Shown: positions 1-64,000 of the stretch, piece by piece | Numbering within the stretch: the stretch's first letter is position 1 | Layout of the letters: each line of letters opens with the position of its first letter | Assembly: GCF_963678975.1 (NCBI RefSeq) | Contig: NC_089273.1 | Coordinates: 33,728,973 to 33,792,972, forward strand | Length of the DNA: 64,000 nt | Source of the DNA: Dysidea avara | Taxonomy: Eukaryota > Porifera > Demospongiae > Dictyoceratida > Dysideidae | Reading direction: 5' to 3' | Position numbers and translations under genes: made by a program | Notes under the pieces: model-generated | What the model was told of the DNA's origin: nothing | What the model saw: the letters and a program-made list of their open reading frames with translations, nothing else | Database searches by the model: none

Positions 1-868
1 ATGCACACCACACCAATCACACTGTGACCATAAAGTTACAACTGATAAAAAGCACTTAATGCATTTAGGAGTACTTAATGCATTTAGGAGTGGGAGGCAA
101 GTGATGACATGCTATTATCAAAGTCAACCACTAATCTCAGTATTATTTGTGAATACTGCATCATCTACAGTTTTGCAATTGGTCTTACAATCCTGGAATG
201 TTAGCAATCTACAAACAGTACATAACACTATGCATCAGTCAGCAACTTACCTACTTTAACATCTCTACTTTAAGATTGTTTTAAAAATGTATTTAAAACC
301 TATATCACCAATCATAGCATTTGACTGTGGGTTTTAATTTCACTCAACCAAGGCTTTCATGTTCTACAGTACGATATGTACTGGCCCCACTGATCATTAG
401 TGCACAGTATTGTTATCCCCTTTCTGTTGTTTACATTCTGATGTCTGATGACAAAATTGAGTGTATTTTATTTAGCTATGAGCTAATGGAAATTAATTTT
501 GTTGATACAAACATATATACCAGCTTTGTGCATTGAACCAAACTTTCTATGTGTAATGGCTTAGCAGAAAATGAATTTATTGTCATAGTTATATTTTAAT
601 AACACATATAAATTCAATGAAATTGATACTTTGCGATCCTTCTTACAACCCCTCAATGATAAAGGATGCCACAAAATACCTCTTTTAAATACTAGAGTTT
701 TCTATAATGGCAGAGAATAGCTTTTCATGCATAAATATTAGTGACATACACACCAATGTACAGTCACACTGCTTGACTTATGTGCTTTACACACCATATC
801 CTTAAAGTGTGACTGCACCCCAAGGGTGTGCTGCTGGTTAAGTGTGCTACGACCACCTGAATTTTAAC
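1..868. other. AT-rich non-coding stretch
   Basis: No gene is recognisable. Two short ORFs (66 and 71 codons) have no motif and lie in AT-rich sequence, so they are read as chance frames. A direct duplication of about 18 bp around 55-90 (taatgcatttaggagtactt-like) is the only local structure seen. Confidence 0.6.
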
Positions 869-1250
869 AGTGTAGAATAAATTACCTTGTAGAGAGTTCA
901 GCTACAAAGAAACCATCATGTAGAGAGTTCAGCTACAAACAAATCACCCTGTAGAGAGATCAGCTAGAAGAAGTTACCTTGTAGAGAGTTCAGCTGCAAA
1001 GAAACCATCATGTAGAGAGTTCAGCTGCAAACAACTCACCTGTAGAGAGTTCAGCTACAAACAAATCTCCCTGTAGAGAGATCAGCTAGAAGAAGTCACC
1101 TTGTAGGGAGTTCAGTTACAAAGAAACCACCATGTAGAGAGTTCAGCTACAAACTAGTGACCTTGTAGAGACATCAGCTGGAGGAAGTTACCTTGTAGAG
1201 AGTTCAGTTACAAAGAAACCACCATGGAGAGTTCTGTAATAAATATATGT
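869..1250 (-). repeat. Satellite array S1 (30-31 bp monomer, reverse orientation)
   Basis: About 12 monomers of the window's main satellite, here reading GTAGAGAGTTCAGCTAC followed by a variable AAACAAATCACC-like spacer. The array alternates two half-types (TTCAGCTAC and ATCAGCTAG), giving a ~61 bp dimer. It is followed by an AG-rich block (1251-1427, with a palindromic GCCGGCCATAGGCCGGC hairpin) that leads into a foldback element. Four longer arrays of the same family lie at 5.0-7.2, 8.4-11.4, 42.8-46.9 and 48.1-50.7 kb. No coding capacity is seen. Confidence 0.9.
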
Positions 1251-1427
1251 ATTACATAATTATATAAAAGTAATGTGCATTTACTGATGAAATCAGAAAT
1301 ATTTAAAGTATTCAACATCTGTTTCATCTTTGCTTCTTCCTTTGGTAAAGAAAAAAAGATAGGTTAAAAAACCTCAAAGCCGGCCATAGGCCGGCTTTGG
1401 GGTATACAAATACAAAAAGAAGTGAAA

Positions 1428-1635
1428 TCTAATCCAAAACAGCCAAGCTGTAAAAAAAGAGTGCGGCCCCGGTCTTGGCACAAAAATTCACCTGAATTGT
1501 CGTTATTAAAATTTTTAACAATAACCTACCATCATAGCCATTTCTTGGCCGCCACCTTGGATTTCACATCTTTTTTCACCATAGCCATTTTGAGGGCCGC
1601 ACTTTTTTTTTACAGCTTGGCTGTTTTGGATTAGA
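1428..1635. mobile_element. Foldback element copy F1, internally shortened
   Basis: Starts TCTAATCCAAAACAGCC and ends with the reverse complement (GGATTAGA). The family is a nearly perfect palindrome of ~310 bp whose arms contain CAGCCAAGCTGTAAAAA, GTGCGGCCC and CCACCTTGGATTTCACATC. In this copy much of the left arm is missing, leaving 208 bp. Its right end directly abuts a hairpin-ended module at 1636 with no intervening base. Confidence 0.85.
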
Positions 1636-2195
1636 TCAAGACACACGGTAGTGTGTCGTGCGGCCCAAGAAGCCAGCGCGCCACACCGTGAGTATATTTA
1701 CAGGAAGAAAGAAAACGTTATTTTCACACTTTTGTATCTCGGTGATAGCTTATTTGCTGCAGAGTTTCCCGCCAGCTAGGGGGAAGTCTACATTCCAAAT
1801 TTGAAGGAAATCACTAAAGCCATTTCCGAGATATGAGCGGCCAAAGTTTCGTTTTTTTTTCTTCTTCTTCGTCTTTTCCCACACTTGCAAAAATTGCTAT
1901 AAAACGCGTGCTAAGATCGCCTTGAAAGTTGGCACACAGAAAGGGAGTCCAAAGGCGAATCCTAGCATCAAATGTGGTGCAAATCCGATGAAAGGTTCAG
2001 GAGTTATGACCGATTATTCGCATAAAACAAGATTGATTGTTGTCACGCCTACAGGGTAAACCGCTTCATGGTATGAATTGAAATTGCTATGTAGATGGAG
2101 TAACCATCGTAGGAGTGCCTTTTGGTGGTTTGAAAGGAATCCAGATTAAGACCACGGAGATATGACACAAAACCCAACCTGTGTCACAATTAGGT
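1636..2195 (-). repeat. Hairpin-ended conserved module (reverse copy)
   Basis: Begins TCAA, then a perfect stem-loop at 1640-1657 (GACACAC-GGTA-GTGTGTC), then GTGCGGCCCAAGAAGCC. It continues through ~540 bp that match, reversed, 46.95-47.59 kb and 50.8-51.55 kb, including GTTGTCACGCCTACAGGG and the region near 2100 about a 'mouse-over' CACTCCTACGATGG match in the other copies. It is cut off near 2195, before the satellite. It is the conserved terminal region of the satellite-bearing composite element. Confidence 0.85.
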
Positions 2196-2206
2196 GGGGA
2201 CTATTC

Positions 2207-2262
2207 TACGGAACGGAACGGAACGGAATGATGGACTAAACCACGGAACGGAACGGAACGCT
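2207..2262. repeat. CGGAA pentanucleotide repeat patch
   Basis: Two runs of ACGGAACGGAACGGAACG separated by about 20 bases. It is a simple repeat at the broken edge of the preceding module. Confidence 0.9.
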
Positions 2263-2329
2263 TTCTCAAATTGAAGCTTGAAACTTACCATTGCTGAAAC
2301 TTTCCCTTATAAGTTAGCAGCGGAATCTC

Positions 2330-4545
2330 CAGTGGGTGATTAAACATAAGACAAAAAGAATTAACGGATCGATTGTGGGTTTTTGTTGGTTGTCATTAGT
2401 AACGAAGTATTATTGTGGGATGAGCTGTATCAGTGATGTTCATCCATACGGAAGGGAACTTTATGTGAGCTGTTTTTCTTATTTAGACTTTATAAAACAG
2501 TCTGGGCCGGTCTTTCAAGTCATAAGTCAGTGTATAAATAAAGCAAGCAGGAAGATACTGGTAACAGGAAAGAGCCAGCTGAATTAAAACTTAAAGAATT
2601 TTGTGCAGTGTGTGAGGAGCAAATCTTTTGGCAGACTGCAAGGAGGGTATATTCTACAAACATCACTGAAGTGTATGCATGGAGTTATTTATATATTAAC
2701 AGCTGGTGCAGTGGACTAATGCCGTATTCAATAGTGAGCTGATTTTATCTGTTGCACAATTCAAGGATGTGTCTGACTGCTAGCCTTGAATCAGGCTAAA
2801 TGCCAAAACTCCAAGATCAGCCAAATCTCTATTATAAGCCACATGTGAAACCATGCCCGTAGCCACCAGGCAAACGGGATTTGGACCAGGATGTGTGTGT
2901 AATTTCAATGTATCTAGTCAGACCTGAAATGGAACACACATTAATTACATACCACCTAAGAATCCTAGGATTTCTTAAGTGTAACATTTCACATGCTTCA
3001 CTTCAAACAAAACAGGTTAAATTAGTTTATCTATTTTCAAGTGATTCCCAGTCCAGCTGGTCCATGAAATTACAATGGGATCACATGTATTTGTTACAGT
3101 GCGGGCTGTCCTGTGTTGGATCTACTCTAGAGTTGAAACTTCAAGGTAGACTCACTGCCAATGTACTGACACTAGTACTGTTGTAGCATGTATAAGTGGA
3201 GGACAAATGAAATAGTAATGCTAGATTATTTATGTATACAAATTTTTCATAATGAAATTGATATCCCATTTTGATTTGTACTTCCACTTTGCAACATATT
3301 CAAGAACAAGAAGCTACCACACTTAATCTCCAACCACTGTCATTAATTAACCAAGATCTCACTAGTCTGTAATTCACCTTACTGTAGTGATTTTATTGAT
3401 TCATCTGTATGTTTTCATTTTTCTTTGAAGTTGTACCAAGAGTTCATAATAAGGTGGAGAGTGTCTAACTTGAATGCATTCACCAAACACCCTGCTTAAA
3501 GTAACACCTCGGCCTTATTTCAGAACAAAGGCTTTACCAACAGTTTTCTACCCCCCAGTAAAGGTGTTGATTTGATGAAAGGTGAACTTTACGCAGGGTG
3601 TTTGTACAGGCCATACTGAGAGTTAGACACTCTCCCCCATACAAATCAGTATTACGAACTGTTGGTTGTACAGTAGAGGTATAAAACAAAGATAAGTTTC
3701 TCTCCCATCTTATTCTAGGATTTCTATTGACAAGGAAAATTCAATTATTTGTATACAGGCTCAAAATTGAGAAAATATAAAGAAAGTGAATTAATATTAT
3801 ACAGTCAGTTTGCTTTTGGATATTTAATGTCTCCAACCACAACAAAAATTAGATTAATCCATGCATCTCATCACTGGTCGTCTGAACATTCTGAAAGTGA
3901 TACCTCACTCAATCAACCATATATTATTCTGTTTATTAGACTGAATAAAGTCATGATTACCTAAACAATCACTTAATTAAAGTTTTATAATTATCCTATT
4001 CCATTTTCCTGGAGGTTCCACTGATAAAATGCAATTTCAGCAATGATAGCAGCTAGCCAAGCTACAAGTTGATTCAGAAAGCATTCCATTCTGTAAAATA
4101 GACCCCATCCAGAATTCAACTCAGTACTCAGGCTGAGATATCTGACAATAGTCCACTACTCTGTTAATGAATCATTGATGTTCACACAATACAGCCTCCT
4201 TGAGGTATCTGAATGTTTGCTCCTCACACACTGCACAAAATTCCTTTAGATTCTGCTTAGACTGAGTTGATTCAGCTTGTCACCATACTTGTTTCCTTTG
4301 TAGTGTAGCTATACACATACTGATTTATGCCGATTAGAAAGGCTGGGCCTCAGACTGTACATTCTAAAGTCAAGTAAGTAAACATAACTCACATACTAGT
4401 AAAAACAAGTCATGCATTAAGTTCCCTACTTGGTATATCCAAAGATGAACACACTGAGTCAGCTATTCCCACAATTAGTACTTCGTTACTAATGACAACC
4501 AACAAGAACCCACAATCGATCCTTAAATTCGTTTTATCTTTCTTG
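2330..4545. repeat. Diverged inverted-repeat pair enclosing ~1.5 kb
   Basis: The segment at about 2330-2640 (containing TTGGTTGTCATTAGTAACGA and GTGCAGTGTGTGAGGAGCAAA) matches the reverse complement of about 4190-4545. The two arms are clearly related but diverged. They may be the long terminal inverted repeats of an old DNA element. The interior has no recognisable gene; a 101-codon ORF at 2881-3186 shows no motif. No target-site duplication was found. Confidence 0.55.
3453..3638. mobile_element. Small palindromic MITE (~186 bp)
   Basis: The left end GGTGGAGAGTGTCTAACT pairs with the right end AGTTAGACACTCTCCCCC with about one mismatch. Inner segments CAAACACCCTGC and GCAGGGTGTTTG are also inverted. 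Non-coding. It lies inside the interval between the 2.3/4.2 kb inverted arms. Confidence 0.7.
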
Positions 4546-4867
4546 TTATGTTATTGTTATTATCTACTTTACCAGTTAGGCACTGGAGGGTGTACACAGA
4601 AGGCAGAGTCTGTTCTTGGGGTACGTTTGATCATAGAAACTATGATCAAACGTACCCCAAGAAAGATAAAACGAATTTAAGGATCGATTGTGGGTTCTTG
4701 TTGGTTGTCATTAGTAACGAAGTACTAATTGTGGGAATAGCTGACTCAGTGTGTTCATCTTCGGATATACCAAGTAGGGAACTTAATGCATGACTTGTTT
4801 TTACTAGTGTGTGAGTTATTTTTACTTACTTGACTTTAGAATGTACAGTCTGAGGCCCAGCCTTTCT
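4336..4867. repeat. Near-perfect palindrome with 210-bp arms
   Basis: The arms 4336-4545 and 4658-4867 are inverted copies with only a few differences. The 112-bp centre carries a perfect palindrome of its own (4615-4661; 22-bp arms, spacer AAA, core TACGTTTGATCATAG). The arm sequence is related to 2380-2600, so the palindrome arose from that older repeat. Such a long, little-diverged palindrome implies recent formation or arm-to-arm conversion. Confidence 0.85.
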
Positions 4868-4904
4868 TATTCTTACGATTCGAAAGGAACTCCGTGTAGT
4901 AAAT

Positions 4905-7240
4905 GCGAGGTCGAGATACTCTAATAGAACAGTCACCCTAATAGAGCATTCAGCTAATTTATTTACTCTATTATAGAATTCTATTACATTACAAGTTATT
5001 CTGTAGGGACTTCAGCTGCAAACAGTTAATCTTATAGACAGTTCAGCAAGAAGCAAGTCACCCTGTGGAGAGTTAAGCTACAATTATATCACTGTAGAGA
5101 TTCAGAACATTACAAGTCACACTGAAGAAAGTTCAGCTATAAACAAGTCATGCACCCTGTAGAAAGTTCACCTACAATTAAATCACTCTCTAGAGAATTC
5201 AGCTACACACAAGTCACTGTGCAGAGAGTTCAGCTACAAACAAATTATCCTGTAGAGAGATCAGCTACAAACAAAACACTTTGCAGAGAGTTCAGCTACA
5301 AACAAATCAATCTTTAGAGTGATCAGCAACAAACAAATCAACTTGTAGAGAGATCAGCTAGAAACAAATCAACCTGCAGAGAGATCAGCTAGAAACAAAT
5401 CAACCTGCAGAGAGATCAGCTAGAAACAAATCAGCTTGTAGAGAGATAAGTTACACACAAATCAACCTGTAGAGAGATAAGCTAGAAACAAATCACCCTG
5501 TAGAGAGTTCAGCTAACCTGCAGAGAGATCAGCTACAAACAAACCACCTTATAGACAGTTCAGCTACAAACAAATTACCCTGTAGAGAGATCGACTACAA
5601 ACAAATCAACTTGCAGAGAGATCAGCTACACACAAATCAACTTGTAGAGAGATCAGCTAGAAACAAATCACCCTGTAGAGACTTCAGCTACAAACAAATC
5701 AATGTGCAGAGAGATCAACTACAAACAAATCACCCTGTAGAGAGATCATCTAGAAATTAGACACAATGTAAGGAGTTCAGCTACAAGCAATACACCCTGT
5801 TGAGATTTCAGCTATACGTACAAACAAATCAACCTGTAGAGCGATCAGCTAGAAACAAATCACACTGAAGAGAGGTCAACTGCAAAAAATCACCCCGTAG
5901 AGAGATCAGCTAGAAACAAATCACCCTGTAGAGACTTCAGCTACAAACAAATCAACCTGCAGAGAGATCAGCTACAAACAAATCACCCTGTAGAGATTTC
6001 AGCTAAAACAAACCAACCTGCAGAGAGATCAGCTACAAACAAATCACCTTATAGAGAGTTCAGCTACAAACAGATTACCCTGTAGAGAGATCAACTACAA
6101 ACAAATCAACTTGCAGAGAGATCAGCTACAAAAAATCACCCTGTAGAGAGATCAGCTAGAAATAAATCACCCTGTAGAAACTTCAGCTACAAACAAATCA
6201 ACCTGCAGAGAGATCAGCTACAAAAAATCACCCTGTAGAGAGATCAGCTAGAAACTAGACACAATGTAAGGAGTTCAGCTACAAGCAAATCACCTTATAG
6301 AGAGTTCAGCTACAAACAAATTGCCCTGTGGAGAGATCATTTACAAACAAATCAACCTGCAGAGAGATCAGCTACACACAAATCACCATGTAGAGATTTC
6401 AGCTGCAAACAAATCACCCTGTAGAGAGATCAGCTAGAAACTAGACACAATGTAAAGAGTTTAGGTAGAAGAGGTCACCTTATAGAGAGTTCAGCTACAA
6501 AGAAACCATCACGTAGAAAGTTCAGCTGCAAACAAATCACTCTGTATAGAGTTCAGCTAGAAAAAGTCACCTTGTAGAGAGTTCAGCTACAAAGAAACTG
6601 CCATGTAGAGAGTTCAGCCTCAAACAAATTACCATGTAGAGAATTCAACAACAAACAAATTGCCCTGTAGAGGGATCAGCTAGAAGAAGTTACTTTGTAG
6701 AGAATTCAGCTACAAAGAAACCATCATGTAGAGAGTTCAGCTACAAAGAAAGCACCATGTAGAGAGTTTAGCTGCAAACAAATGACCTGTAGAGAGTTCA
6801 GCTAGAAACAAATCACCCTGTAGAGAGATCAGCTAGAAGAGGTCACCTTGGAGAGAGTTCAGCTACAAAGAAATAACCACATAAAGAGTTCAGCTGCAAA
6901 CAATTCACCCTGTAGAGGGATCAGCTAAAAGAAGTCACCTTGTAGAGAGTTCAGCTACAAAGAAATCACCCTGTAGAGAGTTCAGCTAGAAGAAGTCACC
7001 TTATAGAGAGTTCAGCTACAAAGAAACCATCATGTAGAAAGTTCAGCTACAAAGAAACCACCATGGATGTAGAGAGTTTAGCTGCAAACAAATAACCTGT
7101 AGAGAGTTCAGCTAGAAACAAATCACCCTGTAGAGAAATCAGCTAGAAGAATTTAACTTGTAGAGAGTTCAGCTACAAAGAAACCATCCTGTATATAGTT
7201 CAGTTATATTTTAAGTCACCCAGTAGAGAGATCAGCTGCT
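4905..7240 (-). repeat. Satellite array S2 with its junction block (reverse orientation)
   Basis: Starts with the motif GATACTCTAATAGAACAGTC and a ~270 bp transition that matches, reversed, 46.67-46.96 and 50.48-50.81 kb. About 70 monomers of the 30-31 bp satellite follow, mostly GTAGAGAGATCAGCTA and GTAGAGAGTTCAGCTAC forms. It passes at 7245-7454 into the AG-rich block and foldback F2. With S3 it forms one arm of a giant inverted structure. Short ORFs here are by-products of the repeat. Confidence 0.92.
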
Positions 7241-7454
7241 AAAAAATATCCTGTGGGGAATAATGGGCATGTAATAAATATATGTATATAATTTGTATAA
7301 TTACTAATAAAATCAAAAATAATTGAAGTATTAAAAATCTTCTACAAGTTCTTTTCTTCTTCTTGTGGTAAATAAAAAAAACACATGGGTTCAAAAAGCC
7401 CCAAAGCCAGCCATAGGCCGGCTTTGCAGTATACAAATACAAAAAGAAGTGATA

Positions 7455-7774
7455 TCTAATCAAAAACAGCCAAGCTGTAAAAAAGGTGCGGCCCCCTAAA
7501 AGGCCATGGTAAAAAAGATGTGAAATCCAAGGTGGTGGCCACGAAATGGCTGTGATGGTAGGTTAATGGTAAAAATTTTAATAATGACAATTCAGGTGAA
7601 TTTGGTGCCAAGACCAAGTGGCACAAAATTCACCTGAATTGTTGTTATTAAAATTTTACCATTAACCTACCATCACAGCCATTTCGTGGCCGCCACCTTG
7701 GATTTCACATCTTTTTTACCATGGCCTTTTTTGGGGGCCGCACCTTTTTTACAGCTTGTCTGTTTTTGATTAGA
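7455..7774. mobile_element. Foldback element copy F2
   Basis: Complete palindromic copy of about 320 bp, from TCTAATCAAAAACAGCC to its reverse complement, with a short loop near 7612. The arms differ only at scattered bases. It is preceded by an inverted AG-rich block (GCCAGCCATAGGCCGGC hairpin). Together with F3, 133 bp downstream, it forms the centre of the 4.9-11.9 kb inverted structure. Confidence 0.88.
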
Positions 7775-7907
7775 TATATAATAGTATAGTGGAACCTCTC
7801 TTATCTGGGCAGTATACTACTATGAATCTCAGAACTGTCTGTAACTAAGGCTAACATGCATACTTCTTATGCATGTATGCACAGAGATATCTGAGAGTAT
7901 ATTATTA
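7775..7907. other. Spacer between two foldbacks
   Basis: 133 bp that belong to neither foldback. It contains TAGTGGAACCTCTC, which resembles the ends of pogo/Tigger-type MITEs, and a small TTATGCATG palindrome. No gene. Confidence 0.45.
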
Positions 7908-8225
7908 TCTAATCCAAGCTGTAAAAAAACAGTGCGGCCCTCAAAAAGGCTATGATGAAAAAAGATGTGAAATCCAAGGTGGCGGCCAAGAAATGGCTGT
8001 GATGGTAGGTTAATGGTAAAAATTTTAATAACGACAATTCAGGTGAATTTTTGTGCCGCTTGGTCTTGGAAAAAAATTCACCTAAATTGCCGTTATTAAA
8101 ATTTTTACCATTAACCTACCATCACAGCCATTTCTTGGCTTCCACCTTGGATTTCACATCTTTTTTCATCATAGCCTTTTTGAGGGCCGCACTGTTTTTT
8201 TACAGCTTGGCTGTTTTGGATTAGA
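7908..8225. mobile_element. Foldback element copy F3
   Basis: Palindromic copy of about 318 bp, same family as F1, F2 and F4-F6 (TCTAATCC start, GGATTAGA end). It is followed by the AG-rich block in forward orientation (8226-8397: a decayed hairpin, TTTCTCTACCACAGGAAGAC and TTTTATCAGTAAATGTAC) and then array S3. Confidence 0.88.
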
Positions 8226-8397
8226 TTTCATTTCTTTTTGTATATGTATACCACAAATAGACCGGCTTTGGGACTTTTTTAACCTGTCTTTTTTTTCTCT
8301 ACCACAGGAAGACGAAAAGATGAAGCAGATGTACTTTAAATATTTCTGATTTTATCAGTAAATGTACAAATTATATATATAATACATATATTTATTA

Positions 8398-11300
8398 CAG
8401 AACTCTCCATGGTGGTTTCTTTGTAACTGATCACTCTACAAGGTGACTTCTTCTTGCTACCCTCTCTACAGGGTGAATTGTTAGTAGCTGAACAATCTAC
8501 AAGGTAACTTCTTCTAGCTGATCTCTCTACATGGGTGATTTGTTTGTAGCTGAACTATCTACAAGGTAATTTCTTCTAGCTGATCTCTCTACAGGGTGAT
8601 TTGTTTGTAGCTGAATTCTGTGCAGGTGATTTGTTTGCAGTTGAGCTCTTTACAGAATGGTTTCTTTGTAGCTGAACTCTCTACAAGGTAACTTCTTCTA
8701 ACTTATCTTTCTACAGGGAAATTTTTTTGTGGCTGAATTTTCTACAGGGTGATTTCTTTGAAGCTGAACTCTCTACATGGTGGTTTCTTTGTAACTGAAC
8801 TCTCTACAAGGTAATTTCTTCTGGCTGATCTCTCTGCAGGGTGATTTGTTTGTAGCTGAACTCTCTACAGGTGATTTCGTTGCAGCTGAACTCTCTACAT
8901 GATGGTTTCTTTGTAGCTGAACTCTCCACAAGTTAACTTCTTCTATCTCATCTCTCTACAGGGAGATTTGTTTGTAGCTTAACTCTCTACAGGTGATTTT
9001 TTTGCAGCTGAACTCTCTACATGGTGGTTCTTTGTAGCCGAACTCTCTACAAGGTAACTTCTTCTAGCTGATCTTTCTACAGGGAGATTTGTTTGTAGCT
9101 GAACTCTCTACAGGTGATTTGTTTGCAATTGAACTCTCTACGTGATGGTTAATTGTAGCTGAACTCTCTACAAGGTGACTTCTTCTAGCTGATCTTTCTA
9201 CAGGGAGATTTGTTTGCAGTTGAATTCTCTACATGATGGTTCTTTGTAGCTGAATTCTCTACAAGGTGACTTCTTCTAGCTGATCTTTCTACAGGGAGAT
9301 TTGTTTGTAGCTGAACTCTCTAAATGATGGTTTCTTTGTAACTAAACTCTCTACAAAGTGACTTCTTCTAGCTGATCTTTCTAGAGGGTGATTTGTTTGT
9401 AGCTGAATTCTCTACAAGGAAACTTCTTCTAGCTAATCTCTCTACAGGGAGATTTGTTTGTAGCTGAACTCTCTACAGGTGATTTTTTTTGCAGCTGAAC
9501 TCTCTACATAATGGTTTCTTTGTAGCTGAACTCTCTACAAGGTAATTTCTTTTAGCTGATGTCTCTACAAGGTCACTAGTTTGTAGCTGATCTCTCTACA
9601 TGATGATTTCTTTGTAACTGAACTCTCTACAAGGAAACTTCTTCTAACTGATCTTTCTACAGGGAGATTTGTTTGTAGTTGAACTCTCTACAGGTGATTT
9701 GTTTGAAGCTGAACTCTCTACATGATGGTTTCTTTGTAACTGAACTTTCTACAAGGTGACTTCTTCTAGCTGATCTTTCTACAGGGAGATTCGTTTGTAG
9801 CTGAACTCTCTACAGGTGATTTGTTTGCAGCTGAACTCTCTACAAGGTAACTGATGTCTCTACAAGGTCACTAGTTTGTAGCTGAACTCTCTATATGGTG
9901 GTTTCTTTGTAACTGAACTCTCTACAAGGTGACTCCTTCTAGCTGATCTTTCTAGAGGGTGATTTGTTTGTAGCTGAACTCTCTACAAGGAAACTTCTTC
10001 TAGTGGATTTCTCTACAGGGAGATTTGTTTGTAACTGAACTCTCTACAGGTGATTTGTTTGCAGCTGAACTCTCTACGTGATGGTTTCTTTGTAGCTGAA
10101 CTCTCTACAAGGTAACTTCTTCTAGTTGATCTCTCTACAGGGAGATTTGTTTGTAGCTGAACTCTCTACAGGTGATTTGTTTGCAGCTGAACTCTCTACG
10201 TGATGGTTTCTTTGTAGCTGAACTCTCTACAAGGTAATTTCTTTTAGCTGATGTCTCTACAAGGTCACTAGTTTGTAGCTGAACTCTCTACATGATGATT
10301 TCTTTGTAACTGAACTCTCTACAAAGTGACTCCTTCAAGCTGATCTTTCTACAGGGTGATTTGTTTGTAGCTGAACTCTCTACAAGGAAACTTCTTCAAA
10401 CTGATCTCTCTACAGGGAAATTTGTTTGTAGCTGAACTCTCTACAGGTGATTTGTTTACAGCTAAACTCTCCACATGATGGTTTATTTGTAGCTGAACTC
10501 TCTACAAGGAAACTTCTTCTAGCTGATCTCTCTACAGGGAGATTTGTTTGTAGCGGAACTCTCTAAAGGTGATTTGTTTGCAGCTGAACTCTCTACAATA
10601 TGGTTTCTTTGTAGCTGGACTCTCCACAAGGTAACTTCTTCTAGCTGATCTTTCTACAGGGTGATTTGTTTGTAGCTGAACTCTATACAAGGAAACTTCT
10701 TATAGCTGATCTCTTTACAGGGAGATTTGTTTGTAGCTGAACCATCTACAAGGAAACTTCTTCTAGCTGATCTCTCTACAGGGAGATTAGTTTGTAGCTG
10801 AACTCTCTACAGGTGATTTGTTTGCAGCTGAACTCTCTACATGATGGTTTCTTTTCAACTGAACTCTCCACAAGGTAACTTCATCTAGCTGATCTTTCTA
10901 CAGGGTGATTTGTTTGTAGCTGAACTCTCTACAAGGAAACTTCTTATAGCTGATCTCTCTACAGGGAGATTTGTTTGTAGCTGAACTCTCTACAGGTGAT
11001 TTGTTTGCAGCTGAACTCTCTACATGGTGGTTTCTTTGTAGCTGAACTCTCTACAAGGTAATTTCTTTTAGCTGATGTCTCTACAAGGTCACTAGTTTGT
11101 AGCTGAGTTCTCTACATGATGGTTTCTTTGTAACTGAACTCTCTACAAGGTGACTCCTTCTAGCTGATCTTCTACAGGGTGATTTGTTTGTAGCAGAACT
11201 CTCTACAAGGAAATTTCTTCTAGCTGATCTCTCTACAGGGAGATTTGTTTGTAGCTGAACTCTCTACAGGTGCTTTGTTTGCAGCTGAACTCTCTACATG

Positions 11301-11420
11301 ATGGTTTCTTTGTAGCTGAACTCTCTACAAGGTAATTTCTTCTAGCTGATCTTTCTACAGGGTGAATTGTTTCTAGCTTATCTCTATACAGGTTACTTGT
11401 TTCTAGCTGATCTCTTGAAT
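8398..11420 (+). repeat. Satellite array S3 (forward orientation)
   Basis: About 3.0 kb of the 30-31 bp satellite, forward form GTAGCTGAACTCTCTACA with spacers AGGTAACTTCTTCTA, GGGAGATTTGTTT or GGTGATTTGTTTGCA. The monomers cycle in a higher-order pattern of roughly five types, including an ATGTCTCTACAAGGTCACTA variant that recurs several times. It ends at the GACTGCTCTATTAGAGTATC motif at about 11431. Confidence 0.92.
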
Positions 11421-11927
11421 TCTCTTCAGGGTGACTGCTCTATTAGAGTATCTCGATCTCGCACTTGCTGCTCCATGTTGGATTTCGTGTTATAACTCCG
11501 TGGCTTTAAGTCTGATTCTTCTACACCATTGAAGAGCCTTTCTAAGATGATTACTCCTTCTATACAGCGATTTATAAGCATTTCCCCTAGCGGTTTATCT
11601 GGTAGGCGTGCCAAGTAGTCGTTTTTTTATTAGCTAATCTCGATTGCATAATTGTTACACACTGTTGGTTTTTTCGTTGTATCTTCCTGGTTTTTAGCTC
11701 GATTTCTTTCAAACTACAAAAGGTTTGAGGTTCAATAGTTAACCTATTCATCCACCGATTTTCAGCTTCTTCCCATACGTGGTTTACCCTGTAGGCGTGA
11801 CAACATATTGGTGTTATTTTTCGTGAATAATCGATCATAACTCTTTTCCTGTTTATCGTATTCCAGCCAAAGGTGGTACAGAGATGCGCCTTTATACCCC
11901 CCTTTATACCCCCCTTGCGCATTGGCT
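11421..11927 (+). repeat. Diverged copy of the conserved end module
   Basis: Runs from the CTCTATTAGAGTATC motif through sequence recognisably related to 46.95-47.40 kb (GGTTTACCCTGTAGGCGTG and AATAATCGATCATAACTC are shared) but much more diverged than the other copies. It stops at two CTTTATACCCCCC units near 11910 and lacks the terminal hairpin. Two short reverse ORFs inside it are not genes. Confidence 0.75.
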
Positions 11928-11999
11928 ATGGCACTCACGAAATATTATTCACAGCTATCCAACCTGTACACAGTGCTTTTTGAAACAAGTGATTGTGGG

Positions 12000-12300
12000 T
12001 TATGCTGGTTTTAGTTGTACATAGGCCTATGTCAAATATGCCAGCATAATAAAAGCATAATAAGCTGGAGTGCTATGCCAACATAATCCTAGCATATTAG
12101 GTGGATATTTGAAACTATGAAACTTAACTCCATGAAAATACAGTAGATTGATACTCCCTTATAGAGCAGTCAGTGGAAACTGCAATTGCATTAGAGCACT
12201 CATATGCATTGTACATAGCTCCTTAATCAATACTCTCTAACAGAAGAGTCACTATGTAATGCAATACTGTAATAGAGCATTCACTGATTAAAATGTTCCA
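12000..12300. repeat. Dispersed repeat, inverted partner at 27.5 kb
   Basis: Segments around the CTAGCATATTAGGTGGAT stretch and the ATAGAGCAGTCAGTGGAAAC stretch match, in reverse, 27500-27695. Both copies hold several instances of the CTCTAATAGAG-type motif. Probably an old MITE-like family; ends not defined. Confidence 0.6.
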
Positions 12301-14159
12301 AGTGAAATGTTGTTAACCTAGGAAAACAATGCAAGCATAATGGCAATACTGAAGAACATAATAGGTGAAATGTTCGGAATCCCTGAAAGCATTTTGGGTG
12401 AAATTTAGAGTATATTTGACTCAGGTTTAGTGGTACAATTTCTAGCAATCTAGCCCCATAAGGACCCCAAACAAAGTTAATTATTTTAAAGAAGAATAAC
12501 TTCAGAATATAAGTTACTGACCTTTTGAACCATCTTGTCAAGTGGCTGTAATGTCCCATGTATAAAAACAATACCGTCATCATGATAATGATTAGTGATA
12601 TTTGGTTGCCTATAACTATATAAATGCTTTTCTTATGAATGAGTTACAAATGCTTTTCTTCAATGAGACGACACTAAACCAGTCTATTACTCAAACCAAA
12701 CTTTAAGTATAGTCAAAGAAAACTGCCTCAGCATCAAAAGCATTTGTGGTCAGGGATACCCTAACCACAGGGCTATATCATTGCACAGGGCAATATCATG
12801 ATATCGTCCTTCGATCAGGGCATTCTTTTATTTCTCAGCGTTATCTAAAGTGCCCCTGCCAACTACAGTAGACTGCAAATAAAGACGCTTAAATTTTCAG
12901 CCATAACTTCTATTTACATTTTGCATTGGTCTGGGATTATTTGGCTTACAATGCTCCCCATGAATTGGCAAATCAGTCATGGCATAGAGCAGTACAATAC
13001 TTGCATATGCAAGTATGAAGGCATTTTATATGAAGAAATGATGGTAATTTTAATTATGTCAATTGCATCGTAAACAAATGCACATGACATGTATACTGTT
13101 CAGGCTACAGAGATGGAACAAAGATATTTAGATTATCCATGATAGGCAAATAAGATGGTGAATGGGTTTAATGGATTTGAGACTTGTTTCTAAGTAATGG
13201 CTTGATTAAAACTTGAACATTTTTATCTGTGTAGCATGCATAATTTCACCATTTTGTTTTTCTCAAAATTTATTATGCTTGTGAGAACTAGATGGGCTTT
13301 GTTGAGAGAGCCACATATTGCACCAGATCAGGAATATTAACAAGGTATATACATGCACTGCCTTAATTGCACAGTTGTAAGTTAGTGTGAATATATCATG
13401 ATAGCTCAATCATTCCAAGAAATCATCAGTTTTCTTTATTCTGCTATACACTTCTTGAGACTGATTGCAGTAATAAGTTTTTTTGCATAGTAGCTATTTT
13501 AAAAGTGGTCAGAGAAAGCCCTTTCACTGAATCGGAGCTTTTGTTAAGCTAATAGAGAAAGTTATTAAGCTAGTTCTGTGCTATTGGTTGATAAATACTA
13601 GACACTTGGCACGATGTTATGAAACTGTGCTGTAATTAGATTGATCAATTAATGGTTCAAGTGTATTTATGTGAGACTACAACTTATTCAAGACTATATA
13701 ATTGATACATGATTGTTAAGATGCACTTAAAACATCATTATCATTATCAACCAACTCATGTTTCGATGTTTTGTGCTTACTTGCTCACAATATAGACCAA
13801 CAAACAATCTTGTTATACACTTGCATGTCTCTAGGTGACTTGTAACTAGGGTCAGAATAATATTTTGGAAATCAAAAGTGGTAAAATAATTCCAGAATAA
13901 TAGAATGATTTTCAGAAATAATGAATCATATATTCTTATGGAGTATTCAGCCACCCTAATAATGAATGTTCTATTAGAGTATCCCAATATTTTAAGCTAC
14001 AAGTGATGCTTGTTAGCAGTTCCATCTACAGTTGCAGGGGAAAACAGAAGTAATTGGCTGTATTTCAGGAATCACCCAAGGAAATATCAGGGAATAATTT
14101 TGGGAAAATAGGTGAAGAAAAAAGAATTTGCTAGAAATTGATAGTAAGCCTGAAAAGTG
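12301..14159. other. AT-rich non-coding stretch
   Basis: Nothing recognisable as a gene. Reverse ORFs at 12281-12583 and 13727-13987 have no motif. One TTCTATTAGAGTATC motif occurs at 13970. No clear terminal inverted repeats were seen. Confidence 0.5.
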
Positions 14160-14334
14160 TAATATAGCTGAACTCTTACTAACTAGATGACTTGTAAAGC
14201 AGCTGAACTCATGATCGCTACTGGGTGACTTGTAAGTAGCTGAACTCTCTACATGATGACTTGTGATGTAGCTGGGCTCTCTACTGAGTGAGCGACTTAT
14301 AGTGTAGCCACTTCAATGCAGCTAAAATCTCTAC
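14160..14334 (+). repeat. Diverged satellite patch (left half)
   Basis: A handful of degenerate monomers (GTAGCTGAACTCTCTACA followed by TGATGACTTGT-like spacers). The patch resumes at 18157-18300, so the 14340-18156 nest is inserted inside it. Confidence 0.7.
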
Positions 14335-15527
14335 AGATGCAGTGGCGGATCTAGCATTTTTGAAAGGGGTTTCTGAAAGTTGGTATAAGCATCTGGTGAC
14401 GGAAATTTTTGAGATTTTAGAAGCTCTGAGATCGGATTTTAGGCTATTTTTAGTCACCAATTAATTACAATGAATCCAATGCTTTAAACTGTAAATACTA
14501 TTGTTAACTATAGGGCTAATATGGTGACTACAAGCTGTAGCTTTTATTGCTCTATAGTAGTTACATGATTGCTCTATTAGAGTATCTCGATCGTTTTTAA
14601 TGTAGTGGGAGATGAAAAGTGAAGTGTTGCTGGGGGTTTAATAGCTATAAAAAGTGTTAGTTAAGTGTAACTGCATGCATGCTACTGAATACAATATAGT
14701 TGTTTGCTATGACAAATTGTCAGTACAACAATGTTTATGCATTTAGATAGGGTCCGCAACGTGAAATTTCGACCTCCGAAAATTAACTACCAAACCACCC
14801 ACAAATGCTAGGCTAGGTAACACTTAGAAAATGCCAGATTGGCGTTACTTTTCATTAACGTCTTGTCGTGCAAATCGGTGAATATGCTTACAAATTACGA
14901 GATTTTTTGCTATATCTTTAAGAAAATGTATTTTCAAGCTACAATACGCACTCTCAACCTTTCTTATTAACTGTACTCTAAACTAAAACCATCAGTGGCT
15001 GCATTGTCTGGAGCAATTTCCATCCGCAGCATCGCGAAAATGAAATTTCGGACTCGAAAAAAGTTTTGATGCCACTGGAGCACACAGTAGCGATGCCAAA
15101 GTAACCCTCCCAGGTCAAACTGGTCTGGCATGGGTCCAACTACACTGTTAAAATGAAGAGTAACCACAACTCTCAAGGAGTTCCCAGTGTAGGGAAGATT
15201 TAACACCTCTGGAGAGTAACCATTACTCTAAAGTAGTAACTGGACTAGGCGTTAGGGAGAGCACATTAGCACTCCGTGAAATTAAAGTTCACGTGATCTC
15301 ACGTGACGTGATGACGTCACACAAGCCCACGTTGTGTGATACGTCATCGTCCGGGTGCATTCACTCCGGACTTGCAGCTCCAAGGCTACATCAAGTGTGA
15401 ATTTCAGTGCATCATTTTTATACCCCTCCTAGCTGAAATCGATGGTGGGTATCTATAAACAACGTTTTGAAAACGTTTTTAGACTGTACTGAACTTAGAA
15501 AAAAACTGAAAAGTCTCGAGCGAAAAA

Positions 15528-15606
15528 AAGTGAACTACAGCGGGAATCGAACCTTCGACCACTTGATTTCAAGCCTCATGCACTACCGCTTCGCTACTGT
15601 GACTAC
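15528..15606 (-). other. tRNA-like segment with A- and B-box matches
   Basis: On the minus strand TAGCGAAGCGGTAG resembles a pol III A box and GGTTCGATTCC is an exact B-box match, at tRNA-like spacing. Between them GGCTTGAAATCAAG resembles a serine (UGA) anticodon arm, but the stems do not pair well. It is read as a decayed tRNA-derived (SINE-like) segment inside the 15143-16257 element, not a working tRNA gene. Confidence 0.45.
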
Positions 15607-15639
15607 TTGTATAATATTTACTAATTCTAGCTATAAAAG

Positions 15640-15849
15640 TCTAACACTCTTACCCTAACCCTACCTAGCAGATTATAAATGATTGCCTAACTCTTACCCT
15701 AACCCTAACCTAGCAGATTATAAATGATTGCCTAACCCTTACCCTAACCCTAACCTAGCAGATTATAAATGATTGCCTAACTCTTACCCTAACCCTAACC
15801 TAACAGATTATAAAGATTACCTAACTCTTACCCTAACCCTAACCTAACT
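15640..15849. repeat. 45-bp minisatellite containing telomere-like CCCTAA units
   Basis: About 4.6 copies of a 45-bp unit, each holding ACCCTAACCCTAACC followed by AGCAGATTATAAATGATTG. CCCTAA is the animal telomere repeat (TTAGGG) on the other strand. It lies wholly inside the TA-flanked element, so it arrived with it and does not mark a chromosome-end fusion. Confidence 0.85.
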
Positions 15850-18300
15850 TTTACTACCCGATGTGACATTAAAGCTAGTCAGTTCTCTAACCTCGAGACG
15901 AAACAGGTTCAGGAAAGTGTTCCTTCATTACCATTCTAATCTATAGACTAAATAAAAGACTAACCAGTCGTATGAACATCAGTACTGTATTCCGCGAGGC
16001 ATTTCATCATTACCTCGTGGCCAGGAAGACCAGACTAATCACGTGATATAGATTACGGGATAATTTACGGTATGCTAATGTGCTTTCCCTAATGGTTACT
16101 GTAACTGGGGAGTAGCACATGCTCTGAAGGTGGTGTCACTTACTCTTCAGAGTAATGGTTATTCTCTTCAGAGTGTTGGTTACTCTCCATGGGGTGTTAA
16201 ATCCTCCCTACACTGGGAACTCTTCAGAGTGGTGGTTATTCTTTATTTTTAACAGTGTACTACCACACCAAATATCATCGAATTCCAAAATTGTTTGCCA
16301 TCTGGCTGAGCTCGACGGCTGTTGAAAATTCGTCAAAAATACCGATTTTATTCACTGACGAGAATTTTTACTAGCCAGATGTACTAGTTTACTTCTAAAA
16401 AGCTTGCTAGACCCATAGCCAGTAGCTTTCATTTATAGGGTTGGTATGGCAGCTCTTCTAGCGACCTCAAATTCTGCCAAATTCCGATATCCACGAATTT
16501 TTCCGATATCGACCAACTTACAACCCGTTAAAGAAATCTTGCATAGCAAACGTGATGATTTGCCTCTCTAAAGTCCTGCTGCATCCTTGTTTAGTTATAT
16601 TCGTCCATAGAGTGGCAATGGCGGCTCTGTTTTCCAGGCTAAAATCCATCGAAATTCCCATCGCACCATTTGTCATCAGTTTTAGGAAGTTTTACAAGTC
16701 AAATATGCTGGTTAGCCTCTCTATACATCTTTACTGGACGTTTCAATTACCTTCGTATGTGTAGGCACCTTTCTTTAGTATCCTGAAAATGTCAGAGCAC
16801 GCCAATTGGGCGCAACCATTAACACCACTTACTGCTTATTTTGTTTCATTGATTCCACGAAAATCCAGCAGAAATATTGCATAGCCCAAGTCTAGTTCTA
16901 AATATCCACATTCAGAACTCTACACTAATGAAAATTTCATTTGTGGTTTTTGATAATCGGCATTTGCATTTCGGTAATCATTTGTATAAACATGTAGAGT
17001 ACAATATTTAGAGCTAGACTAACTTTATTTTCGCTCTATTGTACTTCTACTGGTTATCCTGTCATTCTTGCGTGGAACCAATGAAACAAAATAAGCATTA
17101 ACTGGTACTGATGGTTGCGCCATATTAGCGTGCTCTGACGTTTTCAAGAGACTGAAGAAAGCTGCCTACACAGACGAAGGTGATTGAATGGTCCAGCAAG
17201 GATGTAGAGAGGTAAACCAGCATGTTTGACATATAAAACTTCCGAAAACTGATGGCAAATGGTGAGATGGGCATTTTGATGCATTTTGTCCTCGATAAGA
17301 GAGCCGCCAGTGCCACCCTATGGACTAGTATAACTAAACAAGGATGTAGCAGGACTTTAGAGAGGTAAAACATCACGTTTGCTGTGCAAGATTTCTTTAA
17401 TGGGTTGTAAATTGGTCGATATCGACAAAATTTGTGGATATCAGAAAAATTCGTGGATATTGGCATTTGGCGGAATTTGAGGTCGCTAGAAGAGCTACTA
17501 GACCAACCCTATGAATGAAAGCTACTGGCTATGGGTCTAGCAAACTTTTGATAAGCAAACTAGCACATCTGGCTAGTAAAAGTTCCCGTCAGTGAACAAA
17601 ATCGGCATTTTTGACGAATTTTTGATAGCCGTCGAGCTCAGCCAGATGGCAAACAATTTTGGAATTCGATGATATTTGGTGTGGTAGTAGTTGGACCCAT
17701 GCCAGACCAGTTTGACCTGGGAGGGTTACTTTGGCATCGCTACTGTGTACTCCAGTGGCATCGAAACTTTTCAAGTCCGAAATTTCATTTTCGCGATGCT
17801 GCGGCTGGAAATTGCTCCAGACAATACACCCACTGATGGTTTTGGTTTAGAGTACAGTTACTAAGAAAGGTTGAGAGTGCGTATTGTAGCTTTAAAAGAC
17901 ATTTCCTTGAAGATATAGCAAAAAATCTCGTAATTTGTAAGCATATTTGCCGATTTGCATGACAAGATGTTAATGAAAAATAATGCCAATCTGGCATTTT
18001 CTAAATGGTACCCAGCCTAGCATTTGTGGGTGGTCTGTTAGTTGATTTTCGGAGGTCGAAATTTCACGTTGCGGACCCTAATTTAGACTACCACTGAGCT
18101 AAATTTTAAAGGGGGTTTCTATCGAAACCCCAGAAACCCATCTAGATCCGCCACTGAGATGTAGCTGATCATAAACTCTCAGACTCTATTGGGTGACTTG
18201 TAATGTAGCTGAACTTTCTACTGGGTGACATGCAATGTACTGTAGCTGAACTCTCTACAGGGAGACATGTAATGTATAGGTGAGCATTCTACAGTAATCT

Positions 18301-19396
18301 CTTCTAAGTGAACTTGCAGTTATTAGCATTAATTTTGTTCAATGACTACAGTTGATACAACATTAATAGTATCTAACCTATCTTTCACTCATAACCAATT
18401 CATTTCCACTCCCTACATATTAAGTGCCTCTAAAACAATTACTGTTGTATTTTAGATTATGAAAATTTAATCTGACAAATTAATCTTATGTTTCACAGTT
18501 GAGGCGGATTAGTGTTTGGCAAACAATATAAATCACACGATCTCTCAAAGAGATTACTAATTATACTGTGACCCTTAAAATATTGCATAAGCAGTAAAGG
18601 TGCAGTAGCTTCAGGGAGGGAAATTCATTTTGTTTCTAATGCTATTTAATGTAGCACAATGATCTGACTTTAGCCCCTGCACCTGTCAAGATCAAGATAC
18701 TATGATAAATACTCTGCAACTCTGAAACAATATTTATTTTTATTTTTCAACCTGCTGGGTCACTGCTAGAGAGCAAATGGTCCATGAAACATATAATTAT
18801 TTAATTTGGTATGGCCCTGGTTTTGGCTTGATTTCTCTTTGTAACTACTTTGGAGACAATCCAGTTTTACAGTTAAACTGTATTTTATAGGTACTTTTTG
18901 TTCAGTGTCATGTTTTATTCATAACATGGAAACTTGTCAGATACAGTAGGTAATTAATATCTTGAAAATTGCCTCCAAAAAGTATCTCAAATATGGAATT
19001 CTCAAAATTTTCCTATATAGGGAAGCATTTTCTTAGACACTCCTAGAATAATTGCATTATATTAGGACTGAGCCTTACCACTTTCACTTTACTTTCATCC
19101 CTGCAGTGCCAAGCTATCATGAAGAAAAGGTGAGGTAGGTTTTTGGGTGATATGTTTGGGCAAGAACCCAAATTCTACTACCTTTACACAAATTTCATTG
19201 CTTAATCAATTTTTATATTTTCAGAGCAGTAGCAATAATAATAATTATAGTAATCATGCAGCAGTTTTCTAAGAATAGCAATAATAATAATAATAATTAA
19301 TTTCATGATAGCAATAACAATAATAATTATAGCGATCATGAATTAATTAATTTTATGATTGTTAACTGCAAAAGTTTTCCCTCTGCTATTATATAA
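18301..19396. other. AT-rich non-coding stretch with AAT microsatellites
   Basis: No gene seen. Imperfect AAT/ATT microsatellite tracts lie at about 19228-19315. The right edge meets foldback F4. Confidence 0.5.
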
Positions 19397-19512
19397 TCTA
19401 ATCCAAAACAACCAAGCTGTAAAAAAGAGTGCGGCCCTGAGAAAGGCTATGGTGAAAAAAGATGTGAAATCTAAGGTGACGGCCAAGAAATGGCTGTGAT
19501 GGTAGGTTAATG

Positions 19513-21392
19513 TTTTATTATTTATTTATTATTATTGATTAGCAAAACCCATTGGGTAATTCGCTAATGTACAAAAACAAAATTTTAGTGTCTATGCATT
19601 TTGCAAACGGTTTTTGAAAGTAAGTAAGTCTATATTGTCAAGATCTTCCATATCTAAATTGTTCCAGTCTGGTATTGATCTTGGTAAGAAAGAGTTACTA
19701 TATCGATTTGTTCTGGCATACAACTGTAATAGCTTCAAGGGATGGTTTGCCCTGGTACTTGTTGCAGGAGATAACACTGGCAGATACTGATTTGGAACAT
19801 AAATTAATTTGTTTACAAACTTAAACAACAGCATCAGACGTGCCTGTTTCCTACGATCTTCCAGTGTTGGCCATTTTAATTCCACTAACATTTCAGTTAT
19901 ACTGTCCCTATGATTCCTTCTCCAAGGTCTATTTAACACGAAACGTGCAGCACGATGTTGTATCATCTCTAACTTGTGAATGAGTGATTGTTGATGTGGA
20001 TCCCAGATAGAAGAGCAGTATTGAATAGATGGCAAGACGATCTGTTTATATGCATGTTCTTTTAAGTGAGGTGGACAATGGTGGAGAGTTCTTCGCAAAA
20101 ATCCCAGTAGACGATTAGCTTTATTGCACACTGAATTTATGTGAGGGGTCCATGACAACTTGTTATCTAAAAGTACTCCCAAATAGTGATGTCTCTCAAC
20201 AACTTCTAAGGGGATTTTGTACATTGTATAGGAGAACTCACTAGCAGAATGTAGTGTAAATATCTGCATGATGCAACATTTTGAAACATTAAATTCCATT
20301 TGCCAAATATCAGCCCATGTTGATAATGTGTCAAGATCACTTTGGAGTATCTTATGATCTTCGGGTGAGTAGATAGGACGATAAACTAAACAATCATCTG
20401 CAAAAAGTCTCAACTGACTGTGGATGTTAGTTACAATATCATTTATATATATCAGAAACAACACTGGACCGAGCACTGATCCTTGTGGTACACCTGATGT
20501 TACACTGCAAGGCGAAGACTGCCTACCATCAATGATTACTCTTTGTGTACGATTTGTAAGAAACGATTGTAGCCACTGTAACAATTCACCTCTTATACCA
20601 TAGAAATTCAGCTTGTGAGCTAGCCTAGCATGGGCAACTTTATCAAAAGCTTTTGCAAAATCTAAGATAGCCACATTAACCTGAACTTTGTTATCAACTG
20701 CTCTGGCAAAATCATCAACTGCAAGAAATAGCTGGGCTTCACATGATCGCTTTGATCTAAATCCATATTGTACATCAGTTAATATGTTGTTTGACTCGAG
20801 GTGTTTCATTATTTGACTAACTAAAATGTGTTCTAATGTTTTACAGACCAAAGATGTAAGAGACACTGGGCGATAGTTTCTGGGATCAGTCTTATCACCC
20901 TTCTTATATATTGGGGTTACATTAGCTTGTTTCCAGGAGTCAGGCACAGTGCCAATTCTTAATGATTGATTGAAGAGATGTGTCAGTAGAGGAGCTATTT
21001 CAGAAGCAACTTGTTTCAAAAATGCAGCATGTATGTTGTCAGGACCCGGGGATTTAGTTGTATCGCACTCAGCAAGAAGGTTTCTCACACCATTTAGTGT
21101 AATGTGAATGTCTGGGATGGGTGGATAGGGAGAATTACCCCTATCTGGAATACAACTAGTGTCCTCGGAGGTAAATACAGATTTAAACTGGTTGTTTAGG
21201 ATCTCTGCTTTCTCTAGTGGGTCAGTAATTATATTCTCTGCTTGGTCCTTTAAGGCGCCAATTTCGATATTGTCTTGACGTTTACTTTTAATATAATGCC
21301 AAAAACGTTTCATTTTGTTATTACCAGATTCAGGGTTTGAAATATTAGATAGATATTGATTGTGCTGCTGACGCATCATGCATTTAGTTATT
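19513..21392 (-). mobile_element. 5'-truncated LINE, CR1/L2-like clade, with target-site duplication
   Basis: The element reads right to left. Its 3' end (19513 onward) is an A/T-rich ATTTATT-type tail next to a small hairpin (AACCCATTGGGT), shared with the LINE at 29.1 kb. The 12-bp flanks GGTAGGTTAATG (19501-19512) and GGTCGGTTAATG (21393-21404) are a target-site duplication with one mismatch, and the pre-insertion sequence is known from other foldback copies. The endonuclease region and any ORF1 are missing, as expected of 5' truncation during target-primed reverse transcription. Confidence 0.9.
19592..21379 (-). CDS. Non-LTR reverse transcriptase, N-terminally truncated ORF2
   Basis: A 595-codon frame without internal stops. 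Visible motifs in order: SPGPD (110-114), NYRPVSLT (168-175), the catalytic motif A in ILDFAKAFD (238-246), SGVPQGS (295-301), the catalytic FADD (326-329), then the thumb and a C-terminal region with LEMIQHRAARFV (470-481). These are the standard landmarks of a LINE reverse transcriptase of the Jockey superfamily. The usual endonuclease domain, ~220 residues, is absent because the insert is 5'-truncated; the frame runs on into the boundary upstream of the first ATG, so that ATG is not the native start. The intact core suggests a fairly young insertion. It lies alone, with no promoter of its own, so it is probably not expressed as a functional element. Confidence 0.93.
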   Translation of the reverse strand: MMRQQHNQYLSNISNPESGNNKMKRFWHYIKSKRQDNIEIGALKDQAENIITDPLEKAEILNNQFKSVFTSEDTSCIPDRGNSPYPPIPDIHITLNGVRNLLAECDTTKSPGPDNIHAAFLKQVASEIAPLLTHLFNQSLRIGTVPDSWKQANVTPIYKKGDKTDPRNYRPVSLTSLVCKTLEHILVSQIMKHLESNNILTDVQYGFRSKRSCEAQLFLAVDDFARAVDNKVQVNVAILDFAKAFDKVAHARLAHKLNFYGIRGELLQWLQSFLTNRTQRVIIDGRQSSPCSVTSGVPQGSVLGPVLFLIYINDIVTNIHSQLRLFADDCLVYRPIYSPEDHKILQSDLDTLSTWADIWQMEFNVSKCCIMQIFTLHSASEFSYTMYKIPLEVVERHHYLGVLLDNKLSWTPHINSVCNKANRLLGFLRRTLHHCPPHLKEHAYKQIVLPSIQYCSSIWDPHQQSLIHKLEMIQHRAARFVLNRPWRRNHRDSITEMLVELKWPTLEDRRKQARLMLLFKFVNKLIYVPNQYLPVLSPATSTRANHPLKLLQLYARTNRYSNSFLPRSIPDWNNLDMEDLDNIDLLTFKNRLQNA

Positions 21393-21400
21393 GGTCGGTT

Positions 21401-21520
21401 AATGGCTGTGATGGTAGGTTAAGGTTAATGTTAATGGCTGTGATGGTAGGTTAAGGTTAATGTTAATGGCTGTGATGGTAGGTTAATGTTAATGGCTGTG
21501 ATGGTAGGTTAAGGTTAATG
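21401..21520. repeat. Tandem repeat of the foldback arm next to the LINE
   Basis: Four units of AATGGCTGTGATGGTAGGTT with GGTTAATG spacers, at 21401, 21433, 21465 and 21491 (periods 32, 32, 26). They begin inside the right target duplication of the LINE, so they could be a by-product of the insertion or of slippage in the arm. Confidence 0.85.
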
Positions 21521-21796
21521 GTCTTGGTACAAAATTCACCTGAATTGTCATTATTAAAATTTTTACCATTAACCTACCATCACAGCCATTTCTTGGCCGC
21601 TACCTTGGATTTCACATCTTTTTTCACAATAGCTTTTCTCAGGGTGGCACTTTTTTTTACAGCTTGGCTGTTTTGGATTAGATTTCACTTCTTTTTGTAT
21701 TTGTATACCATAGGCCGGCTTTGAGGTTTTTAAACCTATCTTTTTTTCTTTACCACAGGAAGAAGAAAAAGATGAAACAAATGTTGATTACTTTAA

Positions 21797-22900
21797 GGGT
21801 GCTAGCGGGTTTTTGAAGCCATTCAAGGGACAACCCACATAACCACATGCGGCTATTACATCATAATTGGCAATATTACGCATACCCAAAGTATCCGTGG
21901 TAGACGGCCTTGTTTTGCGCCAAAGGAATTGGCCAAGAAACAGCCTGTTTCGTTTGAAAACCATCAAGAAAATGATCGTTTGGGTGTCCAACAGTGACAG
22001 TAGAGTGAATTAGCCTGAAAGTTAGTGCTAGTGTTGAAGATACGTGCGAACAAGCCGAGATACAAGCTGATTTGTAGCCAACACACGTTCTTCCTGAGTT
22101 TTCTCGAGTGATAGTGTACGCTGGTAAGTTATATTTGTATTGTACACCTGTTCTTAGGTAGTGACGATGTTCCAGCTGGATTTATCACACATAACAAGAC
22201 ACTGGCTGTGCGTTACGAGGCGTTACCTATCGAAGAGCAGACTTGACGACTCCACAAGCAACAGGAAGGTGTCCCAGTGTGTAAAGAAAAGGAACAAGAG
22301 CTTTTCTTTTCTTCAGAACTTCATTTATAACTTGTTATTTGATAAGTTGGCATTTGTGGTTTTGTGGAATTTGTTGTAATAACTGGTCGGCGTGCGCATG
22401 TTCTACACTGCATTGTAAAAGGCGATATTCTGGAATACACGATAGTCGGATCTCTACCAAACTTTTGGTGGACCATCAGTGATAAATTTGCAAACTTTTA
22501 GCGCATGGAATTATAATTGTTGTGATCCAGCATGAAGTTACAAGGCCCGGAAGTTGAAGTTCGCTTGCGGGCACTCACTCTCTGTTTTATAACTCAAGAA
22601 AGAAGAAGTGCAAAGACAAATCCCTGCGCTAAGTTTCCACAAGTTTGTTGAAGAATCTTCACAGCGAATTTGATGCCTGTGCAAGCAGCCAGTATCTCGG
22701 AATAAGAAAAATGTATGGGTTAACTTTGAGGGACTATAGCGCGTGAATGAAACAAGGTACAATCTTATACTTTGGTCTCTGTATAGTAGAAAGTTAGGTC
22801 AATCTTCGAAGCAGTAGTTTAGATTCCTGTAGCTTCCTTTTTGCCTGTATCAAAGGTAAAAACAGCATCATTTGTGTGGCTTCAAAAGGCGCTAGCACCC
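21797..22900. mobile_element. TTAA-flanked DNA element (piggyBac-like MITE)
   Basis: Terminal inverted repeats GGGTGCTAGCG and TTTTGAAGCCA (about 24 bp with small gaps) lie at 21797 and, inverted, end at 22900. TTAA is duplicated at 21793-21796 and 22901-22904. The empty site is known: other copies of the host block read straight through ACTTTAAATATTTCTG. Length 1104 bp. ORFs of at most 74 codons show no transposase, so it is non-autonomous. TTAA specificity is typical of piggyBac (also of Kolobok), but the GGG start differs from the common CCC. Confidence 0.9.
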
Positions 22901-22944
22901 TTAAATATTTCTGATTTTATCAGTAAATGTACATGTAATACATA

Positions 22945-23560
22945 TCAAGACTCACGGTAGTGAGTCGCACGGCCAGTAAAGCAGAAACGCGCGCCGCAGA
23001 CAATACATGACGCGACCACTACGTGAGGATTTTACAAGAACGAACGTTGTCAAATTCGGCCTTCCTGTAATCCACCCGTCACTTATGCTATCCCTCTGAA
23101 ACTCTGGAGTTGAACTCATCGTGTCACTAGTAACTACCAAACAAGCAGTGAAGCAAATCCATGCCGATTGTTTCGTGATCGAGGTTGCCGACATCAAAGG
23201 GGAAGTTTCATTTTTTTTTATCGCATGCGGTTAGACGCAACCGCAGGTGTATGCCTTGCGTTCCTTTGTGCATTCCGAACATTGATCGCCCTGTTATCGC
23301 TTCAGTATTCACTCAATCACCTCAAGATTCACATCATCGATTTCACCATACATGATTACCCTACAGTCGTGATTTCAGCACCAAACGAAGTTTCAGTCGT
23401 CCTCAGTCGACCTAGAGGTCAAATACAAATCCCAGATTGTTGTTTTCCGCAATACTCGCTTGGCATGTAGGGCAATGTGTCTTTAAACTGTTCTGAAAGT
23501 TTCGTTCAGATTGAAACATTTGTTTTCGAGAATGGCTAGTTTGAAATTTGAATTTAGTCG
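22945..23560 (-). repeat. Hairpin-ended module, variant 2
   Basis: Begins TCAA then a perfect stem-loop at 22949-22966 (GACTCAC-GGTA-GTGAGTC), then GCACGGCC. The layout is the same as at 1636 but the stem differs by a paired change. Downstream sequence is different from the 1636 and 47.5/51.5 kb modules, with higher GC locally, and has no recognisable gene; a 100-codon forward ORF (23168-23470) is without motif. The right limit is a guess. Confidence 0.65.
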
Positions 23561-23640
23561 CCCCCACGTCATTTGCTCTCTAAGAATTTTACTCGGAATT
23601 TAAAGAATGACGCAGAGCACAACTGCGGTCACTGCATGGG
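23545..23640 (+). repeat. Short dispersed repeat shared with 38.3 kb
   Basis: TTAGTCGCCCCCAC followed by TTTAAAGAATGACGCAGAG and CACAACTGCGGT matches 38330-38400 in the same orientation. Family unknown. Confidence 0.65.
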
Positions 23641-23719
23641 TATTGATGAACTGGCGCTCTATGTAGTTAATCAGTACATATAGCCACCAAGAAGTGTGGC
23701 TGCCATAGATTATAGTCCA

Positions 23720-24010
23720 TAGACAGGGGCGTAGGGAGGGGGGGTTCCGGGGGGTTCAGGAACCCCCCTGTAAAATTTTGACTTCTGCAAGCAGGATCCT
23801 AACACACCATTTAGTGTGGCAGGACAAAATGAGTGAGTAATATAGTGTAATGGCAATTGATAAAGCTTGCATTCATCTCTCAAGGAAGGATTTATAGAGG
23901 TAACATGAGCCTTAGGCCTCTTCAAAACTTGTTAAAAAGATCGATAAAGCAGTCAGGTATATACTCTAATAGAGCAGTCAGGTTTATACTCTAATAGAGC
24001 AGTCAGGTAT
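23720..24010. repeat. G-rich hairpin and a cluster of the CTCTAATAGAG motif
   Basis: CAGGGGCGTAGGGAGG at about 23724 resembles hAT-MITE ends and runs into a GGGGGG/CCCCCC hairpin. TACTCTAATAGAGCAGTCAG is then repeated twice near 23955-24010. No gene. Confidence 0.5.
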
Positions 24011-24340
24011 AATAGAACATGCATGTAAATATATCCATGTCCATATGAAGTTTTTCAGACATTCTAACATTAAATGCAAAACTTAGCATGACCTTATGCT
24101 GCTATAGCTTTGGTGTGCAGTGTTTAAAGATATAGAGCTCCAGTAATTTATCACTTGTGTTATGCAAAATGAATTCATGCTATATGCATATTTGTATAGT
24201 TATATTGCTTTGATTGTACATTTGTATCAGTGGATTCATGGCTCTTATACCACAGTGAGATAACTATATCACTTACAGATTACTATGTGTCTCTATGTGT
24301 TATGCTGTCTGTTTCCACTAGGTGGCTTTATCTAGTACTA

Positions 24341-24520
24341 TATATATATATATGTTAAAAATGAAGTTTGAAGGTTATACCAAGGAGTATGACGGTTATC
24401 CCTACCTTGTTGGTATAAAAAAGACTTGGTATGAAGGTTATACTATATGGGATGAAGGTTATCCCTACAAGTTGGTATAAAACGTCACAGGTATAACGTT
24501 TATACCTTCGTGATGTCCTT
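24341..24520. repeat. Iterated GGTTATACC-type repeat next to a (TA)n tract
   Basis: After a TATATATATATATA tract, TGTTAAAAATGAAG is followed by several degenerate GAAGGTTATACC / GGTTATCCC units. A related block in opposite orientation lies at 37926-38098 and ends TTTTAACAGGGTACC. They look like ends of one MITE family related to the CACTGTTAAAA element, but the two need not belong to one copy. Confidence 0.5.
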
Positions 24521-27499
24521 ATTCCGTTTTCTTCCGTGCATTTACTACGTATTTCAATTTAAAGCGCAGCGCGTAATCTTTATGCGGCGCTTATTATATG
24601 ATTCGTTACTATGCTGCCGGATGGGTGCTTTGGCGGACCAGTGCATGCAGTGTCACGATTTATCTACTTAATGATCTGGAATGGATTCAAGTACAGAGAG
24701 ATAAGGTGGAACACCAGCAAATACGGGACACCTAAGTGGTTTGTCAGTTGCTCGGGTACCCAGCTGCCCTTGGATCGCCTCGGATCACTGGGCACAGATG
24801 TAAGAGGATTAAGAGCGGTAGAAATATGATACAACCGGTCCTTTACAATTGTACATTATATTACTCCTGGCGATATGCATCTGTGAAATTTTGTGGCAGC
24901 TATAAAATGGAGTAATATTTAGATTAATAATGTAAAGTGAGTGGGACAATTATTAAAACTTTGCATGCATGTACATATACACATTGCATAAGGAGGTGCC
25001 ACAGGGACTAGTCTGGCACCGCATGCTCCTTTGCAAAAAGTGAAATACAGATACTAAATGATTCTACCACTCAGATTTGGTAGTGTGTGCCAATCACGTT
25101 CACACACAAATCACCTTGGCAACGCAATGCTTTTGAAGGGTAATCATCTGACATAACTAGCAATTACATACACTGTCTAATTGAATTCCTTTTGAGATTA
25201 TTTAGTATCTGTATTTCACCAGCTGCAGACCCTTACTTTTGTGAAGGGGTGGATGGCACAAGACTAACTTGCTGCACGGTCTACCAAAGTCAATATACAA
25301 TCAAGACGAGACTTGAGACTACACAATATTGCTACTAGTAACAATGAGTCAAAATCTCAAGGCATATGAAGGGTTCAAATGTAGTGAGCAACACAGACCA
25401 GCATAATACTCCCTTGCATATACATGTATGATCGCCGGTTTAAAGTGAAATATAGCTAAGCAGTTCAGAGTGACTAGTGCATACTTTTAATTTCTTACAC
25501 ACAATCTTGTATGCAACAGAAAATATCTACTAGGTTACATGAGTTTTGTACTTCCAAGGCAGGGGCAAGTTTCAGGAAACCCCTTTACATAAATTCAAAC
25601 TGCAGATATACAGAAATCATGGGATCTTTCATGAAACAGGAGCCTTCGCCTTGTAAATAGTGTTTGTCATGTAATAGCAATGCTTGTTCTGAAGGATATT
25701 ATTTGGTGAGATACTCTAATAAAGCAGTCAGGTAATTATAATACTCTAATATAATAGTCACTTAGCTGTAGAGAAAACTCTTTTCAAAATTACTGTGTAC
25801 GTCCTGCAAGGTGACATGATAAAAAAGGAAGCATTGCTTGTACAAAATACAAACAATGTCAAACATTACTAAAGGCATATCATGTTATATTATCTTCCTC
25901 ACTATCTGCAAAAGCCAATTTTTGTGTACTTGTACTTATTAGTAGTTTGCAGGGTGAACTGTTTATAATTGTTGCAGGGTAAATGAGGTATGAATCCCAA
26001 TGAGCAGCTTGTTACTACCAACTGGATTGAACATACCTGACTCTAGAGTCTGATCAAAGTTTGTAACTCATCAGCTACGTGTCAAGCAGTTGTGAAAACT
26101 ATTCACAAGCAAGGAACTCAACTGAAATATTATTGCATAATTCAATGAACAACATTACTTGTGATCACAATGTTATAGTATAACTAGTGTTTGTGTTACT
26201 TGTACTTGATGAGTTTGTATTTCAACGACCAAGGGCTATTTGGTATACTAGCAATACCTTTCGTAATACAATTCTTAAAGGGAACTAGTGGTGATCAATA
26301 TACGAACAACTTGAGAGTTCCACACTTTGTGTATGTAAATAATTCATCATGATGCTGCTTGACAATGTACTGTAATACAACATGCATGTTCGGTCAGTTA
26401 TAATCTACACATCCATCTGCAAGTAAGCACACACATTATCACAACTTTTGTCCAACCACGGACACATTATGGAGTATTATTATCATCTAGTGACAGTTAG
26501 ATATTACTACTAGTGACAGTTAGATATTACTTAAATGTTCTCTTCCTTCACAGTTCTTATGCACCCCTCAGCCCCTGGCCCAATATCTTGATTTCAGTTT
26601 CTCAGAATGCCTGTGAATAAGAAAATATACATTTTAATTCAAGAAATATACAAAATAGTCCACATACCTTTCTCAGTGCTATTACATTGGCTGAACATAA
26701 TTTGACGCTAAACAAACAAATAAATCATGAAATTTAATGATAAATAATACTCATATTTTTCCTAATGGTGCACTACGGCCAGTCCCATATAATTATATCA
26801 TACGCACAGTAGTTGCTAGATACGGTATAGAGTCGTACAACAGAAATAAATGCCTGGTTTCACAGGAACTCCTAGTACAAAACAGTGAAGCAAAAGCATT
26901 TTACAGCATTCCTTTAAACTTGAAATCTATGTGGAATATATCAAGAAGAGAAAACCTCAAGTTGATTCCAAGGAATATGATTTTTGGTCTTGTAAATTAT
27001 AGTCACCAGTCTTGTGGCTAGGGTAAACACTTGCCTGAACATAATAAGTGTCCGGGCCATAATTGATGATACAGTACTTGAAATCAGGAAATGTACCTTG
27101 ACACCATTAATGGTTTCATTTGTAGTTGTTTAGACCTCTAAAATTAGGACACTTTGGGTATACTAGCATCACTAAAGTGCTAGTTTCGTCCCTGATTAGG
27201 AACAGTGTATGACACATAATCAACAAATGTTTTGGAAATTATTGGCTCAGTACTACATACTACACACATGCACACACGCGTGCATAGCACATACACACAT
27301 GGTTGAAACAAGGTCATCTACGTCACATTTTGTCTTGGCTCAGTGGGTCACCTGGGCAGGTAATCCAGATCTGACCCGTTTTATGGACTGACCTGGATTG
27401 AAGGCTGGGTAAAATTTCATGAAATTTTTACCTGTTATGCTCTTCAGTGTTCTCAATGTGCTCAAAAACATTTCTTACAATTATCTTTGAAAGTTTTAA
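24521..27499. other. Long non-coding stretch
   Basis: No recognisable gene. ORFs of 72 codons (24611-24829) and 94 codons (26737-27021) have no motif and no splice-supported neighbours that I can see. A CTCTAATAAAGCAGTCAGG motif occurs near 25713, and CA/CACG microsatellite patches near 27260. Confidence 0.5.
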
Positions 27500-27695
27500 T
27501 CAGTGAATGCTCAATTAGAGTAATTGACTACAAAGTGACTGTTCTATTAGAGAGTATCAATTTAAGGAGCTTTGGACAATGCATTGGAGTGCTCAATTGC
27601 AGTTTCCACTGACTGCTCTATTAGAGAGTATAAGTAGTGTTCATAACATCCACCTAATATGCTAGCATTATGCTGGTGCAGCACTCCAGCCTATC
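27500..27695. repeat. Dispersed repeat, inverted partner of 12.0-12.3 kb
   Basis: Contains GACTGTTCTATTAGAGAGTA, GACTGCTCTATTAGAGAGTA and CACCTAATATGCTAGCATTA, in reverse order and orientation relative to 12.05-12.30 kb. Confidence 0.6.
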
Positions 27696-28238
27696 AGTAG
27701 TGAGCCACACACGCACACACACAGTTTAAGGGTGTTAAAAACGTTGAAATTTAAAGTACCTAAATCATTTTAATTGGAAATGTATTTGGTCACTACAATA
27801 TATACCTGACCAGCCACAAATCATGAGGAACCAAGTACAAATTGAAATAGTTACTATTCATGAAATCAAAAATCTAGTAAATTTGAAGCACTTTCTAAAT
27901 CTGTCAGTGGCTGGGAGCACAGCCCCAGACCTCTGTACCTCACTGCTAAATCTGGAAGCCACTTTGGAAATATCCTGGATACGCCTCTGGAATTGATGAA
28001 CTTAAAATAAGCAACTATTTTAATTACTTTGTTTGTGGTTACAAATTGCAGCAACACTGTGACAACACTGTCAGAACAGACTCCAGTACACACTCAGGTA
28101 GTACTAGCACAGTTGATTTCAGATTGCTTTTGAACAATTCACACGCGACTTACAAACGTGATAATGTGAATGTCTACTTGCCGTATTTACATGTACACTC
28201 CTGGCATTGTTTGACAGTAAAGGGGTGAGTATCTATTG

Positions 28239-28627
28239 TGCTATAGTATGTTCATGCTGAGCTGAATCCTGAAAAACAGCTAAAAATTAAAAGTGGATTT
28301 TTTCTCAACAGAGTTAACATTTCAGCCAACCAGATGATTATTGGTAATTAACAGCAAAGGTGTCAACAACAGACACGTACAGTTTGCCTCCATTACAAGT
28401 TCGGGAAAGGGTTGTAATGGATCCTGTACTTATATGGCTTCCCCATAGGAAATTTATTGTGAAAATTTGTAAATATTATATCAAACATTCGAACAACAAG
28501 ATTTTGAAATGTTTTTAGCGGGTCAAGCAGTACTACAAATGAGCCAAATTTCAAGATCGTGTGTAATTGCATCCATGAGTTATTAAATGTTTTTGAGGAT
28601 TCAGCTCAACGTGAACATACTATAGTA
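28239..28627. mobile_element. MITE with ~38-bp terminal inverted repeats
   Basis: Left end CTATAGTATGTTCATG followed by GAGCTGAATCCTGAAAAACA pairs with the inverted right end (28583-28625) with about three mismatches. Length near 390 bp, non-coding. Exact borders and target duplication uncertain. Confidence 0.75.
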
Positions 28628-29164
28628 CTAGTATTTAGTTATACAAGTAAAGGAGCTAGGTTGCAAACAATTAGTTCATATGTTTGAACAATCACATTGT
28701 AAATTGTTCAATTGCATGCAGAAAGTAATCCGAAATCGACTGTACATGATCACAAAACACTAATATAGTATTTATGTCTCACTTTAGTTTTACTGCATTA
28801 GTCACAGTAGATTACTAATGGAGTAGGAAAAGAAGTTGAGGAATGGTAGCTTGACTACCCGTATACTCAACTGAACATTTTCGATGATTCTGATCTACAA
28901 AAGTACAGGATGAGATAATGCTCTATAGTATTTATAACCTTAGAGTCTCCCGCTGGCAGCATGCAACCACTGATGCAACGAGATAATCTCATTTTTCCAT
29001 TTAATACTCACTCCCCGTGACGTAGCGCTTACGTACGTTACTTAACGACGAAAGTTACCGTGGTAACGAGTATTACTGAAAATTCCTCTGAAAGTTTGTT
29101 CATATTTTATTTTTTTATTTATTTATTGATTAGCAAACACCCAACAGGGTTTTTACGCTAATGT

Positions 29165-29402
29165 ACAAGGTACGTACACATAAGTGCCTAGTTTAAGTTA
29201 CAATAACATAAGTGCCTATAATTTAGGTTACAATAATGATTAGTACTAAGTTACAATAAGTGCTAAGTTACAATAGGTGCTAGGTTACAACTAGTGCTTT
29301 AAATTACAGTAAGTGGTAAGTTACAATAAGTGCTAGAATTACAATGAATACTAAATTACAGTGAGGGCTAATTACAATAAATACAATAAGTGCTAAGTTA
29401 CA
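29165..29402 (-). repeat. Minisatellite in the LINE 3' untranslated region
   Basis: About a dozen degenerate units of AAGTGCTAAGTTACAAT (roughly 17 bp) between the stop codon and the 3' hairpin. The 19.5 kb LINE lacks it, so it grew in this lineage. Confidence 0.8.
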
Positions 29403-29403
29403 G

Positions 29404-31884
29404 TTACAAAGTAGGAGTAGTTGATTGTTTAAATGTTTCAAGATCAATGGTAGATAGATTAGGGATACATAGATCGTTCCAATGGGGAATAGTTCTGGGT
29501 AGGAATGAATAGAGATACGTGTTTACTGAAGACTGTATATGATTAAATTTCTGATCATGATGGGCTCTGGTAGCAGTTTGATTTAATGATGGCAGACAGC
29601 GATTTGGGACCAATAATAAATGATTAACTATCTTGTACAATAGGATGAGGCGTGCTTGCTTTCTGCGTTCTTGTAAAGATGGCCAATTTAGTTCATTTAA
29701 CATGTCTGTGATACTGTCACGGTGGTGTCTGTTCCAAGGCTTATTTAAGACGAAACGAGCAGCTCGATGTTGAATCATTTCAAGTTTAGAAATGTCATTT
29801 TGGTGGTGTGGGTCCCAGATGGCACAACAATATTCGATAGATGGTAGCAGAAATTGTTTGTAGGCATATTCTTTGAAGTGTTTATGACAGGAATGTAAAT
29901 TTCGCTTTAGGAAACCAAGTAATCGATTTGCTTTGTTGCATATGTAGTCAATGTGATCGTGCCATGAAAGTTTATTGTTCAAGTAAACTCCAAGATATTT
30001 AATCTTTTCTACTGATTTCAAGGGCACTCCATTCATTTGATATGTAAATGTTTTGGTGGTATGGTGTGTGGTAACTTGTAAGATGTTGCATTTAGATACA
30101 TTAAAGTCCATCTGCCATTCATTTGCCCATTTTATAAGAGTAGTTAAGTCATCCTGCAGAATCTTCTGATCACTTGGTGAGTGTATAGGCCTATAAATTA
30201 AAATGTCATCTGCAAACAGTCGCAACTCACTATGTATGTTTGTAGTTATGTCGTTGATATATATTAGGAAAAGGGCAGGTCCAAGAACTGAGCCTTGGGG
30301 GACACCAGATGTTATGTCACAAGATATGGAATAACGGCCTTCTATTACTACTTGCTGTGTTCTGTTGTGTAGAAATGATTCAAACCATTCCAGCAAACTT
30401 CCTCTCACTCCATAATACTCCAGTTTGTTTAGAAGTCGAGCATGTGCAACCTTGTCAAAGGCCTTGGAGAAGTCTAGTACTGCCAAATCTACCTGTAGTT
30501 TATTGTTTATTGCTTTGGCTATATCATTGACAGTCACAAGCAGTTGTGATTCACAGGAGTGATGTTCTCTGAAGCCGAATTGATTTTCTGTTAAGATGTT
30601 GGTTGACTCTAGATGTTTCATTAATTGGCTGACAATGATGTGCTCCATGGTTTTGCAGATTACTGAAGTTAGTGATATTGGACGGTAGTTTTTGGGATCT
30701 GATTTGTCTCCTTTTTTATAAACTGGTGTGACATATGCATGCTTCCATTGAGTTGGTAATCTACTGTAGCTGAGAGACTGTTGGAAGATGTGGGTAAGCA
30801 TAGGTGATATCTCTGCTGCTGTGGCTCTTAGGGCATAAGGGTGTAACTTGTCAGGACCTGGAGATTTGTTTGAATTACCTTCATTTAGTATATTGTAAAC
30901 TCCTTGTGTGGTAATCTCAAAATGTGGCATAGATGGATACGGAGAATTGGACTTAGAAGGAAAGTTATCAAATTGTTCTGTGGTAAATGTAGATTTAAAA
31001 TGTTCATTTAAGATATTTGCTTTATCTATTGACTCTGTTATAGCTTCACCATCAGGACCTTTTAAGGTAGTAATTCCTGTAATATCTTGTTGTTTAGCTT
31101 TAATATATCTCCAGAACAATTTGTTATCGTTTGAGGATGAAATAATGTTAGTAATATAAGCCCTGTGCTTATGTCTTAACATTTGACGTACTTTACGTTG
31201 TAAATCTTTGTATTCTGACCAATCTGAGTCTCGCTTGTGACGTTTAGCCCTCTTATATACTCGTTTCTTTTTTCTTATTAGGCGTGTGAGTTCGGCTGTC
31301 ATCCAGGGCAGACGAGTATTTTTACGTAGTGTTTTGAAAGGGACATGATCATCTATAATGCTTTGGAAGTTTTCTTGAAAAAAGGACCAGTTTTCATCAA
31401 CAGTTCTGACTGAGGTGCTGTTTAAATTAAAATATTCAAGTGACAGATCAGATAGTCTACTTCGTATTATGTCCCAGTTTGCTTTTTTGTAAAGAGGTAC
31501 TCTGTGTGGCTCTTGCTTTTGTTGATAAAATGAGACAGATAGACTGACCAATATGGCATCGTGGTCACTAAAGCCAGGTATGGAGTTACAAGTGGAGATG
31601 ATATTAGGGTGAGATGTAAAACACAGGTCTAGGATGTTTATGCCACGGGTTGGAAAGTTGACAATCTGGTTGAGATGAAAGTCTTGTAAAAATGTTAGAA
31701 GTTTTTCTCGGAGTAATCTAGATGTGTATGACTCTGCTGATAAGAAACCATGTTCCCAGTCTATTTCAGGACAATTGAAATCACCTCCAATAATAATCTT
31801 GGTGTGAGGATGTTTCTCCTTGATTTCACTAAAATTTTGCACTAAATCATCAAATACTGTCATAAAATAAACTGGTTTTGGCAA
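29404..31884 (-). CDS. LINE ORF2: endonuclease C-terminal part plus reverse transcriptase
   Basis: An 826-codon uninterrupted frame. Residues 31-43 (IIGGDFNCPEIDW) and 106-111 (SDHDAI) are the late catalytic motifs of an APE-type endonuclease/exonuclease/phosphatase domain; the first ~110 residues of that domain are missing. Reverse transcriptase motifs follow: SPGPD (341-345), NYRPISLT (399-406), LDFSKAFD with motif A (470-477), SGVPQGS (526-532) and the catalytic FADD (557-560). The C-terminal thumb and tail match the 19.5 kb protein residue by residue over long stretches. The given start codon is TTG and the frame opens from a stop only nine codons upstream, so it is a truncation edge and not a true start. 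The function in an intact element is target nicking and target-primed cDNA synthesis. This copy should be immobile on its own. CR1/L2-like is my best clade guess. Confidence 0.93.
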   Translation of the reverse strand: MPKPVYFMTVFDDLVQNFSEIKEKHPHTKIIIGGDFNCPEIDWEHGFLSAESYTSRLLREKLLTFLQDFHLNQIVNFPTRGINILDLCFTSHPNIISTCNSIPGFSDHDAILVSLSVSFYQQKQEPHRVPLYKKANWDIIRSRLSDLSLEYFNLNSTSVRTVDENWSFFQENFQSIIDDHVPFKTLRKNTRLPWMTAELTRLIRKKKRVYKRAKRHKRDSDWSEYKDLQRKVRQMLRHKHRAYITNIISSSNDNKLFWRYIKAKQQDITGITTLKGPDGEAITESIDKANILNEHFKSTFTTEQFDNFPSKSNSPYPSMPHFEITTQGVYNILNEGNSNKSPGPDKLHPYALRATAAEISPMLTHIFQQSLSYSRLPTQWKHAYVTPVYKKGDKSDPKNYRPISLTSVICKTMEHIIVSQLMKHLESTNILTENQFGFREHHSCESQLLVTVNDIAKAINNKLQVDLAVLDFSKAFDKVAHARLLNKLEYYGVRGSLLEWFESFLHNRTQQVVIEGRYSISCDITSGVPQGSVLGPALFLIYINDITTNIHSELRLFADDILIYRPIHSPSDQKILQDDLTTLIKWANEWQMDFNVSKCNILQVTTHHTTKTFTYQMNGVPLKSVEKIKYLGVYLNNKLSWHDHIDYICNKANRLLGFLKRNLHSCHKHFKEYAYKQFLLPSIEYCCAIWDPHHQNDISKLEMIQHRAARFVLNKPWNRHHRDSITDMLNELNWPSLQERRKQARLILLYKIVNHLLLVPNRCLPSLNQTATRAHHDQKFNHIQSSVNTYLYSFLPRTIPHWNDLCIPNLSTIDLETFKQSTTPTL

Positions 31885-31911
31885 AGAAGATACTTGAAAA
31901 TTTGTGAGTTA

Positions 31912-32484
31912 TTGTGTCTACAAGAACAGGCAGCTTGACTAAGCGGGTTGGTTTTGCAATACGTTAAACAGGAAGGCCGTTCGCAACTGACTGAAACATC
32001 TGACCTACTGAAGAATACGAAGGTGACGTTTCTACTAGTAATATTCAGCTTGGTGTACAGTACTTTGTAATTTAGATATGGAAAGTGCAGCAAACAGTTT
32101 ATCTACAGTGCTGTGGAACCACTGGTTGACGGACTGGCAAGACGGTGCTAAAGTTGCAGTCTCATGGCTGCTTCAAAATGACTGGTACATCGAATAGTGA
32201 AATTTCAGACAGTTGGATCTCTGTAATGCATAACTCAGCCAGGTGACGAAGCTACGTATCTAACCTCAGTTTGCCAGCTGTTACAGCAAAGTGTGAGTGT
32301 TTACAGTAGATAGCTGCCATTATGTACCCTTTACAGAACAGCTGACATCATGCCAATCCTACCCACTGAGTGTAGTGTGCATGCTGATATGGTTATGTTC
32401 TGCTATGTGCACAGTGGCAGCCAAGTAACATAGGAGACAGCACGGCAGGTTAGTTACACATTCCTATTATCAGTTACATACATG
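31912..32484. other. Non-coding stretch between LINE and hAT element
   Basis: No motif, repeat boundary or convincing ORF was seen here apart from TACATGCA (32479-32486), the left flank of the hAT element. Confidence 0.5.
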
Positions 32485-32804
32485 CAGAGCTCAAAATAAC
32501 AGTCGGCATTCGGCAGTTTTCCGGCCAAAATCATCCTACAGCCGACCAATACTTGCCATGCCCGGCAGTAGCTGCCGAGCGTGTATAAAATTAATAGAAA
32601 AGCTTCATCAAGTGCATTTAGTGTTATAACTCTTGTTATACATTATATTAACACGATACTATTTATTGTAGTACCTTACCTGTATGAACGATTAGCCGAG
32701 CGATTAGCTTCCTTCATGCATGGCACAGTATAAATTAGCACTAAAAAATTATATGCGCGCTTAAGCATTTATCTAATTAGTGCTTACTATGAGTCGAGTG
32801 AGTG

Positions 32805-33420
32805 ATGAAGCGCACGTGGCACGAATTAGATACACCTTCGAAGAAACTAGGTGTGTTTCTTGAGACTTTTGAGAAGTGGAAGTTAAATTTTGATGCCCAG
32901 TACAGCACTGCTACATGGCTAGACTGCACCACGGCTGTAGTGAGTGGCCGAAAGTATGCCACATCGCTAAAGTGCACCATTTGTACTGAGTACTCTGAGC
33001 GCATCGATTCTCTCAGGAATTATAGCGATAAATGGATAGTTGGTGCTAACGCTTTCCGTACCAGTAACATTGTGGACCATGCTAAAAGTAAGCAGCACAG
33101 CACCGCAATGGCGATCCGGACACGTGAACTTGCAGCTTCGAGTGGCAGTGGCCCCTCCAGCTACGCGCCCATTGCACAAGCAATAGAAAAGCTATCAGAT
33201 GGAGAGATGCAACGCTTGAGACGAAAATTTGAAGTAGCTTATGTAATTGCCACAGAAAATCTTGCCTTTCTGAAGTATCCAGTATTCTGTCAACTGGAAA
33301 AGAAGCATGGGGTGGATATTGGACAATCTTACCTCAATGAAAGATCATGCAGGGAATTTATTCACTACATTGCTGAGGCTAAACGGATGAAATTAGTAGA
33401 GGAAGTGAACTCAGCTAACT
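32805..33420 (+). CDS. hAT transposase, N-terminal part with zinc finger
   Basis: Encodes about 205 residues from the ATG at 32805 (the upstream GTG at 32802 is less likely). A TTF/BED-like zinc finger is visible as CTIC (about 57-60) and HAKSKQH (about 92-98), the DNA-binding part of hAT transposases of the ZNF862/KIAA1586-like group. The helical region after it (MQRLRRKFEVAYVIATENLAF) is typical of this group. The block ends at the LTR insertion: the last codons before it read EEVNSAN, and the native frame continues in the block starting at 35178. Similar proteins exist both as mobile transposases and as domesticated host genes; the surrounding TIRs make a mobile element more likely here. 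Confidence 0.85.
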
Positions 33421-33423
33421 AGT

Positions 33424-33679
33424 TGTAAGAGGTCACGTGATGGACAGTCGATAGGCTCACGTGAGATGTTTGGAAGAGTCAGTCGAGCAGAGGGCCAACA
33501 GGAGTTGTAGCTCGACTCTATTCAGTGACAGTTTGCTTTTTCTTAGGATCATAGATAATGAACTCAGTTATATTATTTTATTAAGATTGCTAATATTAAA
33601 TAATATACTTTGTGTGTCAACCGGAGGCTCGGCTGCGGCCACCTGGGCTTCGAGTAGGAGGTACTACTGGGGTTCTACA
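33424..33679 (+). repeat. 5' long terminal repeat
   Basis: 256 bp, TGTAAGAGG to GGTTCTACA, essentially identical to 34922-35177. It contains two CACGTG palindromes. It interrupts the hAT transposase frame right after the EEVNSAN codons. Confidence 0.92.
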
Positions 33680-33733
33680 ACTTTGGAGGTCCTACCGAGA
33701 TCCTGAAGAAGCAGACAGGAACGTGAAGGAGCT

Positions 33734-34030
33734 ATGGACGCCTGCGTATCCTGTAAGAGAGAGGTTACGGAGGAAGAGAAGGCCATGGCGTGTGACCTTT
33801 GCGACAAGTGGGAACATGTAGGTTGTTTAAAACGTAGTGATAAGCTGACCGATGAATTGTATGATGCATTGGTTGGGTGTCGGTCTAAATCAGTGTTGTA
33901 TGTTTGCACCCCTTGTCGAGCAAAGGGCACGATTACAAATCGTTTGCATATGTCAGAGTTTGAGCTTGCACGTACGCAAGATGCTAGACACGAAGAGCGG
34001 CTGGCCAGCGCGCAACGTGTCGACGAACTT
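33734..34030 (+). pseudogene. PHD-finger gag-like segment of the LTR element (fossil)
   Basis: The frame from 33734 shows a C4HC3 zinc-binding pattern: C4, C7, C20, C23, H28, C31, C58 and C61, followed by a charged helical stretch. PHD fingers are known in ORF1/gag proteins of several retroelements. It is part of a broken element, with a LINE fragment immediately downstream. Confidence 0.7.
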
Positions 34031-34672
34031 AATTATTATTATTATTATTATTAATGGACAAAAATTGCTTGGCAGTACAAGACTGTCAAGCTAGGCCGCA
34101 GGCCTTTGAGAGTGCCCATATCTTGTTGTTCTCCATAAATCATCAAGATTCTTCTTAAACAATGCCACGGTTGGTGCAGAAATAACATCTGCTGGAAGAG
34201 AATTCCACAAATTAACTACTCTGTTGGTGAAAAAATTATGCCTCACTAGCAGCCGAGATCGAAATTTAAAGAGTTTACGGTGGTGACCTCTGGTGGTATC
34301 CGTATTACTCAAAGTGAAAAATGAGGTAGGGTTGATGTCATAGTAATCATTCAATATCTTGTAGGTCTCAATTAGATCTCCCCTTTGACGTCTACAATAC
34401 AGTGAATATAAACCAAGTCTCTCTAGACGAGTTTCGTATGGTAAATCAAATAAACTAGGTAATAACTTGGTGGCACGTCTCTGTACTTTCTCTAGGAGAT
34501 CAATATCTTTCGCCAAGTAAGGGCTCCAGACCTGGATGCAATACTCCAAGTGAGGTCTGACATACATTTTGTACAAAAAAGTCAACAAGTCAACAGAAAA
34601 AAGTTTGAAGGACCTTCCAAGTAAGGGCTCCAGACCTGGATGCAATACTCCAAGTGAGGTCTGACATACATA
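34031..34672 (-). mobile_element. LINE 3' fragment inserted in the LTR element
   Basis: Reads right to left with an (AAT)n tail at 34031-34052. It is a different LINE lineage from the 19.5 and 29.1 kb copies: its tail is a trinucleotide repeat and its C-terminal sequence differs. Near its 5' edge a ~55-bp block (CCAAGTAAGGGCTCCAGACC onward) appears twice, at about 34516 and 34617, a local duplication as left by aberrant reverse transcription. The surrounding LTR interior resumes at about 34673. Confidence 0.8.
34091..34645 (-). pseudogene. LINE reverse transcriptase C-terminal fragment
   Basis: About 170 usable codons resembling the end of a CR1/Jockey-type ORF2: VRPHLEYCIQVWSPYLAKDI then LEKVQRRATKLL and, near the end, FFTNRVVNLWNSLPADVI. 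All catalytic motifs are missing because the insert is severely 5'-truncated. The first ~17 codons come from the duplicated block and are not native. Confidence 0.85.
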
Positions 34673-34921
34673 ATGCTCTAGTTATGGAGCTACGTGATGA
34701 GAAGAAAGATCTCATTACCAGACAGACAAGTCTGGAAGGCGAGATACAGGTCCTCACTAAACAAATGGTGTCATTTCGGGGAAAGGGCAAATCGTCTGCT
34801 GAAATTGCAGGTGCAGGACAGTGCTATTGATTATAGAACAAGATCAGGACGGACAGTTAGAAGACCAGCAAGACTGATAGAAGATCGCCATGATGGGCAA
34901 TCTTTTAAAGGAGGGGGAAGT

Positions 34922-35177
34922 TGTAAGAGGTCACGTGATGGACAGTCGATAGGCTCACGTGAGGTGTTTGGAAGAGTCAGTCGAGCAGAGGGCCAACAGG
35001 AGTTGTAGCTCGACTCTATTCAGTGACAGTTTGCTTTTTCTTAGGATCATAGATAATGAACTCAGTTATATTATTTTATTAAGATTGCTAATATTAAATA
35101 ATATACTTTGTGTGTCAACCGGAGGCTCGGCTGCGGCCACCTGGGCTTCGAGTAGGAGGTACTACTGGGGTTCTACA
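34922..35177 (+). repeat. 3' long terminal repeat
   Basis: 256 bp, near-identical to 33424-33679, immediately preceded by the purine-rich tract. Its end joins the second block of the hAT transposase. Confidence 0.92.
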
Positions 35178-36700
35178 TTTTCTCTGTGTTGCTAGATGGT
35201 GCTACTGACCTAGGGAATAATGATAATGAAGTGGCTCTGGTTGTATGGTGTGAGATATCTGCAAGTGATGAAAGACTCCACACAAGAATTGCTTACTTAG
35301 GTGTTGAAAGACCCAAGAATGCAACTGGAATTGGCCTGTTTGATGTATTGGAGACAAGTTTGAGGAGAATAGGGATACAGGAATTGACCGAAGAACACTG
35401 CAAAAAACTGGTTGGAATTGGCACAGATGGGGCATCCAATAACATTGCTGCTCGAGGGTTGAAAGGTCTTGTTGAAGAGAAGTTGGACTGGATATACTGG
35501 ATGTGGTGTGTGGCTCACCGTTTGGAATTGAGTACAAAAGATGCCTTAAAAGGAACGTGCTTTGATTTTGTTGATGACATGCTAATCAAGCTGTATTACG
35601 TGTATGAAAGATCCCCGAAGAAGTGCAGAGAGCTAAGCGAATTGGTGGCAGATTTGAAGGAGTTTTTGCAATTTGATGACCTCCATAAAGCCAAAGGTGT
35701 TAGACCGATTCGAGCAACAGGCACACGTTGGGTTTCTCATAAGTTAAATGCAATGAAGAGGATCCTGTCTAATTATGGAGCATATACAAATCACCTTGCT
35801 ACGCTGTCAGAAGATACATCTGTGAAAGTGGTTGACCGAGCAAAATTAAAGGGCTATTTGCAGCAGTGGACAAAGGCAAAGTGTCTTTTGGGGTGTGCTT
35901 TTTTTGTGGATTTACTGATGCCTATTTCAATTTTAAGGTGTGAAGATGAAGTTTACCAGCTACAACAACTGAAAGGCTTTACATCAGCAACACAATACTT
36001 TGAGAATAATGGAGCTACTTATTGCAGGAATGTTTCTGACTGTGTCAAATCACGACTAAAGTGGTCAGACGTAGACATGATGAGGTCCATGATTGCTGTA
36101 CTGAACCCACAAGGTTGGGAAAAGCTGATGAATGATGATGATTCCTTGGATGAAATTAACATCATCATCCAAAAATTTGAGATTCCTCTCAAGGGAGCTG
36201 GGGCTAATGTTGATGACATTCTCCAAGAATTTGCTGCCATGATTGAGTTTGCCTGTGAGTATATAGCAATTCACACATTGCACTATCAAAGTGTGTGGTG
36301 GAGACTATTCAATAGTCCTCAGAAGAAAGATTGGGTAAGTGCCCTTCTTCTGGTGGAGTTACTTTTTTCACTTCCTGCTTCTAATGCTAAAGTAGAGCGT
36401 GTCTTTAGTGCAGCAAATATTATCAAAACGGAAAAACCCACTGTGCTTGCTAACAGTTCACTGGATGATTTATTGGAAATAAATTGTGATGCTGTCAGTG
36501 TGGCAGACTACATCCCTGACAAAGCAATCCAGCTTTGGTGGGATGATAAAGTGAGACGCCCAAACCAGAAACCACGCAAAAAATACAGAAGGCATGATAC
36601 CGGGGCTAATGAGACCGAGAGTCAGAGCGAATCAGACGATGATGACGATGATACTGACTGGCTTGAGGAGTGGGATAATCTGATAGAATCTGAATCATAG
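35178..36700 (+). CDS. hAT transposase, catalytic and dimerisation part
   Basis: About 507 codons, in register with the N-terminal block across the LTR insertion. Counting from the GTG at 35186: LLDGATD (2-7) and GTDGASNN (79-86) are conserved RNase-H-fold segments, CVAHRLEL (108-115) and TRWVSHK (180-186) are typical of the ZNF862-like hAT group, and SNAKVERVFSAANIIKTEKP (399-418) is the C-terminal hAT dimerisation motif. A basic stretch (KPRKKYRR) and a strongly acidic tail follow (about 478-504). The frame is uninterrupted apart from the LTR insertion, so the transposase was intact until recently. In an active element it would cut and paste DNA at the CAGNGCTC ends. The codon at 35186 is not a true start. 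Confidence 0.88.
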
Positions 36701-37254
36701 AACACACTGACCAGTACAACAATGATATACACATTTTTATTAACATCTACAATGACAAAACATTGTTTCAAAATTAAAAAAAAATTATCCAAAATGTAAC
36801 TGTTTTGCTGATGTCCTTCTGGTTTTGAATGATTCCTAAGACTAAGTAGTAGATATTTAATATTACATACAGTTCCTGAGTGGTTTCTGAATTAAAAATA
36901 TTGTACTACCTACATAGTACTACAGCATACGATACTAGCTATAAACAATATTTGAAATCAAGATTGAGATAAAGTCAAGCATTTTTTTGTTGAAATTGCT
37001 CTCAGATTCAATTTCAGAGGGTTTTATTTTCAAAGATTTCCTAAGGGAGGAGGCAGCCCCCAGATCCCCCTAGCTTAGTGGGCTTCGCACACCAATGTAT
37101 GTTATACCGCATGCATGAACACACACACTTGCATTGACATACTGTTAATTGTAGCACTGTAGACCAAAAATCATTCACTGCAGAGCAAAATTTGTTTTGG
37201 TCTGCAGTTACTGCAGTGCAGAAATTTTATGTTATTTTGAGCACTGTACATGCA

Positions 37255-37925
37255 GGTACACCATGCAGGTATTGTGTCTGGTAATTGATTAATGACTGGC
37301 TTATTGCAACACCAACATGCTTTCTGCACTGAGTCTTGACAATTAGCCAAGGTATGGACATGGTAAATAGTTGAATAAGAATTGCTGTCATCTCACATGT
37401 TATTATTACAGGTTGTAGTGTGTATGCTCCTGATATTCCATCTTCATCATGTTGTATACAAAATGTAAGTATTACAGCAATTGTGATACTAATAATACGA
37501 CTTGACATTCTAGTGGTGTTGCCTTTTGATAACACACTGTGATGGATATTGATTGCCCGACAGCTATTCCTGTTACTTGAAAATTATAGTAGCATCTGTC
37601 TTGCTGTTAGCGCCCCTACTGTCAGATGGAATTCCCTGCTGCAATGCAGATCGATGACAAATTGTAAGCATAGAGTGTACCAGAAACAATGTATAACGTT
37701 TTGGCAGGTTCTGTGGACTGTATATGAAGTGTTGTTAGCTGTTTACAATATTAAGGTATGGTGTATGCTTGAATAAGAACTGTAACTATATTGCTTGTCA
37801 ATGCTGCAGATCATGCTGGTCCTAACATCTCACGAGCACTTCAGAAGTTGGAGTTGACTACTTGAACAGCATTTATTTTCTGTAATTGAAATACATTAAT
37901 AATTATTTAAATACTAAATAACAAT
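37255..37925. other. Non-coding stretch right of the hAT element
   Basis: No gene recognised; ORFs at 37227-37535 (reverse) and 37549-37776 are without motif. Confidence 0.45.
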
Positions 37926-38098
37926 TGGGGATAACCTTTATACTAGCATAGGGATAACCTTCATCCTACCCATATGGGATAAAGGTCATACTATTGAAAG
38001 TTGGGATAACCGTTATCCCTGGATTTGGTATGCTATATGTGTCAGCCACTTTATCCCTGTTATGGGATAACCTTCCAACCAACTGTTTTAACAGGGTA
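37926..38098. repeat. Iterated GGGATAACC-type repeat
   Basis: Degenerate units GGGATAACCTTTATACT, GGGATAACCTTCATCC and GGGATAACCGTTATCCC, ending TGTTTTAACAGGGTACC. Inverted relative of 24341-24520. Confidence 0.55.
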
Positions 38099-38159
38099 CC
38101 TTCATCGCGGGGCACTTATATGGATCATAATTAATGTACTTTTTGCATAAAATATAGCA

Positions 38160-38400
38160 ATTTGCTGAGTTTTGATTCATTAAAATATTGAAAGTCTCTC
38201 AGCGGCTGGGGGCTGCACCCCCAGCTTCTGGCAACTCAATGCTGGTGCTGGAACCCCCCTTCAAAAATCCTGGCTATGCCCGATAGATATAATCTATGGT
38301 GCTGCATACCATCCTTCGTTTTGAAATTAGTCGCCCCCACATAATTTGTCCTCTAAGGGCGCGGCTTAAAGAATGACACAAGAGTACAACTGCGGTTACC
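38160..38400. repeat. Fragment of a hAT-type MITE end plus a short dispersed repeat
   Basis: The GGGGGCTGCACCCCCAG hairpin and AAAATCCTGGCTATGCCC resemble the right end of CGGATCTAGG-type MITEs. The CGCCCCCAC repeat shared with 23.55 kb follows. Confidence 0.45.
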
Positions 38401-39405
38401 AGTTGTTGACACAAGTTGTGAGTAATTAGCACATGTAGCTAGCTTAAAAGGAAGTGTGCAAAATCGCCTAATACAATTGTCACCATGCATTATTGCATTT
38501 TATAGCACCCCCACACAAAATTACACATGTAATTACAACATACAGAGGAGACACATGAATACCAAACACTTTTCACAACAATAATGTAAGAATTGTACAA
38601 TAATGACTGTAATATAACTGCTATGCAAATGTTTTCCAGTGGCCCGCCATGGTAGCAAGTCTCACATGACGGCATGTATATTCATCCAAACACAATGGGA
38701 GTAACGAGTAAGTATGATGACAACAAGTTGGTATGACTCCATTTGTAGAATCCAGATGAGTGGGTGTGGCTCCAGTATGTCTAAACAGTTAACAAACATT
38801 CCTGTTATAAATACGTGCTAGAGTTGCAATATAATAGTATAGTATTTAAATGCAATAATACATAGTCTCCATTGCATCACTATCAAATGACACTATGTGG
38901 AGGATATTGTTGCATCTCTAGTATGTACACTCTATCAGTACAACCTATCTTAATGGCCACTAGTATAGAAAGACAACCACTCTTGAAAAGCCAATTCCAA
39001 TTGAAAATTTATACACTGTTACCTGCTGAATGAGTGAAGGTGGCAATAAACAAGTTCCACCGTAATTTATACACGTGATCTGATCCTGTATATTCTGTCA
39101 GTGGATGAGATCCACTTGGCCAGGACAAAATGTGACTCAAGTACCCTGGATGATCCATACTCAACCAACTTATGACCCAGTGGCACAATGGAACTGACTA
39201 TTTATAGAGAATACAATTATATTTATTTCTAAGATGTGTGGATGTGTGGACACATTACAACACATTACATGTACATACAAGACATGCTACGTACTGTTTT
39301 AGCATTTCAAGTCACCACATTATACACGTGCCAGTCAACAATGCTTCATAGTGCCCATCAGTAAACCTGAAGAAAAGTTACGAAAAATAAAAATTCACAT
39401 AAGTA
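38401..39405. other. Non-coding stretch
   Basis: Nothing recognisable as a gene or bounded repeat was seen. Confidence 0.45.
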
Positions 39406-39581
39406 CAATGAAACCTCATTAATATGGCAGGCTGTGGGACCAAAAAATTTGGCCTGAATAACAAGGTGGCCTTATTAATGAGGTCATAAGTAATGCTTAG
39501 CTATATTTGGGACCTACTAGAGGTGGCCAATATAATGAGGTGGTTTTATTAAAGAGGTGGCCACTAAGTGAGGTTTCACTG
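39406..39581. mobile_element. TA-flanked MITE, pogo/Tigger-like ends
   Basis: Ends CAATGAAACCTCATTAAT and the inverted AGTGAGGTTTCACTG, with TA on both sides (39404-39405 and 39582-39583). 176 bp. Fragments of similar ends lie at about 7790 (AGTGGAACCTCTC), 40970 and 62530. Confidence 0.8.
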
Positions 39582-39583
39582 TA

Positions 39584-40296
39584 CATACAGTTCACAATAT
39601 TGTGAACAATATTAATGGTTAACAATATACACTGAAACCTGCAGGTCACTTCTTGTGGAAGATTGCTCTCTACACAAAATGACACATTCAGAGATTGTAT
39701 TTAGATGGATGATACAGTAACGCATTGTGACTTCAATACTCATGATGTGTCACTGCTAGGCAGCAACCATATACACGGCACTGCCACATCGCACTTGCTC
39801 GCACACACAATTTTGCTAAAGATTTTACAAATTGATAATTAAGGGGTGTGGCAACTAGCTGTTTCGCTCGCAAGACTGTGTGGCAGCCGTTTCCCTTCTG
39901 TACAAATGGCCACCAAGACAGGTCCACTGTGGATGAAAGCCAGGCATTAGATATTTGGTATTTCATGTGTTGAAGACATTCCAGGGCTTCTGGTAGTCTC
40001 AAATCTCACCACAGTTTAACTCAGGCAGTGTTGTGGTCACCACTAAACTACTGGAATGCTGTGTTATGTTCATCTTATGCTTGGCTACTATATTGTGGAA
40101 CTGAAATGGATACTCTGAAAAATATATCCTATGGATATTGACTTCATCACTTTCTTCATCAGGAGCTTATAAGGACCAATAGTGAAACTTTTTACACTTG
40201 GGGCTGACAGTCAACTGCCTATGTCTGAAGCAGCTAGTGCTTTTGGTGCTTAACAGATTGGCTGCCCCCTTGCTAACAGCACTCACTGTCTCATAC
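39584..40296. other. Non-coding stretch
   Basis: A reverse ORF of 89 codons (39733-40002) lacks motifs. No repeat ends seen. Confidence 0.45.
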
Positions 40297-40304
40297 GTTG
40301 TCAT

Positions 40305-40826
40305 CAGTGTTGGGAGTAACGCGCTACTTATGTAACGCGTTACGTAATATTATTACTTTTGTGGTAACAAAGTAATATAACGAAATACGCTATAAAAACA
40401 GGTAATATAACTCAAGTTACTTTACTTGCAAATGTAACGTGTTACCTAAGTAATATAGTTACTGTAACGAATCTAATATTACATAATATTATTACTAAAA
40501 GTAACGAAGTTACTAATCTCGTTAGTAACCCACTGAGTAACGCCTAGCCACAACGAAGTAATGAAGCCTACTAAGTGAGGCTTATTCACCAGCTACTTAC
40601 TTATATCAAGACTTGCACATTGTCCAACAACGCAATTGTGTCACGTGATAAGGTGGTAGTTTCACACGTGACAGCTTAAGGCTATGGACACAAAGTAATA
40701 TAATATGTAATATTATTACAGTTACTTTATTTTATGGGTAATATGTAACTGTAACTAAATAGTTCAGCTGCAAGTAATATGTAATATGTAACTAGTTACT
40801 TTTAAAAAGTAACTTGCCCAACACTG
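40305..40826. mobile_element. hAT MITE with perfect 8-bp target duplication
   Basis: Begins CAGTGTTGGGAGTAACGCG and ends AGTAACTTGCCCAACACTG. GTTGTCAT is duplicated exactly at 40297-40304 and 40827-40834. 522 bp, built of GTAAC/GTTAC-rich sequence, no coding capacity. This end type is widespread in animal hAT MITEs. The perfect duplication suggests a relatively recent insertion. Confidence 0.95.
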
Positions 40827-40834
40827 GTTGTCAT

Positions 40835-41457
40835 ACACTAAATCCATCTCTATAGCCAGTTAGATCAGCATGCTTCTTACCTTTTTTTAAGGCCGAATAA
40901 TGCAGCCACCCCTTTAAAAGGCAAGGTTAGAAAATTTTGTCCCTACGGCCTGAATAATGACCAGTTTTCACTGTACTATTAGTGATTAGTGATCATGGGG
41001 GATTATTTATTAAGATACTAAGATATACAAACGCTACAACCTCTAAATATAGCAGTAAATTTTTTACCCTGGTCCAATGTCTCGTAATAATCGTGACTTC
41101 GTGAGAGACTCTACTGTGACAAATACATGTTTATCATGATATGTGCTAATCGCCTTTTTACAATTAAGTTTTACAACATGTATAGTTAAACTCACCAATT
41201 GCGACTAAATCCCTTCAACACGAAAAGACAAGTAATGAGACAACCTTGGAGACAACAACCACACAAGCCTATTCTGGTGCGTTTATTTAGTAGTAATATA
41301 AATTTTAAAGGCGTTTATTTACAACAGGACATAATTACGCGCCCCTCTATTGTCTCTGTACATACTTGCCTTATCTTTACTATTCTCACAAGATCTCTTG
41401 GCAGGGGCGTAGCGAGGGGCGTAGCTTCTTCACTTGAATTAGTCAATGCTTGAAGTA
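40835..41457. other. Non-coding stretch with MITE end fragments
   Basis: CAGTTTTCACTGTACT near 40965 resembles one end of the TA-flanked MITE family and CAGGGGCGTAGCGAGG near 41403 a hAT-MITE end. No gene. Confidence 0.45.
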
Positions 41458-41640
41458 GATTGAGATACTCTAATAGAACAGTCACATTTCTACAAGTACC
41501 ATATTTTTATTTTGTAAAGTCTGTAAGTAGCTAGTAATTTAAACTATACAATCCGATGCTAAGCAGAAGTTGTAACTATGCTAAATATTGATTGCTGTGT
41601 TACAGCTGTTTTGTGACTGCTCTAATAGAGTATCTTGATC
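41458..41640. mobile_element. MITE bounded by the CTCTAATAGA motif
   Basis: The 29-bp ends (41458-41486 and 41612-41640) are inverted: GAGATACTCTAATAGAACAG and CTGCTCTAATAGAGTATCTT. This shows that the motif scattered over the window can act as a terminal inverted repeat. 183 bp, non-coding. Confidence 0.7.
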
Positions 41641-42195
41641 GTTTCAATGCAGTACAAGATGAAAGGCAAAGTATTGTTAAGGGTTTACTAGTTAAAATGG
41701 GTGTTAGTTGACTGCAGTTGCATGCCACTAACAGGGCCGTCCAGAGAAATTAGAGGGCCCAGGGAAAAGAGTTAAAGAGGGGCCCAGGGGCAAGGAAGGG
41801 TCTAGATCCTGACTGCTCTATTAGAGTATATCGATCTTTCTTTATACAGGTATTCAAGTGGCCCCTTTCGGGCTGTGGTAGGGGGCAAAATACCCCAATT
41901 ACCCCAATGTGGGCGGCCCTGGCCACTAAAATTACAGTTATATTTTAATATTCTGTCACTGTAATCTGGGGTTTCTGTCAAAACCATGGAAACTCACCTA
42001 CTGTTATCAACAGTGCATTGCTTATTCTAACAAAAAAAGTATTGAAATCCCATCCAAAAACAGCTTATAGCTGTAAAAAAAGTGCGCGTCCAAGTAAAGC
42101 AGAGTTAACTGCGACAAAAAATAATGATATCATAATGCGGCCATGTGCGAGGTGTGCAAGTTGTAAAATTAACATTAGCTAATCAGATAATACAA

Positions 42196-42513
42196 TCTAA
42201 TCCAAAACAGCCAAGCTGTAAAAAGAGTGTGCGGCCCTCAGAAAGGCTATGGTGAAAAAAGATGTGAAATCCAAGGTGGCGGCCAAGAAATGGCTGTGAT
42301 GGTAGGTTAATGGTAAAAATTTTAATAATGACAATTCAGGCAAATTTTGTGAAGCGGCACAAAATTCACCTGAATTGTCGTTATTAAAATTTTTACCATT
42401 AACCTACCATCACAGCCATTTCTTGGCCGCCACCTTGGATTTCACATCTTTTTTCACCATAGCCTTTCTGAGGGCCGCACACTTTTTTTACAGCTTGGCT
42501 GTTTTGGATTAGA
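42196..42513. mobile_element. Foldback element copy F5
   Basis: Complete palindrome of ~318 bp (TCTAATCC to GGATTAGA) with a loop around 42350. It forms the left end of the composite element. Confidence 0.88.
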
Positions 42514-42782
42514 TTTCATTTCTTTTTGTATTTGTATACCCCAAAGCCGGCCTATGGCCAGCTTTGGGAATTATTTAACCTATGTTTTTTTTTCTTTACT
42601 ACAGGAAGACGAAAAGATGAAGTAGATGTACTTTAAATATTTTATCAGTAAATGTACAAATTATATATATAATACATATGTGATCGGATTTGCGAAAAGG
42701 GGTCTTCCACACACATCCAATTTACCAACTTTGACAATTGATAACTTCAGATTGGAAAGAGCTATTGCCTTGAAATTTGGAC

Positions 42783-45700
42783 AGTGGTGATTTCTTTGCA
42801 GCTGAACTCTCTACATGATAGTTTCTTTGTAGCTGAACTCTCTACAAGGTAATTTCTTCTAGCTGATCTCTCTACAGGGAGATTTTTTGTAGCTGAACTA
42901 TCTACAAGGTAACTTCTTCTAGCTGATCTCTCTACAGGGTGATTTGTTTGTAGCTGAATTCTTTACAGGTGATTTGTTTGCAGCTGAGCTCTTTACAGAA
43001 TGGTTTCTTTGTAGCTGAACTCTCTACAAAGTAACTTCTTCTAACTGATCTTTCTACAGGGTGATTTGTTTGTAGCTGAACTATCTACAAAGTAACTTCT
43101 TCTAGCTGATCTCTCTACAGGAAGATTTGTTTGTAGCTGAACTCTCTACAGGTGATTTGTATGTAGCTGAATTCTGTACAGGTGATTTGTTTGTAGCTGA
43201 ATTCTGTACAAGTGGTTTCTTTGTAGCTGAACTCTCTAAAAGGTAACTTCTTCTAACTGATCTTTCTACAGGGCAATTTGTTTCTGGCAGAATTTTCTAC
43301 AGGGTGATTTCTTTGCAGCTGAACTCTCTACATGATGGTTTCTTTGTAGCTGAACACTCTACAAGGTAAAATTTCTTCTAACTGATCTCTCTACAGGGTG
43401 ATTTGTTTGTAGCTGAACTATCTACAAGGTAACTTCTTCTAGCTGATCTCTCTACAGGATGATTTGTTCGTAGCTGAATTCTGTACAGGTGATCTGTTTG
43501 CAGCTGAGCTCTTTACAGAATGGTTTCTTTGTAGCTGAACTCTCTACAAGGTAACTTTTCTAGCTGATGTTTCTACAAGGTAGCTAGTTTGTAGCTGAAC
43601 TCTCTACATGGTGGTTTCTTTGTAACAGAACTTTCTACAAGGTGACTTCTTCTAGCTGATCTTTCAATAGGGTGATTTGTTTGTAGCTTCACTCTCTACA
43701 AGGTAACTTCTTCTAGCTGATCTCTCTAGAGGGAGATTTGTTTGTAACTGAACTTTCTAAATGATGGTTTCTTTGTAGCTGAACTCTCTACAAGTTAACT
43801 TCTTCTAGCTGATCTCTCTGCAGGGTGATTTGTTTGTAGCTGAATTCTGTACAGGTGATTTGTTTGCAGCTGAGCTCTTTACAGAATGGTTTCTTTGTAG
43901 CTGAACTCTCTACAAGGTAACTTCTTCTAACTGATCTTTCTACGGGGCAATTTGTTTCTGGCAGAATTTTCTACAGGGTGATTTCTTTGCAGCTGAACTC
44001 TCTACATGGTGTTTTCTTTGTAGCTGAACTCTCTACAAGGTAACTTCTTCTAGCTGATCTCTCTACAGGGAGATTTGTTTGTAGCTGAACTCTCTACAGG
44101 TGATTTGTTTGAAGCTGAACTCTCTAAATGATGGTTTCTTTGTAGCTGAACTCTCTACAAGTTAACTTCTTCTAGCTGATCTCTCTACATGGTGATTTGT
44201 TTGTAGCTGAACTATCTACAAGGTAACTTCTTCTAACTGATCTTTCTACAGGGCAATTTGTTCGTGGCAGAATTTTATACAGGGTGATTTCTTTGCAGCT
44301 GAACTCTCTACATGGTGGTTTCTTTGTTGCTGAACTCTCTACAAGGTAACTTCTTCTAGCTGATCTCTCTACAGGGTGATTTGTTTGTAGCTGAACGATC
44401 TACAAGGTAACTTCTTCTAGCTGATCTCTCTACAGGGAGATTTTTTTGTAGCTGAACTCTCTACAGGTGATTTGTTTGAAGCTGAACTCTCTAAAATGAT
44501 GGTTTCTTTGTAGCTGAACTCTCTACAAGTTAACTTCTTCTAGCTGATCTCTCTACATGGTGATTTGTTTGTAGCTGAACTATCTACAAGGTAACTTCTT
44601 CTAACTGATCTTTCTACAGGGCAATTTGTTCGTGGCAGAATTTTATACAGGGTGATTTCTTTGCAGCTGAACTCTCTACATGGTGGTTTCTTTGTTGCTG
44701 AACTCTCTACAAGGTAACTTCTTCTAGCTGATCTCTCTACAGGGTGATTTGTTTGTAGCTGAACGATCTACAAGGTAACTTCTTCTAGCTGATCTCTCTA
44801 CAGGGAGATTTTTTTGTAGCTGAACTCTCTATAGGTGATTTGTTTGAAGCTGAACTCTCTAAATGATGGTTTCTTTGTAGCTGAACTCTCTACAAGTTAA
44901 CTTCTTCTAGCTGATCTCTCTACATGGTGATTTGTTTGTAGCTGAATTCTGTATAGGTGATTTGTTGCAGCTGAGCTCTTTAAATAATAGTTTCTTTGTA
45001 GCTGAACTCTCTCAGGGTAACTTCTTCTAGCTGATGTCTTTACAGGGTCACTAGTTTGTAGCTGAATTCTCTACATGGTGGTTTCTTTGTAACTGAACTC
45101 TCTACAAGGTAACTTTTTTTAGCTCATCTTTCTACAGGGTGATTTATTTGTAGCTGAATTCTGTACAGGTGGTTTGTTTGCAACTGAGCTCTTTAAAGAA
45201 TGGTTTCATTGTAGCTGAACTCTCTACAAGGTAACTTCTTCTAGCTGATGTCTCTACAATGTCACTAGTTTGTAGTTGAGCTCTCTACATGGTGGTTCTT
45301 TTGTAACTGAACTCTCTACAAGGTGACCTCTTCTAGCTGATCTTTCTACAGGGTGATTTGTTTGAAGCTGAACTCTCTACAAGGTAACTTCTTCTAGCTG
45401 ATCTCTCTACAGGTAGATTTGTTTGTAGCTGAACTCTCTACATGATGGTTTCTTTGTAGTTGAACTCTCTCAAGGTAACTTCTTCTAGCTGATGTCTTTA
45501 CAGGGTCACTAGTTTGTAGCTGAATTCTCTACATGGTGGTTTCTTTGTAACTGAACTCTCTACAAGGTAACTTTTTCTAGCTCATCTTTCTACAGGGTGA
45601 TTTATTTGTAGCTGAATTCTGTACAGGTGGTTTGTTTGCAGCTAAGCTCTTTAAAGAATGGTTTCTTTGTAGCTGAACTCTCTACAAGGTAACTTCTTCT

Positions 45701-46870
45701 AGCTGATGTCTCGACAAGGTCACTAGTTTGTAGCTGAGCTCTCTACATGGTGGTTATTTTGTAACTGAACTCTCTACAAGGTGACCTCTTCTAGCTGATC
45801 TTTCTACAGGGTGATTTTTTTGAAGCTGAACTCTCTACAAGGTAACTTCTTCTAGCTGATCTCTCTACAGGGAGATTTGTTTGTAGCTGAACTCTCTATA
45901 AGGTGATTTGTTTGTAGTTGATCTCTCTGCAGGTTGATTTGTTTTAGCTGAACTCTCTACAGGCTGATTTGTTTGTAGCCGATCTCTCTACAGGGCAATT
46001 TGTTTGTAGCTGATCTCTCTACAGGGTGATTTTTTGTAGCTGACCTCTCTTCAGGGTGATTTGTTTCTAGCTGATCTCTCTACAGGGTGATTTTTTGTAG
46101 CTGACCTCTCTTCAGGGTGATTTGTTTCTAGCTGATTGCTCTACAGGTTGATTTGCTTGTAGATGAACTCTCTACAAGGTAATTTGCTTGTAGCTGAACT
46201 CCTTACTTTGTGTCTAGTTTGTAGCTGATCTCTCTACAGGGTGATTTGTTTGTAGCTGAACTCCTTACATTGTGTGTAGTTTCTAGCTGATCTCTCTACA
46301 GGGTGATTTGTTTGTAGCTGATCTGTCTACAAGTTGATTTGTGTGTATATAGATGATCTCTCTGCAGGTTGATTTGTTTTAGCTGAACTCTCTACAGGGT
46401 GATTGCTTGTAGCTGAACTCCTTACATTGTGTCTAGTTTCTAGCTGATGTCTCTACAGGGTGATTTTTGTAGCTGAACTCTCTTCAGGGTGATTCGTTTC
46501 TAGCTGATCTCTCTACAGGTAGATTTGTGTTGATTTGTTCATTGCTGATCGCTCTAAAGGTAATTGATTTGTTGCAGTTGAACACCCTGCAAAGTGATTT
46601 GTTTGTAGCTGATCACTCTAAAGGGTAATTTGTTTGTAGCTGAACTCTCTCCACAGTGACTTGTGTGTAGCAGAATTCTGTGTAACTGAATTCTCTAGAG
46701 AGTGACTTAATTGTAGCTGAATTCTCTACACAGTGCATGACTTGTTTATAGCTGAACTTTCTTCAGTGTGACTTGTAATGTTCTGAATCTCTATAGTGGT
46801 ATATTTGCTTAACTCTCCACATGGTGACTGTCTTCTTGCTGAACTGTCTATAAGATTAACTGTTTGCAGC
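42783..46870 (+). repeat. Satellite array S4 with higher-order repeats
   Basis: About 4.1 kb, ~134 monomers of 30-31 bp. Higher-order units are visible: a ~367-bp block (12 monomers) is repeated with few differences at 44181, 44549 and the start of a third at 44916, and a ~455-bp block (15 monomers) at about 45012 and 45466. These recent local duplications show the array is still homogenising. The last ~200 bp are degenerate monomers leading into the end module. Confidence 0.92.
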
Positions 46871-47587
46871 TGAACTCCCTACAGAATAACTTGTGATGTA
46901 ATAAAATTCTATAATGGAGTAAATAAATTCGCCGAATGCTCTATTAGGGTGACTGTTCTATTAGAGTATATCGATCTTGCATTTGCTACATGGAGTTGGC
47001 TTTCGAATCATAACTCAGTGGTTTGTAATCCGATTCTTCTGTACTACTGCAAGGACTTTCTATGAAGATTATTCCAGCTATACACCGATTTTCAGCTCAT
47101 TGCTCTAAGCGGTTTGCCTAGTAGGCGTGAAAACTAATACTTTTTTATTCATAAAAATCGATCGCGTAATTGTGACACAGGTTGGGTTTTGTGTCATATC
47201 TCCGTGGTCTTTATCTCGATTCCTTTCAAACCACCAAAAGGCACTCCTACGATGGTTACTGCATCTACATAGCAATTTTCAACTCATTCCATGAAGCGGT
47301 TTACCCTGTAGGCGTGACAACAAATCGATCTTGTTTTACGCGAATAATCGGTCATAACTCCTGAACCATTCATCGGATTTGTACCAAAGTTGATGCTAGG
47401 ATTCGCCTTTGGACTCCCTTTCTGTGTGCCAAATTTCAATGCGATCGGAGTACGCGTTTGCTTGTTATAGCAATTTTTGCAAGTGTGCGAAAAGACGTAG
47501 AAGAAGAAAAAACAACGAAACTTTGTCTTGATCACGGTGTGGCGCGCCGGCTTCTTGGGCCGCACGACACACTACCGTGTGTCTTGA
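46871..47587 (+). repeat. Conserved end module of the composite element
   Basis: Starts with ATAATGGAGTAAATAAATT, then GACTGTTCTATTAGAGTATA, then two degenerate ~190-bp direct units each ending GGTTTRCC..GTAGGCGTG, then the terminal GGCTTCTTGGGCCGCAC and hairpin. Compared with 50746-51553 it lacks ~150 bp near 47530. A 60-codon ORF (47182-47364) occurs in both copies but is not clearly coding. Confidence 0.85.
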
Positions 47588-48068
47588 TGTTATTGTTAAA
47601 GTGTTAATGAGAACTATGCGATGCTGCTAGTTTTTAAGTGTGTGAGCATCTTCATAAATGCCACATAAGTTTAATTCTCAATAAAGCAATGTGTATAGAT
47701 TCTCTGATAGTAATAAATAGTTTGAGTTTGGCCGCCTTTCCTGTATACAGCAATGCTACGTGTAAAGGAAAGGTGGCCAAACTCAAACTATTTATTACTA
47801 TCAGAGAATCTATACACATTGCTTTATTGAGAATTAAACTTATGTGATTTTATGAAGATGCGCACACACTTAAAAACTAGCAGCATCACATAGTTCTCAT
47901 TAACACTTTGACAATAACATCGTATTATCTGATTAGCTAATATTAATTTTACAACTTGCACACCTCGCACATGGCTGCATTATGATATCATTACTTTTTG
48001 TCGTAGTTAACTCTGCTTTACTTGGACGCGCACTTTTTTTACAGCTATAAGCTGTTTTTGGATGGGAT

Positions 48069-50745
48069 ATTTATTACAGAACTGTCCATGATGATTTCTT
48101 TGTAACTGAACACTCTACAAGGTAACTTCTTCTAGTTGATCTCTCTACAGGGTGATTTGTTTGTAGCTGATCTCTCTACAAGTTGATTTGTGTGTATATA
48201 GCTGATCTCTCTGCAGGTTGATTAATTTGCAGCCGATCTCTCTACAGTGTAATTTGTTTGTAGCTGAACTGTCTATAAGGTGATTTGTTTGTAGCTGATC
48301 ATCTCTCTGCAGGTTGATTTGTTTTAGCTGAACTCTCTATAGGGTGATTTACTTGTAGCTGAACTCCTTACATTGTGTCTAGTTTCTAGCTGATCTCTCT
48401 ACATGGTGATTTGTTTGTAGCTGATCTCTCTACAAGTTGATTTGTGTGTAGCTGATCTTTCTACAGGTTGATTTGTTTGTAGCCGATCTCTCTACAGGGT
48501 AATTTGTTTGTAGCTGAACTCTGTACAAGGTGCTTTTTTGTAGGTGATCTCACTGCAGGTTGATTTGTTTGTAGCTGAACTCACTAAAGGGTGATTTGCT
48601 TGTAGCTGAACTGTTTACATTGTGTCTAGTTTCTAGCTGATGTCTCTACAGGGTGATTTGTTTGTAGCTAATCTCTCTACAAGTTGATTTGAATGTAGCT
48701 GATCTCTCTGCAGGTTGATTAATTTGTAGCCGATCTCTCTACAGGGTAATTTGTTTGTAGCTGAACTCCTTACACTGTGTCTAGTTTTTAGCTGATCTCT
48801 CTACAGGTTGATTTGTTTGTAGCCGATCTCTCTACAGGGTAATTTGTTTGTAGCTGAACTCTCTATAAGGTGATTTGTTTGCAGCTGAACTCTCTACATG
48901 GTGGTTTCTTTGTTGCTGAACTCTCTACAGGGTGTTTTGCATGTAACTGAACTCTCTGCAGGGTGATTTGTTTGTAGCTGGCTGATCTCTCTACAAGTTG
49001 ATTTGTTTGTTGCTGATCACGCTAAAAGTTGATTTGTTTGTAGCTGAACTCTCTGCAAAGTGTTTTGTTTGTAGCTGACCTCTCTTCAGGGTGATTTGTT
49101 TCTAGCTGATTGCTCTACAGGTTGATTTGTTTGTAGATGAACTCTCTACAGGGTAATTTGCTTGTAGCTGAACTCCTTACATTGTGTCTAGTTTGTAGCT
49201 GATCTCTCTACAGGGTGATTTGTTTGTAGCTGATCTCTATACAAGTTGATTTGTGTGTAGCTGATCTCTCTGCAGGGTGATTTGTTTGTAGCCGATCTCT
49301 CTACAAGGTAATTTGTTTGCAACTGAACTATCTTTAAGGTGATTTGTTTGTAGCTGATCTCTCTGCAGGTTGATTTGTTTTAGCTGAACTCTCTACAGGG
49401 TGATTTGTTTCTAGCTTATGTCTCTACAGGTTGATTTGTGTGTAACTGATCTCTCTACAAGCTGGTTTGTTTGTAGCTGATCTCTCCGCAGGTTGATTTG
49501 TTTCTAGATGATCTGATCTCTCTACAGGTAGATTTGTTTGTTGCCGATCGCTCTAAAGGTTGATTTGTTTGTAGCTGAACTCTCTGCAAAGTGTTTTGTT
49601 TGTAGTTGATCTCTCTACAAGATGATTTTTTGTAGCTGACCTCTCTTCAGGGTGATTTGTTTCTAGCTGATCGCTCTACAGGTTGGCTTGTTTGTAGCTG
49701 AACTCTCTACAGGGTGATTGCTTGTAGCTGAACCCCTTACATTGTGTCTAGTTTCTAGCTGATCTCTCTACAGGTTGATTTGTTTGTAGCTGATCTCTCT
49801 ACAAGTTGATTTGTGTGTAGCTGATCTCTCTGCAGGTTGATTTGTTTTAGCTGAACTCTCTACAGGGTGATTTGCTTGTAGCTGAACTCCTTACATTGTG
49901 TCTAGTTTCTAGCTGATCTCTCTACAGGGTAATTTGTTTGTAGCTGAACTCTCTATAAGGTGATTTGTTGTAGCTGATCTCTCTGCAAGTTGATTTGTTT
50001 TAGCTGAACTCTCTACAGGGTGATTGCTTGTAGCTGAACTCCTTACATTGTGTCTAGTTTCTAGCTGATGTCTCTACAGGGTGATTTTTTATAGCTGATC
50101 TCTCTACAAGTTGATTTGTGTGTAGCTGATCTCTCTAAAGGGTAATTTGTTTGTAGCTGAACTCTCTATAAGGTGATTTGTTGTAGCTGATCTCTCTGCA
50201 AGTTGATTTGTTTTAGCTGAACTCTCTACAGGGTGATTGCTTGTAGCTGAACTCCTTACATTGTATCTAGTTTCTAGTTGATGTCTCTACAGGGTGATTT
50301 TTTGTAGCTGAACTCTCTACAGGGTGATTTGTTTCTAGTTTATCTCTCTACAGGTAGATTTGTGTTGATTTTTTCATTGCTGATCGCTCTAAAGGTTGAT
50401 TTGTTGTAGCTGAACACTCTTCAAAGTGTTTTATTTGTAGCTGATCTCTCTACAGGGTAATTTGTTTGTAGCTGAACTCTCTCCACAGTGACTTGTGTGT
50501 AGCTGAATTCTGTGTAGCTGAATTCTCTAGAGAGTGACTTAATTGTAGCTGAATTCTCTACAGGGTGCATTACTTGTTTATAGCTGAACTTTCTTCAGTG
50601 TGATTTGTAATGTTCTGAATCTCTATAGTGATATATTTGCTTAACTCTCCACATGGTGACTTGCTTCTTGCTGAACTGTCTATAAGATTAACTGTTTGAA
50701 CTCCCTACAGAATAACTTGTGATGTAATAAAATTCTATAATGGAG
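48069..50745 (+). repeat. Satellite array S5
   Basis: About 2.7 kb, ~88 monomers. It is richer than S4 in the variants CTTACATTGTGTCTAGTTT and CAGGTTGATTTGTTT. It begins directly at the end of the second foldback (ATTTATTACAGAACT), the point reached by the AG-rich block in other copies, so this composite copy lost its left part. Confidence 0.92.
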
Positions 50746-51553
50746 TAAATAAATTATAGCCGAATGCTCTATTAGGGTGACTGTTCTATTAGAGTATCTC
50801 GATCTCGCATTTGCTACACGGAGTTCAGTGGTTTGTAATCCGATTCTTCTGTACTACTGCAAGGACTTTCTATGAAGATTATTCCAGCTATACACCGATT
50901 TTCAGCTCATTGCTCTAAGCGGTTTGCCTAGTAGGCGTGAAAACTAATACTTTTTCATTCATAAAAATCGATCGCGTAATTGTGACACAGGTTGGGTTTT
51001 GTGTCATATCTCCATGGTCTTTATCTCGCTTCCTTTCAAACCACCAAAAGGCACTCCTACGATGGTTACTCCATCTACATAGCAATTTTCAACTCATTCC
51101 ATGAAGCGGTTTACCCTGTAGGCGTGACAACAAATCGATCTTGTTTTACGCGAATAATCGGTCATAACTCCTGAATCATTCATCGGATTTGCACCAAAGT
51201 TGATGCTAGGATTCGCCGTTGGACTCCCTGTCTGTGTGACAAATTTCATGGTGATCGGAGTACGCGTTTGCTTGTTATAGCAATTTTTACAAGTGTGCGA
51301 AAAGACGAAGAAGAAAAAAAAACGAAACTTTGGCAGCTCGTATCTCGGAAATGGCTGGAGCGATTTCCTTCAAATTTGGAATGTAGACTCCCCTGGCTGG
51401 CTGACAACTTTGTCGCTAATTTGGTTCCACTCGGATAAGTGATCATTGAGATACAAAGGTGTGAAAATGGCGTTTTTGTTCTTCCTGTCTATATACTCAC
51501 GGGTGTGGCGCGTCGGCTTCTTGGGCCGCACGACACACTACCGTGTGTCTTGA
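50746..51553 (+). repeat. Conserved end module, longest copy, with terminal hairpin
   Basis: Same order as 46871-47587 plus the extra ~150 bp (ATCTCGGAAATGGCTGGAGC onward) also present, reversed, at 1690-1860. The hairpin is at 51532-51549 (GACACAC-TACC-GTGTGTC) and the end is TTGA at 51553. The module contains several spaced pieces with the pattern CATAACTC..ATCGGATTT, as if built from old ~190-bp units. Confidence 0.88.
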
Positions 51554-52270
51554 TATTTACTAGATTTCAAAGAAATTCTCAGTAACAGATGTGGTATCAT
51601 TCAATTCATATGTATAATGGCTGTAATGTGTAATGTTATGTTTACCATTAAATTTATTATTCTTGTGTACACTGTGTGGGCAATAACAATTGTGATTTAA
51701 TTTCTTGGTACTGTTGACATCAAGGTGTAAAGTCCTGTTTCGACATTTTATTATTTTATTATTATTATTAACACTTTACAGTGACCAGCACTGAAGGTCT
51801 ACAACAACATGTGCTGCAGCCTTAGGATTACCTAACCTATAGCTAGTTTCAAGGACTTAGACTTAATGACTTAGACTTAATGACTTATACAGTAGCTGTA
51901 CATCAACTCTCCCTGCATAGTGCAACAACAAGCTGATACCATTCAATATTTATGTGATGAGATCTACAAGAAATAAAGTTACTAACTATGCATGGGAGCA
52001 TGAACTTTGCATACATTTTCATGACTCATGGCCATGGGTGTTTATGATAATATAATTCTATGCCATCATTTAATGACCATCTGACTTTCAACTCATGTAC
52101 AGGTTACATAATGCAGATACTCTGTTCTTGCAAATTTGGGATGTAAATAATTATGTAATGGAATGTAGTTTGTGCACGCATGCTACTTAAATATTTCAGT
52201 ACAATCATGTTTTTGTTCCTTTTTTTTTGTCATGAATTTGTATTGTATATAAAAATTTATTGTAGTTAAC
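51554..52270 (+). repeat. Dispersed repeat R3, copy 1
   Basis: TTTCAAAGAAATTCTC, CAGATGTGGTATCATTCAAT, TTATTCTTGTGTACACTGTG and ACTGTTGACATCAAGGTG match 56870-57430 closely. Partial copies lie at 52410-52640, 53940-54250, 58840-59770 and 62790-63000. Non-coding, family unknown; copy 1 directly abuts the hairpin end at 51553. Confidence 0.75.
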
Positions 52271-52409
52271 CATGCATTGTATATCTTTTACCCTGGACAT
52301 GCCATAACCCTCAGACCTGATGCAATTTTAATTTAAAAACATAAGTATAATACTGAAGACCAGTAGTATGACAACATTGATTAGATTCCATCCAAAGAAA
52401 CTCTTGTGT

Positions 52410-52640
52410 TGCAGTGGCAGCTGCCACTCTGCTGTGGTATCATTAGTTGATGTGTACAATGGCATCAATGTGTACAATAATGAAATATGACATTCTTGTC
52501 AATATATAGCTACACTGTGTAGGAATATATACACTGTGTGGGTGATGGCAATTGTGTAATTTCTTGGTACTGTTGACAGTGGGGTGCTAAGTCCAGCTGG
52601 AGTATCAACTCTCTCTTTAAAGCATGCACATGCTACAGCA
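52410..52640 (+). repeat. Dispersed repeat R3, partial copy 2
   Basis: GCAGTGGCAGCTGCC, TGTGGTATCATTAGTTGATG and TTTCTTGGTACTGTTGACAG are shared with 58.85 and 56.9 kb. Confidence 0.65.
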
Positions 52641-52682
52641 TTCGGCCGGCTTTGGGGTATACAAACACAAAAAGAAGTAAAA

Positions 52683-52988
52683 TCTAATCCAAAACAGCCA
52701 AGCTGTAAAAAAAGTGTGCGGCCCTCAAAAATGCTGCAGTGAAAAAAGATGTGAAATCTAAAGTGGCGCCCAAGAAATGGCTGCGATGGTAGGTTAATGT
52801 TAAAAATTTTAATAACAACAATTTAGGTGAATTTGGTGCCGCTTAGTCTTGGCACTTAATTCACCTATTTTACCATCAACTTGCCATCACAGCCATTTCT
52901 TGGGTGCCACCTTTGTTTTCACATCTCTTTTCACTATAACCTTTTTGAGAGCCGCACTCTTTTTTACAGCTTTGCTGTTTTGGATTAG
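52683..52988. mobile_element. Foldback element copy F6
   Basis: TCTAATCC to GGATTAGA, ~306 bp, more diverged than F2-F5 and with part of the inner right arm missing. An inverted AG-rich block remnant precedes it (52642-52682) and a forward one follows (to 53144). Confidence 0.85.
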
Positions 52989-53144
52989 ATTTCACTTCTT
53001 TTTGCGTTTGTATACCTCAACCATAGGCCAACTTTGGGACTTTTTTAACCTACCTTTTTTTCTCTACCACAGGAAGAAGAAAAAGAGAAGAATATTTTAA
53101 ATACTTTAACTAATTCAGATTTTATCAGTTAATGAACTAATATA

Positions 53145-53420
53145 TCATGAACCACGATAGTGGTTCATAATGAAGATCAGGGCAAAAATTTTCAAAACTC
53201 TCTAATCGAAAGCATGCCAAAAGCAGCCTTCCAGGCTTTGGATGTGTTTCAAAAACCTTCCAGACCTTCCTCTGGTGTTGTAAAGACTGATCTGGAAGTA
53301 CAAAACATAAGGGAACTGGTTTTGGGAGTTTTCAAAATTTCCAAATTGCACCAATTCTCCATCTTCTTCTTATTTTGCACGTCTACAGCCCACAGGAAGT
53401 AGATATCAGCACTAAAAATG
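53145..53420 (-). repeat. Hairpin-ended module, variant 3
   Basis: Starts TCAT followed by a perfect stem-loop (GAACCAC-GATA-GTGGTTC at 53149-53166). It abuts the AG-rich block at the same place as variant 2 at 22945. Downstream sequence is unrelated to the other two modules. An 80-codon ORF (53160-53402) has no motif. Confidence 0.6.
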
Positions 53421-53939
53421 TGTGATGCAATTTAAAATCAGATCTATGTGGTATTAAAATCTTTGCTTTCTAAGACAATTATGAGATATAGAACAAGAGT
53501 CATGGCTTTGAGACGCCATTCACTCGCAAAGTCATAAAAGCAAAGGTACAGCAGTTTATAAAATGCTATTTGAAGAAATGTACGATACTAAAACTCATTA
53601 AGACGCATAACCTAAAAATTAAACAAATGCTACTCACTGAAACTGAAATCTGCTAGAAACAAGCACACAAAGTTTTCCTATATCTTCAAATTTTTGTGAC
53701 TAAGAAATTGTGATGCTGGCTCATTATTTATAGTATCTTCACTTTCCCAACCTCTTTAGGTAACTTTTATAAAACTTTATATACCTCAACAGTTTGTAAA
53801 ACAATGGAGCTAACATGCAGATACAACATCAAGTGGTTTTGATAATTGCATCAAAAAACTTTGCAACAATGAGAAGAATGAACTTCTTATTGCACAAATT
53901 TTGTTTGTCACAACCAATAATTGTTAATTCAGTGTACAT

Positions 53940-54250
53940 TCGATAATGGTTCTGATATCATCTTTCGATATGTATAGAGTACAATGCATGTTTATTCTTA
54001 AACTTAATGTTCTTGTATCCACTGTGTGGGTGACATGAGCTGTGACATAATTTCTTGTTAATCATGAAATTCATAGGCTGGTAGTGATGTCATGGTCTGA
54101 TACAGATGGAGTTACCTTGCAATGTTTATGCAGCAGTTCAACACCAGCTGTAATGGTAGGCTTGGTAGCATTACAATGAAATGACCAATTCTTACCAAAG
54201 TGAACCATGAAGTGAGACTACCAGTAACAAGTAAGGTATAGCACTGTTAG
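53940..54250 (+). repeat. Dispersed repeat R3, partial copy 3
   Basis: CTTAATGTTCTTGTATCCAC, TGTGTGGGTGACATGAGC and a downstream part matching the same order as other R3 copies. Diverged. Confidence 0.55.
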
Positions 54251-54339
54251 GAGGGATTTCTAGACGACAAAATATTATTTGGGTAGAAGTGATTTGCAAT
54301 AATCTTGCAAGCCTACTTCTGATGGGGTTAGCAGTGTGG

Positions 54340-54560
54340 GAACTAGCACACAAGCTGAATTAGCAACTATTCGGAGCAACAAGATCTTATTCTGGTTGGA
54401 AGGTTGGGATGAGCTACATAATACGTTCAAAAAGCATTCACTGTTAACTGAATTACTTACTGGTGAAGCCATTCCTCATGCTATGATTGCAACATCAATG
54501 ACACCATCCGCCACAGCTAGTTTAAAGGGATACAAGTTTTTTTGCATAATCTCAAACTAC
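54340..54560 (+). pseudogene. NACHT (NLR-type) NTPase fragment
   Basis: In the frame of 54336-54563 the residues KILFWLEGWDEL followed by LLTELLTGEAIPHAMI resemble the Walker B region of NACHT domains in NLR-type immune receptors (hydrophobic stretch, G/D-W-D-E-L, then a conserved helix and the sensor strand). The usual DGWDEL is EGWDEL here and the sensor arginine of TSRP is replaced (TSMTPSATASL). No Walker A motif, death-fold or LRR is visible nearby. It is a lone, decayed piece of a host-type gene, perhaps one exon fragment left by duplication. NLR genes are strongly expanded in sponges, which fits the inferred host. Confidence 0.6.
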
Positions 54561-54749
54561 TAGGCTTTAATGAAACTCAGACCAAAATTAATTTTGTGTA
54601 AAGGATTTATAATTTACTTTTCACAGAAATATGAGTAGAATACTTTATCTCAGTCTTTTATGACGAAGCTGAATAGTGTCCATGCATTAGCTAAGTTAGC
54701 TGTAGTTCTCTCAATTAGTGCAGAAACATAATATTTGGGATATGATATA

Positions 54750-54981
54750 TGTGACCAAATTTGACAAAACAAGGCTTCCACACACTTTATGACTTTGAAG
54801 TTCCATAACTCAATGTAGGAGTATGTCATTAGTTTCAAATTTTGACCTGTTATTGTACAATGCTATGGAAGGACTGTGTGAAAATGTTAGGCCAATAGCT
54901 TGCTGAGTAGTCAAGTTACAGCTGGTGAAAGTCAGAAAATTGTATGTGTGTGGAAGCCTTGTTTTGTCAAATTCGGTCACA
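54750..54981. mobile_element. TA-flanked MITE with ~38-bp ends
   Basis: TGTGACCAAATTTGACAAAA then CAAGGCTTCCACACAC at the left, with the inverted counterpart ending at 54981. TA at 54748-54749 and 54982-54983. 232 bp. Related ends occur at 42683 and 63269-63914. Confidence 0.88.
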
Positions 54982-55002
54982 TATGATCTATTGTGGGTAT
55001 TC

Positions 55003-55438
55003 CAATGGAGGATCTAGGATGGGGCATTTGGGACAAATGCCCCCCCCCCCCCCCCCCCCCACCTTGTGGAGGAGCCATACTTCTGATTATAAGGCCAAGA
55101 TCACTTAGGAAAATATGCACATTTTTTAAAGTCAAGCTACAAGCTAGCTGTTACAGTGAAAGTCACACAGCATCTTCATGTGTATTAAGCACCTCTAAAA
55201 TAATCATCGTATTGCTGTTGTTTAAGACATTCAGAACCTTTAAAACAGTTTTTAAGGCTTCACATCCATCTGCACAGGCCAAAATGTCAAAAATCAACAG
55301 TGAGACACTACTAAGAGGTGATTATTTGCTGCTTCAAAAAATGCAGCAACTAACAAGAGAACCAGTCTAGCTCTCCCCAACCACCTATAACTTAGCCTAT
55401 TTGTGCCCCTTCCCTTGCTAGCTCCTGGATCCGCCCTG
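55003..55438. mobile_element. hAT-type MITE with 5-bp duplication
   Basis: Left end CAATGGAGGATCTAGG, right end (complement) CAGGGCGGATCCAGG, flanked by TATTC at 54998-55002 and 55439-55443. 436 bp. Contains a run of ~21 C at about 55040. Same family type as the shell at 14340-18156. Confidence 0.75.
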
Positions 55439-55443
55439 TATTC

Positions 55444-56402
55444 AATGCAGGAATAATGAAATTTAAAAGAGTTAATTTGTATTGTAGACATCCTGCAATA
55501 GTAGATAAACTCACACAGAACATGATAACTCTACCTGTTCAAGCACACAAGGAATTGGTTGATGTCATTGGGTCAAGGTTCAAAGTACACATAGTGATAC
55601 TACTCTTTCTTCACTGCTTTGTTCCAATGAACAAGTTTCTCTTTTGAACCATTGATATTATATCACTCACTTCAATAACATCTATATATTTTATTAAATG
55701 GAGACTATATAATTTACCAAATATCAGCATACTGGACCGTTACCTTTTACGTCTTAAACCTGCGTACATATTTTCCCTTGAGCACACTGTGACAATCACA
55801 ATTGATTGCTCAATAAATATATATAAAGAACTTTACGTGGGAGGTTCAAAGCAAAAAAGTGTTCTATATTCGCCATAAAGGCACAAGTGTTCTATATTGG
55901 GCAGTTATAGAACACTTTAGTAGTCCACAGTTCTTTATCAGGTAGTTATAGAACTGCTAGGTCTATTTTGTAGGCTGATAGCCTACTTTGAGTGAGTAAT
56001 CACTCATTTTGGTCAGTACAACTAATCAACCAAGCCAGTGTAGGGTGATAGCCTGACTGTGATGGCTGACCAGTCAACCCAACCAGTAAGATGAAAATCA
56101 CTGGATTGTATTTATAGACACACTTGAAGATTTCGATGATGGTTTCTTGTGGTCAGCAGCAGTGAACGTTCTTAGTACGTTTTGCTCACATAAACGGACG
56201 AGTCCTAGGAATATCACGGAAATATGCTTATTAATATACCACAATCAAAACTTTACGTATTGAGAAGACGGACTAGACTCACAAAACGACTAATGAAGGA
56301 AACACAGGCGCAATGCTTATTCTCCTATGATAATACCCCTCCGTGAGTTTATAATTGTTTCGTGTGTCTTGTGTGTACCTCAAGTTGACAGTTCTCTATA
56401 CC
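55444..56402. other. Non-coding stretch with short inverted pieces
   Basis: AAGTGTTCTATATT and AGTTATAGAACACTTT near 55855-55920 are inverted, a probable small MITE remnant. No gene. Confidence 0.45.
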
Positions 56403-56566
56403 AGATAAAGCACTGCCTTTCGCTCGTGCTATACGTGAAATATAGCACTCAAAGAGTGGTCTCGAGACGAAATATAGCACTCGGCTTCGCCTCGTGCTAT
56501 ATTTGTCTCTCGCCCACTCTTTTCATGCTATATTTCCCGTATAGCACTCGCGGCAGTGCTTTATCT
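56403..56566. repeat. Palindromic element (~164 bp)
   Basis: AGATAAAGCACTGCC at the left and GGCAGTGCTTTATCT at the right, with inner inverted blocks ATATAGCAC and GAGTGG. Centre GGCTTCGCC. Long-hairpin MITE. Confidence 0.8.
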
Positions 56567-56859
56567 AGTACTTATAGGTGTGTACAACAGAAAACAAGCA
56601 CTCATGGCTGTATCTCATGTTGTATGTCCTTGTCATAGGTGTAGTTCCACCCCAATTACCCCTTTGTTAATTAATTAGTTTACTTGTAATTTTTAGTTGC
56701 TCCCTTGTAATCTTAACTTATAATTGGGTGCTGATAGCTCTTATCAGCACACCAGCTGCTGTATTTTATAGTCTAGTTTAGTTTTATACCAACCCCCCAG
56801 TTTGTATCCATGTCTTTCAGCAGCAAAATCACAATAATAATAATAATAATAATCTAATT

Positions 56860-57430
56860 ATTGGATTTCAAGAAAGTTCTCACTAACAGATGTGGTATCA
56901 TTCAATTCATGCGTATAATGGCTGTAATGTGAAATGTAATGTTTACTATTAAATTTATTATTCTTGTGTACACTGTGTGGGTAATAACAATTGTGATATA
57001 ATTTCTTGGTAGACTCTACTGTTGACATTGAGGTGTAAAGTCCAGTTGCCATATCAACTCTCTCTGCATATTATAGTGCAAGCAGCAACCTGAAGTCATT
57101 CTATTAATTATACATTATGCGACAAGATCTACAAGAAACAAACCCACTGGCCATGGGAACATGAATGTTGCATGCACTTTCAAACTGTCATGGCTCATCA
57201 GTGTTATGCTATCAGTGTTATGACTCATGTGACTTTTAACACATGTACAGGTTACATGATACATATACTATGTTCTTGTATGCGAATATAGTAACATTAT
57301 TTTTGACAGATAATTATATGTATTGATGGGTTGTAGCTTGTGCCCACATGATGTTGGTTATATGTATGTATTCGGTACAATCATGTTTTATTCCTTTTTG
57401 TCATGTGTTCATATTGTTGTATTATAGTTA
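56860..57430 (+). repeat. Dispersed repeat R3, copy 4
   Basis: The best match to copy 1, in the same order and orientation, preceded by an (AAT)n tract. It ends where the degenerate LINE begins near 57440. Confidence 0.75.
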
Positions 57431-57445
57431 GCCATGCATTGCAGC

Positions 57446-58375
57446 AACTATAGACCCGTATCATTAACATGCATATGCTCCATGATTTTACAACATATAA
57501 TATATTCGCACATTTTGCATAAATGATTTATCAAAATACATGCTATCGACAGTAAGATTATGCAGATGACGTCATTCTGTACACCCCTGGCCTATTAACT
57601 CAAAAGAAGACTGTTACCAACTTCAAAAAGATCTAACTATTTTGGAAAGATGGGAAAATAAATGGAAAATGACATTTAATGTTCAGAAATGTGAATTCAT
57701 CAGAATAACACACAAGAAAAAGCCTATATTTTACCATTACACTTTGTATGACACTGTTGTGCAGGAGGTGATGCACACCAAGTACCTAGGTCTTACTATT
57801 GACTCAAGCTATCCTGACATTAGACAAATAACTAACAAAGCTAACAGTATCAAAGGATATTTGCAACATAACCTTCATAGCTGCCCAATCTTGGTCAAAG
57901 TGAGTTGTTACAAGTCACTTATTAAACCAATCCTAGAGTACGCCTGTGTGGTCTGGGACCCTTATACACAAAAGGACATCTTAGCAATTGAATCAGTTCA
58001 AAGACGGTGTGCTAGGTTTGTGTACAATAATTATTCTTCATATGCAAGTGTCACAAATATGTTGCAAAATTTGAATTAGCCACCTCTGGCTCACTGCAGA
58101 AACCAGTTGAAAGCGATCACAATGTTTAATATAATGCATCAATTAATAGATATACCGACTGATACCATACTCATACCAGCTATGTCTAACTACTCTCTAC
58201 GAGGCCATTCGTTGAGGCTGTTACAGCCAAACACAAGAGTAAACTCATACCTTAACTCATTCTTCCCTTCAATTTAAGTATAAAGATCTGGAATAATTTA
58301 CCCAACGACCTCATCACCTGTTCAAGTTTAGACCAATTTAAAATAAGGCTAGCTGGACATCAATTAATCACATAA
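57446..58375 (+). pseudogene. Degenerate LINE reverse transcriptase
   Basis: NYRPVSLT (from 57446) and DYADDVILY (from 57556) are reverse transcriptase motifs, but only ~80 bp separate them, so the catalytic core between is deleted. The following 145-codon frame (57642-58079) carries the thumb/connection: WKMTFNVQKCEFIRI, KYLGLTID, LIKPILEYACVVWDPYTQKDI and VQRRCARFV. Motifs occur in three frames, so at least two frameshifts separate them, and a stop follows at 58077. Further similarity (RGHSLRLLQPNTRVNSYLNSFF) continues to about 58280. Clade Jockey/CR1-like, a third lineage and the oldest of the LINEs here. Confidence 0.85.
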
Positions 58376-58429
58376 TTAATTTTGTTGATTCATTATCTGT
58401 GCTTGTATTATACTCTTTGTAAGAGGTTT

Positions 58430-58666
58430 CACTGCTTGAAGTATCTTAGTTTACTAGAGTGGTATATCCCCAGTATATGGAACAGTTAATTGTTTGTTAT
58501 TTTAGTAGTTTTTCAGTAAACCCGCATTCACTGATGTCTTACTGAGAGTTTAAAACTTAGTAAAATAATTATGTTCCATATACTTAAGTTTACTGACACT
58601 TTACTATCAGTATAACTACAGTAAGGCATCTTAACAAATTAGTAAACTAAGAACCTTCAAGCAGTG
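58430..58666. mobile_element. MITE with CACTGCTTGAAG ends
   Basis: CACTGCTTGAAG then TCTTAGTTTACTA at the left and the inverted copy ending at 58666. 237 bp. TTT flanks both ends, a possible 3-bp duplication. Directly downstream of the LINE remnant. Confidence 0.85.
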
Positions 58667-58839
58667 TTTTGCACAGTAAACAATAATAATAATAATAATA
58701 ATTGAGCATCTTGGCCACTGGACACACAATGACCAGCAGAGCTAACTGCTCATTTAATGAAAAATATATAATAAGACCAGCACATGGCTGTAAAATAACT
58801 TAACATTAACTAGATTACAAAGAAATATATTGTAATATG

Positions 58840-59770
58840 TTGCAGTGGCAGCTGTCAATGAGCTGTGGTATCATTCTGTTGATGTGTACTGTATATTTAC
58901 CATTAAATTACAATCTTGTGTTGGTGCGTGGGTGATGGCAATATGTGACCCTATTTTTGAAAACCATACATCTAAGTACATGCAAAATTTTTGGGAATTC
59001 TCAATTGAAAATTTCAGTGATTTTTTAAAAATTAATTTTTTTACATATTCTGATAAAGCAACTATTAAGCCTTCTTGCTGTGAAATTTCATACCCATAGC
59101 TTCTTTTATCTAGGAGATATACTGAATTATATCAGACCATGTAGTAGTTTCACAATGCGTGGGACAACAATTAACTTACAAATTGGGTGATTTGTTCATT
59201 CCCAAAACCAAATATTTCCTGTCTTTACACAATAGTACAAGTGATTTAATTGAGAAAAAGCACAAAGAACACATGATTAAACTCTCAAGAATCTCTTTTC
59301 ATTAATTTTAGATTATAAGAATGGTGATCTTTGTCAACAAAGTGATTTTAGTTGTCATCAATTTGTCACATCTGATCACTATTCAGTTCTATAAACTGAT
59401 AATGAAAAGTTAGTTTGTAATGTATTAGACAGTAAATTTGCCATATCTTTGGAATGCTTCATCGTATCGTCACAAAATTTTTACACAAGGTAGATAACCA
59501 CTCAGTGCTTCATTGTAGCTATAAAAAACAAAATTGTTCAATGTGCCCAGATGTATGGTTTTCCAAAATAGGGTCACATAAAATTATATTGTGATATAAT
59601 ATCTTGGTACTGTGACAGTAGGGTGCAAAGTCCAGTTGTAGTATCAGCTCTCTTCACAGCACATGCAACAGCATTCTAAATGTGATAGGATCTGCCAGAA
59701 ACAGGCACATGAAGTTTGCTAGTCAAATTAAAGCTGTGATGCTGGTTCATCGTATATAACTACTGTATAG
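58840..59770 (+). repeat. Dispersed repeat R3, copy 5, split by a MITE
   Basis: GTTGCAGTGGCAGCTG to GGTGATGGCAATA before, and GATATAATATCTTGGTACTG after, the MITE at 58944-59578. The order fits copies 1, 2 and 4. Confidence 0.7.
58944..59578. mobile_element. TA-flanked MITE with ~38-bp ends
   Basis: TGTGACCCTATTTTTGAAAA then CCATACATCT at the left, inverted at the right. TA at 58942-58943 and 59579-59580. 635 bp. The 84-codon ORF across its left end is not a gene. The TGTGACC start is shared with the MITEs at 54750 and 63269. Confidence 0.9.
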
Positions 59771-59990
59771 TACCTTTGACTATTCCCAACCCGGGTAACT
59801 TTCATTCATCTCAGCAGTTCCTAAAGCAATGGATATAGCAATGCAGCAATGAGCGAGGTATTATTGCCCAGTTTGTACTGAATCTACCTTTACTATTATC
59901 TAGCTAATACATACAACAATAGAGATTTAGTCTAAACCAGATAGCTGAAGTGTTAGCTAATGTTATTGCTATTATTTTTATTATTTTTAT

Positions 59991-60870
59991 TTAGACCCTT
60001 TTTGTGGTGAATTTGGTGGATTTTGGAGGTGTCTAAGTTACTTAGACCCTTTTCATGTTTACTTAGACCCTTTCATGTTTACTTAGACCCTTTTCATGTT
60101 TATTACGCGCACCCGGACTGGTAGCGTTGGCAACGCATCGCCACCTGAAAATTAATTTTAAACCCGTAACTGTTGTTACGGGTGGAGTAATGGCTTGTTT
60201 CTACTTATGAACGCTACATTTCTCTGTCACAAGCAGCTGTCAACAATGTTAAGGTACAACAACTACATAAAGGGTCTAAATAACTTAGACTTCAGACCAC
60301 AGGGGTCCAAGTAATTTAGTAACCCTCAGGCCCTGTAGTAGCGCCTTCGCTTCGCTCAGGCGCCACGACACAGGGCCATCGGGTTACTAAATTACTTAGA
60401 CCCCTGTGGTCTGAAGTCTAACTATTACTTAGACCCTTTTTGTGGTGAATTTTGGAGGTGTCTAAGTTACTTAGACCCTTTTCATGTTTACTTAGACCCT
60501 TTCATGTTTACTTAGACCCTTTCATGTTTACTTAGACCCTTTTCATGTTTATTACGCGCACCCGGACTGGTAGCGTTGGCAACGCATCGCCACCTGAAAA
60601 TTAATTTTAAACCCGTAACGGTGGAGTAATGGCTTGTTTCTACTAATGAACGCTACATTTCTCTGTCACAAGCAGCTGTCAACAATGTTAAGGTACAACA
60701 ACTACATACAGGGTCTAAATAACTTAGACTTCAGACCACAGGGGTCTAAGTAATTTAGTAACCCTCAGGCCCTGTAGTAGCGCCTTCGCTTCGCTCAGGC
60801 GCCACGACACAGGGCCATCGGTTACTAAATTACTTAGACCCCTGTGGTCTGAAGTCTAACTATTACTTAG
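59991..60870. repeat. 438-bp tandem duplication with an internal palindrome
   Basis: Copies 59991-60428 and 60429-60870 are nearly identical. Each has a short TTACTTAGACCCTTT array, a GCGCACCCGGACTGG stretch and a ~70-bp-arm palindrome (AGACTTCAGACCACAGGGGT and complement, loop around TTCGCTTCGCTCAG). The number of TTAGACCC units differs between the copies. Confidence 0.9.
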
Positions 60871-62789
60871 TGGACATAATAATTGTAATATATCGTATGA
60901 TCGTCAGTGCTGATTCTGATAAGTGCATGAGTACTGTGGATCTTACTACATCTGTGGCTATTCCATCTAGCTACTGCTATCTCCGTTTCCAACTCTGAAG
61001 ACTCTTCAAGGCCAAATGAGGTGTCCCTTAGTTAGTTACCACCATAGCGGTCTAACTTGGATTGAACCTGATGGCCAATAGCGTAGCGACTAGCCAATCG
61101 CTAATCATTATTATCGATTGTCATCGTCTTTCCCACTTTCTGTTCTATTTAGCTATTCATGCAAAATAAATCGTAAGAAGCCAAGGAATAGGCCCCAAAA
61201 TGGGCCTCGCCTTTGAATTTGGCCCGCGGAAGTCACAGTTCACTATGGCATGCGCGCACCAAGATATACTGTATACGTCATAGGATGTCAACAACACGAC
61301 CGAATCCGCACCCGAATAGCTGTGGTTGGTTGCATTGCACAGTAGAGCACGCATATAAAATTTAGCTATACGCTATACTCTTGCAGTGGTGCAGTACACG
61401 GTCGTATATGGTGTTCATCAGGGAGTATAGCTACTCCTGACCAGTGCCTATACTGAGCTGTTGCCTTCATAGCCAGTAACCTAGCTGCTATCGGACCGAA
61501 TAGGAAGCAAGATTAGGAGCATTCAAAAAACACTTGGCGTGGAATAGCAAGACTGCGAACGTACCTCAATGGAATATCCGAATAGTACTGGGAGTTTGCA
61601 GAGAACAGAGTTGGAATACCATAACGAAGTGCCTGGAAAATGCACCGGAAACAGGTCAGCTAAATAGCTAGATAGGTAAAACCATGCATATTAGTAAAAT
61701 TAATGGATACCTATATAAATCAATAGGGCTGGCAGCATTTCGATCTTGATTGTTCTATTAGAGTATCTTACTCTTGAGTAAGACCTCCCTACAAATTATT
61801 TTATTGCATTCACTTCTATAGCTTCCTTTCTCAAGTATTAAGTTTAGTTATTCCTATACATACTTTAAAGCATCGAGATATAGATTCAATTATGAGAGCT
61901 TGCAAGATTGCACAACATCACCATGCAGGCTACAATAATTAAGACATGGCAATATGGGTAGGAATCGAGCACTGATTTTGAAATCAACAAAATGTAATAC
62001 ATGGTCAACTTTATTAATTAATTAATTATTTTGTTGTATATATACTTAGAAGTTTTTGTAATTGCAAATCTGTTAACTCATTTTTGTGAATGTCAGGCTT
62101 TACAGGCTCCTAGAGCCTCCTTCACCTATAACACAAATACTAATACTAAAATAAGGACCTAATCGGCTGGTTATTCTGTAGCTATTAACTACTTATAACC
62201 AAATACAGAGCTAAGATTATTGAATGGAGCCAAGAATATTGCCAAAACAATTGAACAAAGCTTATACTTACACTAACCATATACTACAACACACACAAGC
62301 ATAATAAGTACATCTTGTACTTGTCTATGAGGTAGTAGGAGCACTGTTATTATAGCTAGCTAAACACAAGTGGATATTAAACATAGCCATGCAATTAGTT
62401 ATTGCATTGAGAAACTTACTACATATATCACAATTATTATTCATCATCAAATTGAAGCACTAAAGTATTCGCTTACTACCTGTATAGCTTTCATTTATGT
62501 AGCACCACACTGTTATAATACTGTAACAGTGGAACCTGTCTAATCTGCTTACTTTCAGGCCAAACTTTCTTAGCCTTATTATGTACGTGGCTGTTTAGGC
62601 AGGTGGATTGATATCTAAATGTTGCTTTTGAGGCATAGTTGGCCAATAATATAGTGAGGTGGCCTCCTATATGAGTGACTACTCAGGCAGGTAATACTGT
62701 TCAAATTAAATATATATTAACGCATAAAAGCAGTAACATAATGTGTTTTGTTTGTTTGTTATACCTGATACTTTTAACATCATCTTAAC
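60871..62789. other. Non-coding stretch
   Basis: No gene recognised. The TTCTATTAGAGTATC motif occurs at about 61747 and a AGTGGAACCTGTCTAAT MITE-end fragment near 62528. No bounded element found. Confidence 0.45.
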
Positions 62790-63000
62790 ATGGTATGCAT
62801 AATGGTAGTATTGTGTATGATAATATAATGGCATACATGTATGTTTACCATTACAATAAAATTAATATTCTTATAAACACTGTGTGGGTGACAAAGACCG
62901 TGATGTCATTTCTCACTATTGTTGATACAAGGTGCAAAGTCCAAATGTCCAGATACCAACTGCACTACTGTACTGATTTGTTTACATGAAGATGTCTAGC
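62790..63000 (+). repeat. Dispersed repeat R3, copy 6 (diverged)
   Basis: TATGTTTACCATTACAAT, CACTGTGTGGGTGACAAAG and CAAGGTGCAAAGTCC follow the R3 order. Confidence 0.6.
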
Positions 63001-63268
63001 TATATAGTCCAATAAACTCAGCATGGCAACCATCAAACAGTAGTGTCATCCACATAGTCATTTCATAATCAGTATTGAATGCTCCAGTATTTTGTTTGCA
63101 TCACACCAAGATTATTATGACAAAATTATTGGAGTGACTCTAGTGGTGTGATTCAAACTTACTGCAACAAAGTTATGTAATTGTGTACTCTGTGATAGTA
63201 TGAGTGTGAAATTTGTGTGTGGTTAACAAACGTTAAGAGACACACCTACATAACATTTAAACAGCAAT

Positions 63269-63914
63269 TGTGACCGGATTTCATATAACAAGGCTTCCAC
63301 ACACACAAAATCAAACTTACGATTTTACCAGAAATGGATTGCTGGTCTAATACACTATCATATTTCACACTGTACTTCCTTCAGCACTGGCAAGTCTGGT
63401 TTCTGTAGCAGCTTTCTTCCGACCCTGTCAAAGCCACGAGTGTGAGATTGGCACCATTAAATGGCCATGGCTTTGTGATAATGGTGTGTAGTGAGCTGGG
63501 ACTTCACAGAGAGCTCGCCAATAGTGTTCTCATTCAATTCGGAGTAATTTGAGGGCCATGGGCATGGAGGGCCATGGAGAGCCCAAACTTGGCCTCTGGA
63601 TTCCAATCGTCTTCTTACTTCATTTTATACCCCTATATTAAGACCACCATCCACCCCCACCCTCCCACCCTATTACTACCGCCTGTGATATTATTACCCG
63701 CTCGAAAAAAGCTTCTCAAAACAAGGCGAATTTTGGGTATCAGAAATGTATACACCCACTCAGTGATAGCTAGTGAACAGATGAACAATTGGTGCAAATT
63801 TTGTTTGCACAGCTGTACGCACTGGGAAGTTATTACACAATGATTCCTTAAAATCGCCATATCTCCTAACAAAGCTTTGTGCGTCGAAGCCTTGTTTTGT
63901 CAAATTCAGTCACA
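63269..63914. mobile_element. MITE with TGTGACC ends
   Basis: TGTGACCGGATTTCATATAA then CAAGGCTTCCACAC at the left pairs with the inverted right end (AAGCCTTGTTTTGTCAAATT to GTCACA). ~646 bp, same family as 54750-54981 but longer. AT flanks both ends and not TA, so borders are uncertain. Overlapping ORFs of 79-89 codons are not genes. Confidence 0.75.
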
Positions 63915-63943
63915 ATTATTCTTATTATACCCACACAATTTTC

Positions 63944-64000
63944 AGGGGTGGATCTAGGATTTATAAAGGGGGGGGGGGGCTAACTCAAGGTACTAATCTC
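63944..64000 (+). mobile_element. Left end of a hAT-type MITE, cut by the window edge
   Basis: CAGGGGTGGATCTAGGATTT followed by a run of G resembles the CAGTGGCGGATCTAG ends at 14340 and 55003. The other end lies outside the window. Confidence 0.55.

Follow-up and report, generated by a model that had tools for sequence, protein, structure and literature searches.

The 5,392-bp stretch from 42196 to 47587 of the window (the whole analysed stretch of 64,000 nucleotides from Dysidea avara) belongs, as a single copy, to a highly abundant mobile family with fixed ends and a unit structure. The element, here termed element A, is most probably (about 85 %) a non-autonomous rolling-circle transposon of the Helitron superfamily. 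It carries a satellite array, and its family helps explain the spread of this satellite through the host genome. Satellite spread by elements of the HINE type is already known from Cg_HINE of the oyster (PMC7492417, excerpt). A description of element A itself was not found in the literature searched, most subscription journals lying outside that search.

Empty site and layout of element A

Comparison of both junctions with an intact arm, together with an inverted-repeat search, identifies 42196–47587 as an insert in one arm of a host palindrome of about 630 bp, which is cut between 42195 and 47588. The opposite, intact arm represents the empty site; it reads TAATACGATGTTATTG, with A|T at the point of insertion and no target duplication. 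The insert starts with TCTAATCC, ends with GACACACTACCGTGTGTC followed by TTGA, and is flanked by A on the left and T on the right. Measured against this arm, the coordinates of the original prediction are exact to the base, and the TC start, the end made of a stem-loop plus TTGA, the A and T flanks and the lack of a duplication are all borne out. As far as the letters go, A|TC...TTGA|T and the shifted form |ATC...CTTG|AT are indistinguishable.

The features are (coordinates, strand, description):

42196–47587, +, element A over its full length of 5,392 bp; both junctions set against the intact arm, same end-to-end layout at other loci
42196–42513, +, 5' palindrome, arms about 42196–42351 and 42358–42513, start TCTAATCC, end GGATTAGA; 11,501 exact arm-end matches genome-wide
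42207–42219, +, small and weak 5' hairpin ACAGC-CAA-GCTGT near the terminus (z −1.1)
42229–42237, +, 5' subterminal inverted repeat GTGCGGCCC
42514–42780, +, conserved post-palindrome segment; matches in several of the loci L061–L068
42781–46679, +, satellite array with a period of 30–31 / 61 bp (TRF)
46881–47526, +, conserved end module, composed of modA (46881–47176; upstream of 25/30 sampled hairpin ends) and modB (47177–47526; upstream of 29/30)
47526–47531, +, extra TCTTGA directly before TCACGG; site of a 'mid' segment of about 150–165 bp in two other window copies
47557–47565, +, 3' subterminal inverted repeat GGGCCGCAC; exact in 24/30 sampled ends
47566–47583, +, terminal hairpin GACACAC-TACC-GTGTGTC (z −2.8 for 47550–47587)
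47584–47587, +, 3' terminus TTGA, then T
42047–42195, −, host: one arm of palindrome FB2, body side of a minus-strand element
47588–48067, −, host: centre and other arm of FB2, with the empty site at the mirror position

The 5' palindrome has a length of about 320 bp and is detected as an inverted-repeat pair at 42189–42351/42358–42520 (96 %). Within the segment that follows it, the block 42676–42778 is also present in other repeats. The satellite had been described with a period of 30–31 bp and a length of about 4.1 kb; TRF gives 3.9 kb, with a period of 31 up to 46526 and of 61 up to 46679. The end module had been called conserved, and it does recur elsewhere in the window as well as upstream of most sampled hairpin ends. 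The window element lacks the piece before the hairpin that the two other copies possess, and the extra TCTTGA at this place may be the scar of an internal loss or of an early end. The subterminal inverted repeat comprises 9 nt, at a distance of 33 nt from the 5' terminus and 22 nt from the 3' terminus. The 3' hairpin stops 4 nt before the terminus, and a longer alternative fold stops 8 nt away from it. In canonical Helitrons the hairpin lies about 10 nt from the 3' end.

Abundance, unit structure and target preference

The searched genome comprises 550.8 Mb. The exact 22-nt 3' end (hairpin plus TTGA) has 6,289 matches, and the next base is T in 6,201 of them. At the other end, A precedes TCTAATCC in 100 of 100 matches listed (the first 100 of the 11,501 exact palindrome-arm matches). 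Insertion between A and T, as originally proposed, thus holds across these copies, and different left ends were not seen among the listed matches. When TTGA was not required in the search, it still followed the hairpin in 57 of the 59 ends with printed letters, which confirms the earlier claim that the terminus departs from the CTRR rule. An exact 5' palindrome arm lies 2.1–6.4 kb upstream in the same orientation for 26 of 50 3' ends (controls 2–4); the remaining 24 have no exact arm within 9 kb, in part because only exact matches were used.

Of 30 copies sampled, 26 have the satellite upstream, in line with the original prediction that it spreads inside a mobile unit. Furthermore, adjacent arm pairs among the 100 listed exact matches have one arm toward the outer flank and the other toward the same internal sequence in 34 of 34 cases. 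A palindrome moving alone, without the sequence that follows it, was seen in 0 of these 34 pairs. Within the matches and empty sites covered, none of the three observations that would have refuted the original prediction (differing left ends, consistent target duplications, independent movement of foldback and satellite) was made.

Among 48 distinct flanks, all have A at −1 and the sequence is A/T-rich up to −9; 31 of the 48 fall within the top 5 % of the A|T sites of the window (leave-one-out). Head-to-tail joints of the form TTGA|TCTAATCC occur 87 times as exact matches (control 0). Since the ends are exact to the base, the copies number in the thousands and the intact empty sites in the hundreds, the dispersal of the satellite becomes traceable insertion by insertion.

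Repeated insertion into the host palindrome FB2

FB2 is built from three inverted-repeat pairs, 42047–42201/47914–48068 (95 %), 47586–47658/47849–47921 (96 %) and 47662–47748/47760–47846 (97 %). It forms the 5' end of an element of another repeat family; this element lies on the minus strand and its body extends leftward from 42046, which refines the earlier description of the host as a foldback. A separate insertion forming the inner host palindrome is unsupported, the fused form GATAATACRATYGTATTATC having 0 exact matches. The intact site GATAATACRATGTTATTG is present in 841 exact matches, up to two per palindrome (reversed control 2).

Five loci carry an insertion at one and the same A|T of this palindrome, with both junctions recovered: the window, L063, L064, L066 and L067. 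At a further locus, L068, the insertion is offset from the common site by 13 bp. The window copy is located in the arm adjoining the body of the host element, whereas the mirror arm holds the copies at L063, L064 and L066; L067 is assigned to no arm since a search on both sides did not find the body of its host.

A single nested insertion, copied along with its host palindrome, would make the repeated junction one event and would account for the same position and orientation at five loci. It would also fit the count of opposite-orientation insertions, 0 among 45 left-junction matches, in a search that would miss diverged hosts. For the other junction the search used the rarer allele only, which makes it a weak test, and it would likewise miss diverged hosts; it gave 4 exact junctions in the same orientation, plus two further matches. 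However, the inserts are more alike than their hosts (window versus L067, insert 98.1–99.1 % and host 87.0 %; L064 versus L066, 98.1 and 93.6 %), and both mirror sites are used. On these observations a single duplicated insertion is rejected at most of these loci, and as an explanation for all five it is very improbable. Judged by the identities and the arms used, several of the five insertions are independent; the L063–L064 pair alone (host 92.3 %, insert 87.8–92.0 %) could share one event. A Foldback- or MITE-like cut-and-paste element carrying a satellite is extremely improbable, even though a long palindrome at one end recalls such elements. DNA transposons of this kind make target-site duplications, whereas the resolved empty sites, all in one host palindrome family, show none, and inverted similarity between the two ends of element A is limited to 9 nt.

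Rolling-circle transposition remains the preferred reading. A Rep/helicase made elsewhere would cut at the 5' TC end, and one strand would be peeled off up to the 3' hairpin and TTGA, the hairpin presumably serving as terminator. The freed strand would then be joined, without a duplication, into an A|T step of AT-rich target DNA. Satellite, palindrome and end modules move together as one unit, and each insertion would therefore plant a new satellite array. In addition, the motif on the left flank persists after insertion together with its A|T, and the same site can therefore be hit again; such a second hit could produce head-to-tail neighbours. That one A|T has been hit repeatedly agrees with the view that insertion without target duplication keeps a site reusable.

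Relation to Helitrons and Helentrons

The original assignment to non-autonomous elements of the Helitron/Helentron type is supported by the fixed ends, the A|T target, the missing duplication, the hairpin and the subterminal inverted repeat. The features are mixed. TC next to A, the 3' end next to T and the absence of a duplication at the host-palindrome sites are Helitron-like; the subterminal inverted repeats at both ends and the 3' palindrome, though shorter and spaced differently, are those of Helentrons and HINEs. TTGA replaces the CTRR end of canonical Helitrons, which also have no terminal inverted repeats, and the target, with A before, T after and an A/T-rich upstream side, is not the T-rich or TT target of Helentrons. 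Neither group accommodates the TTGA end or the long 5' palindrome. This mixture of defining traits tests where the border between both groups lies.

The following comparisons refer to excerpts of the cited articles. Cg_HINE elements of Crassostrea gigas are likewise non-autonomous and of rolling-circle type; they carry satellite arrays at their centre, have subterminal inverted repeats and a palindrome at the 3' end, and make no target duplication. They differ in preferring TT or T-rich targets, in possessing a microsatellite and in having no more than a short inverted repeat at the 5' end (PMC7492417). Canonical Helitrons such as Helraiser share the 5' TC joined to A, the 3' end joined to T and a 3' hairpin; they differ by CTRR with its hairpin (11 nt upstream in Helraiser) and by the lack of inverted repeats (PMC4778049). 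HINEs and Helentrons share subterminal repeats and the 3' palindrome and differ in spacing, length and the TT target, and proto-Helentron-Pi combines mixed traits and A|T insertion with a 5' TT and a 3' CTAG (PMC4067079). FoHeli1/2 of Fusarium oxysporum also start with TC and lack CTRR at the 3' end; their terminal inverted repeats are asymmetric, both ends bear hairpins, and the elements insert into themselves and have multiple 5' termini. Their 3' ATTTT and TNAT target are different, and the excerpt mentions no long palindrome or satellite (PMC5148889).

The genome encodes Rep proteins of the Helitron type. PF14214 (Helitron-type Rep) gave 150 scored matches out of 230 candidates, dozens of them in open frames of >500 aa, and helicase profiles gave 136. 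Sequence was read at four Rep loci (L070 with L074, L071, L072 and L073), lower-similarity groups such as C5:35198439 being left out. A Rep/helicase gene between the ends of element A, for which the original prediction had suggested a search, was not found in these four loci. Three of them appear to end in the canonical CTAG|T: a scan for hairpins with CTRR-T or TTGA-T found a hairpin and then an apparent CTAG|T end downstream of the gene in L071 and L072, and L074, the 5' flank of L070, shows by eye TCTATATAATAATTCTG starts and a GCGC...GCGC hairpin ending in CTAG|T. L073 encodes a helicase domain as well as OTU, and the 8 kb read there contain no hairpin of the matching kind.

Within the rolling-circle reading, a HINE moved by the Rep/helicase/endonuclease of a Helentron, like Cg_HINE, has somewhat less than even odds. 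The subterminal inverted repeat, the 3' palindrome and the central tandem repeats are as described for such elements (PMC4067079, PMC7492417, excerpts), and this genome contains at least one Rep/helicase locus with an OTU domain. However, insertion is at A|T instead of TT, and the 9-nt repeat at 33 and 22 nt contrasts with 12–15 nt at 2–4 and 38–60 nt in mite HINEs. It is possible, though rather unlikely, that element A derives from the canonical Helitrons present here, differs from them in its ends and is moved in trans by their CTAG-type enzyme. The 5' TC and the A|T target are shared, both autonomous families with a readable 3' end look canonical, and when Helraiser lacks its hairpin, termination can occur at CTTG beside T (PMC4778049, excerpt). 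Against this, TTGA is nearly invariant here with the hairpin intact, and no end similarity to L070–L074 was found beyond the block in the post-palindrome segment.

It can be proposed only tentatively that element A represents a separate rolling-circle group that has a Rep of its own, an end code A|TC...TTGA|T and the long palindrome as 5' origin. If so, the palindrome would show the same start site on both strands and could form a hairpin read by Rep; with an origin working both ways, initiation could take place on one strand or the other. The long palindromic 5' end in any case poses a question on the rolling-circle origin, and it is nearly perfect in at least two families that are otherwise unlike each other.

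Insertion of element A into the host palindrome

Element A (window 42196-47587, plus strand) splits one arm of a palindrome of about 630 bp (42047-42195 and 47588-48067), as can be seen from the inverted repeats of the window sequence. The mirror arm reads TAATACGATGTTATTG without interruption and the interrupted one TAATACAA|...|TGTTATTG; a target duplication is absent at the junctions. Comparison of both arms thus bears out the original prediction of an insertion opposite an empty site, with a TC start, a hairpin plus TTGA end and A and T as flanks. An insert shifted by one base (|ATC...CTTG|AT) may be equally compatible with the junction sequences. The order of parts is A | TCTAATCC, a 318-bp palindrome, a post segment, satellite, end module (modA 46881-47176, modB 47177-47526), GGGCCGCAC, hairpin and TTGA | T.

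Features of the window
42781-46679: satellite of element A
46881-47526: end module of element A
3' end of element A: terminal hairpin GACACAC-TACC-GTGTGTC, then TTGA | T
from 48067 down to below 40000, minus strand: second repeat family, with copies among loci L010-L030 that conserve the body
41457-41485, 41612-41640, 41810-41838, 46949-46977: short palindrome-like motif CTCTAATAGAGTATATCGATC and variants
29404-31908, minus strand: long reverse transcriptase open frame, non-LTR type (PF00078, PF14529)
19592-21418, minus strand: long reverse transcriptase open frame, non-LTR type (PF00078)

The motif CTCTAATAGAGTATATCGATC recurs across the window and also within the end module. In the element A copy, GTCTTGA|T (47525-47532) directly adjoins the hairpin module TCACGG; two other window copies have a segment of about 150-165 bp (mid) in this place. 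The sequence gives the impression that an internal end was used.

Another family, lying on the minus strand, has the host palindrome as its 5' end (TCCCATCC...). In copies among L010-L030 the host body keeps 93-98% identity over a stretch that starts at window 42046 and reaches about 40829 or further, with matches exceeding 1 kb in several of them; the first T of the end is seemingly absent in some copies. Genome-wide, 841 intact (empty) sites exist in this palindrome, up to two per palindrome. About 69 terminal bases are 78% alike between the host palindrome and the 5' palindrome of the element A family, and past them no likeness was found. A terminal motif and a long palindromic start are thus common to both families. 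A 3' end of the host family was not found.

Family ends and cohesion of the parts

In the 550.8-Mb assembly (108 contigs) containing the window, the exact 22-nt hairpin-plus-TTGA was matched 6,289 times (reversed control 0). T follows directly in 6,201 of these ends, and in 29 of the first 30 copies read, whose flanks are otherwise seemingly unrelated. When TTGA was not demanded it still followed the hairpin in 57/59 ends among the matches listed (of 5,528), in line with the claimed departure from the CTRR rule. The 5' search pattern (20 nt, first not C, plus TCTAATCCAAAACAG) gave 11,501 matches (control 0). A precedes TCTAATCC in 100/100 of those listed, in line with the constant left end expected of collected copies. 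These 100 comprise 51 outer-type and 49 internal flanks, from which about 5,900 palindromes with an exact outer arm are extrapolated.

On contig C1 below 4.56 Mb, an exact arm of the 5' palindrome, either outer or inner, lies 2.1-6.4 kb upstream of 26/50 exact 3' ends in the same orientation, compared with 2 (upstream, opposite orientation), 4 and 3 (downstream) in the controls. Of 30 sampled 3' ends, 26 had at least three satellite motifs upstream on their own strand (upstream opposite strand 0, downstream same strand 0, downstream opposite 1); modB lay upstream of 29 of them, modA of 25 and mid of 24. Adjacent palindrome arms always combined one outer and one inner arm (34/34 pairs). Foldback and satellite, proposed to form a single mobile unit, accordingly do travel together. 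The C1 pairs are on average about 4.2 kb apart; on that basis 6,289 copies would, as a rough extrapolation, occupy some 26 Mb or close to 5% of the genome.

Target preference and repeated use of one site

Position -1 is A in 48/48 distinct outer flanks, -9 to -2 are strongly A/T, and T stands at -2 in 0.67 of them; under leave-one-out scoring 31/48 flanks reach the top 5% of window A|T sites. The palindrome site ranks in the top 2.9% with the common allele GATAATACAA and in the top 19% with the GATAATACGA allele. Sequence thus accounts for its repeated use at least in part; higher-scoring A|T sites exist within the host palindrome.

Eight other loci around this site (L061-L068) were read; retrieved with a junction-containing query, they carry no information on the hit rate at other palindrome sites. 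Both junctions are at the exact site in four of them (L063, L064, L066, L067), giving five loci with the window; L061 and L062 have the right junction only, and in L065 and L068 it is off by 3 and 13 bp. Hosts are 87.0% identical between the window and L067 and inserts 98.1-99.1%; for L064 versus L066 the values are 93.6% and 98.1%. The window copy occupies the arm adjoining the host body, and L063, L064 and L066 the mirror arm; around L067 the host body was found on neither side. Higher identity of inserts than of hosts and the use of both arms show that several, at least, of the five insertions are independent; L063 and L064 may share one event.

Exact head-to-tail joints TTGA|TCTAATCC number 87 in the assembly (control 0), versus about 0.4 estimated for random A|T insertion from copy counts and the density of A|T sites (10,707 in 64 kb). 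At window 1635/1636 (minus strand) two family elements are joined in this way with zero bases between. The elements joined in L065 belong to different subfamilies, their modB being 79% (upstream one) and 97% identical to that of the window, so that this joint reflects a second insertion at one site and not a rolling-circle concatemer.

Relation to rolling-circle elements

Insertion between A and T that leaves no duplication, an invariant TC at the 5' end and a hairpin at the 3' terminus are hallmarks of rolling-circle elements (Helitron superfamily). When the 3' end was folded as DNA, z was -2.6 to -3.2 (three stretches, two window copies), and a small 5' hairpin was not significant (z -1.1). 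GTGCGGCCC (element nucleotides 34-42) has its inverted counterpart in GGGCCGCAC immediately ahead of the hairpin (exact in 24/30 sampled 3' ends), an arrangement reminiscent of Helentrons and HINEs with their subterminal inverted repeats. For Helraiser the hairpin has been demonstrated to act as terminator (PMC4778049), and we infer this role for that of element A.

The proposed search for a Rep/helicase gene flanked by the same ends gave no enzyme gene between TCTAATCC and TTGA among four Rep loci read; two autonomous Helitron families of this genome apparently end with a hairpin plus CTAG|T. The family might represent a separate group that has an enzyme of its own. Non-autonomous Helentrons are known to spread satellite arrays in oyster (PMC7492417), and elements with non-canonical ends are established in Fusarium (PMC5148889). 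Element A differs in combining a Helitron-type target and 5' TC, a Helentron-type subterminal repeat, the TTGA end and a 5' palindrome of about 320 bp (630 bp in the host family).

One of the Rep loci, L070 (G000:C8:36673101-36675100) with its 5' flank L074 (36677200-36685199), is a recent-looking canonical Helitron with a 1,613-aa open frame; its helicase recurs at five further places with 97-98% identity, and repeated copies of its 5' and 3' portions surround it. Elsewhere (G000:C2:50136029-50137458 and other places of this kind) a helicase C-terminal match begins about 100 bp after a PF14214 Rep match, perhaps marking a deleted but amplified gene; in long open-frame genes such as C8:4053183 about 1.9 kb separate the two matches.
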